Shown piece after piece: positions 1 to 62,798 of a stretch of DNA of 62,798 nucleotides. A program made the position numbers and the translations under genes. The DNA is from Bacteroidota bacterium. GTDB taxonomy: Bacteria; Bacteroidota; Bacteroidia; Cytophagales; Cyclobacteriaceae. A model generated the notes under the pieces. It was given only the letters and a program-made list of their open reading frames with translations, made no database searches and had not been told where the DNA came from. The stretch covers positions 1 through 62,798 of the forward strand of contig JAQCLE010000011.1 of NCBI GenBank assembly GCA_027592755.1. Reading direction: 5' to 3'. Numbering within the stretch: the stretch's first letter is position 1; each line of letters opens with the position of its first letter.

Positions 1-113
1 TTGAAACTTAACTTTAGCTTTAAATTACTCATTAATATACTGAATATCAATGAGTTAATAAAGCATTTTATACGGTTTATTTGTTCAAAATATTTATTTA
101 TTAAGTGCCTATT

Positions 114-1334
114 TCAATTATCTAATCTTGTTGTTTTGAAAATATCCGCACCGCCAAATCCACTGAATCCAGAAGAAGAAAAATACAAAGTTTTATTATC
201 TTCTTGCAGGTAGGGTGAAGTCTCCTCTGCAGCCGAATTTATCTGTCTTCCCATGCTCATAGGTTCAGACCATTCTTCGGCTCCATAAAATGATACAAAT
301 AAATCCCTGCCCCCTAAACCTTCATCACGATCGACAGACATAATGAGTACTTTTCTATCGGTCGTAATGTAATAATCAGATCCTGATGAATAATTGTAAT
401 CATTCTTAATATCAATATTCACTGGATTTGTAACAGACCCATCTGAAGATACAGTAGCTGTGGATACTCCGGGAAGCATCTTGCCATTTTTAGCATAACG
501 ATTGCCCAGTATCAAAACATGGTTATCTCCATCTGGTACAATGGTGCTAATAAAATTAGGTCCGGCCGTGTTCAGAGGTGCCCCCATATTTTTAGCAGGC
601 AACCATTCACCGCTTTCGGCGTCTAATTCAGAATACCAAATGTCTTCTGCATCGTCTGCACCACCTGAATTGTCAGGATGACCCCTTCTGCTGAAATAAA
701 GGCGTTGACCATCAGGAGATAGAATAGAGCTATGTTCGATATATGAACTATTTACGTTTTCGTTGAGTGTTTCCGTCTCCAAACTCTCATTAACTTGTGG
801 TGCAATGTTTACTAATACATTAATTGGAATGTTTGAAGCTGAAATACCAATGGCGTCAATACTATGGTCGCCATCAACTGCGGTTACGTCAAGTTCTACC
901 CGAAGCGCTTCTATTTTGTAGCTTGTCATTTCGAAAAATAGGTTGAGTAACCTGCTTTCAACAGGAAGCTGTCTTGGTTCAACATCAAATAACAGATGCT
1001 CCTGCTCATCGGTGTCATATGCAAAAATCCTGGTCACAGCTCCAGGGTTTTGTGATTCTGCAATAGCTACCTGCTGTGCCTGAATTGGTTTCTCAAACAT
1101 TACGACAATGAACTGATTCTTTGAATCAGTCTTTGGTTTCCATGCATTTGGATTATCACCATGTCTCGGAAGGACATTTGGTTTGTGTAATGCCTGCATG
1201 GTAGAATATTGCAATCGATCAGCTTCAGAAGAAACTTCCACCACTTTCGACGCCCAATGGACGGTTTCCTGGGCATTGGAGATAATAAATACCCCAAGTA
1301 ACAGTCCAAGAGTTAACCCTAATCGCTGTGTCAT
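114..1334 (-). CDS. Exported PD40 beta-propeller protein, truncated relative to OmpA-fusion relatives
   Basis: The 406-residue product has an N-terminal signal peptide (about residues 1-21, cleaved near SNA-Q). An N-terminal domain follows with the YSTMQALHKPNV and GDNPNAWKPK signatures, then WD40-like (PD40) repeats recognisable by YFSRRGHPDN, DIWYSEL, KNMGAPLN and TLYFSSSGFSGFGGADIF. In Bacteroidota these modules normally sit at the front of one long envelope protein that continues through more propeller blades, a carboxypeptidase-regulatory domain and a C-terminal OmpA domain. Here the frame stops directly after the KTTRLD motif, in the middle of what is usually a blade. The missing domains lie just upstream in a separate gene (1372-2076), 37 bases away on the same strand, so the pair is probably co-transcribed with the order reversed. 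A role at the cell surface or peptidoglycan is inferred; the ligand is unknown. Confidence 0.85.
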   Translation of the reverse strand: MTQRLGLTLGLLLGVFIISNAQETVHWASKVVEVSSEADRLQYSTMQALHKPNVLPRHGDNPNAWKPKTDSKNQFIVVMFEKPIQAQQVAIAESQNPGAVTRIFAYDTDEQEHLLFDVEPRQLPVESRLLNLFFEMTSYKIEALRVELDVTAVDGDHSIDAIGISASNIPINVLVNIAPQVNESLETETLNENVNSSYIEHSSILSPDGQRLYFSRRGHPDNSGGADDAEDIWYSELDAESGEWLPAKNMGAPLNTAGPNFISTIVPDGDNHVLILGNRYAKNGKMLPGVSTATVSSDGSVTNPVNIDIKNDYNYSSGSDYYITTDRKVLIMSVDRDEGLGGRDLFVSFYGAEEWSEPMSMGRQINSAAEETSPYLQEDNKTLYFSSSGFSGFGGADIFKTTRLDN

Positions 1335-1371
1335 GAAATTCGTATTTGGTTAGTTAAGCAAATTGTTAAAA

Positions 1372-2076
1372 TTAGCTATTAATTATTTGTACCTCAACCC
1401 TTCTATTTCTGGCCTTTCCTTCGTCCGTTCTATCCCTGGTTATTGGTTGTGTACCTCCATATGCTTTTATTAAAACTCTTTTCTTCTGAATACCCTTACT
1501 GGAAATGTAATCCTTTACAGCTTCAACCCTTTCCAAAGACAATTTCAGATTAGCTGCCTGATTTCCTTCGAAATCTGTATGCCCGTCTAACTGAATTACC
1601 GCATCAGGATGATTTTCCATCCATTGTACTATATTGTCAAGTTCATCAAAAGAACCTGCAGTAATTGTTGACCTTCCCCTTGAAAAATTCAGATTATGAA
1701 GAGACAACACCTCCTCTACAACACCAGCTCTTTTTTCCAGGGTGAAATTTCATTCGAGCTCCAACGTGCCATCATAGACAGTTACTAATAAATCCTGGTT
1801 AAACTTCTCATAACCATCCGCCTGCACCGTAATACTGTACTGATGGCTTTTTACTAAATGCAATCGAAAATGGCCAGTACCTGAAGATGATTTGGCTATT
1901 CCCATATCATCATAATAGGGGAGCTTCTCATAAGTTAATGTAGCGGAAATTGGCTCATTTGTTTCTTTGTCTGTAATAATGCCCTGCACGAGCACAAGTG
2001 TATCCGACATTATTCTTGCATGTGTGATACCAATTGATAAAATAACTAACACGAACACCGCTAAATATCTTTTCAT
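1372..2076 (-). pseudogene. Carboxypeptidase-regulatory plus OmpA domain protein, interrupted by in-frame TGA
   Basis: Two open stretches in the same frame, 1750-2076 and 1372-1710, are separated by one TGA at 1750-1752, and the sequence between them reads through without another stop. The first part (108 residues) has a signal peptide and a carboxypeptidase-regulatory-like beta-sandwich (GIITDKETNEPISATLTYEK, then ADGYEKFNQDL). The second part is an OmpA peptidoglycan-binding domain with LDGHTDFEGN, LSLERVEAVKDYI and ARNRRVEVQI. Together they are the usual C-terminal half of Bacteroidota PD40-CarbReg-OmpA proteins; the PD40 half is the next gene downstream. Without read-through the first product would be a free sandwich domain; the second piece has an internal Met but no signal peptide. 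A sequencing error, a recent nonsense mutation or read-through all fit what is seen. Confidence 0.8.
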
Positions 2077-2278
2077 AACTTCCTAGCATTAATTAGCAAC
2101 TTCAAATAAAGCTAAAAATGCAATTAATTACTAAAAAACAGGACTTTTCGTATGGCTCTCAATAACAATGATTTAGCATCTATCACTTTGATTCTCAATT
2201 AAAACGAAAGAAAATTTGATTTTTATTCCATTCAGTACCGTGGTTATTACTTTAACTTTCACGAGATTAAACGTTAAT

Positions 2279-3592
2279 ATGGCCGTCAAACAGGTATCAT
2301 TCATTGTCATAATATTGATAGCCTCGGGTATTTTTACATTTACAATCTCGCGGCTGGTTGGTTTTTTCAAACTGACAAAACCGGCTTATCGAATCACTGA
2401 CATATCAAGGCGAATCAAAATATTGCTGTCTGTGGCATTTGGCCAAACCAAAATCCTAAGAAGACCGGTCGTTGGAATAATGCATGCGCTGGTTTACTGG
2501 GGCTTTATGGTCATCACAGTCGGCACTGTTGAAATGATCATCGATGGCGTTCTCGATACTGAAAGGGTTTTGTCAGATACGGGCTTTTTTTATACGCTCA
2601 TTACGGCATCTGGAGATATTTTAGCTGTAATGATCATCGGTTCTTGTCTTGTTTTCCTTTTTAGGAGGCACTTCATTAAGGTAAAGCGCTTTAACGGGAT
2701 TGAAATGACGAAAGGATCTACTATTGATGCTACAATCGCCCTTTTAATGATCCTACTGCTTATGGTTTCATTGATAGGAACGAACGTTGGCTACCTGGCC
2801 CAAAACCCTAATGGATATGCAGGTATGTTTCCTATGAGTACTTTACTGGTTGCTTTCGTTGCTCCAAAAGATCTCGATTCGCTATATCTATTTACAGAAG
2901 TAAACTGGTGGGCACACGTGATGTTGGTGTTTATTTTTGCCAATGCACTCCCTTACTCAAAGCATTTTCATGTTTTCATGTCAATGCCAAATGTGTTTTT
3001 AACCAGGCTTGAACCACTTACGAAACTTAGTAACATGACGTCTGTCACCAATGAGGTTAAAGCCATGATGAATCCTGAAACGGCATTTGCACCTCAGACA
3101 GAAGGTATCCCGGGCCCATCAAGATTTGGCGTAAAAGATGCTGAGGATGTTACATGGAAGAATTATCTCGATTCACTCACTTGTACAGAATGTGGTCGGT
3201 GTACTTCTGTTTGTCCAGCCAATATCACAGGGAAAAAACTAAGTCCCCGGAAAATATTCGTTGATCTAAGAAAAAGGATGAGTGAGAAAGGCCCTGGTTT
3301 GATAAAAGAGGGAATAGGTTTTTCTGATAGCAAATCTCTTTTGGGCGATTATATATCAGCTGAGGAGCTTTGGGCCTGCACCACCTGCAACGCCTGCGCC
3401 ATGGAATGTCCTGTCAATATTGATCACCCTTCTTTGATAATTGATATGCGCAGGTATCTGGTATTGGAGGAATCGGCGGCTCCGGCAGATTTGAATAATA
3501 TGTTCGCTAATATTGAAAATAACGGTGCTCCATGGCCTTTTCCCCAATCTGCAAGACTGGACTGGGCACAAAGCATAGAAATGAAATCATGA
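2279..3592 (+). CDS. Membrane-bound 4Fe-4S oxidoreductase (HdrE/NarI-like fused to ferredoxin domain)
   Basis: The 437-residue protein starts best at ATG 2279 (MAVKQVSF); a longer frame from 2216 adds an unlikely leader. The first 250 residues hold about five hydrophobic segments resembling the nitrate reductase gamma / HdrE cytochrome b fold, with candidate heme histidines in IMHALVYWGF and SKHFHV. The C-terminal part carries two 4Fe-4S motifs, CTECGRCTSVCP near residue 302 and CTTCNACAMECP near residue 366. The downstream gene overlaps it by ATGA and encodes the CCG-domain partner, so the two likely form a membrane quinone-linked oxidoreductase like HdrED. Such pairs are common in Bacteroidota; the physiological substrate is not known, and an actual heterodisulfide is unlikely in a bacterium of this type. 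Confidence 0.85.
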   Translation: MAVKQVSFIVIILIASGIFTFTISRLVGFFKLTKPAYRITDISRRIKILLSVAFGQTKILRRPVVGIMHALVYWGFMVITVGTVEMIIDGVLDTERVLSDTGFFYTLITASGDILAVMIIGSCLVFLFRRHFIKVKRFNGIEMTKGSTIDATIALLMILLLMVSLIGTNVGYLAQNPNGYAGMFPMSTLLVAFVAPKDLDSLYLFTEVNWWAHVMLVFIFANALPYSKHFHVFMSMPNVFLTRLEPLTKLSNMTSVTNEVKAMMNPETAFAPQTEGIPGPSRFGVKDAEDVTWKNYLDSLTCTECGRCTSVCPANITGKKLSPRKIFVDLRKRMSEKGPGLIKEGIGFSDSKSLLGDYISAEELWACTTCNACAMECPVNIDHPSLIIDMRRYLVLEESAAPADLNNMFANIENNGAPWPFPQSARLDWAQSIEMKS

Positions 3593-4401
3593 ATGAAAAG
3601 CTTTCAAATACCAGGAAAGTAGAAGTACCAACTATGGCTCAAATGGTTGCAAAAGGTGAACAGCCCGAGGTTCTTTTCTGGGTGGGGTGTGCTGGAGCTT
3701 TCGATGACCGTTATAAGGCAGTAACACAGGCATTCGTGAAAATCCTCACCCATATCGGTATAAAATATGCAGTTCTTGGACATGAAGAGAGTTGCACCGG
3801 TGATCCTGCAAAAAGGGCGGGGAATGAATTCCTGTTTCAAATGCAGGCCATGACAAATATCGAGGTGCTAAATGGTTATAACATCAAGAAAATTGTTACT
3901 GCCTGCCCGCATTGCTTTAACACGTTGAAGAACGAGTATCCCGAGTTAGGAGGTAATTATGAGGTAATTCATCATTCGACTTTTTTACAACAATTGATCA
4001 ATGATGGCCGCATTAAATTCTCCGGGAAGGGGGATTTTAAGGGCAAAAAAATCACTTACCATGATTCATGTTACCTGGGAAGAGGTAACAATATTTATGA
4101 GGCACCGAGACAGGTTTTAGAATTTCTGGATGCCGAGCTGGTAGAAATGAAGCGTTGTAAATCCCGTGGATTGTGTTGTGGAGCCGGTGGAGCTCAAATG
4201 TTCAAGGAAGCTGAACCAGGTAATAAGGAGGTCAATATTGAGCGAATTGAAGAAGCACTGGAAACAAATTCGAATGTAATCGCCTCAGCTTGTCCATTTT
4301 GCATGACTATGCTTTCTGATGGAGTGAAAGCAAAAGAAAAAGAAGATGTTGTAAAGGTTAAGGATTTAGCCGAGTTGATTGCTGAGGACCAGGGACTTTG
4401 A
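3589..4401 (+). CDS. CCG-domain Fe-S oxidoreductase (HdrD/HdrB-like)
   Basis: A soluble 270-residue protein. The start at ATG 3589 overlaps the stop of the preceding gene (ATGA), which argues against the longer frame opening at 3532. It has two cysteine-rich CCG modules: the first with ACPHCFNTL and HDSCYLGR, the second with GLCCGAGGAQMF and ACPFCMTML. In heterodisulfide reductases these modules bind a noncubane or 4Fe-4S cluster at the catalytic site. Translational coupling to the membrane Fe-S subunit shows that the two work as one complex. The electron acceptor or disulfide substrate cannot be read from sequence. The gene ends in TGA, so TGA is an ordinary stop in this genome. Confidence 0.88.
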   Translation: MNEKLSNTRKVEVPTMAQMVAKGEQPEVLFWVGCAGAFDDRYKAVTQAFVKILTHIGIKYAVLGHEESCTGDPAKRAGNEFLFQMQAMTNIEVLNGYNIKKIVTACPHCFNTLKNEYPELGGNYEVIHHSTFLQQLINDGRIKFSGKGDFKGKKITYHDSCYLGRGNNIYEAPRQVLEFLDAELVEMKRCKSRGLCCGAGGAQMFKEAEPGNKEVNIERIEEALETNSNVIASACPFCMTMLSDGVKAKEKEDVVKVKDLAELIAEDQGL

Positions 4402-4414
4402 ATTCTACGATTCG

Positions 4415-4948
4415 ATGAAGATGAAGCAAACATCAATTGTATTCTTATTGTTTGTAATATTTTCAATCAACCCTAGTGCCCAGTCTTTCAGGGAGTTCAT
4501 CTCAACCCTCCCTGAATTGAATATCCCCGTCAAGTGGTCAGAGAAGGGTTATTTTAATTGGCCTGAGGTAGATCTACCACAAAACCTGTTTGCTACAGCG
4601 GGGATAGATCTATACAGTGGTAAGGCGCTGGCAACTATAAATTTCAGATCACATTACCTCGTATTGGTAAAAGAATTCTATAGCTACAAGAATGATTTTT
4701 TGATCTATGGATTATTATACAAAGCAGATGGAACTTTTAACAAATTAATCACTCTAAGAAATGCCGCGGAAGGAGGCAATTTAAACTTTTATATTAGCGA
4801 AGATTTGGAATTAAAAATAATGGATTCTGATGGAGGAAGAGGTTCTTTATCAACCTTCGCTGTTCAAAATGATGGTTTAATAGCCCAAGGCTATGTGATA
4901 GATTATGAAGTTGCCGATGATTATATGGAAAATGAAGACAATCAATGA
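4415..4948 (+). CDS. Exported protein of unknown function
   Basis: About 177 residues starting at ATG 4415 (or 4421). A signal peptide (KQTSIVFLLFVIFSINPSAQ) ends near SAQ, so the product is exported. The mature part is a mixed beta protein with no motif I recognise; the tail is acidic (DYEVADDYMENEDNQ). It starts 13 bases after the Fe-S oxidoreductase pair on the same strand and may be the last gene of that operon. No link to redox chemistry is visible. Confidence 0.7.
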   Translation: MKMKQTSIVFLLFVIFSINPSAQSFREFISTLPELNIPVKWSEKGYFNWPEVDLPQNLFATAGIDLYSGKALATINFRSHYLVLVKEFYSYKNDFLIYGLLYKADGTFNKLITLRNAAEGGNLNFYISEDLELKIMDSDGGRGSLSTFAVQNDGLIAQGYVIDYEVADDYMENEDNQ

Positions 4949-5053
4949 AGTTATAGCTTTCGCAGAGGGATTTTACTGGTTCATGCATTTATGAATACAA
5001 ACAGGACTTAGCAAAACTCAAATGAACATTTCGTCGTTCCAAGAATAACTTCT

Positions 5054-5296
5054 TTAAATCACTATGAAAAGCATGCTCTCCTCATTTTTTTGTGAAAATG
5101 TGGATATATCGCACTCCTCAAGGTTGAATTGCTTGCTTATGACGATGACCAAAGCCATTCCGGTGAACAGATAGACTGACATTTGGCTACCCTTTCTTCC
5201 AGATGCCAGCAAAGAAAGTATTAGTGCAACTTGAATCGCTAAAGTTGTTAGTCCTAATGACTCGATTGGACTTTGATTACTGATTTCAATCATCAA
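5054..5296 (-). CDS. Possible small membrane protein (weak)
   Basis: An 80-residue frame in the otherwise gene-free stretch 4949-5478. It would encode two hydrophobic segments (around LGLTTLAIQVALILSLLA and VYLFTGMALVIVIS) and a polar C-terminus. No family is recognised, there is no clear ribosome site, and it may be a chance frame. The rest of the stretch shows no repeats, RNA gene or clear terminator. Confidence 0.3.
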   Translation of the reverse strand: MMIEISNQSPIESLGLTTLAIQVALILSLLASGRKGSQMSVYLFTGMALVIVISKQFNLEECDISTFSQKNEESMLFIVI

Positions 5297-5478
5297 TCAT
5301 AAAATTAGGCTAATTAAAGTTTTGGTTTAAACGGGAAACAATCCTGTAGAACACCACAAAGATGTCATGCGACCATCATTAAACTTTTTTAGCATTTTTT
5401 TTATTCTTAATTAAACCTTTCCAAGAAGTCATTGTCTAAGTGCCGTATTTGAAAAATTGAGTTGAACAAATTAACAAA

Positions 5479-6375
5479 ATGAACATGAAAAATTTTGCGA
5501 AAACATTAGGAGAAAGTGGGATCTACGGAGCGATTGCAGCAATTGCCGTAGCCTTATTGATGGCGTCGTGTGGTGACGACACTAGTTTAGATCCAAATGA
5601 TTTAAATCTTACTGCTGAGGTGGATACCCAATCAGAAGCAGCAATGGAGTCAGCCATGGAAGACCTTGACAATGTTGCTGAAGCGGCCATGATCGCCGCC
5701 AATGCCGGCGGTAGGTTTTTTGAGGATGAGCTTTTGGGCTGTGCAACAGTTACCCATGATGAAGAGCTGAAGACAGTAATTATTGACTTCGGTGAGGGTT
5801 GTGAAGGCCCGAGGGGAAGAATGAGAAGTGGAAAAATTGTTATCACCTATACTGATCGTAGATTGGTACCTGGTGCGGTGAAAACAGTGGCATTTGAGGA
5901 TTTTGCAGTGGATTCTGTGGGGATTGAAGGAACCCGAATTTTTACCAACATTATGGAGTCAGAAAATGATTTCCCCAAGTTCAGGATACAACTGATTGGT
6001 GGCAGGTTAACATTTCCTGATGCCACCGTAGCAACGCGGGAATCTGATCACACACGGACGTGGATAAGGGGTGCTAATCCACTTTTGGATGAAGCCGAGT
6101 TAACCGGAACTAGTCACGGTATTGGTCGTGATGGCAGAACCTACGAAGTGACTATTCTGGAGCGCATAATATATAAAAGGGATTGCGGAAGATTGCTCAA
6201 GTTTCTACCGGTATCGGGTGTCAAGCAGATTATCGTCAACGGTGGAGAGCATGAGATCCTTTATGACTATGGCGATGGCGAGTGTGATAACATCATTACA
6301 ATAACAAAAGATGGCGTTAGTGAAGAAGTAGAAATTGACCTGAGAAGATTGGCTCATATAGCGAAAAATGGTTGA
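5479..6375 (+). CDS. Lipoprotein of unknown function
   Basis: A 298-residue protein with an N-terminal hydrophobic stretch ending in a lipobox (LLMASC, followed by GDD), so it is a predicted lipoprotein. After an acidic, Ala-rich helical region (residues about 35-75) the protein becomes a beta-rich domain with repeated GxGR and TYTDRR-type turns and conserved-looking cysteines (GCATVTHDE, GEGCEGPRGR, KRDCGR, DGECDN). It resembles the many uncharacterised Bacteroidota lipoproteins of about 250-300 residues; I cannot name a family. It stands alone: a stem-loop terminator lies 25 bases after its stop. Confidence 0.75.
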   Translation: MNMKNFAKTLGESGIYGAIAAIAVALLMASCGDDTSLDPNDLNLTAEVDTQSEAAMESAMEDLDNVAEAAMIAANAGGRFFEDELLGCATVTHDEELKTVIIDFGEGCEGPRGRMRSGKIVITYTDRRLVPGAVKTVAFEDFAVDSVGIEGTRIFTNIMESENDFPKFRIQLIGGRLTFPDATVATRESDHTRTWIRGANPLLDEAELTGTSHGIGRDGRTYEVTILERIIYKRDCGRLLKFLPVSGVKQIIVNGGEHEILYDYGDGECDNIITITKDGVSEEVEIDLRRLAHIAKNG

Positions 6376-6400
6376 TATTTTGTGATGCGGACTATTAGGT

Positions 6401-6430
6401 AAACCCCGGCGAAAGTTGGGGTTTATCTTT
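6401..6430 (+). terminator. Rho-independent terminator after the lipoprotein gene
   Basis: A perfect 7-bp stem, AAACCCC (6401-6407) pairing with GGGGTTT (6418-6424), is followed by a short T-rich tail. It lies 25 bases past the stop of the lipoprotein gene. Confidence 0.65.
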
Positions 6431-6590
6431 GTAACGAGTCTGAGGTTCTTTACTATTTATTAAATCCTTCACCTCGTAATTCTCGGCTTGCCTGGGAATC
6501 TCGGTGTTTGAGCCTCAGTGAGATACTTTGAATGAAGATTCATTTTGCCATTTTTGGGATTGAATTCCTTAATGTACTTTCTTCGCTAAA

Positions 6591-7721
6591 ATGATTTTCG
6601 ACCTTCAACACAAAGACCTAAAATCCAACGCCAGAGCAGGTACGCTTGAAACGGCCCACGGTAAGATTGAAACGCCAATTTTTATGCCCGTTGGAACTGC
6701 AGGAACTGTAAAAGCAGTCCATCAAAGGGAGCTCGAAACCGACATTAAAGCGGAAATCATTCTAGGCAACACTTATCACCTCTACCTGAGGCCAGGTTTA
6801 GACATCCTTGAAAAAGCAGGTGGGCTACATCGGTTCAATAGCTGGAAAAAACCTCTGCTTACTGATAGTGGAGGTTACCAGGTTTATTCTTTGGCACATA
6901 AAAGAAAAATAACAGAAGAAGGGGTGGTTTTCCAATCACACATTGATGGATCAAAACATCATTTCACTCCTGAAAATGTTATGGATATCCAGCGAACCAT
7001 TGGTGCTGACATCATCATGGCCTTTGATGAATGTCCACCGTTTACCAGTGAAAAAAAATACGTAAAGGATTCGATGGACATGACCCATCGCTGGTTAGAA
7101 AGATGCATTGAACAATTTAACTCAACCGGAGGAAAATACGGTTTTGATCAAATGCTTTTTCCAATTGTACAAGGTGGGATTTTCCCGGATTTGCGAAAAC
7201 AATCCGCTGAGACAATTGCAGCATCCGGACAGATGGGCAATGCCATAGGCGGTCTCTCAGTCGGCGAAGAGATTGAGGACATGTACGCAATGACCGATTT
7301 GGTATGCGGAATTTTGCCCGAAGATAAACCACGCTATTTGATGGGGGTTGGCACTCCGGAAAATATCCTGGAATGCATTGCCCTGGGCATCGATATGTTT
7401 GATTGTGTTATGCCAACAAGAAATGCAAGACATGGCGTATTGTTTACCTCAGATGGTATTATCAACATCAAAAATGAAAGGTGGAAAGATGATTTTAGTC
7501 CGATTGATACAGCAATAGACAATTACGCCAGCAATAATTATTCAAAAGCCTATTTAAGGCACCTGATCCAGAGTGGTGAGTATCTTGGTGCCCAAATTGC
7601 AAGCCTGCACAATCTTGCTTTCTATTTATGGTTAGTTAAAGAAGCTCGGAAACACATAATTATTGGAGATTTCGGTTCGTGGAAAGATGGTCTTGTCAAA
7701 AACGTTAGCCAACGCCGCTAA
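6591..7721 (+). CDS. tgt: tRNA-guanine(34) transglycosylase
   Basis: The 376-residue enzyme exchanges guanine-34 for the queuosine precursor preQ1 in tRNAs with GUN anticodons. It matches Tgt along its whole length: substrate-binding TDSGGYQVYSL with the conserved Asp, GGLSVGE, and the nucleophile region MFDCVMPTRNARHG. The C-terminal zinc site of classical Tgt (CxCxxC followed by His) is not intact: the equivalent segment near residue 310 reads IDNYASNNYSKAYLRHL without cysteines, although the later His in SLHNLAFYLW remains. From memory, other Bacteroidota Tgt proteins look the same, so the enzyme is probably functional and built differently here. It is a single gene with no queuosine synthesis neighbours in this window. 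Confidence 0.95.
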   Translation: MIFDLQHKDLKSNARAGTLETAHGKIETPIFMPVGTAGTVKAVHQRELETDIKAEIILGNTYHLYLRPGLDILEKAGGLHRFNSWKKPLLTDSGGYQVYSLAHKRKITEEGVVFQSHIDGSKHHFTPENVMDIQRTIGADIIMAFDECPPFTSEKKYVKDSMDMTHRWLERCIEQFNSTGGKYGFDQMLFPIVQGGIFPDLRKQSAETIAASGQMGNAIGGLSVGEEIEDMYAMTDLVCGILPEDKPRYLMGVGTPENILECIALGIDMFDCVMPTRNARHGVLFTSDGIINIKNERWKDDFSPIDTAIDNYASNNYSKAYLRHLIQSGEYLGAQIASLHNLAFYLWLVKEARKHIIIGDFGSWKDGLVKNVSQRR

Positions 7722-7813
7722 AAACAAATAATCTGATTTTAGCTGATTTGTATCAGTTTTTATTTCGCGATTAACATTTAATCTTACTTCATAATTCATA
7801 AGCAATTGAACCT

Positions 7814-8032
7814 ATGACTATTAAAGCCAACATGGAATTCATTGACAGAGTAACCCGCCTTGTTTTGGCATTGGTTTTTGTGGTTTTGAATTTCACTGGT
7901 GTTGCTGTCGGATTTATGGGAATAGTACTTGTGTCTCTGGCAATAATTTTTGCCTTGACAACTACATTCAAATATTGCCCGATCTACACATTGTTTGGTG
8001 CTAATAGTTGTGATTCACAGAGAACAGTTTGA
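7814..8032 (+). CDS. Small DUF2892-type membrane protein
   Basis: A 72-residue protein with two predicted membrane helices (VTRLVLALVFVVLNFTGVAV and VLVSLAIIFALTTTF) preceded by NMEFIDRVTRL and ending with KYCPIYTLFGANSC. This is the DUF2892 / YgaP-like transmembrane pattern, including the CPIYxxxGxxxC ending. Stand-alone DUF2892 proteins often sit beside rhodanese or sulfur-handling genes; none is present here. It is bracketed by intergenic DNA and followed by a terminator. Confidence 0.85.
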   Translation: MTIKANMEFIDRVTRLVLALVFVVLNFTGVAVGFMGIVLVSLAIIFALTTTFKYCPIYTLFGANSCDSQRTV

Positions 8033-8051
8033 AGGTTTGTTTAAGTAGGTT

Positions 8052-8087
8052 AAAGGCAGGTCATTTTTTGGTCTGCCTTTTTTTATA
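8052..8087 (+). terminator. Rho-independent terminator after the DUF2892 gene
   Basis: AAAGGCAG pairs with CTGCCTTT across a T-rich loop, and a run of T follows directly. It is placed 20 bases after the stop. Confidence 0.85.
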
Positions 8088-8144
8088 TTCCTTCGAATCA
8101 TGGCCCTCGATTTAAATGCTTAATTAGATAGGGCTTGCCATTAA

Positions 8145-9284
8145 ATGAGTCGCTTCTACGTTCCCTTAATTTCACCATTGGCTGGTTCTACCCTCATCAA
8201 CTTTTTCAAAGTGCTGAGATTGAATTCAATTCATCCAAAGTTTTGGATAAAAGTGATGCTGTCTCTGGGTGTTATAATAATTGCTACCCCTTTTCATTTT
8301 TTCGAGTGGCTATTCTTTAGGAAGAAGATCGGACAGTTTAAGTCATCTGAACCGCCACTTTTTATTTTGGGACATTGGAGGAGTGGAACAACTTATCTGC
8401 ATAATCTCCTGTGCTGTGATCCGCTTGCAGGATTTATGACTACATACCATTCAGTATGGCCCAACAATCTTGCAAGCTCGCTCATATTTAAAACTTTCAT
8501 GGCGACGTTAATGCCCAATAAAAGGCCCGCAGATGATGTTGAGCTAAACGTTGAGTTTCCCCAGGAAGAAGAATTCGCCATCAGCAATGTAACGCCCTAT
8601 GCCTATTATCATTTCTGGTACTTCCCTTCATATTGGAGGGAGTATTACCAAAAATATGTACGATTCCAATCGGTCAATAAAGGCGCTAAGAATGAATGGA
8701 AGGCTTCTTTTTCGCTTCTTGTGAAAAAGGCATTGATCAACACAAACGGCCAACGGGCTGTTTTCAAAAACCCCGTTAATACAGCAAGGATAAATCCGCT
8801 TTTAGAAATCTACCCTGAAGCAAGATTCATTTTCATTCATCGTAACCCGGTGATTGTTTACCTGTCATCCAAAAGATTCTTTTTGGAGCTGTTTCCAACA
8901 CTTTACTTCCAGAAAGTATCCGATGATCAGGTCTGCGAAATGATCCTTGCAACATATGTAAACCTGATGAATGATTATTTCGATCAGAAATCTATTATTG
9001 ATTCTAAGCATATCATAGAAATTCGGTACACGGATTTTGAGGCTGATCCTCTCAATTATCTCAAATCAATTTATGAAGATTTAGGCCTCATAGGATGGAA
9101 AGAAGCTGAGCCGAAATTCCAGGATTACATTGAAAGTCAAAGGACATATGAGAAGAAAAAGAGCTATGCCATCTCACAGAAGGAACTTGACATTGTGCTT
9201 GATAAATGGGGATTTGCAATGAAAAAATGGGGCTATGTGGTTCCTGAAAACCTGGAGGTTATACCATCATCCACATTACGGTAG
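8145..9284 (+). CDS. Sulfotransferase family protein
   Basis: A 379-residue protein of the PAPS-dependent sulfotransferase fold. The 5'-phosphosulfate-binding loop is GHWRSGTTYLHNLL (near residues 75-88) and the 3'-phosphate-binding region is FIFIHRNPVIVYLSSKRF (near residue 230), with FKNPVNTARI before it. A hydrophobic stretch before the loop (residues about 36-58) may anchor it to the membrane. Family members transfer sulfate from PAPS to carbohydrate, lipid or protein hydroxyls; the acceptor cannot be told. No PAPS-synthesis genes are nearby. The last 30 codons are duplicated, in decayed form, 780 bases downstream (9954-10046), on the far side of a toxin-antitoxin pair. Confidence 0.85.
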   Translation: MSRFYVPLISPLAGSTLINFFKVLRLNSIHPKFWIKVMLSLGVIIIATPFHFFEWLFFRKKIGQFKSSEPPLFILGHWRSGTTYLHNLLCCDPLAGFMTTYHSVWPNNLASSLIFKTFMATLMPNKRPADDVELNVEFPQEEEFAISNVTPYAYYHFWYFPSYWREYYQKYVRFQSVNKGAKNEWKASFSLLVKKALINTNGQRAVFKNPVNTARINPLLEIYPEARFIFIHRNPVIVYLSSKRFFLELFPTLYFQKVSDDQVCEMILATYVNLMNDYFDQKSIIDSKHIIEIRYTDFEADPLNYLKSIYEDLGLIGWKEAEPKFQDYIESQRTYEKKKSYAISQKELDIVLDKWGFAMKKWGYVVPENLEVIPSSTLR

Positions 9285-9416
9285 ACACGAAATGAAATAA
9301 ATAATATCTTAGATTAGTATTCTGTATACAAAGCGGATAAACAATATAAAAGGTATGTTTGGCCCATTGTTCGAGCTTTGTTCTCAACTGTTGATTAATA
9401 AATTCTAAATTTGGAT

Positions 9417-9650
9417 ATGGGAACAATCGAACTCAAATCTAATCTTCACAATCTTATCAACAATATCGAAAGTGTTGAGCTTTTAGAATCCGTCTATGAC
9501 TTCCTAATCCAAAACAAAAATGCACAAAGTGGAAATCTTTGGAGTAGTTTAACTGAGGAACAAAGGAAGGAGGTTATTGAAGCCTATGGAGAGTCTGAGA
9601 AAGAAGAAAATCTAATCCCACATTCTGAAGTCCTGAAGAGTATTACATGA
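9417..9650 (+). CDS. Antitoxin-like small protein of a ParDE-type module
   Basis: A 77-residue protein starting at ATG 9417 (MGTIELKSNLHNL); TTG 9411 is an alternative. It has an N-terminal helical segment (NLINNIESVELLESVYDFL) and an acidic middle with WSSLTEEQRKEVIEAY, a pattern typical of Bacteroidota antitoxins paired with RelE/ParE toxins. The stop overlaps the start of the toxin gene (ATGA). A TAAATTTG box ends three bases before the ATG, which would give a nearly leaderless transcript if it is the promoter. Confidence 0.75.
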   Translation: MGTIELKSNLHNLINNIESVELLESVYDFLIQNKNAQSGNLWSSLTEEQRKEVIEAYGESEKEENLIPHSEVLKSIT

Positions 9651-9914
9651 AGATATACTGGACGAAGAGATCAAGATCCAGGTTTTTTGAAATTCAGAAT
9701 TATATCGAAAGCGAATTTGGTGATGGATTTAAAAGAATATTCCAAAATAGAACAATTGCATTTCTGGAGTTTATTAACCAAATTTCCTAAAATGGGCAGT
9801 TTAGAAGTCCCTGAAAAGAATATTTACGGATTTCAAATCACAAGGCAAACGAGATTATTTTATCGTCTTGGTGATAACAAGATCAGTCTCTTAACTTTTT
9901 TTGACTCTAGGTAG
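9647..9914 (+). pseudogene. ParE/RelE-family toxin, frameshifted
   Basis: Reading from ATG 9647, coupled to the antitoxin stop, gives MKIYWTKRSRSRFFEIQNYI and on to FLEFINQIS before a stop near 9788. The adjacent frame continues the family pattern at once: KFPKMGSLEVPEKNIYG, then QTRLFYRLGDNKISLLTFFDSR to 9914. Joined, the two parts make an 89-residue ParE-like toxin of normal length. The shift falls within about 9777-9788, where CCAAATTTCCTAAAA offers short homopolymers, so either a real inactivating indel or a sequencing error is possible. ParE-family toxins poison gyrase or, in RelE-like members, cleave mRNA; which applies here cannot be decided. Confidence 0.75.
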
Positions 9915-9953
9915 GACCCAAAGCGCAAACCGAAATAAAAATAGCTCACCATA

Positions 9954-10046
9954 TCACAAACAGAGCTTGATATTGTGCTTGACAGTTGGGGATTTGCAAT
10001 AAAGTTATGGGGCTATGGGATTCCTGAAAACCTGCAAATTACATGA
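9954..10046 (+). pseudogene. Decayed duplicate of the sulfotransferase 3' end
   Basis: Thirty codons ending in TGA read SQTELDIVLDSWGFAIKLWG and then YGIPENLQIT, matching the end of the sulfotransferase at 8145-9284 (SQKELDIVLDKWGFAMKKWG, YVVPENLEV). About 80% of bases agree by eye over 89 positions. A stop codon lies just upstream in frame, so this is a remnant. A short stretch near 10100 (AAAGAATTTTCAGGCTGATCC) may be a further scrap of the same gene family. The toxin-antitoxin pair sits between the intact gene and this fragment. Confidence 0.8.
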
Positions 10047-10135
10047 TGACCGCATTATCTTATTAGGACTTTCGGTTATGGATATTTCCATTACTCGAAA
10101 AGAATTTTCAGGCTGATCCAATCATAGTAATTTAA

Positions 10136-11155
10136 TCAACTTTCATCTTCAAAGAACACCTGGTAAAAATGCATATTCCTATTCTCATCGAAGCCTTTAA
10201 CAATTCGTTCGCGGCTACCATGAACATAAATATGGAAGTTCTTGTCCAGCTTAATTACTGATCGGGTAAACCGCTTGTTAAACCGCACAGCCTGTGGGGA
10301 AATTTCGAAATCATCAATTGATGACAGATGATTGTCTAATTCATATTTTTTGGAGTAACCTTCAAAAGCTTCGATGATTTCTGGTTGCCTTATTACCTGT
10401 TCCTGGAATTCAACTCTATCAAAATGATCATTTTCCTTAAAGAAATTTACCGCTTCACTCATCATCCCAAGTTGTTCTCCCCGATTTTCTGTAGTCATCT
10501 CCTCCATCACAAAATCCCTGCACATTTGCATGTATTGATGGGTGTGATGGTAGTTGTCTTCCCGTGGCCTGACATTAAGAAATTGATCATTCCAATACCT
10601 GGCTTCATTTTGATTGGTTTGGGCGACCACCTGAACTAAAAATCCATCGTCCTGATCCTTATTGTATATTATGGCCCCTTTGTCCAGCTTATTGATGTTG
10701 ATGCCACGTTCAACATTTATCCCAAATCCATGATTTTCAGGAAAAACCTTTAGGTAGGTATCCTTATTTTCAGATTTGAAAATACCAAGGGCATCCACTA
10801 CTTCATTCTCCACCTGGCAGTTTGAGAAATACACCACAAAAAATTCTCCTGTCTTTATATTAGGACTTTGGGACGAAGACAAAAGTTCTTTTGCAAGGAT
10901 TTCAGATGACTCATGAAGATGCTCCTTATTCTCAAAGATTTTAATCGCCTGTTCCCGCACCGGATTTGAATTGTCAATGTCAAAATGATAGGACATCCCC
11001 TCCTTAAATGGTTTCAAGAAATACTTAGTCAACAATTCTCTGATCGGTTCGGGTAATAGGGTTGGCTGTGCGGAAATATTTACAATTCCGTTGTCAGCAT
11101 TTCCTACTTCGTGAATTGAAATCTGATCGATTTTAGTCTGAGAAAAATTGTACAT
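10136..11155 (-). CDS. Nucleoid-associated protein (NdpA/YejK, 37 kDa family)
   Basis: A 339-residue protein matching the NA37 nucleoid-associated family in length and pattern: an N-terminal region with ISIHEVGNADNG, the central GEFFVVYFSNCQVENE and DALGIFKSENKDTYLKV, then a helical C-terminal half with YMQMCRDFVMEEM. Escherichia coli YejK is a nucleoid-bound protein that interacts with topoisomerase IV; the role of the Bacteroidota versions is less clear. It is monocistronic, convergent with the sulfotransferase remnant and divergent from murI. Confidence 0.85.
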   Translation of the reverse strand: MYNFSQTKIDQISIHEVGNADNGIVNISAQPTLLPEPIRELLTKYFLKPFKEGMSYHFDIDNSNPVREQAIKIFENKEHLHESSEILAKELLSSSQSPNIKTGEFFVVYFSNCQVENEVVDALGIFKSENKDTYLKVFPENHGFGINVERGININKLDKGAIIYNKDQDDGFLVQVVAQTNQNEARYWNDQFLNVRPREDNYHHTHQYMQMCRDFVMEEMTTENRGEQLGMMSEAVNFFKENDHFDRVEFQEQVIRQPEIIEAFEGYSKKYELDNHLSSIDDFEISPQAVRFNKRFTRSVIKLDKNFHIYVHGSRERIVKGFDENRNMHFYQVFFEDES

Positions 11156-11264
11156 GGCACTTGCGTTCTTACATGATAAAAGAATAGCCTAAAATATAGA
11201 TAATCATCGAACCAAATGGCCGGACAACCGATATTATTCGCCCTAAAACCACATATTTGCACCC

Positions 11265-12071
11265 ATGGATTCATCAGCCCCTATTGGCATTTTTGACAGT
11301 GGTATTGGTGGAATGACCGTTGCCAGAGCTGTTAAAGACATTCTTGCTAATGAGCAGATAGTTTACTTTGGCGATACTGCACATTTACCTTATGGTGACA
11401 AGTCAGCAGCCACTATTCAAGCCTATTCAATAAAAATCACTGATGTTTTACTCAAGCGTGGTTGTAAAGTCATTCTTATTGCTTGTAATTCAGCATCATC
11501 GGCAGCATTTGAGCTGGTAAAAGAATATGCCGGAAGCAAGGCTAAAGTGTTCAATGTTGTTGATCCTATGGTTGATTATGTGCGTGAGCAATATTCAGAC
11601 ACAAGAATCGGACTCATTGGTACAAAACAAACGGTGAGTTCAGGAGTCTACAGGGACAAAATAGAAGCTACCAATAAGGGCTTGCAACTAACTTCCCTGG
11701 CAACACCTCTTCTTGTTCCGATGATTGAAGAAAGTTTTATTCATAATCAAATTAGTGAAGAAATAATCAAACTCTACCTCCAAAATGAAGAGTTGAAAGA
11801 CATCAAAGCACTCATATTGGCATGTACACATTACCCACTCATCATTGATGACATCAATAAATTTTATCAGGGAAAAATTGAGGTTATAGACTCGTCGATT
11901 ATTGTTGCCAGATCTTTAAAAGCCTATCTCGAATACAATAACTTGCTCAGCAAAAAGAAATCCGGGGAAGACCAATTCCTGGTATCCGACTATACTGATT
12001 CATTTGAACAGACTACAAAATTATTCTTTGGTCAGGTTGTTCATCTTGAGAAACACACTCTTTGGGAGTGA
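11265..12071 (+). CDS. murI: Glutamate racemase
   Basis: The 268-residue cofactor-independent racemase makes D-glutamate for peptidoglycan. Both catalytic cysteines lie in their motifs, ACNSASSAA (N-terminal half) and ACTHYPLI (C-terminal half), and the N-terminus has the substrate loop GIFDSGIGGMTVARAV. Length and motif spacing are normal. The gene is followed after 19 bases by the M1 peptidase gene on the same strand, so the two may be co-transcribed. Confidence 0.97.
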   Translation: MDSSAPIGIFDSGIGGMTVARAVKDILANEQIVYFGDTAHLPYGDKSAATIQAYSIKITDVLLKRGCKVILIACNSASSAAFELVKEYAGSKAKVFNVVDPMVDYVREQYSDTRIGLIGTKQTVSSGVYRDKIEATNKGLQLTSLATPLLVPMIEESFIHNQISEEIIKLYLQNEELKDIKALILACTHYPLIIDDINKFYQGKIEVIDSSIIVARSLKAYLEYNNLLSKKKSGEDQFLVSDYTDSFEQTTKLFFGQVVHLEKHTLWE

Positions 12072-12090
12072 GTAAACGACAACCTCAAAT

Positions 12091-13965
12091 ATGAAATCAC
12101 CAGCATTACTCATTGGACTTTTATTCGTTGGATTATTTAACGCCAAAACACAACATGGGTATTGGCAACAGCGAGTTGAATACGATATGGACATCGACTT
12201 CGATGTCAACAAGCATCAGTTTTCCGGAGAACAGAATTTAGTTTACTACAACAACTCGCCCGACACTTTAGACAAGGTTTTTTTTCACCTTTATTTCAAT
12301 GCGTTCCAACCTGGCAGTGATATGGATGTACATTCCAGAACTTTGAACAATCCTGACCGGAGAGTTGGGGACCGGATTCTTCACTTGAAAGAAAATGAAA
12401 TTGGTTACCATAAAATCAATTCGCTTAAGCAGGATGGGAAAAATGTTGATTATCATATTGAAGGAACAGTGCTTGAAATTGAGCTGGCAAGACCAATTTT
12501 GCCGGGCACGAAAACATCTTTTGAAATAAAGTTTCAAAGCCAGGTCCCCGTTCAAATCAGACGAAGCGGCAGGGACAATGCCGAGGAAATTGACTACTCG
12601 ATGGCGCAGTGGTATCCCAAAATGGCCGAGTATGACAAACAAGGCTGGCATACCGATCCATATGTCAATGCGGAATTCTTTGGTGTTTGGGGCGATTTTG
12701 ATGTGAAAATCACGATGGACTCATCTTATGTCATTGCAGCCACTGGAATCCTTCAAAATCCTGGAGAAATTGGTCACGGATATACGGACTCCAACGTTTC
12801 ACGAAAGAAAGGAGACAAACTTGTATGGAAATGGAACGCCAAGAATGTCCATGATTTTGTCTGGGCGGCCGACCGCGATTATTTGCATGATATTGTTACT
12901 GTGGAGAATGGGCCTGACGTGCACCTGTTTTATCAAGATAATGATGAAACAAAGGAATGGAAAAATTTACAGCCTTTAATCCCTCCAGCCTTCGAGTTTA
13001 TTCAGAACACTTTTGGGAAATATCCCTATCAAAATTATTCAATCGTTCAAGCCGGAGACGGAGGAATGGAATATCCGATGGTAACCCTGGTTACGGGTAA
13101 CCGCAGTTTGAACAGTCTATCAAGCACCGTGATTCACGAAATTATGCATAACTGGTTCCAGGGAGTTGTGGCCACTAACGAATCCCTTTATCCCTGGATG
13201 GACGAGGGTTATGCTTCCTATGGATCAGCGATAACCCAACATCACCTCAAAGAAAGAGGGGACGATATTAATCCCTTAGGTGGCGCTTATTCCGCTTATT
13301 TTTCAATGCTAGCATCCGGGAAAGAAGAACCTCTAACATCTCATGCCGACCATTTTGAGACTCTGAGAAATTATGTCTCATCAAGTTATTCGAAAGGTTC
13401 AATCTGGTTGCATCAGCTAAGTTACATCCTTGGCGAGGAAATATTTTTCAGTGGAATGAGAAGGTACTTCAACGAATGGAAATACAAACATCCTGAGCCA
13501 CTTGATTTCGTCAGAATAATGGAGAAAGAATCCGGCCTGGAGCTGGACTGGTATTACCAGAATTTTATCAATACCACCAACACCATTGATTATGGTATTA
13601 AATCCGTTGTGGGAGTTGGTGACAGTTCGAGTATAGTACTCCAAAATTTTGGAAGAATGCCCATGCCTATTGAGCTATTTGCTCAGTACGAAAATGGCGG
13701 AAATGAAATCCTCTACATTCCATTAGCCATCATGAGGGGAGTTAAGCAAAACGAAGCTGATGATTTAAAAAGGAAAGTATACTCTGATTGGCCTTGGACG
13801 CATACTTATTACACGCTCACAATTCCAATCAGTGCTGATCTAATCAAATCCCTGGAAATAGACCCTTCGCATCGTATGGCAGACATAGACCGATCGAATA
13901 ATGTTTATCCGTTTAATACAAGTCTGGGGATTAATGGGAAAGAGATAGCACCTGCTCAAAAGTGA
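12091..13965 (+). CDS. M1 family metallopeptidase (exported)
   Basis: A 624-residue protein with a signal peptide (ALLIGLLFVGLFNAKTQ). It has the gluzincin zinc site HEIMHNW with the downstream Glu ligand in WMDEGYASYG, and the M1 substrate-binding loop in the variant form GGMEYPM instead of GAMEN. The N-terminal beta domain (about residues 25-240) is the usual M1 saddle. It probably trims peptides in the periplasm or at the surface. The loop variant is common among Bacteroidota M1 enzymes, from memory. Confidence 0.92.
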   Translation: MKSPALLIGLLFVGLFNAKTQHGYWQQRVEYDMDIDFDVNKHQFSGEQNLVYYNNSPDTLDKVFFHLYFNAFQPGSDMDVHSRTLNNPDRRVGDRILHLKENEIGYHKINSLKQDGKNVDYHIEGTVLEIELARPILPGTKTSFEIKFQSQVPVQIRRSGRDNAEEIDYSMAQWYPKMAEYDKQGWHTDPYVNAEFFGVWGDFDVKITMDSSYVIAATGILQNPGEIGHGYTDSNVSRKKGDKLVWKWNAKNVHDFVWAADRDYLHDIVTVENGPDVHLFYQDNDETKEWKNLQPLIPPAFEFIQNTFGKYPYQNYSIVQAGDGGMEYPMVTLVTGNRSLNSLSSTVIHEIMHNWFQGVVATNESLYPWMDEGYASYGSAITQHHLKERGDDINPLGGAYSAYFSMLASGKEEPLTSHADHFETLRNYVSSSYSKGSIWLHQLSYILGEEIFFSGMRRYFNEWKYKHPEPLDFVRIMEKESGLELDWYYQNFINTTNTIDYGIKSVVGVGDSSSIVLQNFGRMPMPIELFAQYENGGNEILYIPLAIMRGVKQNEADDLKRKVYSDWPWTHTYYTLTIPISADLIKSLEIDPSHRMADIDRSNNVYPFNTSLGINGKEIAPAQK

Positions 13966-14004
13966 CTATTGAGTACTAAACCATTATCACTTGCTATTAC
14001 AAAT

Positions 14005-14038
14005 CCCCTCTCTGGAGGGGAAGGGGGTAGGTTTTTGT
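14005..14038. repeat. C/G-rich palindrome with T-tract, possible interspersed repeat or terminator
   Basis: CCCCTC and GAGGGG pair across a TCTG loop at 14005-14020. An AAGGGGGTAGG segment and five T residues follow. Hairpins of the form CCCCTC..GAGGGG..GGGGG recur in many Bacteroidota genomes as interspersed intergenic repeats; here it may also end the murI-peptidase transcript. Only one copy is in this window. Confidence 0.5.
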
Positions 14039-14060
14039 TACTCTTATTTTCTATAAGACA

Positions 14061-15044
14061 TTGAAAATCCTCATTGCTCATAAGGCCAAAATCCCAGTAA
14101 AAACATACGGTGGAACCGAGCGGGTGATGTGGTGGCTTGGTAAGGAATTATCAAAACGTGGCCATGAGATCACTTACCTTGTTGAGAAGGGTTCTACTTG
14201 TTCATTTGCTCAAATACAAATGATGGATAAAAGAAGCATTCAGGAACAAATGCCGTCTCAAACAGACATTGTTCACTTTTTTTTCCAGCCTCGAGAAGAA
14301 ATAGAGAAGCCTTACTTTGTAACCAATCAGGGAAATGTACCTGATAATGAGAAAGATTTGCCACTCGATCAAAACACAGTATTTGTCTCAAAGAACCATG
14401 CTGACCGACACCAGGCTTCATGCTATGTTTATAATGGCATTGATCCGGATGACTATGGAAAACCGGATTTAAGCCTGAAAAGAAAACATCTCCATTTTCT
14501 GGCGAAAGCCTCCTGGAAGTTAAAAAACCTGAAAGAGGCAATAACCATCGCTAAAAAAAGCGGAATACCATTGGAGGTGATGGGAGGAATCAGGTTCAAT
14601 GTCAAAATGGGTATAAATTTTACTTCTTCTCGAAATGTTCACTTCAACGGAATGTTAGGCGGGGGAAAAAAGAATGCAATTCTAAACACCTCCAAAGGCT
14701 TACTTTTCCCTGTTTTATGGAACGAACCTTTCGGTATTGCGATGGTTGAAAGCCTTTATTTTGGTTGTCCTGTTTTTGGTACGACTCACGGTTCACTACC
14801 TGAAATTGTAAATGATGAGGTGGGTTATCTCTCCAACTCCGGGGATGAACTGGTTCAGGCAATCACACAGTCACAATTTGATCCCCAAAAATGTCAGGAT
14901 TATGTGATAGAACACTTCATGGCAAAACAAATGACCGATGATTACCTCTCACTTTATGAAAAAGTTCTTAATGGAGAAAAACTGAATGCTACGCCGCCCT
15001 CTGAGGGTACAAAAAAAGAGGGACCTTTTGAGCCCCTCTTTTAA
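14061..15044 (+). CDS. Glycosyltransferase (GT-B fold, family 4-like)
   Basis: A 327-residue protein beginning at TTG 14061 (MKILIAHKAKIPVKTYGG). No ATG lies nearby and the opening strand of the GT-B fold fits this start. The N-terminal Rossmann domain has YGGTERVMWWLGKELSKRGH. The C-terminal nucleotide-sugar domain has the EX7E signature as EPFGIAMVE, then GCPVFGTTHGSLPEIV. It is shorter than many GT4 enzymes (about 350-400). The acceptor is unknown and no polysaccharide cluster surrounds it. A terminator hairpin overlaps its last codons. Confidence 0.85.
   Translation: MKILIAHKAKIPVKTYGGTERVMWWLGKELSKRGHEITYLVEKGSTCSFAQIQMMDKRSIQEQMPSQTDIVHFFFQPREEIEKPYFVTNQGNVPDNEKDLPLDQNTVFVSKNHADRHQASCYVYNGIDPDDYGKPDLSLKRKHLHFLAKASWKLKNLKEAITIAKKSGIPLEVMGGIRFNVKMGINFTSSRNVHFNGMLGGGKKNAILNTSKGLLFPVLWNEPFGIAMVESLYFGCPVFGTTHGSLPEIVNDEVGYLSNSGDELVQAITQSQFDPQKCQDYVIEHFMAKQMTDDYLSLYEKVLNGEKLNATPPSEGTKKEGPFEPLF
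15014..15042 (+). terminator. Terminator hairpin overlapping the end of the glycosyltransferase gene
   Basis: AAAAGAGGG (15014-15022) pairs with CCCTCTTTT (15034-15042). The inverted repeat forms the last codons and the stop of the gene, so coding sequence and terminator share bases. The A-tract and T-tract on the two arms would let it work in both directions, also ending the opposing iorB transcript. Confidence 0.65.
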
Positions 15045-15061
15045 CCAGTTCATTTGAAAAA

Positions 15062-17311
15062 TTAAACGATTTCTATTGGCAACTTCCTGATCCGCTGACC
15101 AGTAGCGGCATATATGGCATTGCACAACGCGGGAATAAATGGTGGCACCGGCGGCTCCCCAACTCCCGTTGGTTTTTCATTGCTGTCAACAATCTGAACC
15201 TCAGTATTGTAAGGCGCATCGGTAATCCTCGCAACGAGATAGTCATCGAAGTTGCTCTGTTGCACCACCCCATTTTTAACGGTGATCTCACTCTTAAGCG
15301 CAAGACTTGATGCAAAAGCAGCACCTCCCTCAAATTGAGATTTGATCCTATCAGGGTTTACTGCCACACCGCAGTCAATGGTATAGTAAACATTCGGAAT
15401 TTTTATCTTTCCATCAGTTACCTGTACTTCAACCACACAGGCTACATAAGTAAGGAAGCTACGATGTGCAGCGATACCCATTCCACCACCTGCAGGCATG
15501 CTTTTGCCCCATTTTGACTGATCTCTTACTTGCTCTATCACATTTCGGAACCTGCCGGTATCCCAGGGATAATCTGCAACTTCTTCGTTGTAATTCCAGA
15601 ACTCAGCCGCCAATGATGGGAAGTCAATTTGCCTGTCTTCCCCCAACAAGTCCAAAAGATTCTGAGGCGGATCAACACCGCGGGATTCCGCAACTTCATC
15701 AAGAGTACATCCCACCGCAAATGTGTGGTTGATATTAGCCACAGATCGCAACCAGCCCACCCTGATCTTGGTGGGAGCTTCCTGGGTTTCACAACAAATG
15801 CTGCCTGTATTATAAGGCAGGTCGATCATCCCCATGCTTATTTCAAGACCTGATGCTTCTTTTGCCGGGCTTGCCGTTCCAAAAATGCTAGGCAAAACGG
15901 AGCGATGAAGCCATGCAGATATGTTGTTGCTTTTATCTAAGGCAACTTCCACATGTTGCGCACAGTTGGAATGATAATAATCGTGTCTCAAATCATCTTC
16001 CCTTGTCCAAAGTAACTTAATCGGAGTGCCATTTTCTCTCGAAAGAAGAACAGCCTCTACCACAAAGTCGGGTTTTGATTTTCTTCCGAAAGCACCTCCT
16101 AACAATGTGACATTGATGGTCACGTTTTCCTCATCCAAGCCCGCAGCAGCTGCAACAGCAGCTCTCGTCGTTTGTGGATCCTGAACGGGTGCCCACACTT
16201 CTACTTTACCGTCTTTAAAGTTGGCCACAGCACATGGTGTTTCCATCGGTGAGTGCGAAAGATGAGGCACACGATAATCCGCTTTGATCACGTTTGTTGA
16301 ACTTTTTAACGCATTAGCTACTTCACCCTGCTCTCTACGAACATTTCCTTTTTTGTTGGCATTCGCCATCATTTCCGCTTCAAACTCAGCCGTGCTATAA
16401 TCCGCATGAGGACCATTGTCCCATTCAATTGTCAACGCTTCACGGCCTTTTAGAGCCGACCACGTATTATCAGCAATCACCGCAACGCCACCTAGGGGAC
16501 TGGCAAAACCAGCCGGAAATGGTGTTGACTCCAGTTTAACAACATTGGTAACTCCCGGCACCGCGGCAGCAGCATCTCCATTAAATGATTTTACACTTCC
16601 GCCCGCCACAGGAGGCCGTTGAACAACTGCGATTTTGGCACCGGCTATTTTCGTATCGAGTCCAAATCCAGCTTTACCTGTCACGATATCTTCAAGATCA
16701 CAGATCGAAGATTTTTTCGTGATATATTTAAAATCAGCAGGTGATTTTAATTTTATGGCATCCTCAGCGGGAACCTCTAAAAGAGCTGCTTTTTCTGCCA
16801 AATAACCGAAACCAAAAGCCTTCCCGGAAGAGTGTACAACCTCATGATTTTGTGCTTTACATTCTGAGACATCAACCTGCCATTCATTAGCCGCGGCTTG
16901 CTCAAGTAACATTCTTGCCGCAGCGCCAGCCCTTCTCAAAGGCGTGTAAAACATTCTCACGCTATATGATCCATCTGTATTCTGATCACCATATTTCTTA
17001 TCAGCTACAGCCTGGACAATTTTTACCTTACTCCAATCTGCTTCCAGTTCATCAGCCACAATAAGTGGCAAACTTGTACGGATACCGGTTCCCATTTCTG
17101 AACGATGGGCGATGATGCTCACTTCACCGGTACCATTGATGTTGAGATACACATTAGGTGAGAAATTGGCATTAGGGTCTCCAAATAATTTTTTTGAATC
17201 ACAGCCAAACTGTACTCCGAGGAGTAAACCGGTGGCACCTATTGAACTAGTTTTCAAAAACGACCGTCGGTCAACTTTGAATACGTTGATTTCTTTCATA
17301 AAATTTTTCAT
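15062..17311 (-). CDS. Molybdopterin-binding subunit of an aldehyde/isoquinoline oxidoreductase-type hydroxylase
   Basis: About 749 residues from ATG 17311, which overlaps the stop of the small subunit gene (ATGA); a longer frame reaching 17377 lies inside that gene. A twin-arginine signal ([19 protein letters not shown]) directs folded export. Xanthine-dehydrogenase-family features include [12 protein letters not shown] and the C-terminal [10 protein letters not shown] with the catalytic Glu. The layout with one large MoCo subunit and one 2Fe-2S subunit, and no FAD subunit, is that of isoquinoline 1-oxidoreductase (IorAB) and related periplasmic aldehyde or N-heterocycle dehydrogenases. The substrate cannot be read; electrons would go to a cytochrome or quinone. 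No cofactor-maturation (XdhC-like) gene is next to it. Confidence 0.92.
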
Positions 17312-17772
17312 GATACACCTCCCGCTGCTGCTTTCTTGATCGCTTTTCTTATTCTGACGTATGTGCCGCATCTGCAAATGTTACCTGACATTGCATTGTC
17401 GATGTCATCATCCGATGGATTTGGGTTGCTCTCAACAAGGGCAATCGCCGACATGATCTGGCCAGTTTGGCAGTAGCCGCATTGAGGCACATCTTCTTCC
17501 ATCCAGGCTATTTGAACAGGATGAAGTCCTCCTTCGGAAACTCCTTCAATCGTAGATACTTTTTTACTTCCAACAGATGAAACTATAGTTGAACAGGATC
17601 TTACCGGTTTTCCATCTACATGAACCGTGCAGGCACCACAAAGGCCTTTTCCACAGCCGAATTTCGTACCCGTCAATTCTAAATTATCTCGTAATACCCA
17701 GAGGAGTGGGGTATCGGGCATAGCCTCTACTTCCCTGGTTTGATTGTTAACGTTAATCTGGTATGTCGCCAT
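17308..17772 (-). CDS. 2Fe-2S subunit of the molybdenum hydroxylase (IorA-like)
   Basis: A 154-residue protein with the two-cluster pattern of xanthine-dehydrogenase small subunits: the plant-type site [15 protein letters not shown] with CS shortly after, then the helical domain motifs [12 protein letters not shown] and [11 protein letters not shown]. It passes electrons from the molybdenum site. It has no signal peptide, so it is presumably exported by riding on the Tat-tagged large subunit. It is the first gene of the operon and overlaps the large subunit by four bases. Confidence 0.95.
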
Positions 17773-17936
17773 TGGTTATTAAGGTTTGTTTGAATCTCTT
17801 AAAATACCAAAAATTCAAATCAATATCCAGTAGAGCTTTACTAAATCAGGCAAATGATGCTTTATTACTCTATTCCATTCATTTTTTCTTACAAATTGTG
17901 TGCTATTTCCACTTGTTTTCTTTGACTAAATTGTTT

Positions 17937-17966
17937 TTTGTGGTTATTCCGTGATTGCTACATTTG
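17937..17966 (+). promoter_or_regulatory. Bacteroidota-type promoter of tRNA-Phe
   Basis: TTTG (17937-17940) and TACATTTG (17959-17966) are separated by 18 bases and match the phylum consensus TTTG / TAnnTTTG. The tRNA begins 17 bases after the -7 box. Confidence 0.75.
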
Positions 17967-17982
17967 CACCCTCAAATACGGC

Positions 17983-18055
17983 GGTGCTGTAGCTCAGTTG
18001 GTAGAGCATCGGACTGAAAATCCGTGAGTCGGTGGTTCGAATCCACTCAGCACCA
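17983..18055 (+). tRNA. tRNA-Phe (GAA anticodon)
   Basis: A 73-base cloverleaf. The acceptor stem is GGTGCTG with CAGCACC, the D arm is GCTC-AGTTGGTA-GAGC, the anticodon loop CTGAAAA gives anticodon GAA, and the T arm is GGTGG-TTCGAAT-CCACT with its outermost pair weak. The discriminator base is A. CCA is not encoded (the following bases are CAA), so it is added after transcription. A strong promoter precedes it and a strong terminator follows; it is a single-gene transcript. Confidence 0.97.
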
Positions 18056-18070
18056 CAACTAACCAACATA

Positions 18071-18106
18071 AACCCCTGTAAATCAAGTATTTGCGGGGGT
18101 TTTTTG
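18071..18106 (+). terminator. Rho-independent terminator of tRNA-Phe
   Basis: AACCCCTGTAAAT pairs with ATTTGCGGGGGTT, using two G-U pairs, and is followed by a run of T. It lies 15 bases after the tRNA. Confidence 0.9.
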
Positions 18107-18145
18107 CTTTGTATTGTTGGTTTTGTTGTCATTTTGCTCTTTTTA

Positions 18146-18367
18146 TCACCAGAAGACTCTAACCTGTTTCACGGTTTGAATTAATATATTTAAAGGTCTT
18201 GTAAACCGAATAACATTTGGATTGTCGTATAATCTTGTTGCAGCATTGAATTCGTGATAATTTGAATTGTTAAAAAATGTAGTGATGGTTTCTGTGATAT
18301 CTGCCAATTACGCAGAATAATCGGCTCCTCTGTGTGATGTTACAGCTAAGCTTCCGAAACCGCTCAT
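18146..18367 (-). pseudogene. Degenerate C-terminal fragment of an unidentified protein
   Basis: On the minus strand, from ATG 18367 to TGA 18146, 73 codons read like real protein and are broken by one TAA (18308-18310). Readable pieces are SGFGSLAVTSHRGADYSA, then ITETITTFFNNSNYHEF, then RLYDNPNVIRFTRPLNILIQ and TVKQVRVFW. Upstream of 18367 the frame is lost. I cannot name the family. It lies in the 470-base stretch between the tRNA terminator and the MFS gene; the rest of that stretch (18368-18578) shows no other feature. Confidence 0.45.
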
Positions 18368-18578
18368 CTAAGAATTAAAAAAGTATCTCATGAAAATGTG
18401 CCACTATTAGTTTTACCTATTATACAATCTTTATTGAACAGAAAAAATCAATAATTTGGGATCATTCTGCATTTCACGCCTTGAAATTGGGAACACGAAA
18501 TGCTTTTTGTTGTAAGTCATACTAAACACATTTGTATGGCTTGCAAAATTATTCACCTAAAAAATCAGCAACCTACGA

Positions 18579-19826
18579 ATGAAAAAAAATTACACAATTG
18601 TTGGACTTATTTTCTTGATATTCTTTGTGATATCATTTATAACCAATATTCTAAATTCAATATTGCCGAACATTAAGGATAGCTTCGACTTAAGTTTAGG
18701 ACTATCTGGATTCTTACCCTTTTCGTTTTTTGTGGCTTATGGTTTTATGTCGATTCCGGCAGGAATTTTAATTGAGAAATATGGCGAGAAAAGAGTCATG
18801 ATAATTTCTTTTTTAGTGGCACTCCTTGGAGCATTTCTGTTTGCATCTTTTCCCTCATTTCAAGTAGCCTTACCTTCATTATTCCTAATAGGAATTGGAA
18901 TGGCAATGTTGCAAGTTGCCATAAATCCATTGTTACGAATTACAGGCGGGGAATCAAATTTCGCTTTCTTCTCAGTTATGGCTCAATTGATTTTCGGAGC
19001 TGCTTCGGCTATAAGTCCCTACGTTTATAGCTACCTGATAGAAAATTTGAATGAATATTCAGGAGGGGGAGGTGTCTTGCTCGACACATTATCAAAACTT
19101 GTTCCCCCTGAAATGTCATGGGTCTCATTGTACTGGATCTTTCTGGCTGTATTGTTGATCATAATAATTATTGTTGCGGTTATCAAATTTGAAAAAGTTG
19201 ATCTTGCGGAGGATGAAAAATCTGGTGCAATACAGACCCATGTCCAACTATTAAAAAATCGATATGTTGTTTTGTTTTTTATTGGAATATTTGCCTATGT
19301 CGGTACCGAACAGGGCGTTGGTAACTGGATCTCTGAATTTCTCAAACAATATCATAATTATAATCCTGAAATTCAAGGAGCACAAACGGTGAGTAATTTC
19401 TGGCTGCTTCTGACCATTGGCTGTTTCTTAGGACTGATTTTATTGAAAATATTTGACAGTAGAAAAATACTAATTGCATTTAGTACAGCCGCGATAATTT
19501 CATTGGCGGTGGCTTTATTTGGAAGTGGAGCAATGGCATTGATAGCTTTTCCAATAGTGGGTTTCAGTTCTTCTGTCTTGTGGTCAATAATCTTTTCATT
19601 AGCGCTTAACTCGGTACCAAAAAACCACGGCTCCTTTTCAGGCATTTTATGTACCGGAATTGTAGGAGGGGCAATAGTGCCCCTCATTATTGGTACTTTA
19701 GGAGATTTCGTAGGATTAAAATTTGCAATGACATTTTTATTCTTAACCCTTGGTTATATCCTTAGCATTGGTTTTTGGGCCAAACCACTAATTACAAATA
19801 ATACAATAAATTTTAAAAAAGATTAA
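18579..19826 (+). CDS. Sugar MFS transporter (FucP/GluP-like)
   Basis: A 415-residue protein with 12 predicted membrane helices. It has the fucose/glucose-galactose permease family look: SILPNIKDSFDLSLG after helix 1, GILIEKYGEKRVMI in the loop between helices 2 and 3, and GMAMLQVAINPLLR in helix 4. The family imports hexoses with protons in the inner membrane. The next gene downstream was a ROK sugar kinase, now ruined, and beyond it lies a truncated sodium:solute symporter, so the locus once handled a sugar. This gene appears complete. Confidence 0.88.
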   Translation: MKKNYTIVGLIFLIFFVISFITNILNSILPNIKDSFDLSLGLSGFLPFSFFVAYGFMSIPAGILIEKYGEKRVMIISFLVALLGAFLFASFPSFQVALPSLFLIGIGMAMLQVAINPLLRITGGESNFAFFSVMAQLIFGAASAISPYVYSYLIENLNEYSGGGGVLLDTLSKLVPPEMSWVSLYWIFLAVLLIIIIIVAVIKFEKVDLAEDEKSGAIQTHVQLLKNRYVVLFFIGIFAYVGTEQGVGNWISEFLKQYHNYNPEIQGAQTVSNFWLLLTIGCFLGLILLKIFDSRKILIAFSTAAIISLAVALFGSGAMALIAFPIVGFSSSVLWSIIFSLALNSVPKNHGSFSGILCTGIVGGAIVPLIIGTLGDFVGLKFAMTFLFLTLGYILSIGFWAKPLITNNTINFKKD

Positions 19827-19836
19827 GTTGAATGCT

Positions 19837-20226
19837 ATGAAAACAGGTCAACCAGTTTTGGAGTTGATTAGGCGGCACAAATATTCGACCTGGCAAAGTT
19901 GAGAATGCAGAATTGAAAAATGCTGTTTCATGCCCTGTGCCACAGGGAATCGATGATCCCCAAATTGTAATAAACACAACTGTTCAAACAATAGAAGAAG
20001 TTTCCGATAATGATATAACGGCTATTGGAATAGGATTTCCAGACCTTGTTGACAGGGCCAAGGGAATCGCATTCGATGTTCCGAATATTCCATTATAGAA
20101 TATAAATGACTTAAAGGAGATTCTTGAGACTATGTTTACTGTAAAATGAATTTTTAGATAATGATGCAAATTGATTCACCATTGGAGTACGGATCTTTGG
20201 TAAAGGCAGATTATCGCTCAAATCAT
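19837..20226 (+). pseudogene. ROK-family sugar kinase remnant
   Basis: Starting at ATG 19837 (QPVLELI) the frame shifts near 19878 into GGTNIRPGKVENAELKNAV, the phosphate-binding GGTN motif of ROK kinases, then AIGIGFPDLVDRAKGIAFDV and NIPL, where a TAG stops it at 20096-20098. Further pieces follow in other frames: NDLKEILETMF, FLDNDAN (the conserved NDAN motif), a TGA, and RIFGKGRLS. After about 20226 nothing can be aligned. An intact ROK kinase has about 300 residues; this one has at least one frameshift, several stops and a lost 3' half. It is probably the former partner of the adjacent MFS transporter. The span 20227-20343 holds nothing recognisable. Confidence 0.85.
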
Positions 20227-20343
20227 GACCCCAACACCGCCTACCTTCATCATATATCCCTCCGCTGTGAGCTGTGATATTTATTAGGTGCAAGGTCTAA
20301 GATGACTTTCTAATTTTGGATTCCTACAATTTGAAAATAAAGT

Positions 20344-21729
20344 CTAATAGCCAAGCCAGATATATATTCCAATAGTAATTATTACCAGTATGCCCCCCAT
20401 TAGTTTTGCATGCTTCCAGTGTTCGAGTTCAACCATACATATATCCTTGGGCTCGAATATCGTTTTTATCGGATAGAAATATGAAACCCCAAACATAACG
20501 AGGATATTAAGGAGGAATTCAATACCCCATATGTGCACAAAGTGTAAATCAACGTGTAGTATGAAGGTCGTCATAATATAAAAGACCAATCCTACCAAAA
20601 GTGCAGATTTGGCGGCGGTAGCAGAAATTTTAGGCAGAAAAAATCCAGCTAATATGATTGAAGCGATGGGGATGAAAAAAATACCGTTGAGTTGTTGCAA
20701 TAGCTGATAAAGACCTTCGGGAGCTTTAGCCACGAGTGGCGCCGCAATAATTGAAAAAATGGCAAGTAAAATAGACGTCATCTTACCAACTTTTACCATT
20801 TTTCTCTCCGATGCCTCAGTATTGATATGTCGCTTATAAATGCCACAACTAAATATGGTCGCAGCGCTATTCAGTACACTATTAAACGTGCTGAGAACCG
20901 CACCCATAATAACTGCGGCAAAGAAGCCAACAAAACCGATCGGAAGAACTTTTTTAACCAGCATTGGGTAAATCATATCCTGGTTGTCGAATAATGAATC
21001 ACCGAAATAGTAGAACCCAATTACTCCGGGTAATACTATTATTGCAGGTACAAATAATTTCAGTGCACCAGTATATAGCAGCCCCTTTTGAGCTTCCACT
21101 AGATTTTTCGCTCCCAGGGCTCTTTGTACTATGACCTGATTCATACACCAGAAATATAGCTGGTTGATTATCAGTCCGGTAAATAGTGTTTCGAATGGTA
21201 GAACTGAATCTCTCCGTCCAATTACGCTAAATTTTTCAGGGGCATGATTGTAAACTTTTAATAATCCGTCAATAAGGTTGCCATCACCAATACTGAGCAG
21301 GGCGATAACGGGAATCATTAGTCCTCCAATTAACAAACCATAACCATTGATAGTATCAGAGTAGGCTACAGCTTTGAGGCCACCAAATATCGCATATATT
21401 GATCCCATCACACCAACCACTACAACTGTCACCCAAAGACCCTCAGATTGACTGACTCCAAGAACATCCGAGACATTGAATATACTCTCCAGGTTGATGG
21501 CCCCGGTATATAATACAATTGGAAGTAAAGTGACAACAAAGGATATAATCAGGAATAAAGCTACCAGGGTACGGGTCAGGCCATCAAAGCGATATTCCAA
21601 GTATTGAGGAATAGTAGTGAGTCCCATTTTAAGGTACATTGGCACAAAATATAATGCGCCCACTATCAGAGCCAAAGCTGAAGTCACTTCCCATGCGATT
21701 ATTATAAATCCATTTTTTGAAATAGGCAC
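20344..21729 (-). pseudogene. Sodium:solute symporter (SSS family), N-terminus missing
   Basis: The 461-residue frame matches sugar-type sodium:solute symporters from IAWEVTSALALIVGALYF and MGLTTIPQYLEYRFDG to the C-terminus, with AVLSTFNSVLNSAATIFSCG in the core. Relatives have about 70-80 more N-terminal residues, including helix 1 and the residues that shape the sodium site. Here the frame can only begin at GTG 21729, with a TAA immediately before it, and the 278 bases upstream (21730-22007) do not contain the missing part in any frame I could read. The gene is therefore 5'-truncated and probably dead, like the kinase next to it. Confidence 0.75.
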
Positions 21730-22007
21730 TTAATAAATAGTAATAGTTTTTCATTGTTTTGGAATTAGATAGTTAAGATGAGTTTTTTAATTCCTTCCTT
21801 TTACGGAAATATGAGATGAAGGATTTGAAAGAATGAGATATTACTTCAATAGCTCCGTTTTTTGAATTGCAGGCGATTTAATTTGGGCATGAAACTTTTT
21901 AGGGGATTCTCTAATTGGACAATTCATGTAGTTTTGGACATTATATTTAAAAGGCCGTATTGAACTCATTTCGAGTTTAATTTCATAAGAACTTAAACAT
22001 CATACCA

Positions 22008-23921
22008 ATGATCGCCAAACCAACTTTTACGTTATTTCTTCTTGCATTTTTCGTTACTGCAATTGCCCAGGACCGTATGACTCCGGAACTTTTATGGAGC
22101 TTGAACCGGGTATCAGCTGTCGGGCTAACCCAGGATAAAGAGAGTGTATTATTTTCAGTCACTCGGTATAATGCTAGTGAGAATGCGAGCTCGACAAGCC
22201 AATATCGTGTTTTGATAACTGGAGGTACCTCCACACCCATCGATAGCTATGAAAACCTTATTCACGATAGAAGCATCTCACCCGACGGAAAATATCTCCT
22301 GACGCTTAAGCAGGTAAAAGTTAAGCCTGTGGCCGGATTGGATTTTTATCCGGAGCTCGACAAATCCAATGTTCAGATTTATGATAACCTCAACTACAGG
22401 CACTGGGACAATTGGGAAGATGGTGAATACAGCCACGTCTTCGTCCGGCCTGTGGGTGATGGAAATCCAGGCCCGGCTTTTGACATAATGCCCGACGAAC
22501 CATTCGACTGCCCCCAGCAGCCTTTTGGCGGTTCTGAAGATTACCTGTGGAATAATGATGGCACACGGGTATTATACGTCGCAAAGAAAAAATATGGCAC
22601 TGATTACACCACCAGTACCAACACTGATATCTATTCCTTCGACATCTCCACCAAAACTACTAGCAACCTGACGCCTGAGAACAAAGGATATGATACCCAA
22701 CCAGCATTTTCAAAGGACGGCAAACTGGCATGGCTTCAAATGCAGGAGGATGGATATGAGTCTGATAAAAATGATATCATTGTCAAGACCGAAGGGAATC
22801 AAACCAATCTGACGAAAGATTGGGATGGTACGGTGAATAGTTTTTTGTGGAGTAATGACGGTACTAAGATTTACTTCAATGCCGCTACCCTGGGAACGGT
22901 TCATCTCTTTGAGGTGAATCTGCCCAAAAAGTCTGGTGAGATTGTAAAGGTTAAACAAATTACCAATGGGCAGTTTGATGTTGGTAGTTTGACAGGTCAA
23001 TCCAAAGACTTGATGGTTGTGTCTCGGACAGATATGAACCATGCGGCTGAATTGTATACCGTCAACCTCAAAAACGGGGAAATGATCCCACTCACTCATG
23101 CTAATGATTCAATTTATGCCAAAATCAAACTCAGCAAAATTGAAAAAAGGCTGGTAACAACCACTGATGGAAAGGAAATGCCTACCTGGGTAATTTATCC
23201 GCCCGATTTTGATCCTTCTAAAACATATCCGACATTATTGTATTGCCAGGGCGGCCCTCAGTCTGCGCTTACTCAATTTTATTCCTACCGCTGGAATTTT
23301 CAACTGATGGCCGCTAATGGCTACATAATTGTTGCACCCAATCGAAGGGGCATGCCTGGTTATGGTGTTGAATGGAATGAACAGATCAGCGGAGATTGGG
23401 GAGGCCAAAACATGCAGGATTACCTCTCAGCCATTGATGATGTTGCCACAGAATCCTACGTCGACAGGAACCGCCTGGGCTGTGTTGGTGCAAGCTATGG
23501 CGGATATTCAGCGTTCTACCTTGCCGGTATCCATGAAAATCGATTCAAGACTTTCATTGCCCATGACGGAATTTTTAATACCCGTAGCATGTACGGCACC
23601 ACGGAAGAACTCTTCTTTGTTGATCAAGACTTGGGAGGCCCCTATTGGGATAAGAACAACCCCGAGGCACAGAAAAGTTACAATGATTTTAATCCCATCA
23701 GCAAAGTCGATCAGTGGACATCTCCAATGCTCATCATCCAGGGAGAATGAGATTATCGTGTGCCTATTGGCCAGGGCCTTGAGGCCTTTCAGGCGGCACA
23801 ACTGAGAGGAATAAAAAGTAGGCTATTGTATTTCCCCGAAGAAAATCATTGGATATTGTCTGCACAGAACGGACTGGTATGGCAGCATGAATTTTATAAT
23901 TGGCTAAGGGAAACGCTGTAG
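22008..23921 (+). pseudogene. S9-family peptidase (prolyl oligopeptidase-like), interrupted by in-frame TGA
   Basis: A signal peptide (KPTFTLFLLAFFVTAIAQ) leads into a beta-propeller (about residues 25-370) and an alpha/beta-hydrolase domain with the nucleophile serine in GASYGGYSAF. The open frame ends with LIIQGE at a TGA (23748-23750). The same frame continues without a break: DYRVPIGQGLEAFQ, then LLYFPEENHWIL and a normal C-terminus at TAG 23919-23921. In this family the catalytic Asp is in the DYRVP motif and the His in ENHW, so the truncated product could not be active. The full frame gives 637 codons, normal for secreted S9 enzymes. It is one nonsense codon away from intact, so a sequencing error or a recent mutation is likely. 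Confidence 0.88.
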
Positions 23922-23942
23922 TTAACCTTTGGAATGAATTTC

Positions 23943-24464
23943 CTACTGCTTATTTAAAGTCATTTCTATAGTAATCGAAAATTCTTCAGGAGCGCCATCC
24001 TCATCCAGATCCTCGCTTTCGGTCTCTTTTAATTCAACTATTAAGGTGCTAGAATTCAGCTTAAGAATTGTAAGCGTAACCGGAACTTCATCAACCTGAT
24101 CTGAAGTTAATGTTACTTTGTCTCCAGCCAATGCCCACTGCCCGCCATCTGTTTCATCCTCAAATATTGTGATATAGGTACCGTCTGAATTAAACGTTAT
24201 CGTTCCCTCGAAACCTTGAGAAAGGCCTTCCTCAAGTACCTGTTCTGCTATCTTAGCCTCAAAACTGGATAGCCCGCCCTGGTCTGTAAGCCAATCTAAA
24301 ACATCCTGACCGTCAACCAAAATTTCAATTGCGGTATCCGTGGTATTCCATGTACCGACAAGTTCAGCTTCTGTAGGATCACTTTCATCGCCACCACAAC
24401 CCGTGAGCATTGTTACAGTCACAGACATGGCAATTAAGAAAAGGTTCCTTATTACATTTTTCAT
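23943..24464 (-). CDS. Lipoprotein with lipocalin-like domain
   Basis: About 173 residues from ATG 24464 (MKNVIRNLF); a longer frame to 24503 adds a non-signal leader. The lipobox is MLTGC. The mature part begins with ELVGTWNTTDTAIEI, alternates beta strands (GTITFNSDGTYITIFE, GQWALAGDKVTLTS) and ends with an acidic strand pair. This is the lipocalin-like pattern of many small Bacteroidota lipoproteins that start with LxGTW. Ligand and function are unknown. It converges with the S9 peptidase gene, 21 bases away. Confidence 0.8.
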   Translation of the reverse strand: MKNVIRNLFLIAMSVTVTMLTGCGGDESDPTEAELVGTWNTTDTAIEILVDGQDVLDWLTDQGGLSSFEAKIAEQVLEEGLSQGFEGTITFNSDGTYITIFEDETDGGQWALAGDKVTLTSDQVDEVPVTLTILKLNSSTLIVELKETESEDLDEDGAPEEFSITIEMTLNKQ

Positions 24465-24597
24465 ATTTATCTCTTTTAGTGTATCAATCAATAATCGAAT
24501 CAAAGCTATCCATAATGGAAATCATATAACGAATCTTTTACCAAATGATTACTCGCACCTACACAAAATTAAATCTGAGCGCAATCCTTTGACTCAT

Positions 24598-25515
24598 TCA
24601 TTTAACCACATAGTAATCATAAACCAACTTTGAAACCTCTGCCAACATCCCGGTAGCGGAATCAAAATCATCAAGGTTTTTTAATAAAAGAACGACAGTA
24701 TATCCTCTTCCATCTGGTAAATAGACAATTCCTGCATCATGATGCAGCCGGGTGATACTCCCCGTTTTGTGAGCGACTTCAATATTTTCCGGTAACAGAG
24801 CAGGGATGATTTCATTGAACTTTTGTTCTTTAAGAATCGCAATCATCTGCTTATTTTCCAAACCTGCAAAGAAGAAACCGCTATTAATTGCTTCAAATAA
24901 CAACAATAGATCAAAGGCGGTCACCGTATTGTTCATTCCACTTTCGAATGCCTTAATGTCTTGAACTCCACGAATTACTTCAATATCCCTGGCACCAATT
25001 GATCGCATGGTCGACATAATATTTGAGGGATTCAGGAAATCAACCAAAAGATTTGTAGCAAGGTTGCTGCTGCTCGTTATCATCATATAATTCAAATCAC
25101 GCAGTGATATGCGTTGGCCAATTCTTTGATATAATTCTTTTTCACTATCATCATCTGCATACAATGTATAGCTGCTTTGATCAACTATGCTTCTGAACTC
25201 ATTAGTAATGGTGATTGAATCAATAAGTTGAAACTTTTTTGAAGCCACCTGATTGAACAATTCGATCATCACAGCGACTTTATAGGTGCTTGCTGCATGA
25301 AATGTCTCTTTTTCATTGATAAATAATGAAACTGTTGAGTCGTTTAAATCGCGGAATGCAAGTGCAAAATCACCGGTTTCACTATCAAATTTCTTTATAA
25401 TTGATCTCTTAAGGTCGGATAATCGGATTTGGGGAGGATTGCAGGAAATTAAACCTCCAATTATTATAAAGGCAGTCAATATTATTGATGCCTTCGCCTT
25501 TCGAATTTGTTTCAT
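24598..25515 (-). CDS. Class A beta-lactamase-fold serine hydrolase (lipoprotein)
   Basis: About 305 residues from ATG 25515 (MKQIRKAK). The N-terminal signal ends in a lipobox (GGLISC). The three penicillin-recognising motifs are present in order: STYK (SxxK with the nucleophile Ser), SSN (in place of SDN) in MMITSSSNLATNLL, and KTG in EVAHKTGSITRLHHDAG. The sequence resembles the class A beta-lactamase-related proteins widespread in Bacteroidota, often annotated as serine hydrolases. Whether it hydrolyses beta-lactams is uncertain; the SDN-to-SSN change and the lack of a recognisable omega-loop ExxLN motif argue for caution. Confidence 0.82.
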   Translation of the reverse strand: MKQIRKAKASIILTAFIIIGGLISCNPPQIRLSDLKRSIIKKFDSETGDFALAFRDLNDSTVSLFINEKETFHAASTYKVAVMIELFNQVASKKFQLIDSITITNEFRSIVDQSSYTLYADDDSEKELYQRIGQRISLRDLNYMMITSSSNLATNLLVDFLNPSNIMSTMRSIGARDIEVIRGVQDIKAFESGMNNTVTAFDLLLLFEAINSGFFFAGLENKQMIAILKEQKFNEIIPALLPENIEVAHKTGSITRLHHDAGIVYLPDGRGYTVVLLLKNLDDFDSATGMLAEVSKLVYDYYVVK

Positions 25516-25660
25516 AGCCTGTTCAACCATGCGATTATGAGTAAATCGTTCTCCTGTTTTCAACCGATTATCATCCAACACCTTTCGTCATAATATGACA
25601 TGCCGGATAATAAACAAAAAATTACTATTTTGCGACAGTCTAACCTAAATTAACCTTATT

Positions 25661-26878
25661 ATGCCTGAGAATTATAACAGACTTTTTTACGGTAGTTGTT
25701 TCGCATTGATTACTACCGCACTTTCCTTTAGCATCAGGGCCGGCATTCTACCACAGTTGGGAGTTGAACTTGGCCTATCAGCAGAACAATTGGGCCTCAT
25801 CAACTCGATGTGGTTTTTCGGCTTTCCGATTTCTATGGTCATTGGTGGATTGGTTTATCACACAGTTGGTGGGAAAAGGATTATGCAATTTGCTTTCTTT
25901 GCCCATGGCGTAGGAATCATAATGACAATTTATTCAGGAAGTTACATTGGTTTACTTATTTCTACGTTCCTGATTGGCCTTGGTAACGGATGTACAGAAG
26001 CTGCCTGTAATCCTATGATTGCCGATGCCTACCAGGGAAACACCATGAGTAAGATGATGAATCGATTTCACATGTGGTTTCCTGGTGGTATCGTTATCGG
26101 AAGCCTAGTCTCCAAATTCATGACCGATGCTGGTACCACTTGGGAAGCACAGATTTGGGTCATTATTATTCCAACAATAGTTTATGCGTATTTATTCTTT
26201 GGACAGGATTGGCCAAAAGCAAAAACTGCGGAGGAAGCTTCAATTGTTGGGAACTTGAAAGCAATGTTCTCGCCATTGTTTATTTTTATGATGGTCTGCA
26301 TGGCTTTAACGGCGATTACAGAGTTTGGACCACAGCAATGGGTCGGTCTTATATTGGCAAAGAGTGGTGCTCAGCCCATGATAATATTGGCGCTTGTGAC
26401 TGGTTTAATGGCTGTTGCCCGATACTTCGGAGGAGAGGTTGTTCACAAGTTCGATCAAACGGGTGTCCTACTTGGATCTGCTGTTTTGGCAACTATTGGA
26501 GTTTATCTATTTAGTACCCAAACCGGCGGCATGGCTTATGTAGCTGCAGTCTTTTTTGCCCTGGGTATTGCTTATTTCTGGCCAAATATGATCGGCTTTA
26601 TTGCAGACAAGATCCCATCGAGTGGCGCTTTTGGTATGTCAATAGTTGGAGCCGTAGGCATGTTTTCGACTTCAATCTGGCAACCAGTTATTGGTGGTTG
26701 GATCGATTCTGATAAAGCCGAAGCAGCTGATATGGGACTAACAGGCGACGAGCTGGAATTAGTTTCAGGTCAAGCCACTCTGGGAACAATGGTGGCTTTT
26801 CCGGCAGTATTAATTGTATTGTTTACTATACTTTTATTCTGGGTCAAGAAGAGAAAAGAAAGTGCTTCAGCAGACTAA
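25661..26878 (+). CDS. MFS transporter
   Basis: A 405-residue protein with about 12 membrane helices (RAGILPQLGVELGLSAEQLG after helix 1, GLGNGCTEAACNPMIADAY in helix 4, the conserved WFPGGIVIGSLVSKF). The overall pattern is that of sugar- or nucleoside-type MFS permeases of Bacteroidota, but the substrate cannot be assigned. It is monocistronic: a hairpin terminator follows, and a TATTTTG box near 25626 may be its promoter. Confidence 0.85.
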   Translation: MPENYNRLFYGSCFALITTALSFSIRAGILPQLGVELGLSAEQLGLINSMWFFGFPISMVIGGLVYHTVGGKRIMQFAFFAHGVGIIMTIYSGSYIGLLISTFLIGLGNGCTEAACNPMIADAYQGNTMSKMMNRFHMWFPGGIVIGSLVSKFMTDAGTTWEAQIWVIIIPTIVYAYLFFGQDWPKAKTAEEASIVGNLKAMFSPLFIFMMVCMALTAITEFGPQQWVGLILAKSGAQPMIILALVTGLMAVARYFGGEVVHKFDQTGVLLGSAVLATIGVYLFSTQTGGMAYVAAVFFALGIAYFWPNMIGFIADKIPSSGAFGMSIVGAVGMFSTSIWQPVIGGWIDSDKAEAADMGLTGDELELVSGQATLGTMVAFPAVLIVLFTILLFWVKKRKESASAD

Positions 26879-26928
26879 AAGAAAGTCGGAAAGCGAATCC
26901 AAGCGTTAAAATCGCTTATTACAATAGG

Positions 26929-26978
26929 CAAAAGATACTGGACGTTGAAAGTTCTAATATCTTTTGTCTTTTTGTTTT
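26929..26978 (+). terminator. Rho-independent terminator after the MFS gene
   Basis: A perfect 9-bp inverted repeat, CAAAAGATA (26929-26937) and TATCTTTTG (26958-26966), is followed by a T-rich tract. It lies between convergent genes and could also serve the minus-strand CAP gene. Confidence 0.75.
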
Positions 26979-26988
26979 AATCTAAGAA

Positions 26989-27942
26989 TCACTCAACGAT
27001 CACAACAATCCCTGTAGCTACTATTTTACCTACCGTACTAAAAGAGGTTGTCCCAGCTGGGTTCTTTTTATCTACCATAGTTTGTATATAGTAAGAGCCT
27101 TTTTTATCGAATTTGAACGGGATATTATACTTACCACCTTCCGTGCGGTAACCAATAATGTCCCAGGGGGCATACTGTAGTGTCGTCTCGTCAGTGTAGT
27201 CGGGATAGCTGCTCTGGCGATTTACCTGAGCCACTGCCATCGCCTTGGGAGGTTTTTCATAATAAGCGACAGCATAGTAAAGAAAATACCCCGGTGCTGG
27301 AGTTACTTCCACGGTGAACTCCTCACCTGAACGCACTTTCGCTGGGACAGGTCCCGTAACAGCATAACGATCAATAAATTCCTCGTAATACCGGAACTCA
27401 GCTGCGGTCATGTGACAACCAAGACCAACGAAATTATGATACTTGTCAATGACGGTCTGTTTATGGCCATCATTGGGCGCTATTTCAGCCATAAACTGGC
27501 CATGGAGATTAACCATCAATTTAGCAAAACTTTGAGGTGACCGGTCAAACGAACCTCCTTCCATCCAGGTAGCGGAAGCATTTTCCGTTACGTGATCTGT
27601 GCCACCACCAAAAGCATACCGCTGATAGGGTTTTTCTCCCCTGGTATTCCAATGACCTCTAAAACCCTGTTCTGCGGCTTCTTTACATTGTTTATTTGCG
27701 ATCCGACTTGCAAGAATGTCCAACTGCACCGGCGGTGCCTTGTATTGTTTCCTACTTTTATTAACTACTTCTAATTGAGCAAGCTTGAGCAGGAGCATTT
27801 CCCTGGAATCTTTATAGTCCGCTAATCTCATTTCTCTATCATTTAAATCGACGTAATACTCAATATCATTTGTGGAATACTGTGCAAACAACAGGGCCGG
27901 TATCAATTCAAATAATACAAACAGAGAGTAAAGAGGTTTCAT
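26989..27942 (-). CDS. Exported CAP-domain (SCP/PR-1-like) protein
   Basis: About 317 residues from ATG 27942 (MKPLYSLFVLFELIPALLFA), which gives a proper signal peptide; the longer TTG-initiated frame to 27978 is less likely. The CAP fold shows its usual residues: GHWNTRGEKPYQRY with the first His, TENAS with the Glu, and NDGHKQTVID with the second His, followed by NFVGLG. After residue about 200 a beta-sandwich-like C-terminal domain follows (TGPVPAKVRSGEEFTVEVTP). Bacterial CAP proteins are exported and of unclear function. It is the last gene of a likely operon with the ATP-grasp and HD genes. Confidence 0.85.
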   Translation of the reverse strand: MKPLYSLFVLFELIPALLFAQYSTNDIEYYVDLNDREMRLADYKDSREMLLLKLAQLEVVNKSRKQYKAPPVQLDILASRIANKQCKEAAEQGFRGHWNTRGEKPYQRYAFGGGTDHVTENASATWMEGGSFDRSPQSFAKLMVNLHGQFMAEIAPNDGHKQTVIDKYHNFVGLGCHMTAAEFRYYEEFIDRYAVTGPVPAKVRSGEEFTVEVTPAPGYFLYYAVAYYEKPPKAMAVAQVNRQSSYPDYTDETTLQYAPWDIIGYRTEGGKYNIPFKFDKKGSYYIQTMVDKKNPAGTTSFSTVGKIVATGIVVIVE

Positions 27943-27974
27943 AGTGCTTGATTTAAAATGATGATTGTTTCTCT

Positions 27975-28832
27975 TCAAATCTTGGTTCGAAGCGCTGTTT
28001 TAAAATTATTTCTCAATTGAATATCCATAAGAAAAAGATCTGGTTCGATTAATTCGAGTTCCATCAATTGGAATTGGCCATTAATTATGATGCCATCTAT
28101 ACGTGAATAAAGAAGATCCTGATCAATTGACTGCATGATTTGTTTCACTTGCTTTAGGATGGAATCTTCTGGAGGACGCAGCCTAATTGTTCCACCAAAA
28201 TCATTCTGTGTTCTAAAATCACCTGGCGCTGGCATTTTATGCACAGAATGGGAAAATTTTTTGTTAAGAAATATGAACGACCATTCTCCCGAAGTTATTA
28301 TGGCAGGTTGGAACTTTTGGATTAGTAAATCACAATTTTTTGCAAGGTGCATTAATTCCTTGGCCATATGAGGAGAAATATCAGGAGTCAGCCTATAAAG
28401 CTTATAAGCAGTCGCAGAAATAGCCGGTTTGATAATGATTTCTTTCCATCCCGATTTCGCAAAAATGCTTTGTAAATCAAGGGTTTCATTTTTCCTGTGA
28501 AACATAGTTGGAAGAACTGGAACACCCATAAGTTTTAAATCATTAAGGTAAAATTTGTGATGGTTCCACCTCAAAATATGAATGGGATTATAAACCATTA
28601 CTCTCAGGTCATCAAGTTTATCAAGCCAATTAAGAAACTGATCAATTTTCAAATGATAATCCCAAACACTGCGAATAAGGACAAGTTTAAATTCTTCCCA
28701 ATCCACTCTAGAATCGTCCCAAACAACCGGCTTCACATGCAGATGATCTACATGAAGGCTACTCAATAACCGTCGCTCGCTATCAATGAGGTCTGGGATT
28801 TTATTACAGGTTACCCAGGCTATATCATACAT
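27975..28832 (-). CDS. ATP-grasp domain protein (RimK/DcsG-like)
   Basis: A 285-residue protein. It has the N-terminal pre-ATP-grasp region (MYDIAWVTCNKIPDL, then WDDSRVDW and LIRSVWDYHLK), the nucleotide-binding strand WKEIIIKPAISATAYKLYR with the conserved Lys, LLIQKFQPAI, and the C-terminal metal-site strand QLMELELIEPDLFL with its acidic residues. Relatives ligate an amine to a carboxylate, as in peptide modification or small-molecule synthesis. The substrate here is unknown. It lies 16 bases after the HD-domain gene and 33 bases before the CAP gene, all on the same strand. Confidence 0.82.
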   Translation of the reverse strand: MYDIAWVTCNKIPDLIDSERRLLSSLHVDHLHVKPVVWDDSRVDWEEFKLVLIRSVWDYHLKIDQFLNWLDKLDDLRVMVYNPIHILRWNHHKFYLNDLKLMGVPVLPTMFHRKNETLDLQSIFAKSGWKEIIIKPAISATAYKLYRLTPDISPHMAKELMHLAKNCDLLIQKFQPAIITSGEWSFIFLNKKFSHSVHKMPAPGDFRTQNDFGGTIRLRPPEDSILKQVKQIMQSIDQDLLYSRIDGIIINGQFQLMELELIEPDLFLMDIQLRNNFKTALRTKI

Positions 28833-28847
28833 GGCTGGTTATTTTGA

Positions 28848-29396
28848 TTAGCCAACAAATTCATGGTGCCAGAGTTCAAAAATCTGCTGCTGCCGGGAAC
28901 CGTAGTTCTTAATCTTTTCGCGTACTTCCCGGACAGAGCTCTCATTGAATATTTTAGATGGGTTTTTTGAGAAGAAGAGATCAGAATAGCTGATTACTTT
29001 GTCTTCAATTTGCTTACAAACAATATCTTCAAGAGGAAGTTTCAAACCGGATTCTTCAATTTCATCTTTTGTAATACCCCCGATACCAAAATGATTTTCT
29101 GCTATCCTCGCGTGGCTTGCTAGTCCTTCGGCCTCCAGTATTTTTTTTCCTTCCTTAATATGCATTACGTAAGGTAAACTTCCTCGACAATTAATATCAG
29201 CCGCATTCACCCTAATTATTCCAATGTCATGCAACATAGCTGCCTCCTCAACGAATTGTTTTTGTTCGTTTGAAAAGCCCATGTGATCAGCAATCTTCAA
29301 AGCTTTAGCCGTTACCAATGTCACATGAACAATATAGTAAGGATAAACCGGTGAATTCGGAGGGATGTATTTATGAATGATGGAGAAATAATCCAT
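28848..29396 (-). CDS. HD-domain phosphohydrolase
   Basis: A 182-residue single-domain protein. The metal-binding motif is AAMLHDIGIIRVNA (the HD pair), with further His residues in VHVTLVTAKAL, YVMHIKEGKKIL and ARIAENHFGIGG. It lacks the GYP motif of cyclic-di-GMP phosphodiesterases, so nucleotide or another phosphate-ester hydrolysis is the most that can be said. It is the first gene of a three-gene run with the ATP-grasp and CAP genes. Its start is 19 bases from the start of the divergent RDD gene. Confidence 0.85.
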   Translation of the reverse strand: MDYFSIIHKYIPPNSPVYPYYIVHVTLVTAKALKIADHMGFSNEQKQFVEEAAMLHDIGIIRVNAADINCRGSLPYVMHIKEGKKILEAEGLASHARIAENHFGIGGITKDEIEESGLKLPLEDIVCKQIEDKVISYSDLFFSKNPSKIFNESSVREVREKIKNYGSRQQQIFELWHHEFVG

Positions 29397-29415
29397 TGAC
29401 TACCTTTATAGCATA

Positions 29416-29832
29416 GTGGAAGCAAAGTATAAATATGCTGGTTATTGGCCAAGAATGTGGGCTTACAATGCTGATCTTCTCATTCTTTTATTGATTTATT
29501 ATATGCTTTCCTGGGTTATTCCTGTTGATAAGATACTGTACATAACATGTTTTGGAGTCACACTTTTTTATCACGGTCTTTTTGAAAGTATTATCTGGCA
29601 AGCTACTCCGGGGAAAAAGCTGCTCAAAATTAAAGTTGTAAATAAAATCGGTGAAGATCTTACCCTCCCATTAGCGCTCCTTCGGTTTATTCTTAAAATC
29701 TTGTCCTTGGCGCTGCTATACTCCGGTTTCATTATGATAGGGTTTACCAAAAAAAACCAGGGTCTTCACGACATTTTGATCGGGTCGTTGGTCATCTATG
29801 AAAACAATTCCCCTGACGTGGAAATTGTTTAA
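29416..29832 (+). CDS. RDD-family membrane protein
   Basis: A 138-residue protein starting at GTG 29416; the RDD pattern begins nine residues in, and no ATG fits better. The family Arg-Asp pattern appears as YAGYWPRMWAYNADLLIL, with WQATPGKKLLKIKVV between helices and NQGLHDILIGSLVIY at the end. Three membrane helices are predicted. Function is unknown; some RDD proteins have been linked to ion exchange. It is divergent from the HD gene with almost no intergenic space. Confidence 0.88.
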   Translation: MEAKYKYAGYWPRMWAYNADLLILLLIYYMLSWVIPVDKILYITCFGVTLFYHGLFESIIWQATPGKKLLKIKVVNKIGEDLTLPLALLRFILKILSLALLYSGFIMIGFTKKNQGLHDILIGSLVIYENNSPDVEIV

Positions 29833-29925
29833 GCCAATAAATCATGTTTTAAGTTTTGTGTTATATGTACGACAGAACGTTACTTTTAATTAAACGCTCA
29901 GTCCGCGATCTGTTAAATTTGGATA

Positions 29926-31257
29926 ATGGCCAAAGTAGTAATAATTGGTAATGGAATTTCAGGAATAACCGCTGCCAGACACATTCGGAAACAAAGCGAT
30001 CTTGAAATTGATGTGATTTCGAGCGAAACGGATCACTTCTTCTCGCGAACAGCCCTAATGTACATCTATATGGGGCATATGAAATTTGAACACACCAAGC
30101 CCTATGAAGATTGGTTCTGGAAGAAAAACAACATCAACCTCATCAGAAATCGAATCAATCAAATCAATACAGAAGACAAGAAGCTCCATTGTGAAGATGG
30201 GAAGGAGATAAATTATGATTATCTGATTCTGGCGGTAGGATCAAAGTCCAATAAATTCGGATGGCCCGGTCAGGAGCTTGAAGGTGTTCAGGGATTGTAT
30301 AACTTCCAGGATCTTGAACAAATGGAATCGCATTCAAATAGAATTTCCAAAGCTGTTATTGTTGGTGGTGGATTGATAGGTATTGAAATGGCTGAGATGT
30401 TCCTTTCCAGAAAAATTGATGTAACATTTTTAGTTCGGGAAGAGAATTTCTGGGACATTGTTCTCCCAAAAGAAGAGGCACAAATGATCGACAGGCATAT
30501 TTTAAAACACCACGTTGACCTAAAACTCTCAACCGAACTGCAAGAAATACGACCTGACGATCAGGGTCGCGTTGGTTCGGTAGTGACTAACAAGGGTGAA
30601 TTTATTGAATGCCAGTTCGTTGGTCTTACAGTTGGCGTAAGTCCAAATATTGATTTTTTAAAAGACTCATCAATCGAAACAGATCGCGGAATTTTGGTTG
30701 ATGAATACCTTAGGACCAATATCCCTAATGTTTATGCACTTGGTGATTGTGCTCAATTCAAAAATCCCTTGCCTAACCGCCGACCAATTGAGCAAGTATG
30801 GTACACCGGCCGCATGATGGGAGAAACCGTTGCACAAACTATTTGTGGAAAAGAAACAGTCTATGAACCCGGAAATTGGTTCAATTCTGCTAAATTCCTT
30901 GATCTAGAATATCAAACTTATGGGTATGTTTGGCCCCGGTTGAAAAAAGAAGAGGAAACCTTCTATTGGGAGAAAACTAAAGAGAATATTTCATTTAGGG
31001 TCGTGTTTCACTCAAAAACCAGGCATGTTCTAGGCTTCAATGTACTTGGGATGCGCTTGCGACATGAGATCTGTGACCAATGGCTTAGCCAGCACGTAAA
31101 GGTTGATTATGTAATCAACAATCTTCAGAAAGCGAATTTCGATCCGGAATTTTTCAAACATTATGAAGGTGACATCCAGAAGGCATTTAATAACCAATTC
31201 CCTGAAATGAAAGTGAGCGTTAGGCAGAAAGGTTTTTTGGAGAAAATACTCCGATAG
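29926..31257 (+). CDS. NAD(P)/FAD-dependent oxidoreductase
   Basis: A 443-residue two-dinucleotide-binding flavoprotein. The FAD site is VVIIGNGISGITAARHIRK at the N-terminus, the NAD(P) site is VIVGGGLIGIEMAEMF (about residue 145), and the second FAD motif is NVYALGDCAQF (about residue 267). It has no redox-active CxxC, so it resembles nitrite or rubredoxin reductase-type and AIF-like oxidoreductases. About 70 extra C-terminal residues (LGFNVLGMRLRHEICDQWL onward) form its own dimer-type domain. It lies 100 bases upstream of a type III polyketide synthase gene on the same strand, so a shared role is possible. Electron acceptor unknown. Confidence 0.9.
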   Translation: MAKVVIIGNGISGITAARHIRKQSDLEIDVISSETDHFFSRTALMYIYMGHMKFEHTKPYEDWFWKKNNINLIRNRINQINTEDKKLHCEDGKEINYDYLILAVGSKSNKFGWPGQELEGVQGLYNFQDLEQMESHSNRISKAVIVGGGLIGIEMAEMFLSRKIDVTFLVREENFWDIVLPKEEAQMIDRHILKHHVDLKLSTELQEIRPDDQGRVGSVVTNKGEFIECQFVGLTVGVSPNIDFLKDSSIETDRGILVDEYLRTNIPNVYALGDCAQFKNPLPNRRPIEQVWYTGRMMGETVAQTICGKETVYEPGNWFNSAKFLDLEYQTYGYVWPRLKKEEETFYWEKTKENISFRVVFHSKTRHVLGFNVLGMRLRHEICDQWLSQHVKVDYVINNLQKANFDPEFFKHYEGDIQKAFNNQFPEMKVSVRQKGFLEKILR

Positions 31258-31337
31258 GAATGTAATTCCACTTTTTGCTAATCCTTGATTTCTGCTTTAG
31301 ATTAATCTTACGCTATTTTTTAGCCTTATAATAGGCA

Positions 31338-31345
31338 TAACTTTG
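31338..31345 (+). promoter_or_regulatory. Candidate -7 box for the type III PKS gene
   Basis: TAACTTTG matches TAnnTTTG and lies 14 bases before the ATG at 31360. No good -33 TTTG is seen at the expected distance, so this is tentative. Confidence 0.4.
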
Positions 31346-31359
31346 TACCCAGATTCAAC

Positions 31360-32451
31360 ATGGCCCATATAACTTCAATAGGTACTGCCAATCCCGGAAA
31401 TGCAATCGCTCAGGGTAAAATCGCTGATTTCATGATCAAGGGGCTCGGCTTGAGCAAACAGGAGAGTCAGAACCTAAGGGTTCTCTACAGGGCTACAGGC
31501 ATACATAGCCGTTACTCGGTAATTGCCGATTATGCTCTAAACGGTAAACCCTACGAATTTTACCCTAAAACACCAGGCTTGGAACCGTTCCCTTCAATTA
31601 AGGCAAGAATGGATTATTTCCAAAAATCAGCATTGGATCTTTCAATTCAGGCCATCGACAATTGTTTCAATGGTTCATGCGATCTCAACATTACACATTT
31701 AATTACGGTGAGTTGTACCGGGATGTATGCTCCTGGCCTTGACATCGAAATAGTAACCAAACTGGGTCTGTCACCTAATATTGAGCGAACCGCAATAAAT
31801 TTCATGGGTTGCTATGCAGCCTTTAACGCCCTGAAAATTGCCAACCGTGTGGTCGAAACAAATACAAATGCAAAAGTACTGATAGTCTGCGTTGAGTTGT
31901 GTAGCCTTCATTTTCAGAAAACTCCGGATAAAGAAACCGCTCTTGCAAATTCTCTATTCAGCGATGGTGCAGCTGCTGTTTTGGTTCAGTCTGAATCAAA
32001 TAATGAATTTGGCCTTAAATTGAACAAATTCCATTGTGATATAGAACCCAAGGGAAAAAAGGAAATGACATGGAGCATTGGCGATTTTGGATTTGAAATG
32101 CGACTGTCTGATAAGGTCCCCAAAGTAATTGAATCAAAAATCAAAAGACTGACAGGAAGCCTGTTGAATCAACTTAATCTCTCAATTGATGACATCGAAT
32201 TCTTTGCAATTCACCCCGGTGGGAAGCGCATCCTTGATGTGGTAGAGGAGCAATTGGAAATTCCACATCAAAAAAATTTACATTCATTTAAGATCTTAAG
32301 AGATTATGGCAATATGTCCTCTCCAAGTGTCTTATTTGTGTTGGCCTCTATTCTAAAATCTCTAAAGTCCAGCGACAGGAATAAGAACGTACTAAGTTTC
32401 GCTTTTGGGCCCGGCCTGACATTGGAGAGTATGTTATTGAAAGTGGTTTAG
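31360..32451 (+). CDS. Type III polyketide synthase (chalcone synthase-like)
   Basis: A 363-residue thiolase-fold protein with the type III PKS triad in place: Cys in NFMGCYAAFNAL (about residue 151), His in FFAIHPGGKRIL (about residue 287) and Asn in RDYGNMSSPSVLFVL (about residue 321). The C-terminal GFGPGLTLE loop appears as AFGPGLTLESMLL. Such enzymes extend an acyl-CoA with malonyl units to alkylpyrones or alkylresorcinols. No methyltransferase gene follows, unlike some bacterial type III PKS loci; the FAD oxidoreductase upstream is the only candidate tailoring enzyme. The product is unknown. Confidence 0.9.
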   Translation: MAHITSIGTANPGNAIAQGKIADFMIKGLGLSKQESQNLRVLYRATGIHSRYSVIADYALNGKPYEFYPKTPGLEPFPSIKARMDYFQKSALDLSIQAIDNCFNGSCDLNITHLITVSCTGMYAPGLDIEIVTKLGLSPNIERTAINFMGCYAAFNALKIANRVVETNTNAKVLIVCVELCSLHFQKTPDKETALANSLFSDGAAAVLVQSESNNEFGLKLNKFHCDIEPKGKKEMTWSIGDFGFEMRLSDKVPKVIESKIKRLTGSLLNQLNLSIDDIEFFAIHPGGKRILDVVEEQLEIPHQKNLHSFKILRDYGNMSSPSVLFVLASILKSLKSSDRNKNVLSFAFGPGLTLESMLLKVV

Positions 32452-32623
32452 CCCCACCTACGATTCCAATAGATAAAAGTTATCTGTGCGATTTTCTAAG
32501 ATCGAATGTACATTTTCGTACACCTCCTTTCGATAAGAATAATGCATCTTACTAAAAGTCAGCGTGTTAAGAATTTGGCATAACAATCGCATGAAGGATG
32601 GCAGGTCAAAAACTCAAAATAAA

Positions 32624-32977
32624 ATGAACAAGAAAAATCAAACTGCAACCCGAGTAGTACCTGTTGTACTCTCAGCTTTAATACTCACTTTAACTAATTC
32701 CGCATTTGCCAATGATATTAGGCGTAATGATGTGGTCAACACTTCAGAAAAGTGGATTGAAGAATATCTTGAGCCACTTGAGAGTGATATTTTTCTTGAG
32801 ATAGTTTCCATCAATGTTGCTTCCACAATTATGATTTTTGATGAAAACAGTAACCTTATTTATGACGCTCTGACTACCGATCTTGACTTCGATCCAATAC
32901 TTGAAATTTTATTAAGACGGGCGGACTTCCTTATGGAAACCGATGGAACACGGTATTACCAAATTTATGTGAATTAA
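32624..32977 (+). CDS. Small exported protein of unknown function
   Basis: About 117 residues from ATG 32624 (MNKKNQTATRVVPVVL); earlier in-frame ATGs at 32591 or an upstream leader are less likely. A signal peptide ends near SAFA-NDI. The mature 90 residues are acidic (EEYLEPLESDIFLEIV, TTDLDFDPILEILL). I recognise no family. A perfect hairpin terminator follows within 30 bases. Confidence 0.6.
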   Translation: MNKKNQTATRVVPVVLSALILTLTNSAFANDIRRNDVVNTSEKWIEEYLEPLESDIFLEIVSINVASTIMIFDENSNLIYDALTTDLDFDPILEILLRRADFLMETDGTRYYQIYVN

Positions 32978-33003
32978 ATACTTCTTCAAACTCGAATCTC
33001 AAG

Positions 33004-33032
33004 ACACTGACCCAATCGGTCAGTGTTCTTTG
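33004..33032. terminator. Bidirectional terminator between convergent genes
   Basis: ACACTGACC (33004-33012) and GGTCAGTGT (33018-33026) form a perfect 9-bp stem with a five-base loop and a T-rich tail. It lies between the small exported protein gene and the end of nspC. Confidence 0.85.
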
Positions 33033-33034
33033 TT

Positions 33035-34168
33035 TCATGATAACCTGTTTTTATAATCATCATACCCAAACTTCCGGACAAGTTCAAAAGTTGAGTCAAC
33101 CTTCCATATACCAATAGATGGGTGCGCCACACCATTAAAAGTTGTGGTCTTTACCATGGTATAATGAATCATGTCCTTAAAAATTACGCGATCACCGACC
33201 CTAAGCTCATTATCAAAAGAATATTCTTCAATAAAATCCCCTGCCAAACAGCTCAACCCTCCTAATCGGTAAGTTGGTTTCCCTGGAATTAAATTCTTTG
33301 AAGCCCCAACCACATTTGGTTTATATGGCATTTCCAGGCAATCCGGCATGTGACAAGTAAAAGAAACATCAAGAATGGCCGTTTTAATGCCGTTATTTTC
33401 AACAATATCGAGGACGGTAGAAATAAGATCACCTGTCTCCCATGCAAAAGCACTACCTGGTTCAAGAATAACCTGCAGACCATGTTTTTCTCTGAAATTT
33501 TTTAGGATGCTTACTAAGTGGGGAATGTCATAGTCCTTTCTTGTCATCAAATGCCCTCCACCCATATTCACCCATTTGATTTGGTTAAATAAATGTCCAA
33601 ATCTATGCTCAAACGACTCAATAGCTTTTTCAAGTGCATAAGAGGAAGATTCACATAATACATGAAAATGAAGACCTTCAATATCATTAGGTAAACCATT
33701 TTTAAGATGTTCTGCCGTGACCCCAAGCCTGGAATGCGGTGATGCGGGATTGTAAAGGCTGGTAAAGACATCGGAGTATTCCGGATTTACCCTTAGACCA
33801 CAGGAAATTTTATCTCCAATCACATCTTTGAATTGATGGAATTGGTTTAGGGAATTAAAAGTGAGGTGACTTGAATAAATGGTCAAATCCTTTAGTTCAG
33901 CATCAGTGTATGCAGGGGCATAGGTATGAGCCTTTGTTCCCATCTCTTCAAAGCAGAGTCTTGCTTCATTGAGAGAACTGGCAGTCGCACCACTGAAATA
34001 TTCCTTGACTATTGGAAATACACTCCACATTGCAAAACCTTTGAAAGCAAGGATAATCTCTACCTCCGCACTATCAGCTACGCTTTTGATTATTCCAAGA
34101 TTTCGTCGAAGTAAAGTTTCGTCAAGAACATAGCATGGGGAGGAGACTTTTGAATAGTCAATGGCCAT
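33035..34168 (-). CDS. nspC: Carboxynorspermidine decarboxylase
   Basis: A 377-residue PLP enzyme of the alanine-racemase-fold decarboxylase group. The PLP lysine lies in EIILAFKGFAMWSVFP near the N-terminus, and the C-terminal cysteine/aspartate region is SFTCHMPDCLEMP. It removes CO2 from carboxynorspermidine or carboxyspermidine, the second step of the alternative polyamine route. The gene overlaps the dehydrogenase of the same pathway (its ATG shares bases with the upstream TAA), so the two steps are translationally coupled. A spermidine-type product is the usual one in Bacteroidota; that is inference. Confidence 0.94.
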   Translation of the reverse strand: MAIDYSKVSSPCYVLDETLLRRNLGIIKSVADSAEVEIILAFKGFAMWSVFPIVKEYFSGATASSLNEARLCFEEMGTKAHTYAPAYTDAELKDLTIYSSHLTFNSLNQFHQFKDVIGDKISCGLRVNPEYSDVFTSLYNPASPHSRLGVTAEHLKNGLPNDIEGLHFHVLCESSSYALEKAIESFEHRFGHLFNQIKWVNMGGGHLMTRKDYDIPHLVSILKNFREKHGLQVILEPGSAFAWETGDLISTVLDIVENNGIKTAILDVSFTCHMPDCLEMPYKPNVVGASKNLIPGKPTYRLGGLSCLAGDFIEEYSFDNELRVGDRVIFKDMIHYTMVKTTTFNGVAHPSIGIWKVDSTFELVRKFGYDDYKNRLS

Positions 34169-35373
34169 TAGTCCATTTCAAGATCAACATCGTGAAGTTC
34201 ATGCCACGGCAAACCGTGCATTCCTAATTCCTCCATAAAGGGATCAGGATTAAACTCTTCAACATTAAAGACACCCGCCCCAGACCATTTCCCAGTCAAT
34301 ACCATCATAGCACCAATCATCGCGGGTACGCCGGTGGTGTAGGAAACACCCTGTGCGCCAGTGTCGCTGTATGCATCCTTATGCTTACAGTTATTATAAA
34401 CGTAATAGGTTTTTTCTACGCCGTCCTTTATTCCCCAGATGCGACATCCTATAGACGTTTCACCAACATAATTCTCACCCAACTCACCAGGGTCTGGTAA
34501 TACTGCTTTTAAAAATTGCAGAGGAACAATTTCACGACCTTCATATATCACCGGTTTAATGCTTGCCATCCCAATATTCTGAATTACCCGAAGATGGGTC
34601 AGATATTCATCGCCGAAAGTCATCCAGAACCTTGCCCTTTTCAGTGTTGGAAAATTCTTAACAAGAGATTCCAGCTCCTCATGGTATATGAGATAAGAAT
34701 TTTTAGGTCCAATATTCGGATAACTCAAAGATTTGAGGACAGAATGTGGTTCCGTTTCTATCCACCGTTTGTTCTCAAAGTATTTCCCTTTCTGGGTAAC
34801 CTCCCTAATGTTGATCTCCGGATTGAAGTTAGTTGCAAATGCCTTGCCATGGTCGCCGGCATTGCAATCAACAATGTCAAGGTGGTGAATTTGATCGAAA
34901 TGATGCTTTGCCGCATAAGAAGTAAACACACCCGTAACCCCGGGGTCAAAGCCACAACCAAGCACAGCGGTTAAACCGGCATCCTTAAACCTATCCTGGT
35001 AAGCCCATTGCCATTTGTACTCAAACTTAGCCTCGTCTCTGGGTTCATAATTGGCAGTATCCAAATAATTGACACCGGTTTCAAGGCAAGCATCCATGAT
35101 GGTAAGATCCTGGTAAGGTAAAGCCACATTGACAACAATATCCGGTTTAAAATCATTGATCAATTCCACCAATTCGGAAACTATGTCCGCGTTGAGTTTG
35201 GCTGTGAGAATGTCTATCCCATATTTTTCGTGAATATCTTTGGCTATGACATCACATTTCGACTTTGTACGACTGGCTAGTAATATTTCTGTGAAAATAT
35301 CCTTTACCTCCGCACATTTGAAGGCAACAACCCGACCAACACCCCCGGCACCAATAATTAAAACTCTTGACAT
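34168..35373 (-). CDS. Carboxynorspermidine dehydrogenase (saccharopine dehydrogenase family)
   Basis: A 401-residue protein with the N-terminal Rossmann motif VLIIGAGGVGRVVAFKCAE and saccharopine-dehydrogenase features (VVNVALPYQDLTIMDACLE, LGCGFDPGVTGVF). Homologues named Lys1 or CASDH reductively condense aspartate semialdehyde with a diamine to form the carboxylated polyamine. The overlap with nspC settles this role against lysine metabolism. It is the first gene of the two-gene operon. Confidence 0.9.
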   Translation of the reverse strand: MSRVLIIGAGGVGRVVAFKCAEVKDIFTEILLASRTKSKCDVIAKDIHEKYGIDILTAKLNADIVSELVELINDFKPDIVVNVALPYQDLTIMDACLETGVNYLDTANYEPRDEAKFEYKWQWAYQDRFKDAGLTAVLGCGFDPGVTGVFTSYAAKHHFDQIHHLDIVDCNAGDHGKAFATNFNPEINIREVTQKGKYFENKRWIETEPHSVLKSLSYPNIGPKNSYLIYHEELESLVKNFPTLKRARFWMTFGDEYLTHLRVIQNIGMASIKPVIYEGREIVPLQFLKAVLPDPGELGENYVGETSIGCRIWGIKDGVEKTYYVYNNCKHKDAYSDTGAQGVSYTTGVPAMIGAMMVLTGKWSGAGVFNVEEFNPDPFMEELGMHGLPWHELHDVDLEMD

Positions 35374-35434
35374 TTTGATAAATTAATATAATAGCAAAGA
35401 TGATGAAATATGCAAGAAATATGTACGTCACAAA

Positions 35435-36064
35435 TCAAAAATCAAGGGCATCGAATTTCTTGAAATGACCATTCATCGCAATAATTTTTTTTGTCCGTTC
35501 AATCTCCTGAATTCGAGGAGTGGTTTTCATCAGGTGGGCTATAATAAAATCCAATCTCTGAGATTCTTCCATCATACCAAGCAGTAGATATTCCTCATCA
35601 ATTGACAGACCTATTTTATGTGCAAACGAGTACGAATTATAGCTTTTTGCTCTCTGAAAAGGATTTGTTACACGTATTTTCAAAAAAAACTCATCTGCCA
35701 GATCAAGGATTTGTTCCACCTTATCTTCATTAACGGCAAGGTCTATCATTTTAACCCTGACACTTCCACTACTATACAATTTATCCTGAACGGGATTTCT
35801 GAAAATTACAACCAAAAACACGGCTAATCCAAGGACACTAATATCCATGCGACCATCGTCGTAAATTTTCACAACATCAATAATCTCAACTTCTGTGCCC
35901 AATTCCAGCTTATTATTGACATATGCAGGTATTCCAAATGTCTTTTCGTTAGCCAGGCATTCATTAATTAGCAGTTTGTACCTGGGTTCGAAAATATGCA
36001 GGTTGAGTATCTCTCCCGGGTAACAAACCACGTTCAGTGGGAATAGCGACAGTTCTTTGACCAT
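35435..36064 (-). CDS. Lon N-terminal (substrate-binding) domain protein
   Basis: A 209-residue stand-alone Lon-N domain: LSLFPLNVVCYPGEILNLHIFEPRYK at the front is the hallmark, followed by the beta-barrel and a helical C-terminal half (MEESQRLDFIIAHLMK). No ATPase or protease domain is present. Such free domains are common in bacteria and presumably bind unfolded or specific proteins; the partner is unknown. It lies 61 bases upstream of the polyamine pair on the same strand, possibly in one transcript. Confidence 0.9.
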   Translation of the reverse strand: MVKELSLFPLNVVCYPGEILNLHIFEPRYKLLINECLANEKTFGIPAYVNNKLELGTEVEIIDVVKIYDDGRMDISVLGLAVFLVVIFRNPVQDKLYSSGSVRVKMIDLAVNEDKVEQILDLADEFFLKIRVTNPFQRAKSYNSYSFAHKIGLSIDEEYLLLGMMEESQRLDFIIAHLMKTTPRIQEIERTKKIIAMNGHFKKFDALDF

Positions 36065-36116
36065 ATCAATAAATCTGCAACCAAAAAACTTCTCTTCAAA
36101 GATGATTCTTATGGTG

Positions 36117-36602
36117 TTAATTATTGGTTACCATCAGCCTGACTTCATAATCATCAAAATCAATTTGATCCAGATTTCTTTTTTCAGGTGAAATAGAAAT
36201 ATATTGAATCTGGTAGTCAGCAATAATCAACTGTTGGCTAAAAGAATTAGAAGTAGATATTATATGGGAATAGACTTGGGAATCACCGACGATCAGAATA
36301 TCTATTTTAAATGAAACTTGTCCTTCCCAAACACACAAAATCAGTTCATCTGTCGGACATCTTGAATCATCAATGATTTCAACTAACTTAATAGCAACCT
36401 TGCCATTATCAATGGAAGCTAACCTATGAGGCTCCAGTAAGATTGTATCACCGAGTTGAAAAGTCACTTCTTTTGATGAATCGGTCATTCCCGATTCATT
36501 TGGCGCAAAAGATTCATTACTACAGGATGCAAATGCAAACAGAAAAAAAGAAAACATAATCTGAATCCATCGAAACGAGACTTTGAGAAAATTTATGCCC
36601 AT
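36117..36602 (-). CDS. Lipoprotein with DSRCP / CVWEG motif
   Basis: A 161-residue protein with a signal sequence and lipobox (FAFASC). The mature part is a small beta-sandwich with the motifs IIDDSRCP and CVWEGQVSFKID, a pair seen in a widespread group of small exported Bacteroidota proteins of unknown function. The two cysteines in these motifs may form a disulfide. It is followed by the Lon-N gene 52 bases on. Confidence 0.75.
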   Translation of the reverse strand: MGINFLKVSFRWIQIMFSFFLFAFASCSNESFAPNESGMTDSSKEVTFQLGDTILLEPHRLASIDNGKVAIKLVEIIDDSRCPTDELILCVWEGQVSFKIDILIVGDSQVYSHIISTSNSFSQQLIIADYQIQYISISPEKRNLDQIDFDDYEVRLMVTNN

Positions 36603-36723
36603 AATATGTAATGTTTAGCAATATCAAGACACTCCAATCATACAATTGGTTGTTGCACATTTGAAAAATCATGAAAAAAGGTTCTTAATATTGATCTCAT
36701 TATCTCAAAAATTTAGAATGACT

Positions 36724-37293
36724 ATGAAAAAAATTAAAAGGATGACCGCCTATATTCTCATTGGAAGTATAGGCTTTTCAAGCTGTATTGGCCCATTCAA
36801 ACTCACAAATACTCTTTTTGCCTGGAATGAAACTATAGGTTCAAAATGGAAGAATGAACTTGTTTTTCTCTTGTTCATTATCATTCCTGTCTATGAAATA
36901 GCGCTCTTGATTGATGGTTTAATAATTAACTCAGTTGAGTTTTGGTCAAACGACATTGGTTTCGGACTAAAAGAAGGTGAATCCAAAAAATTGACTTCAA
37001 AAGATGGAAAATCTGAGTACCTCATCACTAAATCCTCAGATGGATTCAATATTAAACAAACCACTGGTTTAAAAGAGGGTATTGAAGCAAATTTTAAGTT
37101 TGATGAATCTGAAATGACATGGTTTTTTCTTTCAAAAAATAAACCCATAAAACTTGCACAGTTGGTGATTGGTCCTGACGGTAATTTTGTGAGAATATTC
37201 AAATCTGATGGAACTTCTGCAATGTTGGATGCTTCCCTCAGAAATATTGATACAATAAAAGAAATGATTTGCCGGCCATCTTTGTCATTGTAA
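36724..37293 (+). CDS. DUF3332-family lipoprotein
   Basis: About 189 residues from ATG 36724 (36718 possible); the frame open from 36646 adds a leader that does not fit. The signal ends in a lipobox (GFSSC), followed by the family pattern IGPFKLTNTLFAWNETIGSKW and NELVFLLFIIIPVYEIALLID, a conserved hydrophobic segment. The C-terminal half is a beta-rich domain (KEGESKKLTSKDGKSEYLI). DUF3332 proteins are anchored in the envelope and have no known function. The coaX operon starts 20 bases downstream. Confidence 0.85.
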   Translation: MKKIKRMTAYILIGSIGFSSCIGPFKLTNTLFAWNETIGSKWKNELVFLLFIIIPVYEIALLIDGLIINSVEFWSNDIGFGLKEGESKKLTSKDGKSEYLITKSSDGFNIKQTTGLKEGIEANFKFDESEMTWFFLSKNKPIKLAQLVIGPDGNFVRIFKSDGTSAMLDASLRNIDTIKEMICRPSLSL

Positions 37294-37313
37294 ACCAATA
37301 ATTGATTGCTGTT

Positions 37314-38036
37314 GTGAATTATACGATTGATCAGGGTAATACCCATACCAAAGGTGCCTCCTTCGACCATGATCATTTGAGCGAAACTTTTATTTGGAAG
37401 ACAGATCATGATGTTATAAAGTATTTTGAGCAGATACAGGGTGCTTCAATAATCATTTGTTCAGTTTCAGGCAACCCTCAGTCGTTAAATGACATTATTG
37501 GTCAGCAGAATAAAATCACAATCCTTGATCACCAAACATCATTGCCCATCATGAGTTTCTATGAGTCTCCGGAGACCCTTGGAATGGATAGAATAGCTGT
37601 AGCCTGTGGAGCCAGTTATCTGTACCCAAACGAGACTTGCCTTATTGTTGATATGGGCACGTGCATTACCTATGAGTTGATCGACTCTGCAAAGAATTAC
37701 CATGGCGGAGCAATCTCTCCAGGCTTCAAAATGCGATTTAGTGCAATGCACAATCAAACCAAAAGATTACCACTTATTAGTGATGCAATTGAAGAAGGGT
37801 TAATTGGCAAGTCGACTAATGGCTCAATGGTGAGTGGCGTATTGAATGGGATAACCAGTGAAATTGAAGGTTTTATTTTGAGATTTAAGGAACAGTTCGG
37901 CGAGTTGAAGGTTATTCTAACAGGAGGTGATTCACACCGTTTTGAATCTAAAATAAAAGCCCCGACCTTTGTAGCTCCTAATTTGGTTCACATTGGGTTA
38001 AACAGCATTTTAAGGCATAATGAAGGTTCTGCGTAG
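37314..38036 (+). CDS. coaX: Type III pantothenate kinase
   Basis: About 240 residues from GTG 37314 (MNYTIDQGNTHTKG); TTG 37302 is an alternative, but the first strand of the fold begins at the GTG. Motifs of the acetate/sugar-kinase superfamily are present: the phosphate loop DQGNTHTKG, the substrate motif PETLGMDRIAVACGA, and VDMGTCITYELID. It performs the first step of coenzyme A synthesis. The next gene overlaps its end by 17 bases, placing it at the head of an envelope operon, an arrangement I recall as common in Bacteroidota. Confidence 0.94.
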   Translation: MNYTIDQGNTHTKGASFDHDHLSETFIWKTDHDVIKYFEQIQGASIIICSVSGNPQSLNDIIGQQNKITILDHQTSLPIMSFYESPETLGMDRIAVACGASYLYPNETCLIVDMGTCITYELIDSAKNYHGGAISPGFKMRFSAMHNQTKRLPLISDAIEEGLIGKSTNGSMVSGVLNGITSEIEGFILRFKEQFGELKVILTGGDSHRFESKIKAPTFVAPNLVHIGLNSILRHNEGSA

Positions 38037-39282
38037 GTTAGCTTTTGCTGCAATTTTATTTATTTATTCAATCTCACTTACTGCCCAGGTGGATCAATCA
38101 CCATATAGCATTAATGGTATTGGGGATCTAAAAACATTGGCAAACGCCAGTCAGTTTGGTATGGGGGGAATAGGTATAGCTACCCCCTCGAGGTTCAATA
38201 TTAACAATATGAACCCTGCATTATTACCCTACAATACATTGTCTTCATTTAGTATGGGATTGGCGGTCGATTATCGTTCACTTAGTACGGAGGATCTTAC
38301 TCAAAAAAACGGTGGTGCGCTGCTCAATAATGTCATTTTTTCATTTCCAGTTATATCAAATAAATGGTCTATGAGTGTTGGTGTTATGCCATTTAGCAGC
38401 GTTAATTATAATATTAAAGCCAAAGATGTAGTTCCGAATACCACCATTCCGAATACCTTAGATTTGGAAGGGACTGGCGGACTGGCACAAGCCTATTTTG
38501 CCAATGGAATTCTCTTAACCAAAGGTTTATCAATAGGACTAAGAGGGGCTTATATTTTTGGAAGCATTGACAACACATCAACCAGTCAGGTGGATAGCAC
38601 AAACTATAAAACCATATTTAATCGACAAACTGTTTATGGTGACCTGACACTTGGTGGAGGCCTTCATTATCGACACCAAAAAGATGAGGAAACCGCTTTT
38701 AGTATTGGTTTCACCTTCGACCCAAAATCTGAAATTAAAGGAAATTCAACATCATGGTTGTTGCGAACAACAAGCAATAATCAAACAGTCCCCGGCAGAG
38801 ACACTCTCCAGTTTAAATCACCAGGAAGTTTTGTAATACCGGCAAAATATGGTTTTGGTATTTCATATGAGAAACAATTCAAATTAACGATTGGTGGGGA
38901 ATTCAAGTATGAAGAATGGTCCCATGCTAAAAATTTTACAGGAAACACGGATGGCTTCAAAAACGTTTATTCCATGGCCGTTGGAGCTGAATGGATTCCT
39001 GATTTCAATAGTGTGAGTAGCTATTTAGCCCGAGTCGCTTATCGCATTGGATTTAGCTACGCCCAATCGCCATATATTGCCGCCGACTCTGAAGTTAACG
39101 ACTTTGGCATCAATTTTGGCTGGTCATTACCAATAGCACGGGGATCTTCATCATTGGATATGGGTTTCCGACTAGGTCAACGAGGTAATTTAAGTTCAAA
39201 TCCTGTTCGTGAGAGGTACTTTCAATCCCTCGTTGGCATAACCATCAATGATAGATGGTTTGTTAGAAGAAGGTATGATTAA
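38020..39282 (+). CDS. Outer-membrane beta-barrel protein (FadL/PorV-like)
   Basis: A 420-residue exported protein with a signal peptide ending in SLTAQ. The N-terminal part (QSPYSINGIGDL, then QFGMGGIGIATPS and NNMNPALLPY) is the typical opening of Bacteroidota FadL-type barrels, and the rest is amphipathic beta strands ending in an aromatic-rich strand (ITINDRWFVRRRYD). It overlaps coaX by 17 bases and precedes the TPR and LptC genes. Transport or scaffold function is unknown. Confidence 0.82.
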   Translation: MKVLRRLAFAAILFIYSISLTAQVDQSPYSINGIGDLKTLANASQFGMGGIGIATPSRFNINNMNPALLPYNTLSSFSMGLAVDYRSLSTEDLTQKNGGALLNNVIFSFPVISNKWSMSVGVMPFSSVNYNIKAKDVVPNTTIPNTLDLEGTGGLAQAYFANGILLTKGLSIGLRGAYIFGSIDNTSTSQVDSTNYKTIFNRQTVYGDLTLGGGLHYRHQKDEETAFSIGFTFDPKSEIKGNSTSWLLRTTSNNQTVPGRDTLQFKSPGSFVIPAKYGFGISYEKQFKLTIGGEFKYEEWSHAKNFTGNTDGFKNVYSMAVGAEWIPDFNSVSSYLARVAYRIGFSYAQSPYIAADSEVNDFGINFGWSLPIARGSSSLDMGFRLGQRGNLSSNPVRERYFQSLVGITINDRWFVRRRYD

Positions 39283-39294
39283 AATGATCCTGTC

Positions 39295-40596
39295 ATGAAA
39301 AAGCTAATGATTATCGGACTGATTGCCATTACAGGTTATAATGTAATGAGTCAACGCGATCCAAGTAATATATGGAACTGGCCAGAAGACCGAGCTGCTG
39401 CAGAAGAAAAATATGTACTGCATAATGATAATGTCAGTATTGGGGAGTTCGAAGAGGCTATTGAGCCGCTTGAATGGCTTATCAAAGAAGCTCCTGATTT
39501 AAACCCAGCCATTTATATCAATGGAGCTAAGATTTATGAATTCATGGCTGAAAATGAGTCCGATGAGATTAAAAAGATAGAGTACCAGGAAAAGGCCCTT
39601 GAAATGTATGATAGTAGAATAAAATATTTCAACAATGAGGCAAGTGTTTTAAATAGGAAGGCTTTCACAGCTTATAAGTATTACAAGAACATGCCCTCGA
39701 AATACATAGAACTCAAGGAACTGTTTGACAGGGCTTTTGAACTGAATGGCCTTGATATCTTTGACAATAACCTGATCGCCTATATGGACATTATCAGGAG
39801 GTATAAAGCCGCCGGAAATGAAATAAGCGATGAGGAAGTATTAGATATTTACGCAGTTATTACTAATCTCATCAAGAAAAAAGAGGGAGGCGGCCGATTA
39901 GAATCAATTGCCGATAACGTTGATAAAATATTGGCTGCGACAATAACGGTGGACTGTGATTTTGTCGAGAATAATTTTGGGCCAAAACTTCAGGAAAATA
40001 TTGAGGATATAAAATTGGCCAAAAATATTTTTCAACTAATGCTATCAGGCAAATGTACCGATAGCCCATTAGCCATTCAGGCAGCCGAAATCATTCAGAA
40101 GGCGGATCCATCATATGGTATTGCAAAATTTATTGCAGCGAGAAGTCAGGCGGATGGCAATATCAAGAAAGCTTTGAAATATTATGGTCAGGCTGTGGAT
40201 TTGGCTGAACTGGATACAAAAAGAGGAGAAACTTATTTGGATATGGCAAGGCTTTATGCAGCAAACGGCCAAGAATCTACTTCACGAACCTATGCGCAAA
40301 AAGCTATAGGAGAAAACAGTCAGTTGAAAGATGCTTACTCCCTAATTGGCGACCTTTATATGTACTCTGCGAAAGATTGCAAAGAAGGCATCAGTCGTGT
40401 TAAAGATAGAGTCATTTACATTGCCGCATATGATATGTACAGTAGAGCTGGGGACATGAATGGTATGGCAAATGCGCTGGAGCAGTTCCCATCAATGGAG
40501 GATATTTTCAACGAAAATCTGGAGATCGGTAATGAAATATCGGTCGGTTGCTGGATAAATGTCACTGTCAAATTAGATCGTAGGCCTGCCAACTAG
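39295..40596 (+). CDS. Exported TPR-repeat protein
   Basis: A 433-residue protein with a signal peptide (LMIIGLIAITGYNVMSQ). It is almost wholly helical with tetratricopeptide-type repeats, clearest at residues 280-380 (IKKALKYYGQAVDLAELDTK, LDMARLYAANGQ, AYDMYSRAGD). Such proteins act as periplasmic scaffolds. Its place between the barrel and LptC suggests work in envelope assembly. Confidence 0.82.
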   Translation: MKKLMIIGLIAITGYNVMSQRDPSNIWNWPEDRAAAEEKYVLHNDNVSIGEFEEAIEPLEWLIKEAPDLNPAIYINGAKIYEFMAENESDEIKKIEYQEKALEMYDSRIKYFNNEASVLNRKAFTAYKYYKNMPSKYIELKELFDRAFELNGLDIFDNNLIAYMDIIRRYKAAGNEISDEEVLDIYAVITNLIKKKEGGGRLESIADNVDKILAATITVDCDFVENNFGPKLQENIEDIKLAKNIFQLMLSGKCTDSPLAIQAAEIIQKADPSYGIAKFIAARSQADGNIKKALKYYGQAVDLAELDTKRGETYLDMARLYAANGQESTSRTYAQKAIGENSQLKDAYSLIGDLYMYSAKDCKEGISRVKDRVIYIAAYDMYSRAGDMNGMANALEQFPSMEDIFNENLEIGNEISVGCWINVTVKLDRRPAN

Positions 40597-40645
40597 GAAT
40601 AATACAAAACAAAAGTGGGCTATCTCATTTTTGCTCATATCCTAT

Positions 40646-41188
40646 ATGAAACACTTCCTGATAATCTATCTTTTGATTCTGACACTTGCTTCCTGCTCTA
40701 GTGAAAATAAAGATATTTTGAACCAACCAACTTATGATGGTCCATCGATGGAGATGGATAGTATCAAAACAATGTACAGCGACTCGGCTATTGTCAAAAT
40801 TATGATTAGAGCCCCCAAACAACTTAATTTCTCGAACGGGAATGAAGAATATCCAAATGGCATTTCCCTTGAGTTTTTTAATGAACTTGGGGAAGTAATA
40901 TCGACGTTAGAAGCAAATAAAGCATACTATATTGAAAAAGAAAAGCATTACAAGGGAGTTGGCAATGTCATAGTTGTAAACCTGGAAACAGGTGACCGCT
41001 TAAATACTGAAGAACTCTTCTGGAACCCAAAGGAAGAAAAAGTTTATACGAATAAATTCGTGACAATCAGAAGTGAAGATGAAGTCCATACCGGTGAAGG
41101 ATTAATAGCCAATCAGGACTTTGATAATTACCAGATTATGAAACCAACGGGCACAATAATTATTGAAGAAAGCAATGAAATTAACTGA
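40646..41188 (+). CDS. lptC: LPS export periplasmic protein LptC
   Basis: About 180 residues from ATG 40646. The N-terminus is a lipoprotein-type signal (ILTLASCSSENK), so it is probably lipid-anchored rather than helix-anchored as in Escherichia coli. The rest is the LptC beta-jellyroll pattern, with GISLEFFNELGEVISTLEAN, the strand KAYYIEKEKHYKGVGNV and NTEELFWNPKEEKVYTNKFV, ending in GTIII. LptC links the LptBFG transporter to the periplasmic bridge. The other lpt genes are not in this window. Confidence 0.88.
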   Translation: MKHFLIIYLLILTLASCSSENKDILNQPTYDGPSMEMDSIKTMYSDSAIVKIMIRAPKQLNFSNGNEEYPNGISLEFFNELGEVISTLEANKAYYIEKEKHYKGVGNVIVVNLETGDRLNTEELFWNPKEEKVYTNKFVTIRSEDEVHTGEGLIANQDFDNYQIMKPTGTIIIEESNEIN

Positions 41189-41357
41189 TATACTATTGCT
41201 TTCATCAACCATTGGATTCACCGTCATTGGCATTCATCAATCCTTTACGGTTGGATTGACTGAATCCTATTGGATTTTTATGCTTAGTGTAAGTCTATTA
41301 CTTTTATACAAGCTTAATAAAAAAAATGGGTCACAAAAAAACAGTTCGGGTTCCTGA
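41175..41357 (+). CDS. Small membrane protein in the lptC operon
   Basis: A 60-residue protein from ATG 41175, overlapping the end of lptC by 14 bases and ending 3 bases before the CorC-like gene. It has two predicted helices (DILLLSSTIGFTVIGIHQSF and SYWIFMLSVSLLLLYKL) and a basic, Ser/Asn-rich tail. No named family. A small membrane gene at this position is, from memory, a recurrent feature of Bacteroidota coaX-lptC operons, so it is probably a real gene. Confidence 0.7.
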   Translation: MKLTDILLLSSTIGFTVIGIHQSFTVGLTESYWIFMLSVSLLLLYKLNKKNGSQKNSSGS

Positions 41358-41360
41358 TTA

Positions 41361-42665
41361 ATGCAGCCATCTCTATCAATGGACCCCGACAGTTGGTTTA
41401 TTATCATAGTTTGCCTGATTCTATCAGCACTATTCTCCGGAATTGAGATTGCCTTTATTTCATCGGATAAGTTAAGAATAGAACTGTCCCGACAACAAGG
41501 TCATTTGTCTGCGATATTGCTTTCACCATTGGTCAACCGACAATCACAGTTTATTGGCACCATGCTGATAGGAAATACGGCAGCGCTTGTAGTATATGGC
41601 ATTTATATGGCTGGCATTTTAGATCCTATCTTTGAAGAACACCTAATCCCTCCTTTTGATAGTCAGATAGTTTCACTGATTATATCTACAGTAATATCAA
41701 CTTTTATTGTACTCGTATCTGCCGAATTTATTCCGAAAAGTATTTTCATGATCAATCCGGACTGGTTGTTGAGGGTTTTTGCAATTCCCATTACAATATT
41801 CTATTATCTTCTCTTCCCAATAGCCTATGCGCTCAATCACCTTGTTCGATTTATCATGGTGTATATTTTGAGGTTGAAATATGAGGAAAGTAAACCTGTG
41901 TTTGGACTCATAGATTTGAATAATTTTATCCAAAACATAGAAAAAGGGGATCAAAAAGAGATCGATGCCGAAGTTGATACCAAAATCTTTAGTAATGCGC
42001 TGGAATTCAAGAAAATCAGGGTTAGAGAGTGCCTGGTTCCTCGGACTGAAATCGTAGCTGTAGACATTGAAGATGGCATTGATGAATTAAAATCGGCCTT
42101 TATAAAGAGTGGTCACAGTAAGGTTATTATTTATAAAGAATCAATTGACGACATTATTGGCTATTGCAATTCAGTGGAGATGTTCAAAAAACCAAAAAAT
42201 ATCAAGACTATCATGACGCCCATCATGATCGTTCCTGAGACCATGATGGCCAATGAGCTCATGATCGAATTTTTCAGTAAAAGAAAAACGCTGGCGCTTG
42301 TGGTAGATGAGTTTGGTGGGACTTCCGGAATTGTAAGCATTGAGGACATTATCGAAGAGATATTTGGGGAAATTCAAGACGAGCATGATGATGAAGATTT
42401 GATCGAAGAAAAAATAGACGAATTCAATTACTTGCTTAGTGCCCGACATGAGATTGATTATCTGAATGAAAAATACGGCTGGGACCTTCCTGATGGAGAT
42501 TACGACACACTGGGAGGCCTGATTCTGTCGGTGAATGAGAACATACCGGCCGTTAATGACATCGTGAAAATTTCGCGCTATGTTGCTAAAATAAACTCAG
42601 TGATTGATACGCGTATTGATAAAGTCCGCCTGTCTATAATGGAGTCGAACGAGGGTAAAGAATAG
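41361..42665 (+). CDS. CNNM/CorC-HlyC family membrane protein (hemolysin-type)
   Basis: A 434-residue protein with an N-terminal DUF21 membrane domain (helices over about residues 8-180), two CBS domains (REC LVPRTEIVAVDIEDG, and DEFGGTSGIVSIEDIIEEIFG), and the C-terminal CorC_HlyC domain (YDTLGGLILSVNENIP). Relatives are magnesium or cobalt efflux proteins or, in gliding Bacteroidota, GldE. It is the last gene of the coaX-lptC run. Ion specificity and any role in gliding cannot be read from sequence. Confidence 0.9.
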   Translation: MQPSLSMDPDSWFIIIVCLILSALFSGIEIAFISSDKLRIELSRQQGHLSAILLSPLVNRQSQFIGTMLIGNTAALVVYGIYMAGILDPIFEEHLIPPFDSQIVSLIISTVISTFIVLVSAEFIPKSIFMINPDWLLRVFAIPITIFYYLLFPIAYALNHLVRFIMVYILRLKYEESKPVFGLIDLNNFIQNIEKGDQKEIDAEVDTKIFSNALEFKKIRVRECLVPRTEIVAVDIEDGIDELKSAFIKSGHSKVIIYKESIDDIIGYCNSVEMFKKPKNIKTIMTPIMIVPETMMANELMIEFFSKRKTLALVVDEFGGTSGIVSIEDIIEEIFGEIQDEHDDEDLIEEKIDEFNYLLSARHEIDYLNEKYGWDLPDGDYDTLGGLILSVNENIPAVNDIVKISRYVAKINSVIDTRIDKVRLSIMESNEGKE

Positions 42666-42687
42666 TGTCAATTGTAAGATAGTATCT

Positions 42688-42720
42688 TTTTGATTTTCAG
42701 CCTTTATGTAGCTACTTTTG
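42688..42720 (+). promoter_or_regulatory. Promoter of the PpiD-like gene
   Basis: TTTTG (42688-42692), 20 bases of spacer and TACTTTTG (42713-42720) match the Bacteroidota consensus. The ATG lies 21 bases further on, giving a short leader. Confidence 0.65.
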
Positions 42721-42741
42721 CGCCTCTTTTAAAATCTTGAA

Positions 42742-44850
42742 ATGGCATTTATTAACACTTTGAGGAACAAGATGGGGAAGATCGTGGTATTTGCGATTTC
42801 TGCTTCAATTCTTGCTTTTATTGCTGGTGATCTATTGGGACCCAATTCAACACTGCTTGGAGGGAACTCCACCGATGTTGGAGAAATAGCTGGACAGACG
42901 ATTTCATTAAGGGAATATCAATATAAAATTGATCAGATGTCCTCAGATTATTTCAGCAACTATGGTCAATCACCAAATGGTGATGCTATGTTTAACATTC
43001 GGCAGCAAGCATGGGATGCTCTGATCAATGAAAAAGCATTCTATACCTACTTCGACGAATTGGGAATAATCGTCACTGATGATGAAATTTGGGATCTCAC
43101 CCAAGGCAAAAATGTTGACGAAACCATAAAAAATTCCTTTGTTGACCAAAATACAGGTGTTTTTGAAAGGGAGCGCGTTATCGAATTCCTGAAAGAACTG
43201 GTTGCTCAACCGCCTCAGGTTCAACAAGCCTGGTTCTCCTTTGAAAGAAACCTCGGTCCCAACCGTAGAATGAATAAGTTTCAAAACCTCTTTTTAAAAA
43301 CCAACTATGCTTCCAGTTCTGAAGCTGAACAGGAATATTTCAATTCGTCGACCAAGGCCGATGTTCGATATGTATATGTACCCTTTAGTTCAATAGTGGA
43401 TTCAACAGTAGTTGTAACGGACACCATGCTTAAAGATTATCTATCTGATAATGAAAACAGGTTTAAGCAGGATGAATTCAGAAGCGCTTCTTACGTAGTT
43501 TATGATGTTACTCCGTCAGCAGATGATACACTTGAGGTGATTGATGAAATGGAGGCGTTAAAAAACGATCTGGCAAAATCACAGAATGACTCCCTTTTCG
43601 CAAGAGCAAACAGTGACGGAACATCACCCTTTCTTGCTTATTCATCTGATTTGCTACCAGACCCACTTCAAAGGATAATCACAACTTTAAGTCCTGGCGA
43701 CGTCATTGGACCGGAATTTTTTAATGGGAGATATGTTGTCTACAAATTTTCAAGTATTGAAGAAGCTGATAATTATACAGCACGAGCTAGCCATATCCTG
43801 ATCAAATGGGATGATGAAACTACTGCTGCTAAGTCTGAAGCTCGAAGAAGAGCAAATGACATCATTAACGATTTACTAGGAGGTGAGGATTTTGGAGAAA
43901 TGGCCCGCATTCACAGCACTGATGGTTCCGCGAGCAATGGTGGTGATTTAGGATGGTTTCCAGAAGGACGTATGGTGGCTCCTTTTGAGGCTGCGGTCTT
44001 CGGGGCCACAAAAACAGGATTGATAGGAAGGCCTATTGAAAGCGAATTCGGTTTTCATATAATTAATGTAACAGGGCTTAAATCAAATATTTCTTATAAG
44101 ATAGCTGCTATAGAGCGTGAAATAACTCCGAGCGACGAAACAAGAAATAGCGTATTTAGAGAAGCAAGCCTGTTTGCGGCTAGTTGTAACAATTTTGCTG
44201 AATTTCAAACCGAAGCAAATCAAAACGGCTTCGTAGTATTAAACGCCCAAAAAATCGGAAAGAATGACAGAAGAATTGGTACGCTTACCAACGGAAGAGG
44301 CATAGTTACATGGATCTATAACACTGCAGAAATCGATGACATTTCAGATGTATTTGAACTCGACGATCAATATGTTGTTGTGGTAATGACAGCCAGCCAA
44401 CCCAAGGGAAATGCTAAATTAGATGTTGTTAGGGATGAGCTTACAAAAAAAGTCCGTGATCAGGAAAAAACCAGTGAGATTGTAGCAAAACTACAAGAGC
44501 AAACTGGAACATTGGACGACATAGCTGCAGCTTATGGCGATGGTGCAACAGTTTATACGATGACTAGTCTTACACTCAACAGCAATACACTAACAGGAGT
44601 AGGACTGGCCCCGGAAGCTGTTGGTAGAATTTTCGCCATGAAATCGGAGGAGCGGTCTGAACCATTTCCTGTGGACAATGGCGTCATCATGGTGGAAATA
44701 CATTCTATTGTTCGCCCGGATGCGCTCGAGGATTATTCAACATATCAAGCACAGGTTACGCAAAGGAGAGCCGCAAGGATAAGTTATTCCATAACTCAAG
44801 CAATGAGAAAATTTGCAAATATTGAGGATGAACGATATAGGTTCTTCTAA
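42742..44850 (+). CDS. Membrane-anchored peptidyl-prolyl isomerase (PpiD/SurA-like)
   Basis: A 702-residue protein with a single N-terminal membrane helix (KIVVFAISASILAFIAGDLL), a SurA-N-type chaperone domain (residues about 40-230) and one parvulin rotamase domain at about residues 345-445 (ASHILIKWDDE, GGDLGWFPEGRMVAPFEAAVF, ESEFGFHIINVTG). A long C-terminal chaperone segment follows. It assists folding of outer-membrane proteins at the inner membrane's periplasmic face. The strong promoter before it separates it from the preceding operon. Confidence 0.92.
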   Translation: MAFINTLRNKMGKIVVFAISASILAFIAGDLLGPNSTLLGGNSTDVGEIAGQTISLREYQYKIDQMSSDYFSNYGQSPNGDAMFNIRQQAWDALINEKAFYTYFDELGIIVTDDEIWDLTQGKNVDETIKNSFVDQNTGVFERERVIEFLKELVAQPPQVQQAWFSFERNLGPNRRMNKFQNLFLKTNYASSSEAEQEYFNSSTKADVRYVYVPFSSIVDSTVVVTDTMLKDYLSDNENRFKQDEFRSASYVVYDVTPSADDTLEVIDEMEALKNDLAKSQNDSLFARANSDGTSPFLAYSSDLLPDPLQRIITTLSPGDVIGPEFFNGRYVVYKFSSIEEADNYTARASHILIKWDDETTAAKSEARRRANDIINDLLGGEDFGEMARIHSTDGSASNGGDLGWFPEGRMVAPFEAAVFGATKTGLIGRPIESEFGFHIINVTGLKSNISYKIAAIEREITPSDETRNSVFREASLFAASCNNFAEFQTEANQNGFVVLNAQKIGKNDRRIGTLTNGRGIVTWIYNTAEIDDISDVFELDDQYVVVVMTASQPKGNAKLDVVRDELTKKVRDQEKTSEIVAKLQEQTGTLDDIAAAYGDGATVYTMTSLTLNSNTLTGVGLAPEAVGRIFAMKSEERSEPFPVDNGVIMVEIHSIVRPDALEDYSTYQAQVTQRRAARISYSITQAMRKFANIEDERYRFF

Positions 44851-44861
44851 TCTGTTCATTT

Positions 44862-45122
44862 ATGGCCATTTCAATTTCTGATTTTAAAAGGAAATTGGAA
44901 GAGCAACATGCTTTTCCCTCAATTTACATATTCAAATTCATTGTACCTTCTGGCAAAGAATCCGAAGTAATTGGGCTTCTTCCAGAAGGAAAGATTACTT
45001 CGAAAATATCCCAAAAGGGTAATTATATCAGCATTACAGCTGAGCTAATGATAATTGAGAGTAACCAGGTAATTGAAATCTATCAAGAAGCCCACAAAGT
45101 AGAAGGTTTAATTGCACTCTGA
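44862..45122 (+). CDS. DUF493 (YbeD-like) protein
   Basis: An 86-residue protein 12 bases after the isomerase gene. The pattern FKRKLEEQHAFPSIYIFKFIV, then VIGLLPEGKITSKISQKGNYISIT is that of DUF493, a small ACT-like fold also called YbeD. In Escherichia coli YbeD sits near lipB; its role is not settled. Probably co-transcribed with the PpiD-like gene. Confidence 0.88.
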   Translation: MAISISDFKRKLEEQHAFPSIYIFKFIVPSGKESEVIGLLPEGKITSKISQKGNYISITAELMIIESNQVIEIYQEAHKVEGLIAL

Positions 45123-45180
45123 ACACCCCTTTTCACAGCCAATGTGTAGTCAAATCATGCTTTTGAACTAAATTCAAGGC

Positions 45181-46512
45181 GTGTTCCTCCGATATATTGT
45201 AATTCGGTTACTTGCGGCGATCCCCACAGCACTTCTCCTGGCTCTGGTCGTATTCCTAATGAAAACAGCAATTCCCGATGACCTCATTGAACGTCAATTT
45301 AAAGGAGCCATATTTAATCCAAAAGGTATATCTGAAAATGAGATCAATGAATCAGCTCGGGAGATTCGCTTAAATCTTAAACTCGATTTACCTCTATTTT
45401 ATTTCTCCTTCCAATCCGCGATTATTCCTGATAGTATTTATACGATGTACCCAATCGGTAATGGCAAGTTCTATAAGAAACTACTGATAAAATTTGGGTG
45501 TGAAGAGCAGACAGCCAATTACTATAGGATGCTTTTAAAAATTAAGCAAAACGGTAACGAAGAACAAATTGATTTGTATAATCACCTGTTCGGAAAGGTT
45601 GATGAAAAGCACATTAAAGAAATCCTTACCAATGCTCCCCTCGAGAGTGAAATAAGACCAGTCGTTGACGCTTATGATCAAATGGTCTTATATCAAAACA
45701 GATTCGTCCCGACAATTCCTGCGTTTCGATGGCATGGCTCAAATAACCAGTTTCACATTTGGTTTTGGAATATGCTACATTTCGACTTTGGTAAATCCAT
45801 TGTTGATGGCCTTCGCGTGTCAGGCAAAATAGGATTAGCATTAATCAATATGCTGATCATCACTATTCCTGCACTTATGGCAATTTTTATGATCTGTATT
45901 CCTCTTGGCACATGGTTATCTGGTAACAACTCAAAAAAAGCCTCCATGATCAACACAATACTTTATGGGTTTGATGCAGTTCCACTTTTCTGGCTTTCAC
46001 TCATACTTATAATTCTGTTCGCCAGTAATAACTTTCTCAACATATTTCCAGTATTTGGGTTTAATATTTCAACCGAAAAAAATCAAATTTCCTTTTATCG
46101 AATTACCGGCCTCATCCTTCCTGTAGTTGCACTTATCTTGTCAAATTTAGCCTACGTAAGCAAACAGGTAAGTAAGTCAATTGATGATCAAAAAAACCAA
46201 CTTTATGTACTATCAGCCCGAGCAAGAGGACTTACAGCCAGGAGTGTTTTGTGGGTGCATATTTTTAAAAATAGTTTGATTCCTATAATTACGATTTTTT
46301 CAGACTATCTGACTCCAATTTTTGCTGGATCTTTTGTTCTTGAAATTGTTTTCTCGATTCCAGGAATGGGAAAACTACTCTTTGATAGTGTACTGAACAA
46401 AGATTTTCCTGTCATTCTTGCAATCCTGATGCTCACTGCAAGCATTAAAATACTCTCCCATTTAACTGCAGATATTGGTTATAAAATGGTAAAACCAGCG
46501 ATCAAATACTAG
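45181..46512 (+). CDS. Oligopeptide-type ABC transporter permease (DppB-like)
   Basis: A 443-residue inner-membrane permease starting at GTG 45181 (MFLRYIVIRLLAAIPTALLL). Helix 1 and the C-terminal permease core (FGKSIVDGLRVSGKIGLALI, and the EAA loop near ARARGLTARSVLWVHIFKNS) match DppB/OppB. It is longer than usual (about 300-340 residues) because of an insertion of over 100 residues after helix 1, facing the periplasm. Its partner permease follows directly. No ATPase or substrate-binding protein is in the window. Confidence 0.88.
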   Translation: MFLRYIVIRLLAAIPTALLLALVVFLMKTAIPDDLIERQFKGAIFNPKGISENEINESAREIRLNLKLDLPLFYFSFQSAIIPDSIYTMYPIGNGKFYKKLLIKFGCEEQTANYYRMLLKIKQNGNEEQIDLYNHLFGKVDEKHIKEILTNAPLESEIRPVVDAYDQMVLYQNRFVPTIPAFRWHGSNNQFHIWFWNMLHFDFGKSIVDGLRVSGKIGLALINMLIITIPALMAIFMICIPLGTWLSGNNSKKASMINTILYGFDAVPLFWLSLILIILFASNNFLNIFPVFGFNISTEKNQISFYRITGLILPVVALILSNLAYVSKQVSKSIDDQKNQLYVLSARARGLTARSVLWVHIFKNSLIPIITIFSDYLTPIFAGSFVLEIVFSIPGMGKLLFDSVLNKDFPVILAILMLTASIKILSHLTADIGYKMVKPAIKY

Positions 46513-47616
46513 GTGATGATAGGGAACATCAAACCAAAACATATCGCCGTTACATATCTTACAGCAATTCTGTTGGTGTTGATTTTTGCAGATTTTATAG
46601 CCAACGACAAGCCAATCATAACCATTGGAAATAATGGCATTCAATTTTTTGAGAAACCTGTGGATGCCATGATTACCTATCAATTAAATCCACTCGTCAA
46701 ATACAAGGGAAAACTTGACCTGAAACATACTAATCAAAATCCTTTTCTCACAACCAGCGGGGAACATTTTCTTGGCACTGATCATCTTGGGCGAGATGTT
46801 CTTGGCGGGATAATCCATGGCAGCAGAATTTCTATTGGGATTGGCTTTCTCGCCATTTTTGTAGCTGCATCATTGGGGATTTTAATCGGTGGTATTTCAG
46901 GATTTGTTGGAGATCAAGGTTTTGCAATTCCCTTTAAAACCATACTTATTGTCTTCCTTCTCATCGTATTCTATTATTATTTTATAATCCATCTGGATTT
47001 TTTCTGGGTTCCATTTTTAATTGGCTGTGGCATCATTTCAGGAACTTACTTGGCACTCAAAAATTTTAAACTCATAAATCAAAAAGTAACTATACCAGTT
47101 GATTTCATTCTATTGAAGTTCAGTGAATTGTTTTCCTCGATTCCAGGCTATTTTCTTATTTTGACAATAATTACCATTGTAGAACCCAGCCTCCTGTCAT
47201 TTTCCTTAATAATTGGAATAACATCATGGGTAAGTATTGCAAGACTAATTAGAGGGGAAATGATACATGTAAGAAATGCCGGTTACATTGAATCTGCAAG
47301 GGCTCTTGGGTTTAGTCAGACAAGGATTTTTTTTACTCACGCGTTACCAAACTCTCTTGGCCCCTTACCCTATGCTTTTACATTCGGACTGGCCGGAATT
47401 ATGATAGTAGAATCGACTCTTTCCTATTTTGGAATAGGTTTACCAGCTGATCTATTAAGTTGGGGAAATTTGATTTCGGGATTCAAAAACAACACAACTG
47501 CCTGGTGGGTTGCAGCCATTCCCGGATCCATAATTTTTCTTACGATTTTAAGCCTTCATATAGTTGGAAGATGGGTAGATGAGAAAATGAATTCGATGAA
47601 TACTACCTGGAAGTAA
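46513..47616 (+). CDS. Oligopeptide-type ABC transporter permease (DppC-like)
   Basis: A 367-residue partner starting at GTG 46513 or ATG 46516, immediately after the previous stop. The signature GTDHLGRDVLGGIIHGSRISI and the EAA-loop region ARLIRGEMIHVRNAGYIESARALG are those of DppC/OppC. An additional pair of hydrophobic segments (about residues 150-185) lies between the first and second core helices. It converges with dsbD, overlapping by 14 bases. Confidence 0.9.
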   Translation: MMIGNIKPKHIAVTYLTAILLVLIFADFIANDKPIITIGNNGIQFFEKPVDAMITYQLNPLVKYKGKLDLKHTNQNPFLTTSGEHFLGTDHLGRDVLGGIIHGSRISIGIGFLAIFVAASLGILIGGISGFVGDQGFAIPFKTILIVFLLIVFYYYFIIHLDFFWVPFLIGCGIISGTYLALKNFKLINQKVTIPVDFILLKFSELFSSIPGYFLILTIITIVEPSLLSFSLIIGITSWVSIARLIRGEMIHVRNAGYIESARALGFSQTRIFFTHALPNSLGPLPYAFTFGLAGIMIVESTLSYFGIGLPADLLSWGNLISGFKNNTTAWWVAAIPGSIIFLTILSLHIVGRWVDEKMNSMNTTWK

Positions 47617-49747
47617 TCATTCCTATTCGGTGCGCATCCAAAGCAGAATCGAGGAACTTCTTAAAATTCGATGTATTGAGGTCATATGCCCTTGGTTCCA
47701 TTAACAGATTTTCATTCTGATCAAGAATTACATAATAAGGTTGAGCGTTATTATTGAATTCCACAATTTGGAAATCGGCGTTTTGTTTTCCAATTGATTT
47801 TTTTGTTTTTCCATCATACTCCGAAACATACCACTCACTTTCAGATAGTTCTGTTTTTTCATCCACATAGAGGGCAACCATCACAAAATCGTTCTTCAAT
47901 TTTTTCAGTACCTCAGGTTCAGACCAAACCCTCGCTTCCATTTCGCGGCAATTGACACAACCATGGCCAGTGAAATCTATAAATAATGGTTTGTTTTTAT
48001 CCCTGGCACAAGCCAAAGCCTGCTCGTAATCAAAATAACCCTTGATGCCGTGTGGAAAATGAAGTAAATCTGCATACTTAGGGTCATCGCAAAGTTTATA
48101 ATCATCTGGTACATACGAAACCGATGTATCCACCACATTAAAATCGTGCGTTGAAAGTGGTGGTAAGTATCCCGCCAAACCCTTTAGTGGTGCGCCAAAC
48201 ATACCGGGGATTAAATAAATGACAAATGAAAAAGTTATAATGGCCAAAAGCAGGCGGGGTACACCAACTATTGACATCTCACTATCATTTGGTAATCTTA
48301 TCTTCCCCAGAAGATAGAACCCCATGAGGGTAAAAATTACGATCCAGATTGATAAATAAATTTCCCGGTCAAGGATACCCCAATGATAAGCCTGGTCAGC
48401 GATACTTAAGAATTTGAAAGCGAAAGCAAGCTCAAGAAATCCAAGGACGACTTTTACGGAATTAAGCCACCCACCGGACTTGGGCATGGAACTCAACCAC
48501 CCCGGAAAAATTGCAAACAGTGTGAAGGGGATGGCAAAAGCAAGAGCAAAGGCTACCATACCAAGAATTGGCTTTAGTACTTGCCCCCCCGCAGATTCAA
48601 CCAGTATACTCCCAACAATTGGACCTGTACATGAAAAAGAAACAAGTACTAATGTAAAAGCCATGAAGAACACACCAATAAATCCACCTTTATCAGATTT
48701 CCTGTCCATACTATTGACAAGACCGTGAGGTAACGTTATTTCAAAAAGGCCAAAGAAAGAGAGTGCGAAAATTACGAAGACAAGAAAGAAAATGATGTTG
48801 GGCAGCCATCCGGTAGCCAGGTCATTAGCAACTTCGGGGCCCATAAAAGGAGCCAAAACCGATCCTATCAAAGTGTAAATAACTATGATTGAAAAACCGT
48901 AAAAAATCGCCTTACCTTTTCCACCCTGTTTTCCGGAAAAAAAGGTCACTGTCATCGGAATCATAGGGAATACACACGGTGTTAACAATGCCGCTAAACC
49001 AGCGAGAAAAGCAACAACCATAAATGCAAGCAAGGAGTATGGATCGTTAGAACTCCGTTGGGTAAGTACTGATTTTCTGGGCTCTTTTTTCGAGACAGCA
49101 GGAAGGTCATTCGATATTTCGTTTGTAGGTACATCCGAATCAGTTACACTTTGTTCTTCGGGAATGATAATTTCAGATGCCGTGACTTGTTGAGATTGTT
49201 CGAAAACCCTTGCCTGCTCACTTATTTCATTTTGTCGCTCAACTTTCTTTCCTGCAACCGTTACAACACCCGCTGATCCGCTGAATTCAAACTCCTCGTC
49301 AAACGGGATGCATTTACCGTCGATATCAGAGCATACCTGGTAGAGATAAGACCCACTTAATTCCCAGGAGGATTTTAATATCTTTATTTTTTGCCGAAAT
49401 TCTGCTTTCCCTGTGAAATAGGTATATTCCCCTTCCCATATCTCATCATATTTCTTCTTGGCGCCAATAGGTTTTAACTGTCCTACAAGTTTATAGCTAT
49501 CATCTGGTTCAAAGGTAAATTCAGTAACCATAGGTCCCAGATCAGGGTCGAAATCACTTGAATATAAATACCAATTCTCATCAATTGAAGCATAAAAAAT
49601 AAGATCAAGTTCATCCCCGACCGCAACATTTTCTGCTGATTTATCATAAGACCATTTAGCAGGATGAAGAATTTGAGAAAATGTAGGCATTGAAACTGAT
49701 AACAAGATCAGAGTCAAGACACTAAGAATGCAACTTCTATTATTCAT
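47603..49747 (-). CDS. dsbD: Thiol:disulfide interchange protein DsbD-like
   Basis: A 714-residue protein with three parts in DsbD order: a signal peptide and N-terminal periplasmic domain (residues about 25-175, with Cys in VCSDIDGKCIPF), a membrane domain with about eight helices and the redox cysteines in LLTPCVFPMIPMT and VSFSCTGPIVGS, and a C-terminal thioredoxin domain with CVNC in GHGCVNCREMEARVW. It moves electrons from cytoplasmic thioredoxin to periplasmic thiol proteins. A Ser/Glu-rich linker follows the N-terminal domain. Monocistronic. Confidence 0.93.
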   Translation of the reverse strand: MNNRSCILSVLTLILLSVSMPTFSQILHPAKWSYDKSAENVAVGDELDLIFYASIDENWYLYSSDFDPDLGPMVTEFTFEPDDSYKLVGQLKPIGAKKKYDEIWEGEYTYFTGKAEFRQKIKILKSSWELSGSYLYQVCSDIDGKCIPFDEEFEFSGSAGVVTVAGKKVERQNEISEQARVFEQSQQVTASEIIIPEEQSVTDSDVPTNEISNDLPAVSKKEPRKSVLTQRSSNDPYSLLAFMVVAFLAGLAALLTPCVFPMIPMTVTFFSGKQGGKGKAIFYGFSIIVIYTLIGSVLAPFMGPEVANDLATGWLPNIIFFLVFVIFALSFFGLFEITLPHGLVNSMDRKSDKGGFIGVFFMAFTLVLVSFSCTGPIVGSILVESAGGQVLKPILGMVAFALAFAIPFTLFAIFPGWLSSMPKSGGWLNSVKVVLGFLELAFAFKFLSIADQAYHWGILDREIYLSIWIVIFTLMGFYLLGKIRLPNDSEMSIVGVPRLLLAIITFSFVIYLIPGMFGAPLKGLAGYLPPLSTHDFNVVDTSVSYVPDDYKLCDDPKYADLLHFPHGIKGYFDYEQALACARDKNKPLFIDFTGHGCVNCREMEARVWSEPEVLKKLKNDFVMVALYVDEKTELSESEWYVSEYDGKTKKSIGKQNADFQIVEFNNNAQPYYVILDQNENLLMEPRAYDLNTSNFKKFLDSALDAHRIGMITSR

Positions 49748-49804
49748 AAATACTATTTCTAATGCTCTTTTGAGAATTAAATAACGTATTGATTTTCAAT
49801 TAGT

Positions 49805-51178
49805 TTATTCTCTTTCCATCATGGCAGCATAATGTTCATGGAATCCAATCATGGTTTCAATTCCAGTATAAAAATTATACAATCCAAAACTTTCATTGGG
49901 TGAATGAATGGCATCGGAATTAAGCCCAACCCCAAGTAATATGGAGTCCAGCACTAATACTTGCTGAAAAAGTGCTACAATGGGTATGCTACCTCCCTCT
50001 TTCGTAGGTATCGGTCTCTTTCCCCAAGCGTCGGTTATTGCAGCCGCAGCAGCTTTATAACCAATCGAATCTGTTGATATCATTGCGGCTTGCCCACCAT
50101 GATGTAACGTTATTTTAACCTTTACGGATTTTGGAGCAGCCCGTTGAAAATGATCTGCAAACAACTTGGTGATTTTCTCATGGTCTTGATTTGGCACCAA
50201 ACGCATTGAGATTTTGGCATATGCCTTTGAAGGCAAAACAGTTTTGGCACCTTCTCCAGTGTAACCTCCCCAAATACCATTAACATCAAGGGTAGGACGA
50301 ATACCTATGCGCTCAAGCGTGGTATATCCTTCTTCACCAGATACCTCATCAAGTTCGAGATTAGATTTATAATCTTCTAAATCAAAAGGTGCTTCATTTA
50401 TCAATCTTCTTTCAACATCATTATAACTGATCACATCGTCGTAAAACCCAGGAATAGTGATTTGGCCTTTCTCATCCTTCAAATCAGCAATCATCTTACA
50501 TAATACATTGATGGGATTATCTACAGCTCCTCCATAGATGCCGGAATGAAGATCCCGATTCGGTCCCGTGAGCTCTACCTCCACAAATGAGAGGCCCCTT
50601 AGCCCAACAGTTATTGAGGGATGGTCATTTGATATGATACTAGTATCTGAAATGAGAATTACATCCCCCGCCAATCGCTCTTTATTTTCATTGATGAATA
50701 TTTCAAGATGAGACGACCCTACCTCTTCTTCACCCTCAATCATGAACTTGACATTGCAGGGCAAACTACCTGTTTTATTGAGGCACTCAAACGCTTTGAT
50801 GTGCATATACATTTGGCCCTTATCATCACTAGCGCCCCGGGCAAAAATTTTACCATCTTTTATTACAGGTTCAAATGGTGGTGAATCCCATAACTCGAGT
50901 GGATCTGGTGGCTGCACATCATAGTGGCCATATATCAGAACTGTTGGTTTAGTCGCATCAATAATCTTCTCTCCATAAACTATAGGATGACCTGGTGTTT
51001 TGCAAATCTCCGCAACATCGGTGCCGGCTTCAGATAGTTTTTGCCTTATAAATTCGGCTCCCCTAACGACGTCCCCTTTGTGTTTGCTGTCAGCAGAAAC
51101 CGATGGAATTCGGAGTAATTCAATCAATTCAGACAAAAATCTTTCTTTATTTTCTTTATAATAAGCTAACGCTGTCAA
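49805..51178 (-). CDS. M20-family dipeptidase
   Basis: A 457-residue zinc dipeptidase. The metal-site motifs are in order: YGHYDVQPPDPLELW (His and the catalytic Asp), ARGASDDKGQMYMH (bridging Asp), EGEEEVGSSH (catalytic Glu), DTSII and the C-terminal IHSPNESF (last His). The dimerisation domain lies in between. No signal peptide is seen, so it is cytoplasmic and cleaves dipeptides, as carnosinase-type enzymes do. Monocistronic, 79 bases before plsY on the same strand. Confidence 0.93.
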   Translation of the reverse strand: MTALAYYKENKERFLSELIELLRIPSVSADSKHKGDVVRGAEFIRQKLSEAGTDVAEICKTPGHPIVYGEKIIDATKPTVLIYGHYDVQPPDPLELWDSPPFEPVIKDGKIFARGASDDKGQMYMHIKAFECLNKTGSLPCNVKFMIEGEEEVGSSHLEIFINENKERLAGDVILISDTSIISNDHPSITVGLRGLSFVEVELTGPNRDLHSGIYGGAVDNPINVLCKMIADLKDEKGQITIPGFYDDVISYNDVERRLINEAPFDLEDYKSNLELDEVSGEEGYTTLERIGIRPTLDVNGIWGGYTGEGAKTVLPSKAYAKISMRLVPNQDHEKITKLFADHFQRAAPKSVKVKITLHHGGQAAMISTDSIGYKAAAAAITDAWGKRPIPTKEGGSIPIVALFQQVLVLDSILLGVGLNSDAIHSPNESFGLYNFYTGIETMIGFHEHYAAMMERE

Positions 51179-51256
51179 ATCAATGTGTATTTAAACTGTA
51201 AAATAGAAACTTGGGAATAGCATTAAAGCAGAATCAAGTAAATCCATGACTGGGGA

Positions 51257-51910
51257 TTACTCTCCTTTATTACCCATCGACATTAGGTTTGTTTTATTTT
51301 CTTCACCTTTAATTAAACGTCGGATATTCATTCTATGTGTCCATATGATTACGATAGTGAGCAAAAAACCATAGACAATCAAAATCGGATCGTCCGGCCG
51401 CAATGCCGGAAGCAAAATTAAAGTTAAAGGGAACGCCAATGCCGCTACTATTGAACCGACTGATACGTATTTAGAGATCATCAAAACTGTCACAAATATG
51501 GCAATGGATATTGCAGCGCCTTCAGGGGCTATAGCCAGTGTAACTCCCAGTAATGTAGCCACCCCCTTGCCTCCTTTGAAATTCAGGAATACTGAAAAAA
51601 TATGACCAACAACTGCAAACACACCGAATAACAGTCTAAAGCGTAAAAGCTCATCGGGGTAAATAAAATCAAGTCTTAACAGAAATACCGCTAATGTTGT
51701 CGCTATGGCTCCTTTCAAAATATCCCCGAGGAGAACAATTGTTCCGGCACGTCTACCCAAAACTCTAAAAGTGTTTGTAGCACCTGGGTTACCGCTGCCA
51801 TGCTTAAGTATGTCAATTTTAAAATAATATTTTCCAAACCAAACTGAAGTTGGAAATGAACCCAGCAAGTATGCTATTGAACTAAAAAATATGATGACTA
51901 TTATATGCAT
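51257..51910 (-). CDS. plsY: Acyl-phosphate:glycerol-3-phosphate acyltransferase
   Basis: A 217-residue membrane protein with the three PlsY motifs: YLLGSFPTSVWFGK, GSGNPGATNTFRVLG, and FLNFKGGKGVATLLG. It acylates glycerol-3-phosphate in the first step of phospholipid synthesis. A strong promoter with both boxes precedes it. Confidence 0.97.
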   Translation of the reverse strand: MHIIVIIFFSSIAYLLGSFPTSVWFGKYYFKIDILKHGSGNPGATNTFRVLGRRAGTIVLLGDILKGAIATTLAVFLLRLDFIYPDELLRFRLLFGVFAVVGHIFSVFLNFKGGKGVATLLGVTLAIAPEGAAISIAIFVTVLMISKYVSVGSIVAALAFPLTLILLPALRPDDPILIVYGFLLTIVIIWTHRMNIRRLIKGEENKTNLMSMGNKGE

Positions 51911-51940
51911 CCGTTCTCAACTTGTTATGTTATAGGGTGT

Positions 51941-51975
51941 CAAATTTAACAGAAAACGTCTCCTGTAGCAAAAAA
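51941..51975 (-). promoter_or_regulatory. Promoter of plsY
   Basis: Read on the minus strand: TTTTTTG (51975-51969), 20 bases, then TAAATTTG (51948-51941). Both boxes match the Bacteroidota consensus; the plsY ATG is 30 bases downstream. Confidence 0.75.
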
Positions 51976-52023
51976 TGCCTGACGCAACGAAAAATTTCAG
52001 GATAGTTTTTTACCCCGAATAAT

Positions 52024-54579
52024 TTATGTTTCTGCCCTCAAAACTTCCAATGGTGTCTTTTGAATAATTGATCTGCTATTGAGCAATCCTATGAAAACTG
52101 TAAGTCCGGCGATAATAACAAATAAGATAACCGCTGGAAAAAAATTTGGGATAAACGCCATCTCAAAACTAAAGACAGCTAAAGCCCAGCTGCCTAGCAA
52201 CGCCAGAATAATACCTGAAAACGCTGCTATACTTCCCAAAAACATATATTCTAAAGCTGTAATCCCAAAAATTTGCTTTTTGCTGGCACCCAAGGTTCTG
52301 AGTAGCACACTTTCCTGTATGCGTTGAAACTTGCTAATGATAACAGACCCGATAAGTACAAGTAAGCCCGTAACTATACTGAACATTGCCATAAACCTGA
52401 TAACAAAGGATATTTTGCCAAGTATTACATCAAGAGTATTCAAAATAAGCGATAGGTCTATGATGGATACATTTGGAAACTGTCTAACAATAGCCTGCTG
52501 ATACCTTGCAGACATGTCATTGGACTCGACTTTTGTAACTAAGACGTGAAATTGTGGTGCTTCTTCCAACACTCCTGCAGGAAATACCATTCGAAAGTTG
52601 GTTTGTACCCGGTTCCAGTCGACTTCCCTCAAGCTCCCAACAACAGTTGAAATTATCGCACCCTGAACATTAAATGTCAGCTTGTCTCCAATTTCGACTC
52701 CCATAGAATTGGCTGAACCATCAGATAACGAAATGTATATCGTATCATTTGGAGATTTCACACTCCCATGCCACTCGCCTTCTATCAGTTTTTCCGAACT
52801 GATCAATGAGTCGCGATAAGTCACTCTGTATTCTCGGTTAAAGGACCTTTGTCTATAGTTCACCGTTGTGTCTTCGCTTACCTCCTCCTTTGTCAAACCG
52901 TTTATGCCCACTAACCGCATAGTTACAATTGGCACTTGCTGTATTATGGGAAGGTCATAATCCAAAGTTATTTCAGCAATTTCATCCTTTTGGTGACTCT
53001 GAATATCAAACAAAACCATGTTTGGACGATCGCCGCCACCAGAAACGGCTACTTTATCAACCAAGATATCCTGGACAAAATAGAGCATAGAAATAAGTGC
53101 CGTACCTAAGCCGATTGAGACAATAAGAGTGATTGTCTGATTATTCGGCCGGTATAGGTTTGCAAGACTTTGCCTCCAAATGTAGCCCCATGATACCGGG
53201 AAGTTTTTTCGCACAAACCACATAATTAATTTTCCAACCAGTGCAAGAATTCCAAAAGCCATGAATATTCCCCCACTATAAAAAACAGATTCTTGAATAT
53301 CCTCAATCTGTAAAATCGAAAAACCAAGAATGAAGAGGAATATGAGGATATAAACAGCAATTCTTAAGTAGTCACGTTTATCATTTTTAACTTCATATGA
53401 AGCCCTGAGTGTTCTTAACGGAGAAATATTTCTGATTTCCAGAAGTGGGATAAGTGCAAACAATACAGCCATACAAACGCCGATAGTTATGCCTTGCGCA
53501 ATAGAAGACCATGACAAGGCCATACTCACTTCAATTGGTAAAAAATCGCTGAATATTTCTGGGAGAAAAGATTGTATTAAACTTCCAAGCGCAGTACCAA
53601 CCACTGCTCCCAGTAAACCCATGATTGCAATCTGATAGAGATAAATTAAAAAAGCCTGTCTCCCTTTTAATCCCAAACATCTCAACACTGCAACTGTTGT
53701 GATTTTTTCTTTGATGTAGATATGGACCGAACTAGCCACACCTACACATCCAAGAAGCAACGCAATAAATGCCACCAGATTAAGAAAATTACCCAGGTTG
53801 GTGAATGAATCCCCTGTATCTTCTTTTCTATCTTCTACCGTTTCAGTATCAACTCCAAGATCATCAAGCTTTTTTTCATTTGCATCCAAAACGGTTTGCG
53901 CCTGCTGGGATGATGAAGCCTGATAAAAATATTGGTATCTGATCCGACTTCCCTTTTTAATCAATCCGGTTTGTTCGAGGTATTGGTGAGGAATATAAAC
54001 TACCGGTGCAACTGTTGAAGATATTCCACTTTGTCCCGGAACTTTTTGAAGCTTGCCAGCGATTGTAAACCCAAGATTGCCAACTCTCACTGTATCGCCA
54101 ACCACCACGTCATATTGCAACATCAAAGTGGCGTCAACAAGCGCCATTTGTTTGTTCCTGAAATCAGATTCTGCAATTGGAGGATCGGTTTCAATTTTTC
54201 CATAAAATGGAAAATTTCCTTCCAATGCTCTTATCTGAACCAATCTTGTCCCATCAGTTTTGGGGAAATAAATCATCGAAGCAAAATAGGTCTCCCGTGA
54301 TTTTTGGATGAAGGCTGAATCAAATGGAAAAAGCAGTTCTTTTCTGATTTCTATGGTACTGGATATGCGAAGATCTGCTCCTAATAACTCTTTGGCCTGA
54401 TCGTTTATGTCATTTAAAAGATTGTCACGAAAAGAATTGATAGACACAAGAGCCGCAATTCCAAGTATTATGGAGGAGGTAAATAAGACAAGCCTGGACC
54501 TTCTACTGTCCCTCCATGCCATTTTTAATAGCCATCCCGGACCCGTCGAACGCTTTACCATTAGTTTCTTTATTGGCAC
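52024..54579 (-). CDS. FtsX-like ABC permease (YbbP type)
   Basis: An 851-residue membrane protein with two FtsX-type permease domains, each with a cluster of three to four helices (residues about 255-400 and 745-845), an N-terminal helix near residue 35 (LVLFTSSIILGIAALVSI) and large periplasmic MacB-core-type regions. Repeated motifs such as VLRCLGLKGRQAF and LLRTLGASKKQIF mark the cytoplasmic coupling helices. With the ATPase upstream (4 bases apart) it makes a YbbAP-type transporter, which in other bacteria accompanies the TesA esterase, as here. The substrate is unknown, probably a hydrophobic molecule. Confidence 0.9.
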   Translation of the reverse strand: MPIKKLMVKRSTGPGWLLKMAWRDSRRSRLVLFTSSIILGIAALVSINSFRDNLLNDINDQAKELLGADLRISSTIEIRKELLFPFDSAFIQKSRETYFASMIYFPKTDGTRLVQIRALEGNFPFYGKIETDPPIAESDFRNKQMALVDATLMLQYDVVVGDTVRVGNLGFTIAGKLQKVPGQSGISSTVAPVVYIPHQYLEQTGLIKKGSRIRYQYFYQASSSQQAQTVLDANEKKLDDLGVDTETVEDRKEDTGDSFTNLGNFLNLVAFIALLLGCVGVASSVHIYIKEKITTVAVLRCLGLKGRQAFLIYLYQIAIMGLLGAVVGTALGSLIQSFLPEIFSDFLPIEVSMALSWSSIAQGITIGVCMAVLFALIPLLEIRNISPLRTLRASYEVKNDKRDYLRIAVYILIFLFILGFSILQIEDIQESVFYSGGIFMAFGILALVGKLIMWFVRKNFPVSWGYIWRQSLANLYRPNNQTITLIVSIGLGTALISMLYFVQDILVDKVAVSGGGDRPNMVLFDIQSHQKDEIAEITLDYDLPIIQQVPIVTMRLVGINGLTKEEVSEDTTVNYRQRSFNREYRVTYRDSLISSEKLIEGEWHGSVKSPNDTIYISLSDGSANSMGVEIGDKLTFNVQGAIISTVVGSLREVDWNRVQTNFRMVFPAGVLEEAPQFHVLVTKVESNDMSARYQQAIVRQFPNVSIIDLSLILNTLDVILGKISFVIRFMAMFSIVTGLLVLIGSVIISKFQRIQESVLLRTLGASKKQIFGITALEYMFLGSIAAFSGIILALLGSWALAVFSFEMAFIPNFFPAVILFVIIAGLTVFIGLLNSRSIIQKTPLEVLRAET

Positions 54580-54582
54580 TTT

Positions 54583-55293
54583 TTAATGTAATGACACCTC
54601 ATTGTATTCTGCAGCCATATTCATCTCATCAGAGATGATTTTACCGCCCTTGATGCGCACTATTCTCTGAGTTTTACGGGCAAGATCCATATCATGGGTG
54701 ACTAATACCAATGTGGTGCCCTGTTCAAGGTTAATCTCAAAAAGAAGTGCTTCTACATTCGATCCTGTTTCATCATCGAGATTTCCTGTTGGTTCATCAG
54801 CAAACAAAATCCGTGGGTTATTTGAAAAAGCTCTGGCTATGGAAACACGCTGTTGCTCGCCACCCGAAAGCTGTGTTGGATAGTGATCAAACCTATCGGA
54901 CAATCCAACTCTATCCAGTAGTTCCATAGATCTCTTTCGGGCACTTTTTTCTCCTCTTAGTTCCAATGGAACCATTACATTTTCAAGTGCCGTGAGGGTC
55001 TGAATCAATTGGAAATTTTGGAAAATAAAACCAACAGATTGATTTCTAACCTTAGCCCTGGCATCTTCACTGAGTTTATCCAACTGTGTATCACATAATA
55101 TCACGGTTCCGGAAGTTGCCTTATCCAAACCTGCACATAAGCCCAATAAAGTGGTCTTTCCACTTCCTGAAGGGCCCACAATTGAGAAGGTATCTCCTTC
55201 GTTTATCTCGAAATTTATCCCCTCCAGGACACTGAGTCTCCTGCTTCCGCTTTCATAAATTTTCGATAATCCTGAAACTTTAAGAATTGACAT
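54583..55293 (-). CDS. ABC transporter ATP-binding protein (YbbA type)
   Basis: A 236-residue ATPase of the MacB/LolD group. Walker A is GPSGSGKTTLLG, the Q-loop FQNFQLIQTLT, the signature LSGGEQQRVSIARA, Walker B RILFADEPTGNLD and the H-loop VTHDMDLA. It powers the YbbP-like permease encoded 4 bases downstream. Divergent from the TesA-like esterase gene, as in the ybbAP-tesA arrangement of Proteobacteria. Confidence 0.93.
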   Translation of the reverse strand: MSILKVSGLSKIYESGSRRLSVLEGINFEINEGDTFSIVGPSGSGKTTLLGLCAGLDKATSGTVILCDTQLDKLSEDARAKVRNQSVGFIFQNFQLIQTLTALENVMVPLELRGEKSARKRSMELLDRVGLSDRFDHYPTQLSGGEQQRVSIARAFSNNPRILFADEPTGNLDDETGSNVEALLFEINLEQGTTLVLVTHDMDLARKTQRIVRIKGGKIISDEMNMAAEYNEVSLH

Positions 55294-55425
55294 GAAAAGA
55301 ATATTGAGTAATAGTAAAAAATTGAATTTGATTGAATGTGAAGTTACCCAAGTTGTTCGGAGGTTTTAATCATCGATTATATAATCTTTTGAAGCAACGT
55401 TCCGGTGAACCCAAAATCGATTTCC

Positions 55426-55433
55426 TATTTTTG
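55426..55433 (+). promoter_or_regulatory. Candidate -7 box of the TesA-like gene
   Basis: TATTTTTG matches TAnnTTTG and lies 22 bases before ATG 55456. No clear -33 box is present at the usual distance. Confidence 0.45.
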
Positions 55434-55455
55434 CGCACAATTCAATTTTTTACGA

Positions 55456-56121
55456 ATGAAATTTCCTCACCTATTATTCTTTATTTTAACCATAGGATGT
55501 ACTTCCAGTACTAATAATCGGTCTAAAACTGAATCTCAACCCGAGTCTGTATCCATCGAAAGTTTCGAAAACAAAAAAACCATCGTTTTTTTTGGTAACA
55601 GCTTGACAGCTGGATATGGTATAGATATTTCCGAAGCTTTCCCCGCCATCATTCAGGAAATAGTTGATTCGCTTAGTCTGCAATATCAGGTAATCAATGC
55701 CGGCCTGAGTGGTGAAACAACGGCCAGTGGCAGTTCGCGTATTGCGTGGGTACTAAAAAATAAGATCGATATTTTTATTCTGGAACTAGGGGGAAATGAT
55801 GGGCTCAGGGGAATTCCAACATCGGAAACTCGGAAGAACCTCCATGAGATAATTAAGAAAGTAAGGAACAACTATCCAGAAGTTAAAATTGTATTAGCAG
55901 GCATGCAGGTACCGCCCAATATGGGTCCCGAGTATTCAGCTGATTTCAAATCTATATTTCCCGAAGTTGCCACTGCCAGCAATACTGCCTTGATCCCCTT
56001 TTTACTCGAAAATGTGGGTGGTGAACCTAATCTTAACCTTGACGATGGCATCCATCCCACTCCGGAAGGTCATAAATTGGTAGCTATGAACGTCTGGGCT
56101 GTCCTGGAGCCACTCCTGTAA
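55456..56121 (+). CDS. SGNH/GDSL esterase (TesA-like arylesterase)
   Basis: About 221 residues from ATG 55456 (MKFPHLLFFILTIGC), which gives a lipoprotein signal with lipobox LTIGC; the longer frame from 55405 adds an unlikely leader. The block I nucleophile motif reads GNSLTAGYG (Ser), block II has NAGLSGETTASG, block III ELGGNDGLRG (Asn) and block V DGIHPTPEGH (Asp, His). Such enzymes hydrolyse esters and thioesters in the periplasm. Divergent from the YbbA/YbbP-like ABC genes and 6 bases upstream of the aminopeptidase gene. Confidence 0.92.
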   Translation: MKFPHLLFFILTIGCTSSTNNRSKTESQPESVSIESFENKKTIVFFGNSLTAGYGIDISEAFPAIIQEIVDSLSLQYQVINAGLSGETTASGSSRIAWVLKNKIDIFILELGGNDGLRGIPTSETRKNLHEIIKKVRNNYPEVKIVLAGMQVPPNMGPEYSADFKSIFPEVATASNTALIPFLLENVGGEPNLNLDDGIHPTPEGHKLVAMNVWAVLEPLL

Positions 56122-56127
56122 GACTTT

Positions 56128-57156
56128 ATGTTAAAAAAAGCGCTTCTCCTTCTTGTTATTGCGTTATTGATACTTTGTATTTGGCAGTGGAATCTGATTG
56201 CTTACGGACTTCAGCAAGGTAAAGGCCAGTTAAAAGTAATCGTTGAAGCCAAGACAATCGAGGAATTCCTAGATGATTCAGAATTTCCTGATTCTTTGAA
56301 ATCGAAGCTCCGCGTCATCAAGGATATCAGGCGGTTTGCTATTGATTCTTTAGGGATCAATGACACAGATAACTACAGCTCAATGTTTGATCAACATGGT
56401 GACGTTACCCTCTGGAATCTCACCGCTTGTCAACCGTATGAACTTGAAGCGTATCAATGGTCATTTCCAATGCTGGGATCGTTTCCGTACAAGGGCTTCT
56501 TTGACATTGAAAGAGCAAGGGAAGAAGAACAAGAGCTAAAGTCCCTTGGGTATGACACACAAATAAGGCCTGTAAATGGATGGTCAACCCTCGGGTGGTT
56601 TAATGACCCTATCCTCTCAGATATGCTCTATCTGCCAGTGGGACATCTCGCTGATTTGATAATTCACGAGTTAACCCATGGAACTTTATACATAAAAGAC
56701 AGTGCTTCATACAACGAAAACCTCGCAAGTTTCATTGGAGAGAAAGGCGCAGAGAAATTTTTGGCACAGAAGTTTGGAGCAAACTCTATTGAGTGGATAG
56801 CTTATGAAGCGGATAAAGAGGATTTTAAAAAGTTCAGTAGCCACTTCATCCGTGGCTCCAAAGCTCTTGACAGCCTTTACACATTAATGCGAACTGTAGT
56901 CAATGATGAAATCAAAGCGGAACGGAAACAGAGAATGATCCTGAATATAATTAATGCTATGGACACGATAAGTTTTGCTAAAAATTCACGTTATCTCGGC
57001 AGGTTTCAGAACAGCTTACCTAACAATACATTTTTTATGTCCTTTTTGAGATACTACTCGAAACAGAACGATTTTGAAAAAGATTTCCAGGGAAATTTTA
57101 ACGGTAATATCAGAAGTTACCTAACATATCTCAAGGAAAAATATCCATCTTTGTAG
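56128..57156 (+). CDS. Predicted zinc aminopeptidase (COG4324)
   Basis: A 342-residue protein with a single N-terminal membrane anchor (ALLLLVIALLILCIWQWN). The zinc motif is LIIHELTHGTLYIK (HExxH), and the second Glu probably lies in NENLASFIGEKGAEKFL. It matches the COG4324 group of predicted aminopeptidases in length and motif; few members have been studied. The catalytic domain would face the periplasm. It lies in a run with the TesA-like esterase and the DUF3108 gene. Confidence 0.85.
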   Translation: MLKKALLLLVIALLILCIWQWNLIAYGLQQGKGQLKVIVEAKTIEEFLDDSEFPDSLKSKLRVIKDIRRFAIDSLGINDTDNYSSMFDQHGDVTLWNLTACQPYELEAYQWSFPMLGSFPYKGFFDIERAREEEQELKSLGYDTQIRPVNGWSTLGWFNDPILSDMLYLPVGHLADLIIHELTHGTLYIKDSASYNENLASFIGEKGAEKFLAQKFGANSIEWIAYEADKEDFKKFSSHFIRGSKALDSLYTLMRTVVNDEIKAERKQRMILNIINAMDTISFAKNSRYLGRFQNSLPNNTFFMSFLRYYSKQNDFEKDFQGNFNGNIRSYLTYLKEKYPSL

Positions 57157-57162
57157 TTTGAA

Positions 57163-57999
57163 ATGAAGGAGAGAAAGGGAAATACGACTAAGAGGGCTTT
57201 GCTTTCGGCATTATTACTCACCATAATCTTTAGCAGTTTCCGATCAACACCGGATGTATATTCTTCCCGGCACAACCGGAGTTTTTCCACCGGTGAAAAA
57301 CTTGATTATCGGGTGCATGTAGGATTTATCAATGCAGGAGAGGGAACACTACTGATTAATAACGAAATTGAATCAATCAACAACAGGGCATGCTATAAAA
57401 TCGACGTTTTTGGTAAAACAGTAGGTGTCTTCGATTTTTTCATCCGTGTAAGAGATCATTGGGGAACATACCTTGACACCGTGTCTATAATACCTCACAA
57501 ATTTTTTCAACAAATTGAGGAAGGTAAATTCAGAAAACACGAGGTAATAGAATTTGATCACATTGCGGATACAGCTGTTGTAAAAAGGCCGGATAAAGAT
57601 GACCGTCCCGATGAATTTTTTAATATCCCTAATCAACCTCAGGATCTAATAAGTGGCTATTACTACATTCGAACACTGGACTATAATAAAGTTCACGAGG
57701 GACAAATTATAGCCCTTAAGGCATTTTACGATAAAACCGTTTATGATTTCAAAGTGAAATTCCTGGGCAGGGAAGATATAAAAACTAAACTCGGAACAGT
57801 GAAAACACTCGTTTTTGCTCCGATAATGCCCAAGAATGATCTCTTCGAAGAAGGTAACGAATCAATTAAAATTTGGTTATCCGATGATGACAACAAAATT
57901 CCATTGAAGATCTGGGCCAAGATGTGGGTGGGTGCCGTTGAAATCGATATCGAAAATGCCGAAAATCTCCGGTCTTCACTGGCAATTGTCCAGAGATGA
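57163..57999 (+). CDS. DUF3108-family exported protein
   Basis: A 278-residue protein with a signal peptide (LLSALLLTIIFSSFRS). The family hallmarks are SFSTGEKLDYRVHVGFINAG near the N-terminus, GVFDFFIRVRDHW, and the PQDLISGYYYIRTLDY motif, then LGTVKTLVF and KIWLSDDDNKIPLKIWAKM. DUF3108 folds as an antiparallel beta sheet and occurs in the envelope of many Gram-negative bacteria; its function is unknown. It is 7 bases after the aminopeptidase gene. Confidence 0.88.
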   Translation: MKERKGNTTKRALLSALLLTIIFSSFRSTPDVYSSRHNRSFSTGEKLDYRVHVGFINAGEGTLLINNEIESINNRACYKIDVFGKTVGVFDFFIRVRDHWGTYLDTVSIIPHKFFQQIEEGKFRKHEVIEFDHIADTAVVKRPDKDDRPDEFFNIPNQPQDLISGYYYIRTLDYNKVHEGQIIALKAFYDKTVYDFKVKFLGREDIKTKLGTVKTLVFAPIMPKNDLFEEGNESIKIWLSDDDNKIPLKIWAKMWVGAVEIDIENAENLRSSLAIVQR

Positions 58000-58084
58000 T
58001 CAATATGTTATGAAATTGTTATCGACTTCATATTAAAGTATTTAATGAATAATTTTAGCTTGGATATCATGGATTATCAATAGA

Positions 58085-58771
58085 ATGGGCAAATCCTCAC
58101 GAAAAATTCTCATAGTCGATGATGAAGTGGATATTCTTGATTTGTTAAAATATAATCTTGCTAAGGAGGGTTTTGAGGTAAAAACAGCACAGAGCGGGAA
58201 AAAGGGCGTTGAAATTGCAAAGGAATTTATTCCCGACCTCATACTGCTCGACATCATGATGCCAAATCAGGATGGTGTTGAAACTTGTCGTCAAATTAGA
58301 GAACTTAGAGTACTAAACGGATCGCATATTATTTTTTTAACTGCCCGGTCTGAAGAATACTCAGAAGTGGCTGCCTTTGACGCCGGAGCCGACGATTATA
58401 TCATAAAACCCATTAAACCCAGGGCCTTACTTAGCCGAATTAATTCTTTTTTCAAAAAAGGATTAAAAAAACAGAAAGATAATCAACAAATTAATGCAGG
58501 TGATTTGATGATTGACCGATCCAGTTATACCGTTCAATTAGATAAAAATGTCATTAACCTGCCAAAAAAAGAGTTTGAATTGCTGTATTTTTTGGCTCAA
58601 AACCCAAGTAAGGTATTTAGCAGAGATGACCTGCTTCAAAACATTTGGGGTACCGATGTTTATGTTCTATCGCGTACAGTAGATGTTCACATCAGAAAAG
58701 TGAGGGAAAAAATTGGGGAAGGGTTTATAACAACGGTAAAAGGAGTTGGATATAAGTTTGAGCTTTCATAA
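58085..58771 (+). CDS. Response regulator (OmpR/PhoB family)
   Basis: A 228-residue regulator with an N-terminal receiver domain (acidic DDEVD near residue 12, phospho-accepting Asp in LILLDIMMPNQDG near residue 57, KPIKPRAL with the conserved Lys) and a C-terminal winged-helix DNA-binding domain (KKEFELLYFLAQNP, SRTVDVHIRKVREKIG). The kinase gene starts at the base after its stop. The pair resembles the Bacteroidota PhoB/PhoR-type system, but the regulated genes are not apparent. Confidence 0.93.
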   Translation: MGKSSRKILIVDDEVDILDLLKYNLAKEGFEVKTAQSGKKGVEIAKEFIPDLILLDIMMPNQDGVETCRQIRELRVLNGSHIIFLTARSEEYSEVAAFDAGADDYIIKPIKPRALLSRINSFFKKGLKKQKDNQQINAGDLMIDRSSYTVQLDKNVINLPKKEFELLYFLAQNPSKVFSRDDLLQNIWGTDVYVLSRTVDVHIRKVREKIGEGFITTVKGVGYKFELS

Positions 58772-59824
58772 ATGCTACTTAATTCCCGGGCTTTGGCCCT
58801 GCTGCTGGCCCTTTCAATTTCAACGATAACAACTTTATTTCTTTCTCTGGTTCCTGAGGTTGAAACAAAAGAACTAGTGATTACGGCATTATTGTCTTTT
58901 TCTTCAGATTATTTACTAACCTATATTATTCTAGAGTTCCTTTTTTTTAAAGAAATCAGAGAAATCTATGGAGCACTTGATAAGCTAAACAAACGAGATT
59001 ATTTGTTAGTTGATAAGAAGCCTATTAAGAAATCTTTCAAACCCTTTACAAAGGTTAATCAGGAGCTAAAGTCATATGTAAAAGTTAAACAAGAAGAAAT
59101 TGAAAAACTGAAAAAACTGGAAGTATTTCGTAGAGAATTTGTCGCTGATGTCTCCCATGAACTAAAGACTCCCATTTTCGCAGCCCAGGGATTTGTCCAT
59201 ACCCTTTTAGACGGAGCCATAGCAGACAAATCTGTTAGAATGAAATTCCTTAAAAAAGCTGCTAAAAGCCTTGACCGGCTTGACGTCCTAGTACAGGATT
59301 TGATGACCATTTCTCATATGGAGACCGGAGCAATAAAAATGCATTTTGAAGATTTTGATTTGGTTGAACTCGTTGACGAAGTAATTGACCAATTAGAGAA
59401 TAAAGCTGGGAAGAGGGGTATTAAACTCATTTATAAGAAAGGTGTCAATCAATCTGTGCGAGTTCATGGAGACCCCCAACGCATATACCAGGTGATGATT
59501 AATCTGGTATCCAATGCAATTGAATCCATAAAGAAAAAAAATGGTCAGGTAGAAATTAATATAAGAGAAAATCAAAATGATGTTACAATATCAATAAGAG
59601 ACGATGGTAGGGGTATACCACCAGAAGACATCAATCGAATTTTTGAGCGATTCTATAGGGTGGAAAAGAGCCGCTCAAGAGAGAAGGGTGGTACTGGTTT
59701 AGGTCTGGCAATTGTTAAACACATTTTAGAGGGCCACGGCTCAAATGTGGAGGTGTCAAGTACGATTAAGCAAGGCTCAATTTTTAGCTTTAAGCTGAAA
59801 AAAGGAAAATTACTAAATAATTAA
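58772..59824 (+). CDS. Sensor histidine kinase (PhoR-like)
   Basis: A 350-residue kinase with two N-terminal helices and almost no periplasmic loop. A coiled-coil linker (KVKQEEIEKLKKLEVFRREF) follows, then the H-box DVSHELKTPIFAAQGF, the N-box MINLVSNAIESIKKK, the G1 box DDGRGIPPEDI and G2 GGTGLGLAIVKHIL. It has no PAS or other sensor domain, so it must sense through the membrane or a partner, as PhoR does with the Pst transporter. Coupled to the response regulator. Confidence 0.93.
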   Translation: MLLNSRALALLLALSISTITTLFLSLVPEVETKELVITALLSFSSDYLLTYIILEFLFFKEIREIYGALDKLNKRDYLLVDKKPIKKSFKPFTKVNQELKSYVKVKQEEIEKLKKLEVFRREFVADVSHELKTPIFAAQGFVHTLLDGAIADKSVRMKFLKKAAKSLDRLDVLVQDLMTISHMETGAIKMHFEDFDLVELVDEVIDQLENKAGKRGIKLIYKKGVNQSVRVHGDPQRIYQVMINLVSNAIESIKKKNGQVEINIRENQNDVTISIRDDGRGIPPEDINRIFERFYRVEKSRSREKGGTGLGLAIVKHILEGHGSNVEVSSTIKQGSIFSFKLKKGKLLNN

Positions 59825-60186
59825 TCCTTTACCTTTTTCAATAAATCCTTTTCGATTTCCCAATCTTTAGCCAGAGTAAGCATTGCCGTAGTTTCCATTT
59901 CAGTTAAGTAACCCTTTTTATTATTATCCTCCCAAACCGAAATCAGGTAATCAATCCTCTTTTTTTTGTCAAGCTTGCTAAAAACCTTATTCAGGAATTC
60001 CCGGGCTCTCTCAAATGCTGACATATAATCCTGGGCAATAAAAGTGTTGGCCCAATTGAGTTCGACATGGGCATCTAAATCGTCTGCCGTTTGTTTCAAT
60101 ATGCGCTCCTCATCTTCATCCAAACCATGGTAATGGAAGATGAGAGATTTTAACAAAATATATGCTTTTTTCTCTTCAGGAGCCAT
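59821..60186 (-). CDS. Small helical protein of unknown function
   Basis: A 121-residue helical protein (MAPEEKKAYILLKSLIFHYH, then LDEDEERILKQTADDLDAH, SAFERAREFLNKVFSKLDKKKRIDYLISVW, TEMETTAMLTLAKDW). The acidic and Leu-rich heptad pattern is like the TerB-type helical domains, but I cannot make that assignment firm. It overlaps the kinase gene by 4 bases end-to-end and lies 51 bases after hemW on the same strand. Confidence 0.65.
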   Translation of the reverse strand: MAPEEKKAYILLKSLIFHYHGLDEDEERILKQTADDLDAHVELNWANTFIAQDYMSAFERAREFLNKVFSKLDKKKRIDYLISVWEDNNKKGYLTEMETTAMLTLAKDWEIEKDLLKKVKD

Positions 60187-60236
60187 TTATTGACAAGTTA
60201 ATGCATTTTATTCTTTAAAACTAAATGGAAATTATA

Positions 60237-61361
60237 TCAGTCGATCATGAGATCACTCACAATTTTATCCGCTATAAGCCAGCCACTGGTTGTTAGGCTC
60301 AAAGTTGCTTTATCTAATTTCCCAAGGCCTGAACTTAACAAATGATTTATCGAGCGTATTTTCTTTTCCAACAAATCTATTCCATGTTTATTATTAATTT
60401 CCTCAAGGTTACACCCCCAGATTGTTCTCAACCCGGTTAATAAACATTCGTTTACTTTATCAATGGTTGTAAGTTTCTCCACTTTTGAGGAGAAATTACC
60501 TCCATTCAATGATTTAATATAAAGCGCATTATTGCTAACATTATATTGTCTGGTGTTCATATCGTATGAATGTGCTCCTGGGCCAACACCCAAATATTTC
60601 CGATTTTTCCAATACGACGTATTATGCTTCGCGTATAGCCCTGGCTTGCAGAAATTAGAGATTTCATAGTGTTGAAATCCAGCCTTAGATAAGGAAGTGT
60701 GAGCACTTTCAAAATGACTTGCTCCGGTTTCTTCGTTTATTCCCAAAAGTTTACCGGTTTTGTGCCAATTACCAAAAACTGTTTTCTCTTCAATGGTAAG
60801 GCAATAAGCGGAAATATGCTCCGGACTTAAATCTAATGCTTGACTAATATTTGCTTGCCAAATGGTATTTTCCTCTGAAATTCCATAAATCAAATCAATA
60901 TTGATATTGTCGAAACCAACCCTTCTGGCATTCTCAAAAGAATTGATTGCCTCATTTGCATTATGATTCCTGTTAAGATACTTCAATTGCAAATCATTAA
61001 AGCTCTGAATGCCAATGCTTATGCGATTTATTCCAAGTGACTTCAGGCATTCCAGGTATTCGATGCTAAGGTTTTCAGGGTTTGCTTCAAATGTTATTTC
61101 TACATCTCTTTCAACTGAGTGATTCTCGCGAATCTGATCAATTAATAATCTAATTTCACTCTCCTCAAGAAGTGAAGGTGTCCCTCCTCCAAAATATATG
61201 CTTTCAACGGGCTCATCCTTCAAATAACCTTTGCGAAGTTCCATCTCTCGAGAAATACTTTTTATCAGTTCATTTTTTGTTTTAAAGTTTGTAGAAAAAT
61301 GGAAATCACAATAATGGCAAGCTTGTCTGCAATAGGGAATATGAATATAGATTCCAGCCAT
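60237..61361 (-). CDS. hemW: Heme chaperone HemW (radical SAM)
   Basis: A 374-residue protein with the radical SAM cluster motif in HIPYCRQACHYCDFHF (CxxxCxxC), the SAM-binding GGGTPSLL and ITFEANPENLS strands, and the HemW C-terminal domain (GPGAHSYD, then ECLLTGLRTIWG). HemW is related to coproporphyrinogen dehydrogenase HemN but delivers heme to target proteins. Its cysteine motif lacks the extra fourth cysteine (CxxxCxxCxC) typical of HemN, which supports HemW. Single gene. Confidence 0.92.
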   Translation of the reverse strand: MAGIYIHIPYCRQACHYCDFHFSTNFKTKNELIKSISREMELRKGYLKDEPVESIYFGGGTPSLLEESEIRLLIDQIRENHSVERDVEITFEANPENLSIEYLECLKSLGINRISIGIQSFNDLQLKYLNRNHNANEAINSFENARRVGFDNINIDLIYGISEENTIWQANISQALDLSPEHISAYCLTIEEKTVFGNWHKTGKLLGINEETGASHFESAHTSLSKAGFQHYEISNFCKPGLYAKHNTSYWKNRKYLGVGPGAHSYDMNTRQYNVSNNALYIKSLNGGNFSSKVEKLTTIDKVNECLLTGLRTIWGCNLEEINNKHGIDLLEKKIRSINHLLSSGLGKLDKATLSLTTSGWLIADKIVSDLMID

Positions 61362-61407
61362 GTGATGAATTATGCGAAATTAGACTTTTGTTTTAAGTGA
61401 TAACCCA

Positions 61408-62798
61408 TTGACCTTTCGAATAAGGAAATACATTTTTCTTTTTTTGATCCTGAGCTCCGTGATTTCTCCGTCCGATGCTCAAAATAAATTGGTATTCGAC
61501 CTCCAATTGGTTGATAGCAACAGCGTTATTCCATCTAAATACACTATCCCTGAACATGTGCCTGATTCACTCAGTGGTTTGAAAGTACTCAATGACTTGA
61601 TTATTCAACTTCAATCAGATGGGTTTCTGTTGGCTAGTGCCGACTCAATTGAACTACGAAATAATACTTTTCATTCCCGAGTATTTGTTGGAAACAGATA
61701 CCAATGGAAAAGGATAAAGATTATGGATCTTGAAGGCAATCCGAAATACGAGATTAACAATAGACGGTGGGCAAAAAACACAAGCTCAAAGTCACTATTT
61801 TTAAAGACGCTCCAACAATCAAATAATCATGGCTATCCATTTGCTTTTGTAACATTGGATTCAGTGATTATATCAAGTGGTATAATCGACGGCATGGCAA
61901 CTTTGAATCCTGGTCCGTTAATCGCATTTGATACACTTCTTATTGCTCCGATAAATAAGAGCAGGACAAAATACCTGTCAAAGTACCTAAGAATATTACC
62001 AGGCAAACCTTACAATGAAAAAGCCGTGAAGCAAATACCCGATAATATGAAATTGATTCCATACTATCGGCTCATTAGTCCCGTGGGGATGGTAATCCAC
62101 AACAACAATGCTTTAATAAACTTTGAAATTGAAAAATCCGCACTAATAGACTGGATGGAATAATCGGATTGCTACCAAATTCATCAGGAAATGGAAAGGC
62201 ACTCCTTACTGGTGAGCTGAATCTTGAACTCCTTAACTTATTTGAATCTGGAAAAGAATTCAACCTGCATTGGCGGAGAATGCGTGAGGAAACACAATCG
62301 CTTGACGTGGCCATTAAAGTGCCTGGAATATTAAATTCCTTTGACCTGGCTGCTGAGTATTTCCAATTAAAGGAAGATACAACTTTTGTGAATCGAGTTG
62401 CCAGATTAAAAATGATTTTCAACATTACACCAAGGTCTTCTTTCAACTGGTTTACCGAAATTAAGTCTGCAGGTTTACTCTCGGAAGAACAGGAGATTAA
62501 TAGTATGATACCAGAAAATGCCGATTTTTCATTAACCACATTTGGAGTCGGCTACAGCTACAAAACCTTCAATAAATATAACCTATTTGATGACGGATTA
62601 TCCTTACAATTCGGACTTTCAGCTGGTAAAAGGAAGATTAATCAGAATCCAATTTTTTCTAATGATATATATGAATCCCTTGATCTCGTAACATCTTTTT
62701 ATCAGTTGGAAGGCAATGGTATATATCAAAACACAACTATCCGAAAGTCTAATTTCAAAAAACGGATAAAATAGCGGAAAAAGTTCAAACCTTTGAGG
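61408..62798 (+). pseudogene. BamA/TamA-like outer-membrane protein, frameshifted and cut by the window edge
   Basis: From TTG 61408 a signal peptide (KYIFLFLILSSVISPSDAQ) leads into a POTRA-like region (residues about 30-240). The first frame ends at 62163 after EIEKSALIDWME. The adjacent frame carries on the protein from about 62142: TNRLDGIIGLLPN, then GKALLTGELNLELLNLF, VPGILNSFDLAAEYFQL and more barrel strands to a TAG near 62774. A third frame then reads TDKIAEKVQTFE to the window edge. Such a pattern (NRLDGIIGLLPN, LLTGELNLEL) is usual where the POTRA region joins the barrel of these proteins. Two single-base lesions in or beside A-runs, near 62140 and 62755, are as easily sequencing errors as true mutations. 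Confidence 0.75.

Follow-up and report, generated by a model that had tools for sequence, protein, structure and literature searches.

A genus-limited cluster of HD-domain, ATP-grasp and CAP-domain genes in a Cyclobacteriaceae bacterium

Introduction

In RimK, LysX and GshB, an FR...GG loop contacts the nucleotide and the acyl phosphate. The ATP-grasp protein described here has the ATP-grasp fold in common with these three enzymes and the FR...GG loop in common with RimK, although identity to them is 12–16% and a glutamine stands in its loop where RimK has asparagine. Its likeness to DcsG extends over full-length sequence and fold, and an ExExxEP segment occurs near the C-terminus of both proteins. 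However, its score lies far under the DcsG family cut-off, and it has an FRxQxxxGG loop that DcsG is without.

HD-domain proteins are the second point of comparison. According to PMC8177086, the H..HD..H..H..D pattern is a sign of a dinuclear centre, the hydrolases YqeK and HD-GYP also have such centres, and the YxxE loop is a feature of PhnZ and TmpB that MIOX does not have either. A figure legend of the same paper gives HD phosphohydrolases, as a typical feature, an arginine three positions ahead of the first histidine (PMC8177086).

Here, we analysed a stretch of 62,798 nucleotides from Bacteroidota bacterium (family Cyclobacteriaceae; assembly GCA_027592755.1, contig JAQCLE010000011.1), which is called the window throughout. 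An initial annotation had singled out an HD-domain gene, an ATP-grasp gene and a CAP-domain gene in it as the best candidate for an undescribed pathway. Named relatives that came up in our searches, Agaribacillus and Parabacteroides, agree with the assignment to Bacteroidota. Our search of literature titles and abstracts found nothing on an HD/ATP-grasp/CAP set.

Arrangement of the locus

The three same-strand open reading frames (ORFs) were all found on the minus strand at the positions first given for them (Table 1). The gaps between them had been put at 16 and 32 bases. The second value is correct when the CAP start is taken as the inner ATG at 27942, and the first has to be changed, because the gap between the HD and ATP-grasp genes is 15 bases.

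Table 1. Position and strand of the features at the HD/ATP-grasp/CAP locus in the window.
Feature	Position	Strand	Remarks
CAP-domain protein, 317 aa	26989..27942	-	Pfam CAP; hydrophobic N-terminus
ATP-grasp protein, 285 aa	27975..28832	-	DcsG-nearest, RimK-like FRxQxxxGG loop
HD-domain protein, 182 aa	28848..29396	-	Pfam HD and ligand set
Gap separating the HD start from the divergent RDD start, 19 bases	29397..29415	.	in the sister, 187 bases
RDD-family membrane protein, divergent from HD	29416..29832	+	may or may not belong

We counted runs of at least three same-strand ORFs (each ORF at least 80 aa, gaps up to 50 bases). The window has five such runs, and a sample of 598 kb of its genome has 48. 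Because tight three-gene runs are common in the source genome, spacing alone is unremarkable; that of the HD, ATP-grasp and CAP genes is ordinary for this genome.

Signals for transcription were also searched. TTTG/TANNTTTG is the promoter motif of the Bacteroidota type, and no match to it was found within 26800–29950. Promoter-like sites numbered 9 (9.8 expected) and terminator-like sites numbered 4 (2.6 expected), one of the latter lying just past the CAP gene (26918–26900). No promoter match stands out before the HD gene, and the terminator-like matches can be put down to chance. Since the HD and RDD starts are so close, an HD promoter would overlap the RDD coding region. Spacing and shared order are what point to co-transcription of the HD, ATP-grasp and CAP genes, which we consider quite probable.

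Other genes of the window were recorded as well. The gene at 31360–32451 is type III polyketide synthase-like (DpgA model, 158.9 bits, below the cut-off of 425), and a pyridine nucleotide-disulphide oxidoreductase gene lies beside it on the same strand (29926–31257). A pair on one strand at 33035–35373, Orn/DAP/Arg-decarboxylase-like and saccharopine-dehydrogenase-like, resembles the carboxy(nor)spermidine route.

Gene order and selection in the sister species

In the one other genome of the genus that we examined, the same order, RDD(-), HD, ATP-grasp, CAP(+), was found on a single contig (L033), with gaps of 10 bases between the HD and ATP-grasp genes and 43 bases between the ATP-grasp and CAP genes. 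The HD gene is thus present in both genomes of the genus (2/2). Amino acid identity between window and sister is 75% for HD, 51% for ATP-grasp, 61% for CAP and 61% for RDD. Across these four genes, the two species differ at 56–59% of third codon positions and at 17–34% of first and second positions. The synonymous estimate was 2.0 for ATP-grasp; for HD, CAP and RDD it was saturated and not computable. We read these values as pointing to purifying selection on all four genes, with silent sites at or near saturation.

On either side of the four-gene block, the window and L033 have different genes, except for a lipocalin-like gene (45% identity), which lies 2–3 kb downstream of the CAP gene in both. 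A gene at the end of the L033 contig matches the window gene at 2216–3592, some 24 kb off.

As a background for this conservation, we used 28 reciprocal best hits, including six on L033, and counted pairs by hand. Twenty tight directed pairs were obtained, from which we excluded the five with an anchor in the run (four kept, one not). Among the other 15 pairs, 11 were kept between the window genome and the sister, a sample too small to decide: nine came from L066 and L067, contigs fetched via window genes (9/9 kept), and six from contigs taken at even steps (2/6 kept).

Distribution of the three genes

Full-length relatives of the HD protein were found in two of 59 relatives, two of 390 family genomes and, with the window's own genome included, six of 395 phylum genomes. 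A seven-sequence HD profile matched three of 296 phylum genomes, the window's own again included. These counts leave out weak partial matches, namely G017, G486 and G786 among the 390 family genomes, G017 also among the 59 relatives and the 395 phylum genomes, and, in the profile search, 12 of the 15 genomes with a match. Several of the rows dropped from the profile search lie in frames of 194–209 aa, and these may be similarly sized, distant HD proteins.

The CAP gene has relatives in two of the 59 relatives and two of 335 family genomes. Among the 395 phylum genomes, only the window's own remained after one weak match was dropped; this match, in G406, lies outside the genus, scores 20.2 bits and covers part of the profile. 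No match was found in the plasmid collection. Full-length HD and CAP co-occur: they were found in the same two genomes, both among the 59 relatives and in the wider family draws.

The ATP-grasp gene is present in 19 of the 59 relatives, and all 20 of its loci there were examined. We compared neighbourhoods of 10–14 kb (ORFs of at least 70 aa; BLAST E 1e-8), and found no HD or CAP relative near the ATP-grasp gene at 18 loci in 17 genomes outside the genus (L039–L056). The fetched stretches at L021 and L022 likewise contain neither. Three of the seven plasmid records with an ATP-grasp match were inspected, and no annotated HD or CAP gene was seen nearby in their incomplete gene tables. The neighbourhood comparison that the initial annotation had called for therefore turned out against it: the trio is rarely adjacent in relatives (0/18 ATP-grasp loci outside the genus have HD or CAP). 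Within the samples searched, the complete trio was found nowhere beyond the two genus genomes, and therefore perhaps goes back to a single gain event.

These results could also be caused by chance, a scattered ATP-grasp gene having received two unrelated genes beside it with which it shares no function. The gene order in the sister species would then simply not yet be broken. The frequency of tight runs in the source genome fits this explanation, as do the pairs often kept between the two genus genomes, small as that sample is, and the other neighbours that ATP-grasp and HD relatives have elsewhere. However, the four-gene block is constant while the genes adjoining it are not the same in L033 as in the window (the lipocalin-like gene excepted). 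We give chance neighbourhood an appreciable probability, though one clearly below even.

The CAP protein

The CAP protein had been described as an exported CAP-domain protein, and this description agrees with our results. Its Pfam CAP score is 25.3 bits, above the cut-off of 21.1, and from the hydrophobic N-terminus, seen in the window species and in the sister, we infer that it is exported. No solved structure was matched by sequence search.

The HD protein and its relatives before lptD

The HD protein scores 29.7 bits with Pfam HD, above the cut-off of 22, and the six ligands of the H..HD..H..H..D pattern (H24, H56, D57, H79, H102, D139) are invariant in 7/7 sequences. Judged by sequence, the protein would be dinuclear, and phosphodiesterase, phosphatase and oxygenase are all possible classes. 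The name HD phosphohydrolase, under which it was first listed, is right about the family, as the Pfam score and the six ligands indicate, but goes further on the activity than our results do. The column three residues before the first histidine reads Y,Y,L,L,L,L,L, so the arginine typical of phosphohydrolases is found in none of the seven; an arginine stands five residues before that histidine in two of the seven and six before in one, and in neither of the two genus sequences (0/2). Because the reported arginine is missing, ‘phosphohydrolase’ is unproven. The YxxE loop of PhnZ and TmpB, looked for in the ten residues before the first histidine, is absent from 7/7 HD sequences.

The protein could, instead of a hydrolase, be a diiron oxygenase in the class of MIOX, PhnZ and TmpB. 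Such an enzyme would have the six-ligand dinuclear motif seen in all seven sequences, and would agree with the departure from the arginine rule in the figure legend for HD phosphohydrolases (PMC8177086). However, the loop of PhnZ and TmpB is absent, although MIOX is without it as well, and the hydrolases YqeK and HD-GYP have dinuclear centres too (PMC8177086). We regard the oxygenase as improbable.

More specific models gave no assignment. TIGR00295 scored 41.4 bits (40.2 in a second scan) against a cut-off of 172.35, and PRK12703 scored 41.5 bits against a cut-off of 434; neither cut-off was reached, and the matches span most of the HD domain. In a control, TIGR00295 had matches in nine of 14 named genomes and exceeded the cut-off in two. 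No solved structure was matched by sequence search with the HD protein, and with the HD profile a single weak hit was obtained among solved structures, a 3'3'-cGAMP phosphodiesterase (E 0.2). Prediction of the fold from the single sequence was poor (pLDDT 40.2).

Relatives of the HD protein have a different partner. In the class members examined, they lie directly before the LptD gene on the same strand at 6/6 such loci. At five loci of class relatives (L034–L038), the HD gene is 43–90 bases before the LptD gene, which was recognised by Pfam at two of the five and by BLAST clustering at three. In Parabacteroides distasonis (WP_005858951.1; L146), an HDIG protein is encoded directly before lptD. 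The P. distasonis and class proteins are 35–43% identical to the window HD protein over nearly the whole length, and the five aligned class relatives have all six metal ligands, as the window protein does. The partner is LptD in P. distasonis and the class relatives, whereas it is the ATP-grasp and CAP pair in the window. The plasmid collection held seven records with an HD match, of which those of P. distasonis and Streptomyces fungicidicus were examined; the S. fungicidicus record is without LptD, and its protein aligns to the family profile with 99.6% probability. Our literature search for a link between the HD protein and LptD found none.

The ATP-grasp protein

The assignment to the ATP-grasp family stands. 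The Pfam GSH-S_ATP score of 21.9 bits is just under the cut-off of 23, and the fold is clear from three other results: the DcsG model (NF058666; 134.5 bits, below the curated cut-off of 360), a match to the DcsG structure (PDB 6jil, E 3.6e-17), and the predicted model (pLDDT 83.4), which superposes on 6jil with Z 24.9 and rmsd 3.1 over 277 residues. The same model gave Z 21.5–22.1 with RimK entries, 21.6 with GshB (1gsa) and 19.9 with LysX.

We found 15 positions to be invariant in 22/22 sequences: K93, K135, G182, E183, F206, R207, Q209, G213 and G214, and further R244, D246, E258, E260, E263 and P264. The FRxQxxxGG loop is present in all 22 relatives, with GDFRTQNDFGG as the window copy. GDFRSNxxxGG is the stretch of RimK that aligns to this loop around R207. 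Of the FR-N-GG pattern, F, R and the two G are kept in 22/22, and N is replaced by Q in 22/22. Near the C-terminus the window protein has ELELIEP, where we take RimK and GshB to have an E-N-SP ending.

Because the DcsG cut-off is failed and a RimK-like loop that DcsG is without has been kept, an acyl-phosphate ligase is the likelier activity. We consider it likely that the protein is a carboxylate-amine ligase. It looks like a member of a branch that has a common origin with DcsG and has retained a ligase-like loop.

That it makes D-cycloserine, as DcsG does, and that the locus is a source of a cycloserine-like antibiotic, is very hard to credit: DcsG is the top NCBIfam model and the top structure match, but the low score and the RimK-like loop that DcsG has not kept led us to reject D-cycloserine synthesis, and weaker evidence comes from the neighbours, since no gene of that pathway was recognised among the Pfam-scanned flanking proteins, which are part of the window ORFs (among them MFS, beta-lactamase2, RDD, oxidoreductase, type III PKS and decarboxylase).

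Elsewhere, genes for a NamZ exo-muramidase, a family 2 glycosyltransferase and a permease of the FtsX/MacB type are common to five of the 18 outside ATP-grasp loci, all from family relatives (L045, L046, L047, L048 and L051; Pfam was applied to the L045 copies only). Because the glycosyltransferase adjoins the ATP-grasp gene on the opposite strand, no function was drawn from this block. No common partner emerged when the neighbours at L039, L041, L022, L042, L043, L049, L050, L055 and L056 were scanned; at L040, L044, L052, L053 and L054, the comparison was by BLAST clustering only.

Conclusions

The explanation that we somewhat favour overall is a genus-level three-gene transcription unit with the following activities. 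One transcript would start upstream of the HD gene. The ATP-grasp protein, a ligase of the cytosol, would activate a carboxylate as an acyl phosphate and join it to an amine, like RimK, LysX and GshB. The HD protein would most likely be a cytosolic dinuclear metalloenzyme that acts on a phosphate-bearing or similar small molecule, and the CAP protein would be exported separately and would probably act at the cell envelope.

The undescribed pathway proposed at first fares unevenly: the order kept in the sister and the co-occurrence of HD and CAP agree with it, but the trio is rarely adjacent and its members have other partners elsewhere. We found no substrate shared by the three proteins, and their membership in one pathway is a guess to which we give a rather low probability. 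A more specific version, that HD and CAP joined an older DcsG/RimK-like ligase in a route new to the genus, appears quite unlikely. In such a route, the ligase would make an amide-linked product, the HD protein would trim or oxidise it, and the CAP protein would bind or place it outside the cell.

What the evidence supports is a small operon without proven joint function. The cluster is real, limited to the genus and composed of known families, and it is probably one transcription unit, but it is thin evidence for a new pathway. Two wider points are of more use than the trio, and both can be tested. An HD family that by sequence would be dinuclear lies directly before lptD in P. distasonis and five class relatives, and a scattered DcsG-related ATP-grasp branch has a RimK-like ligase loop.
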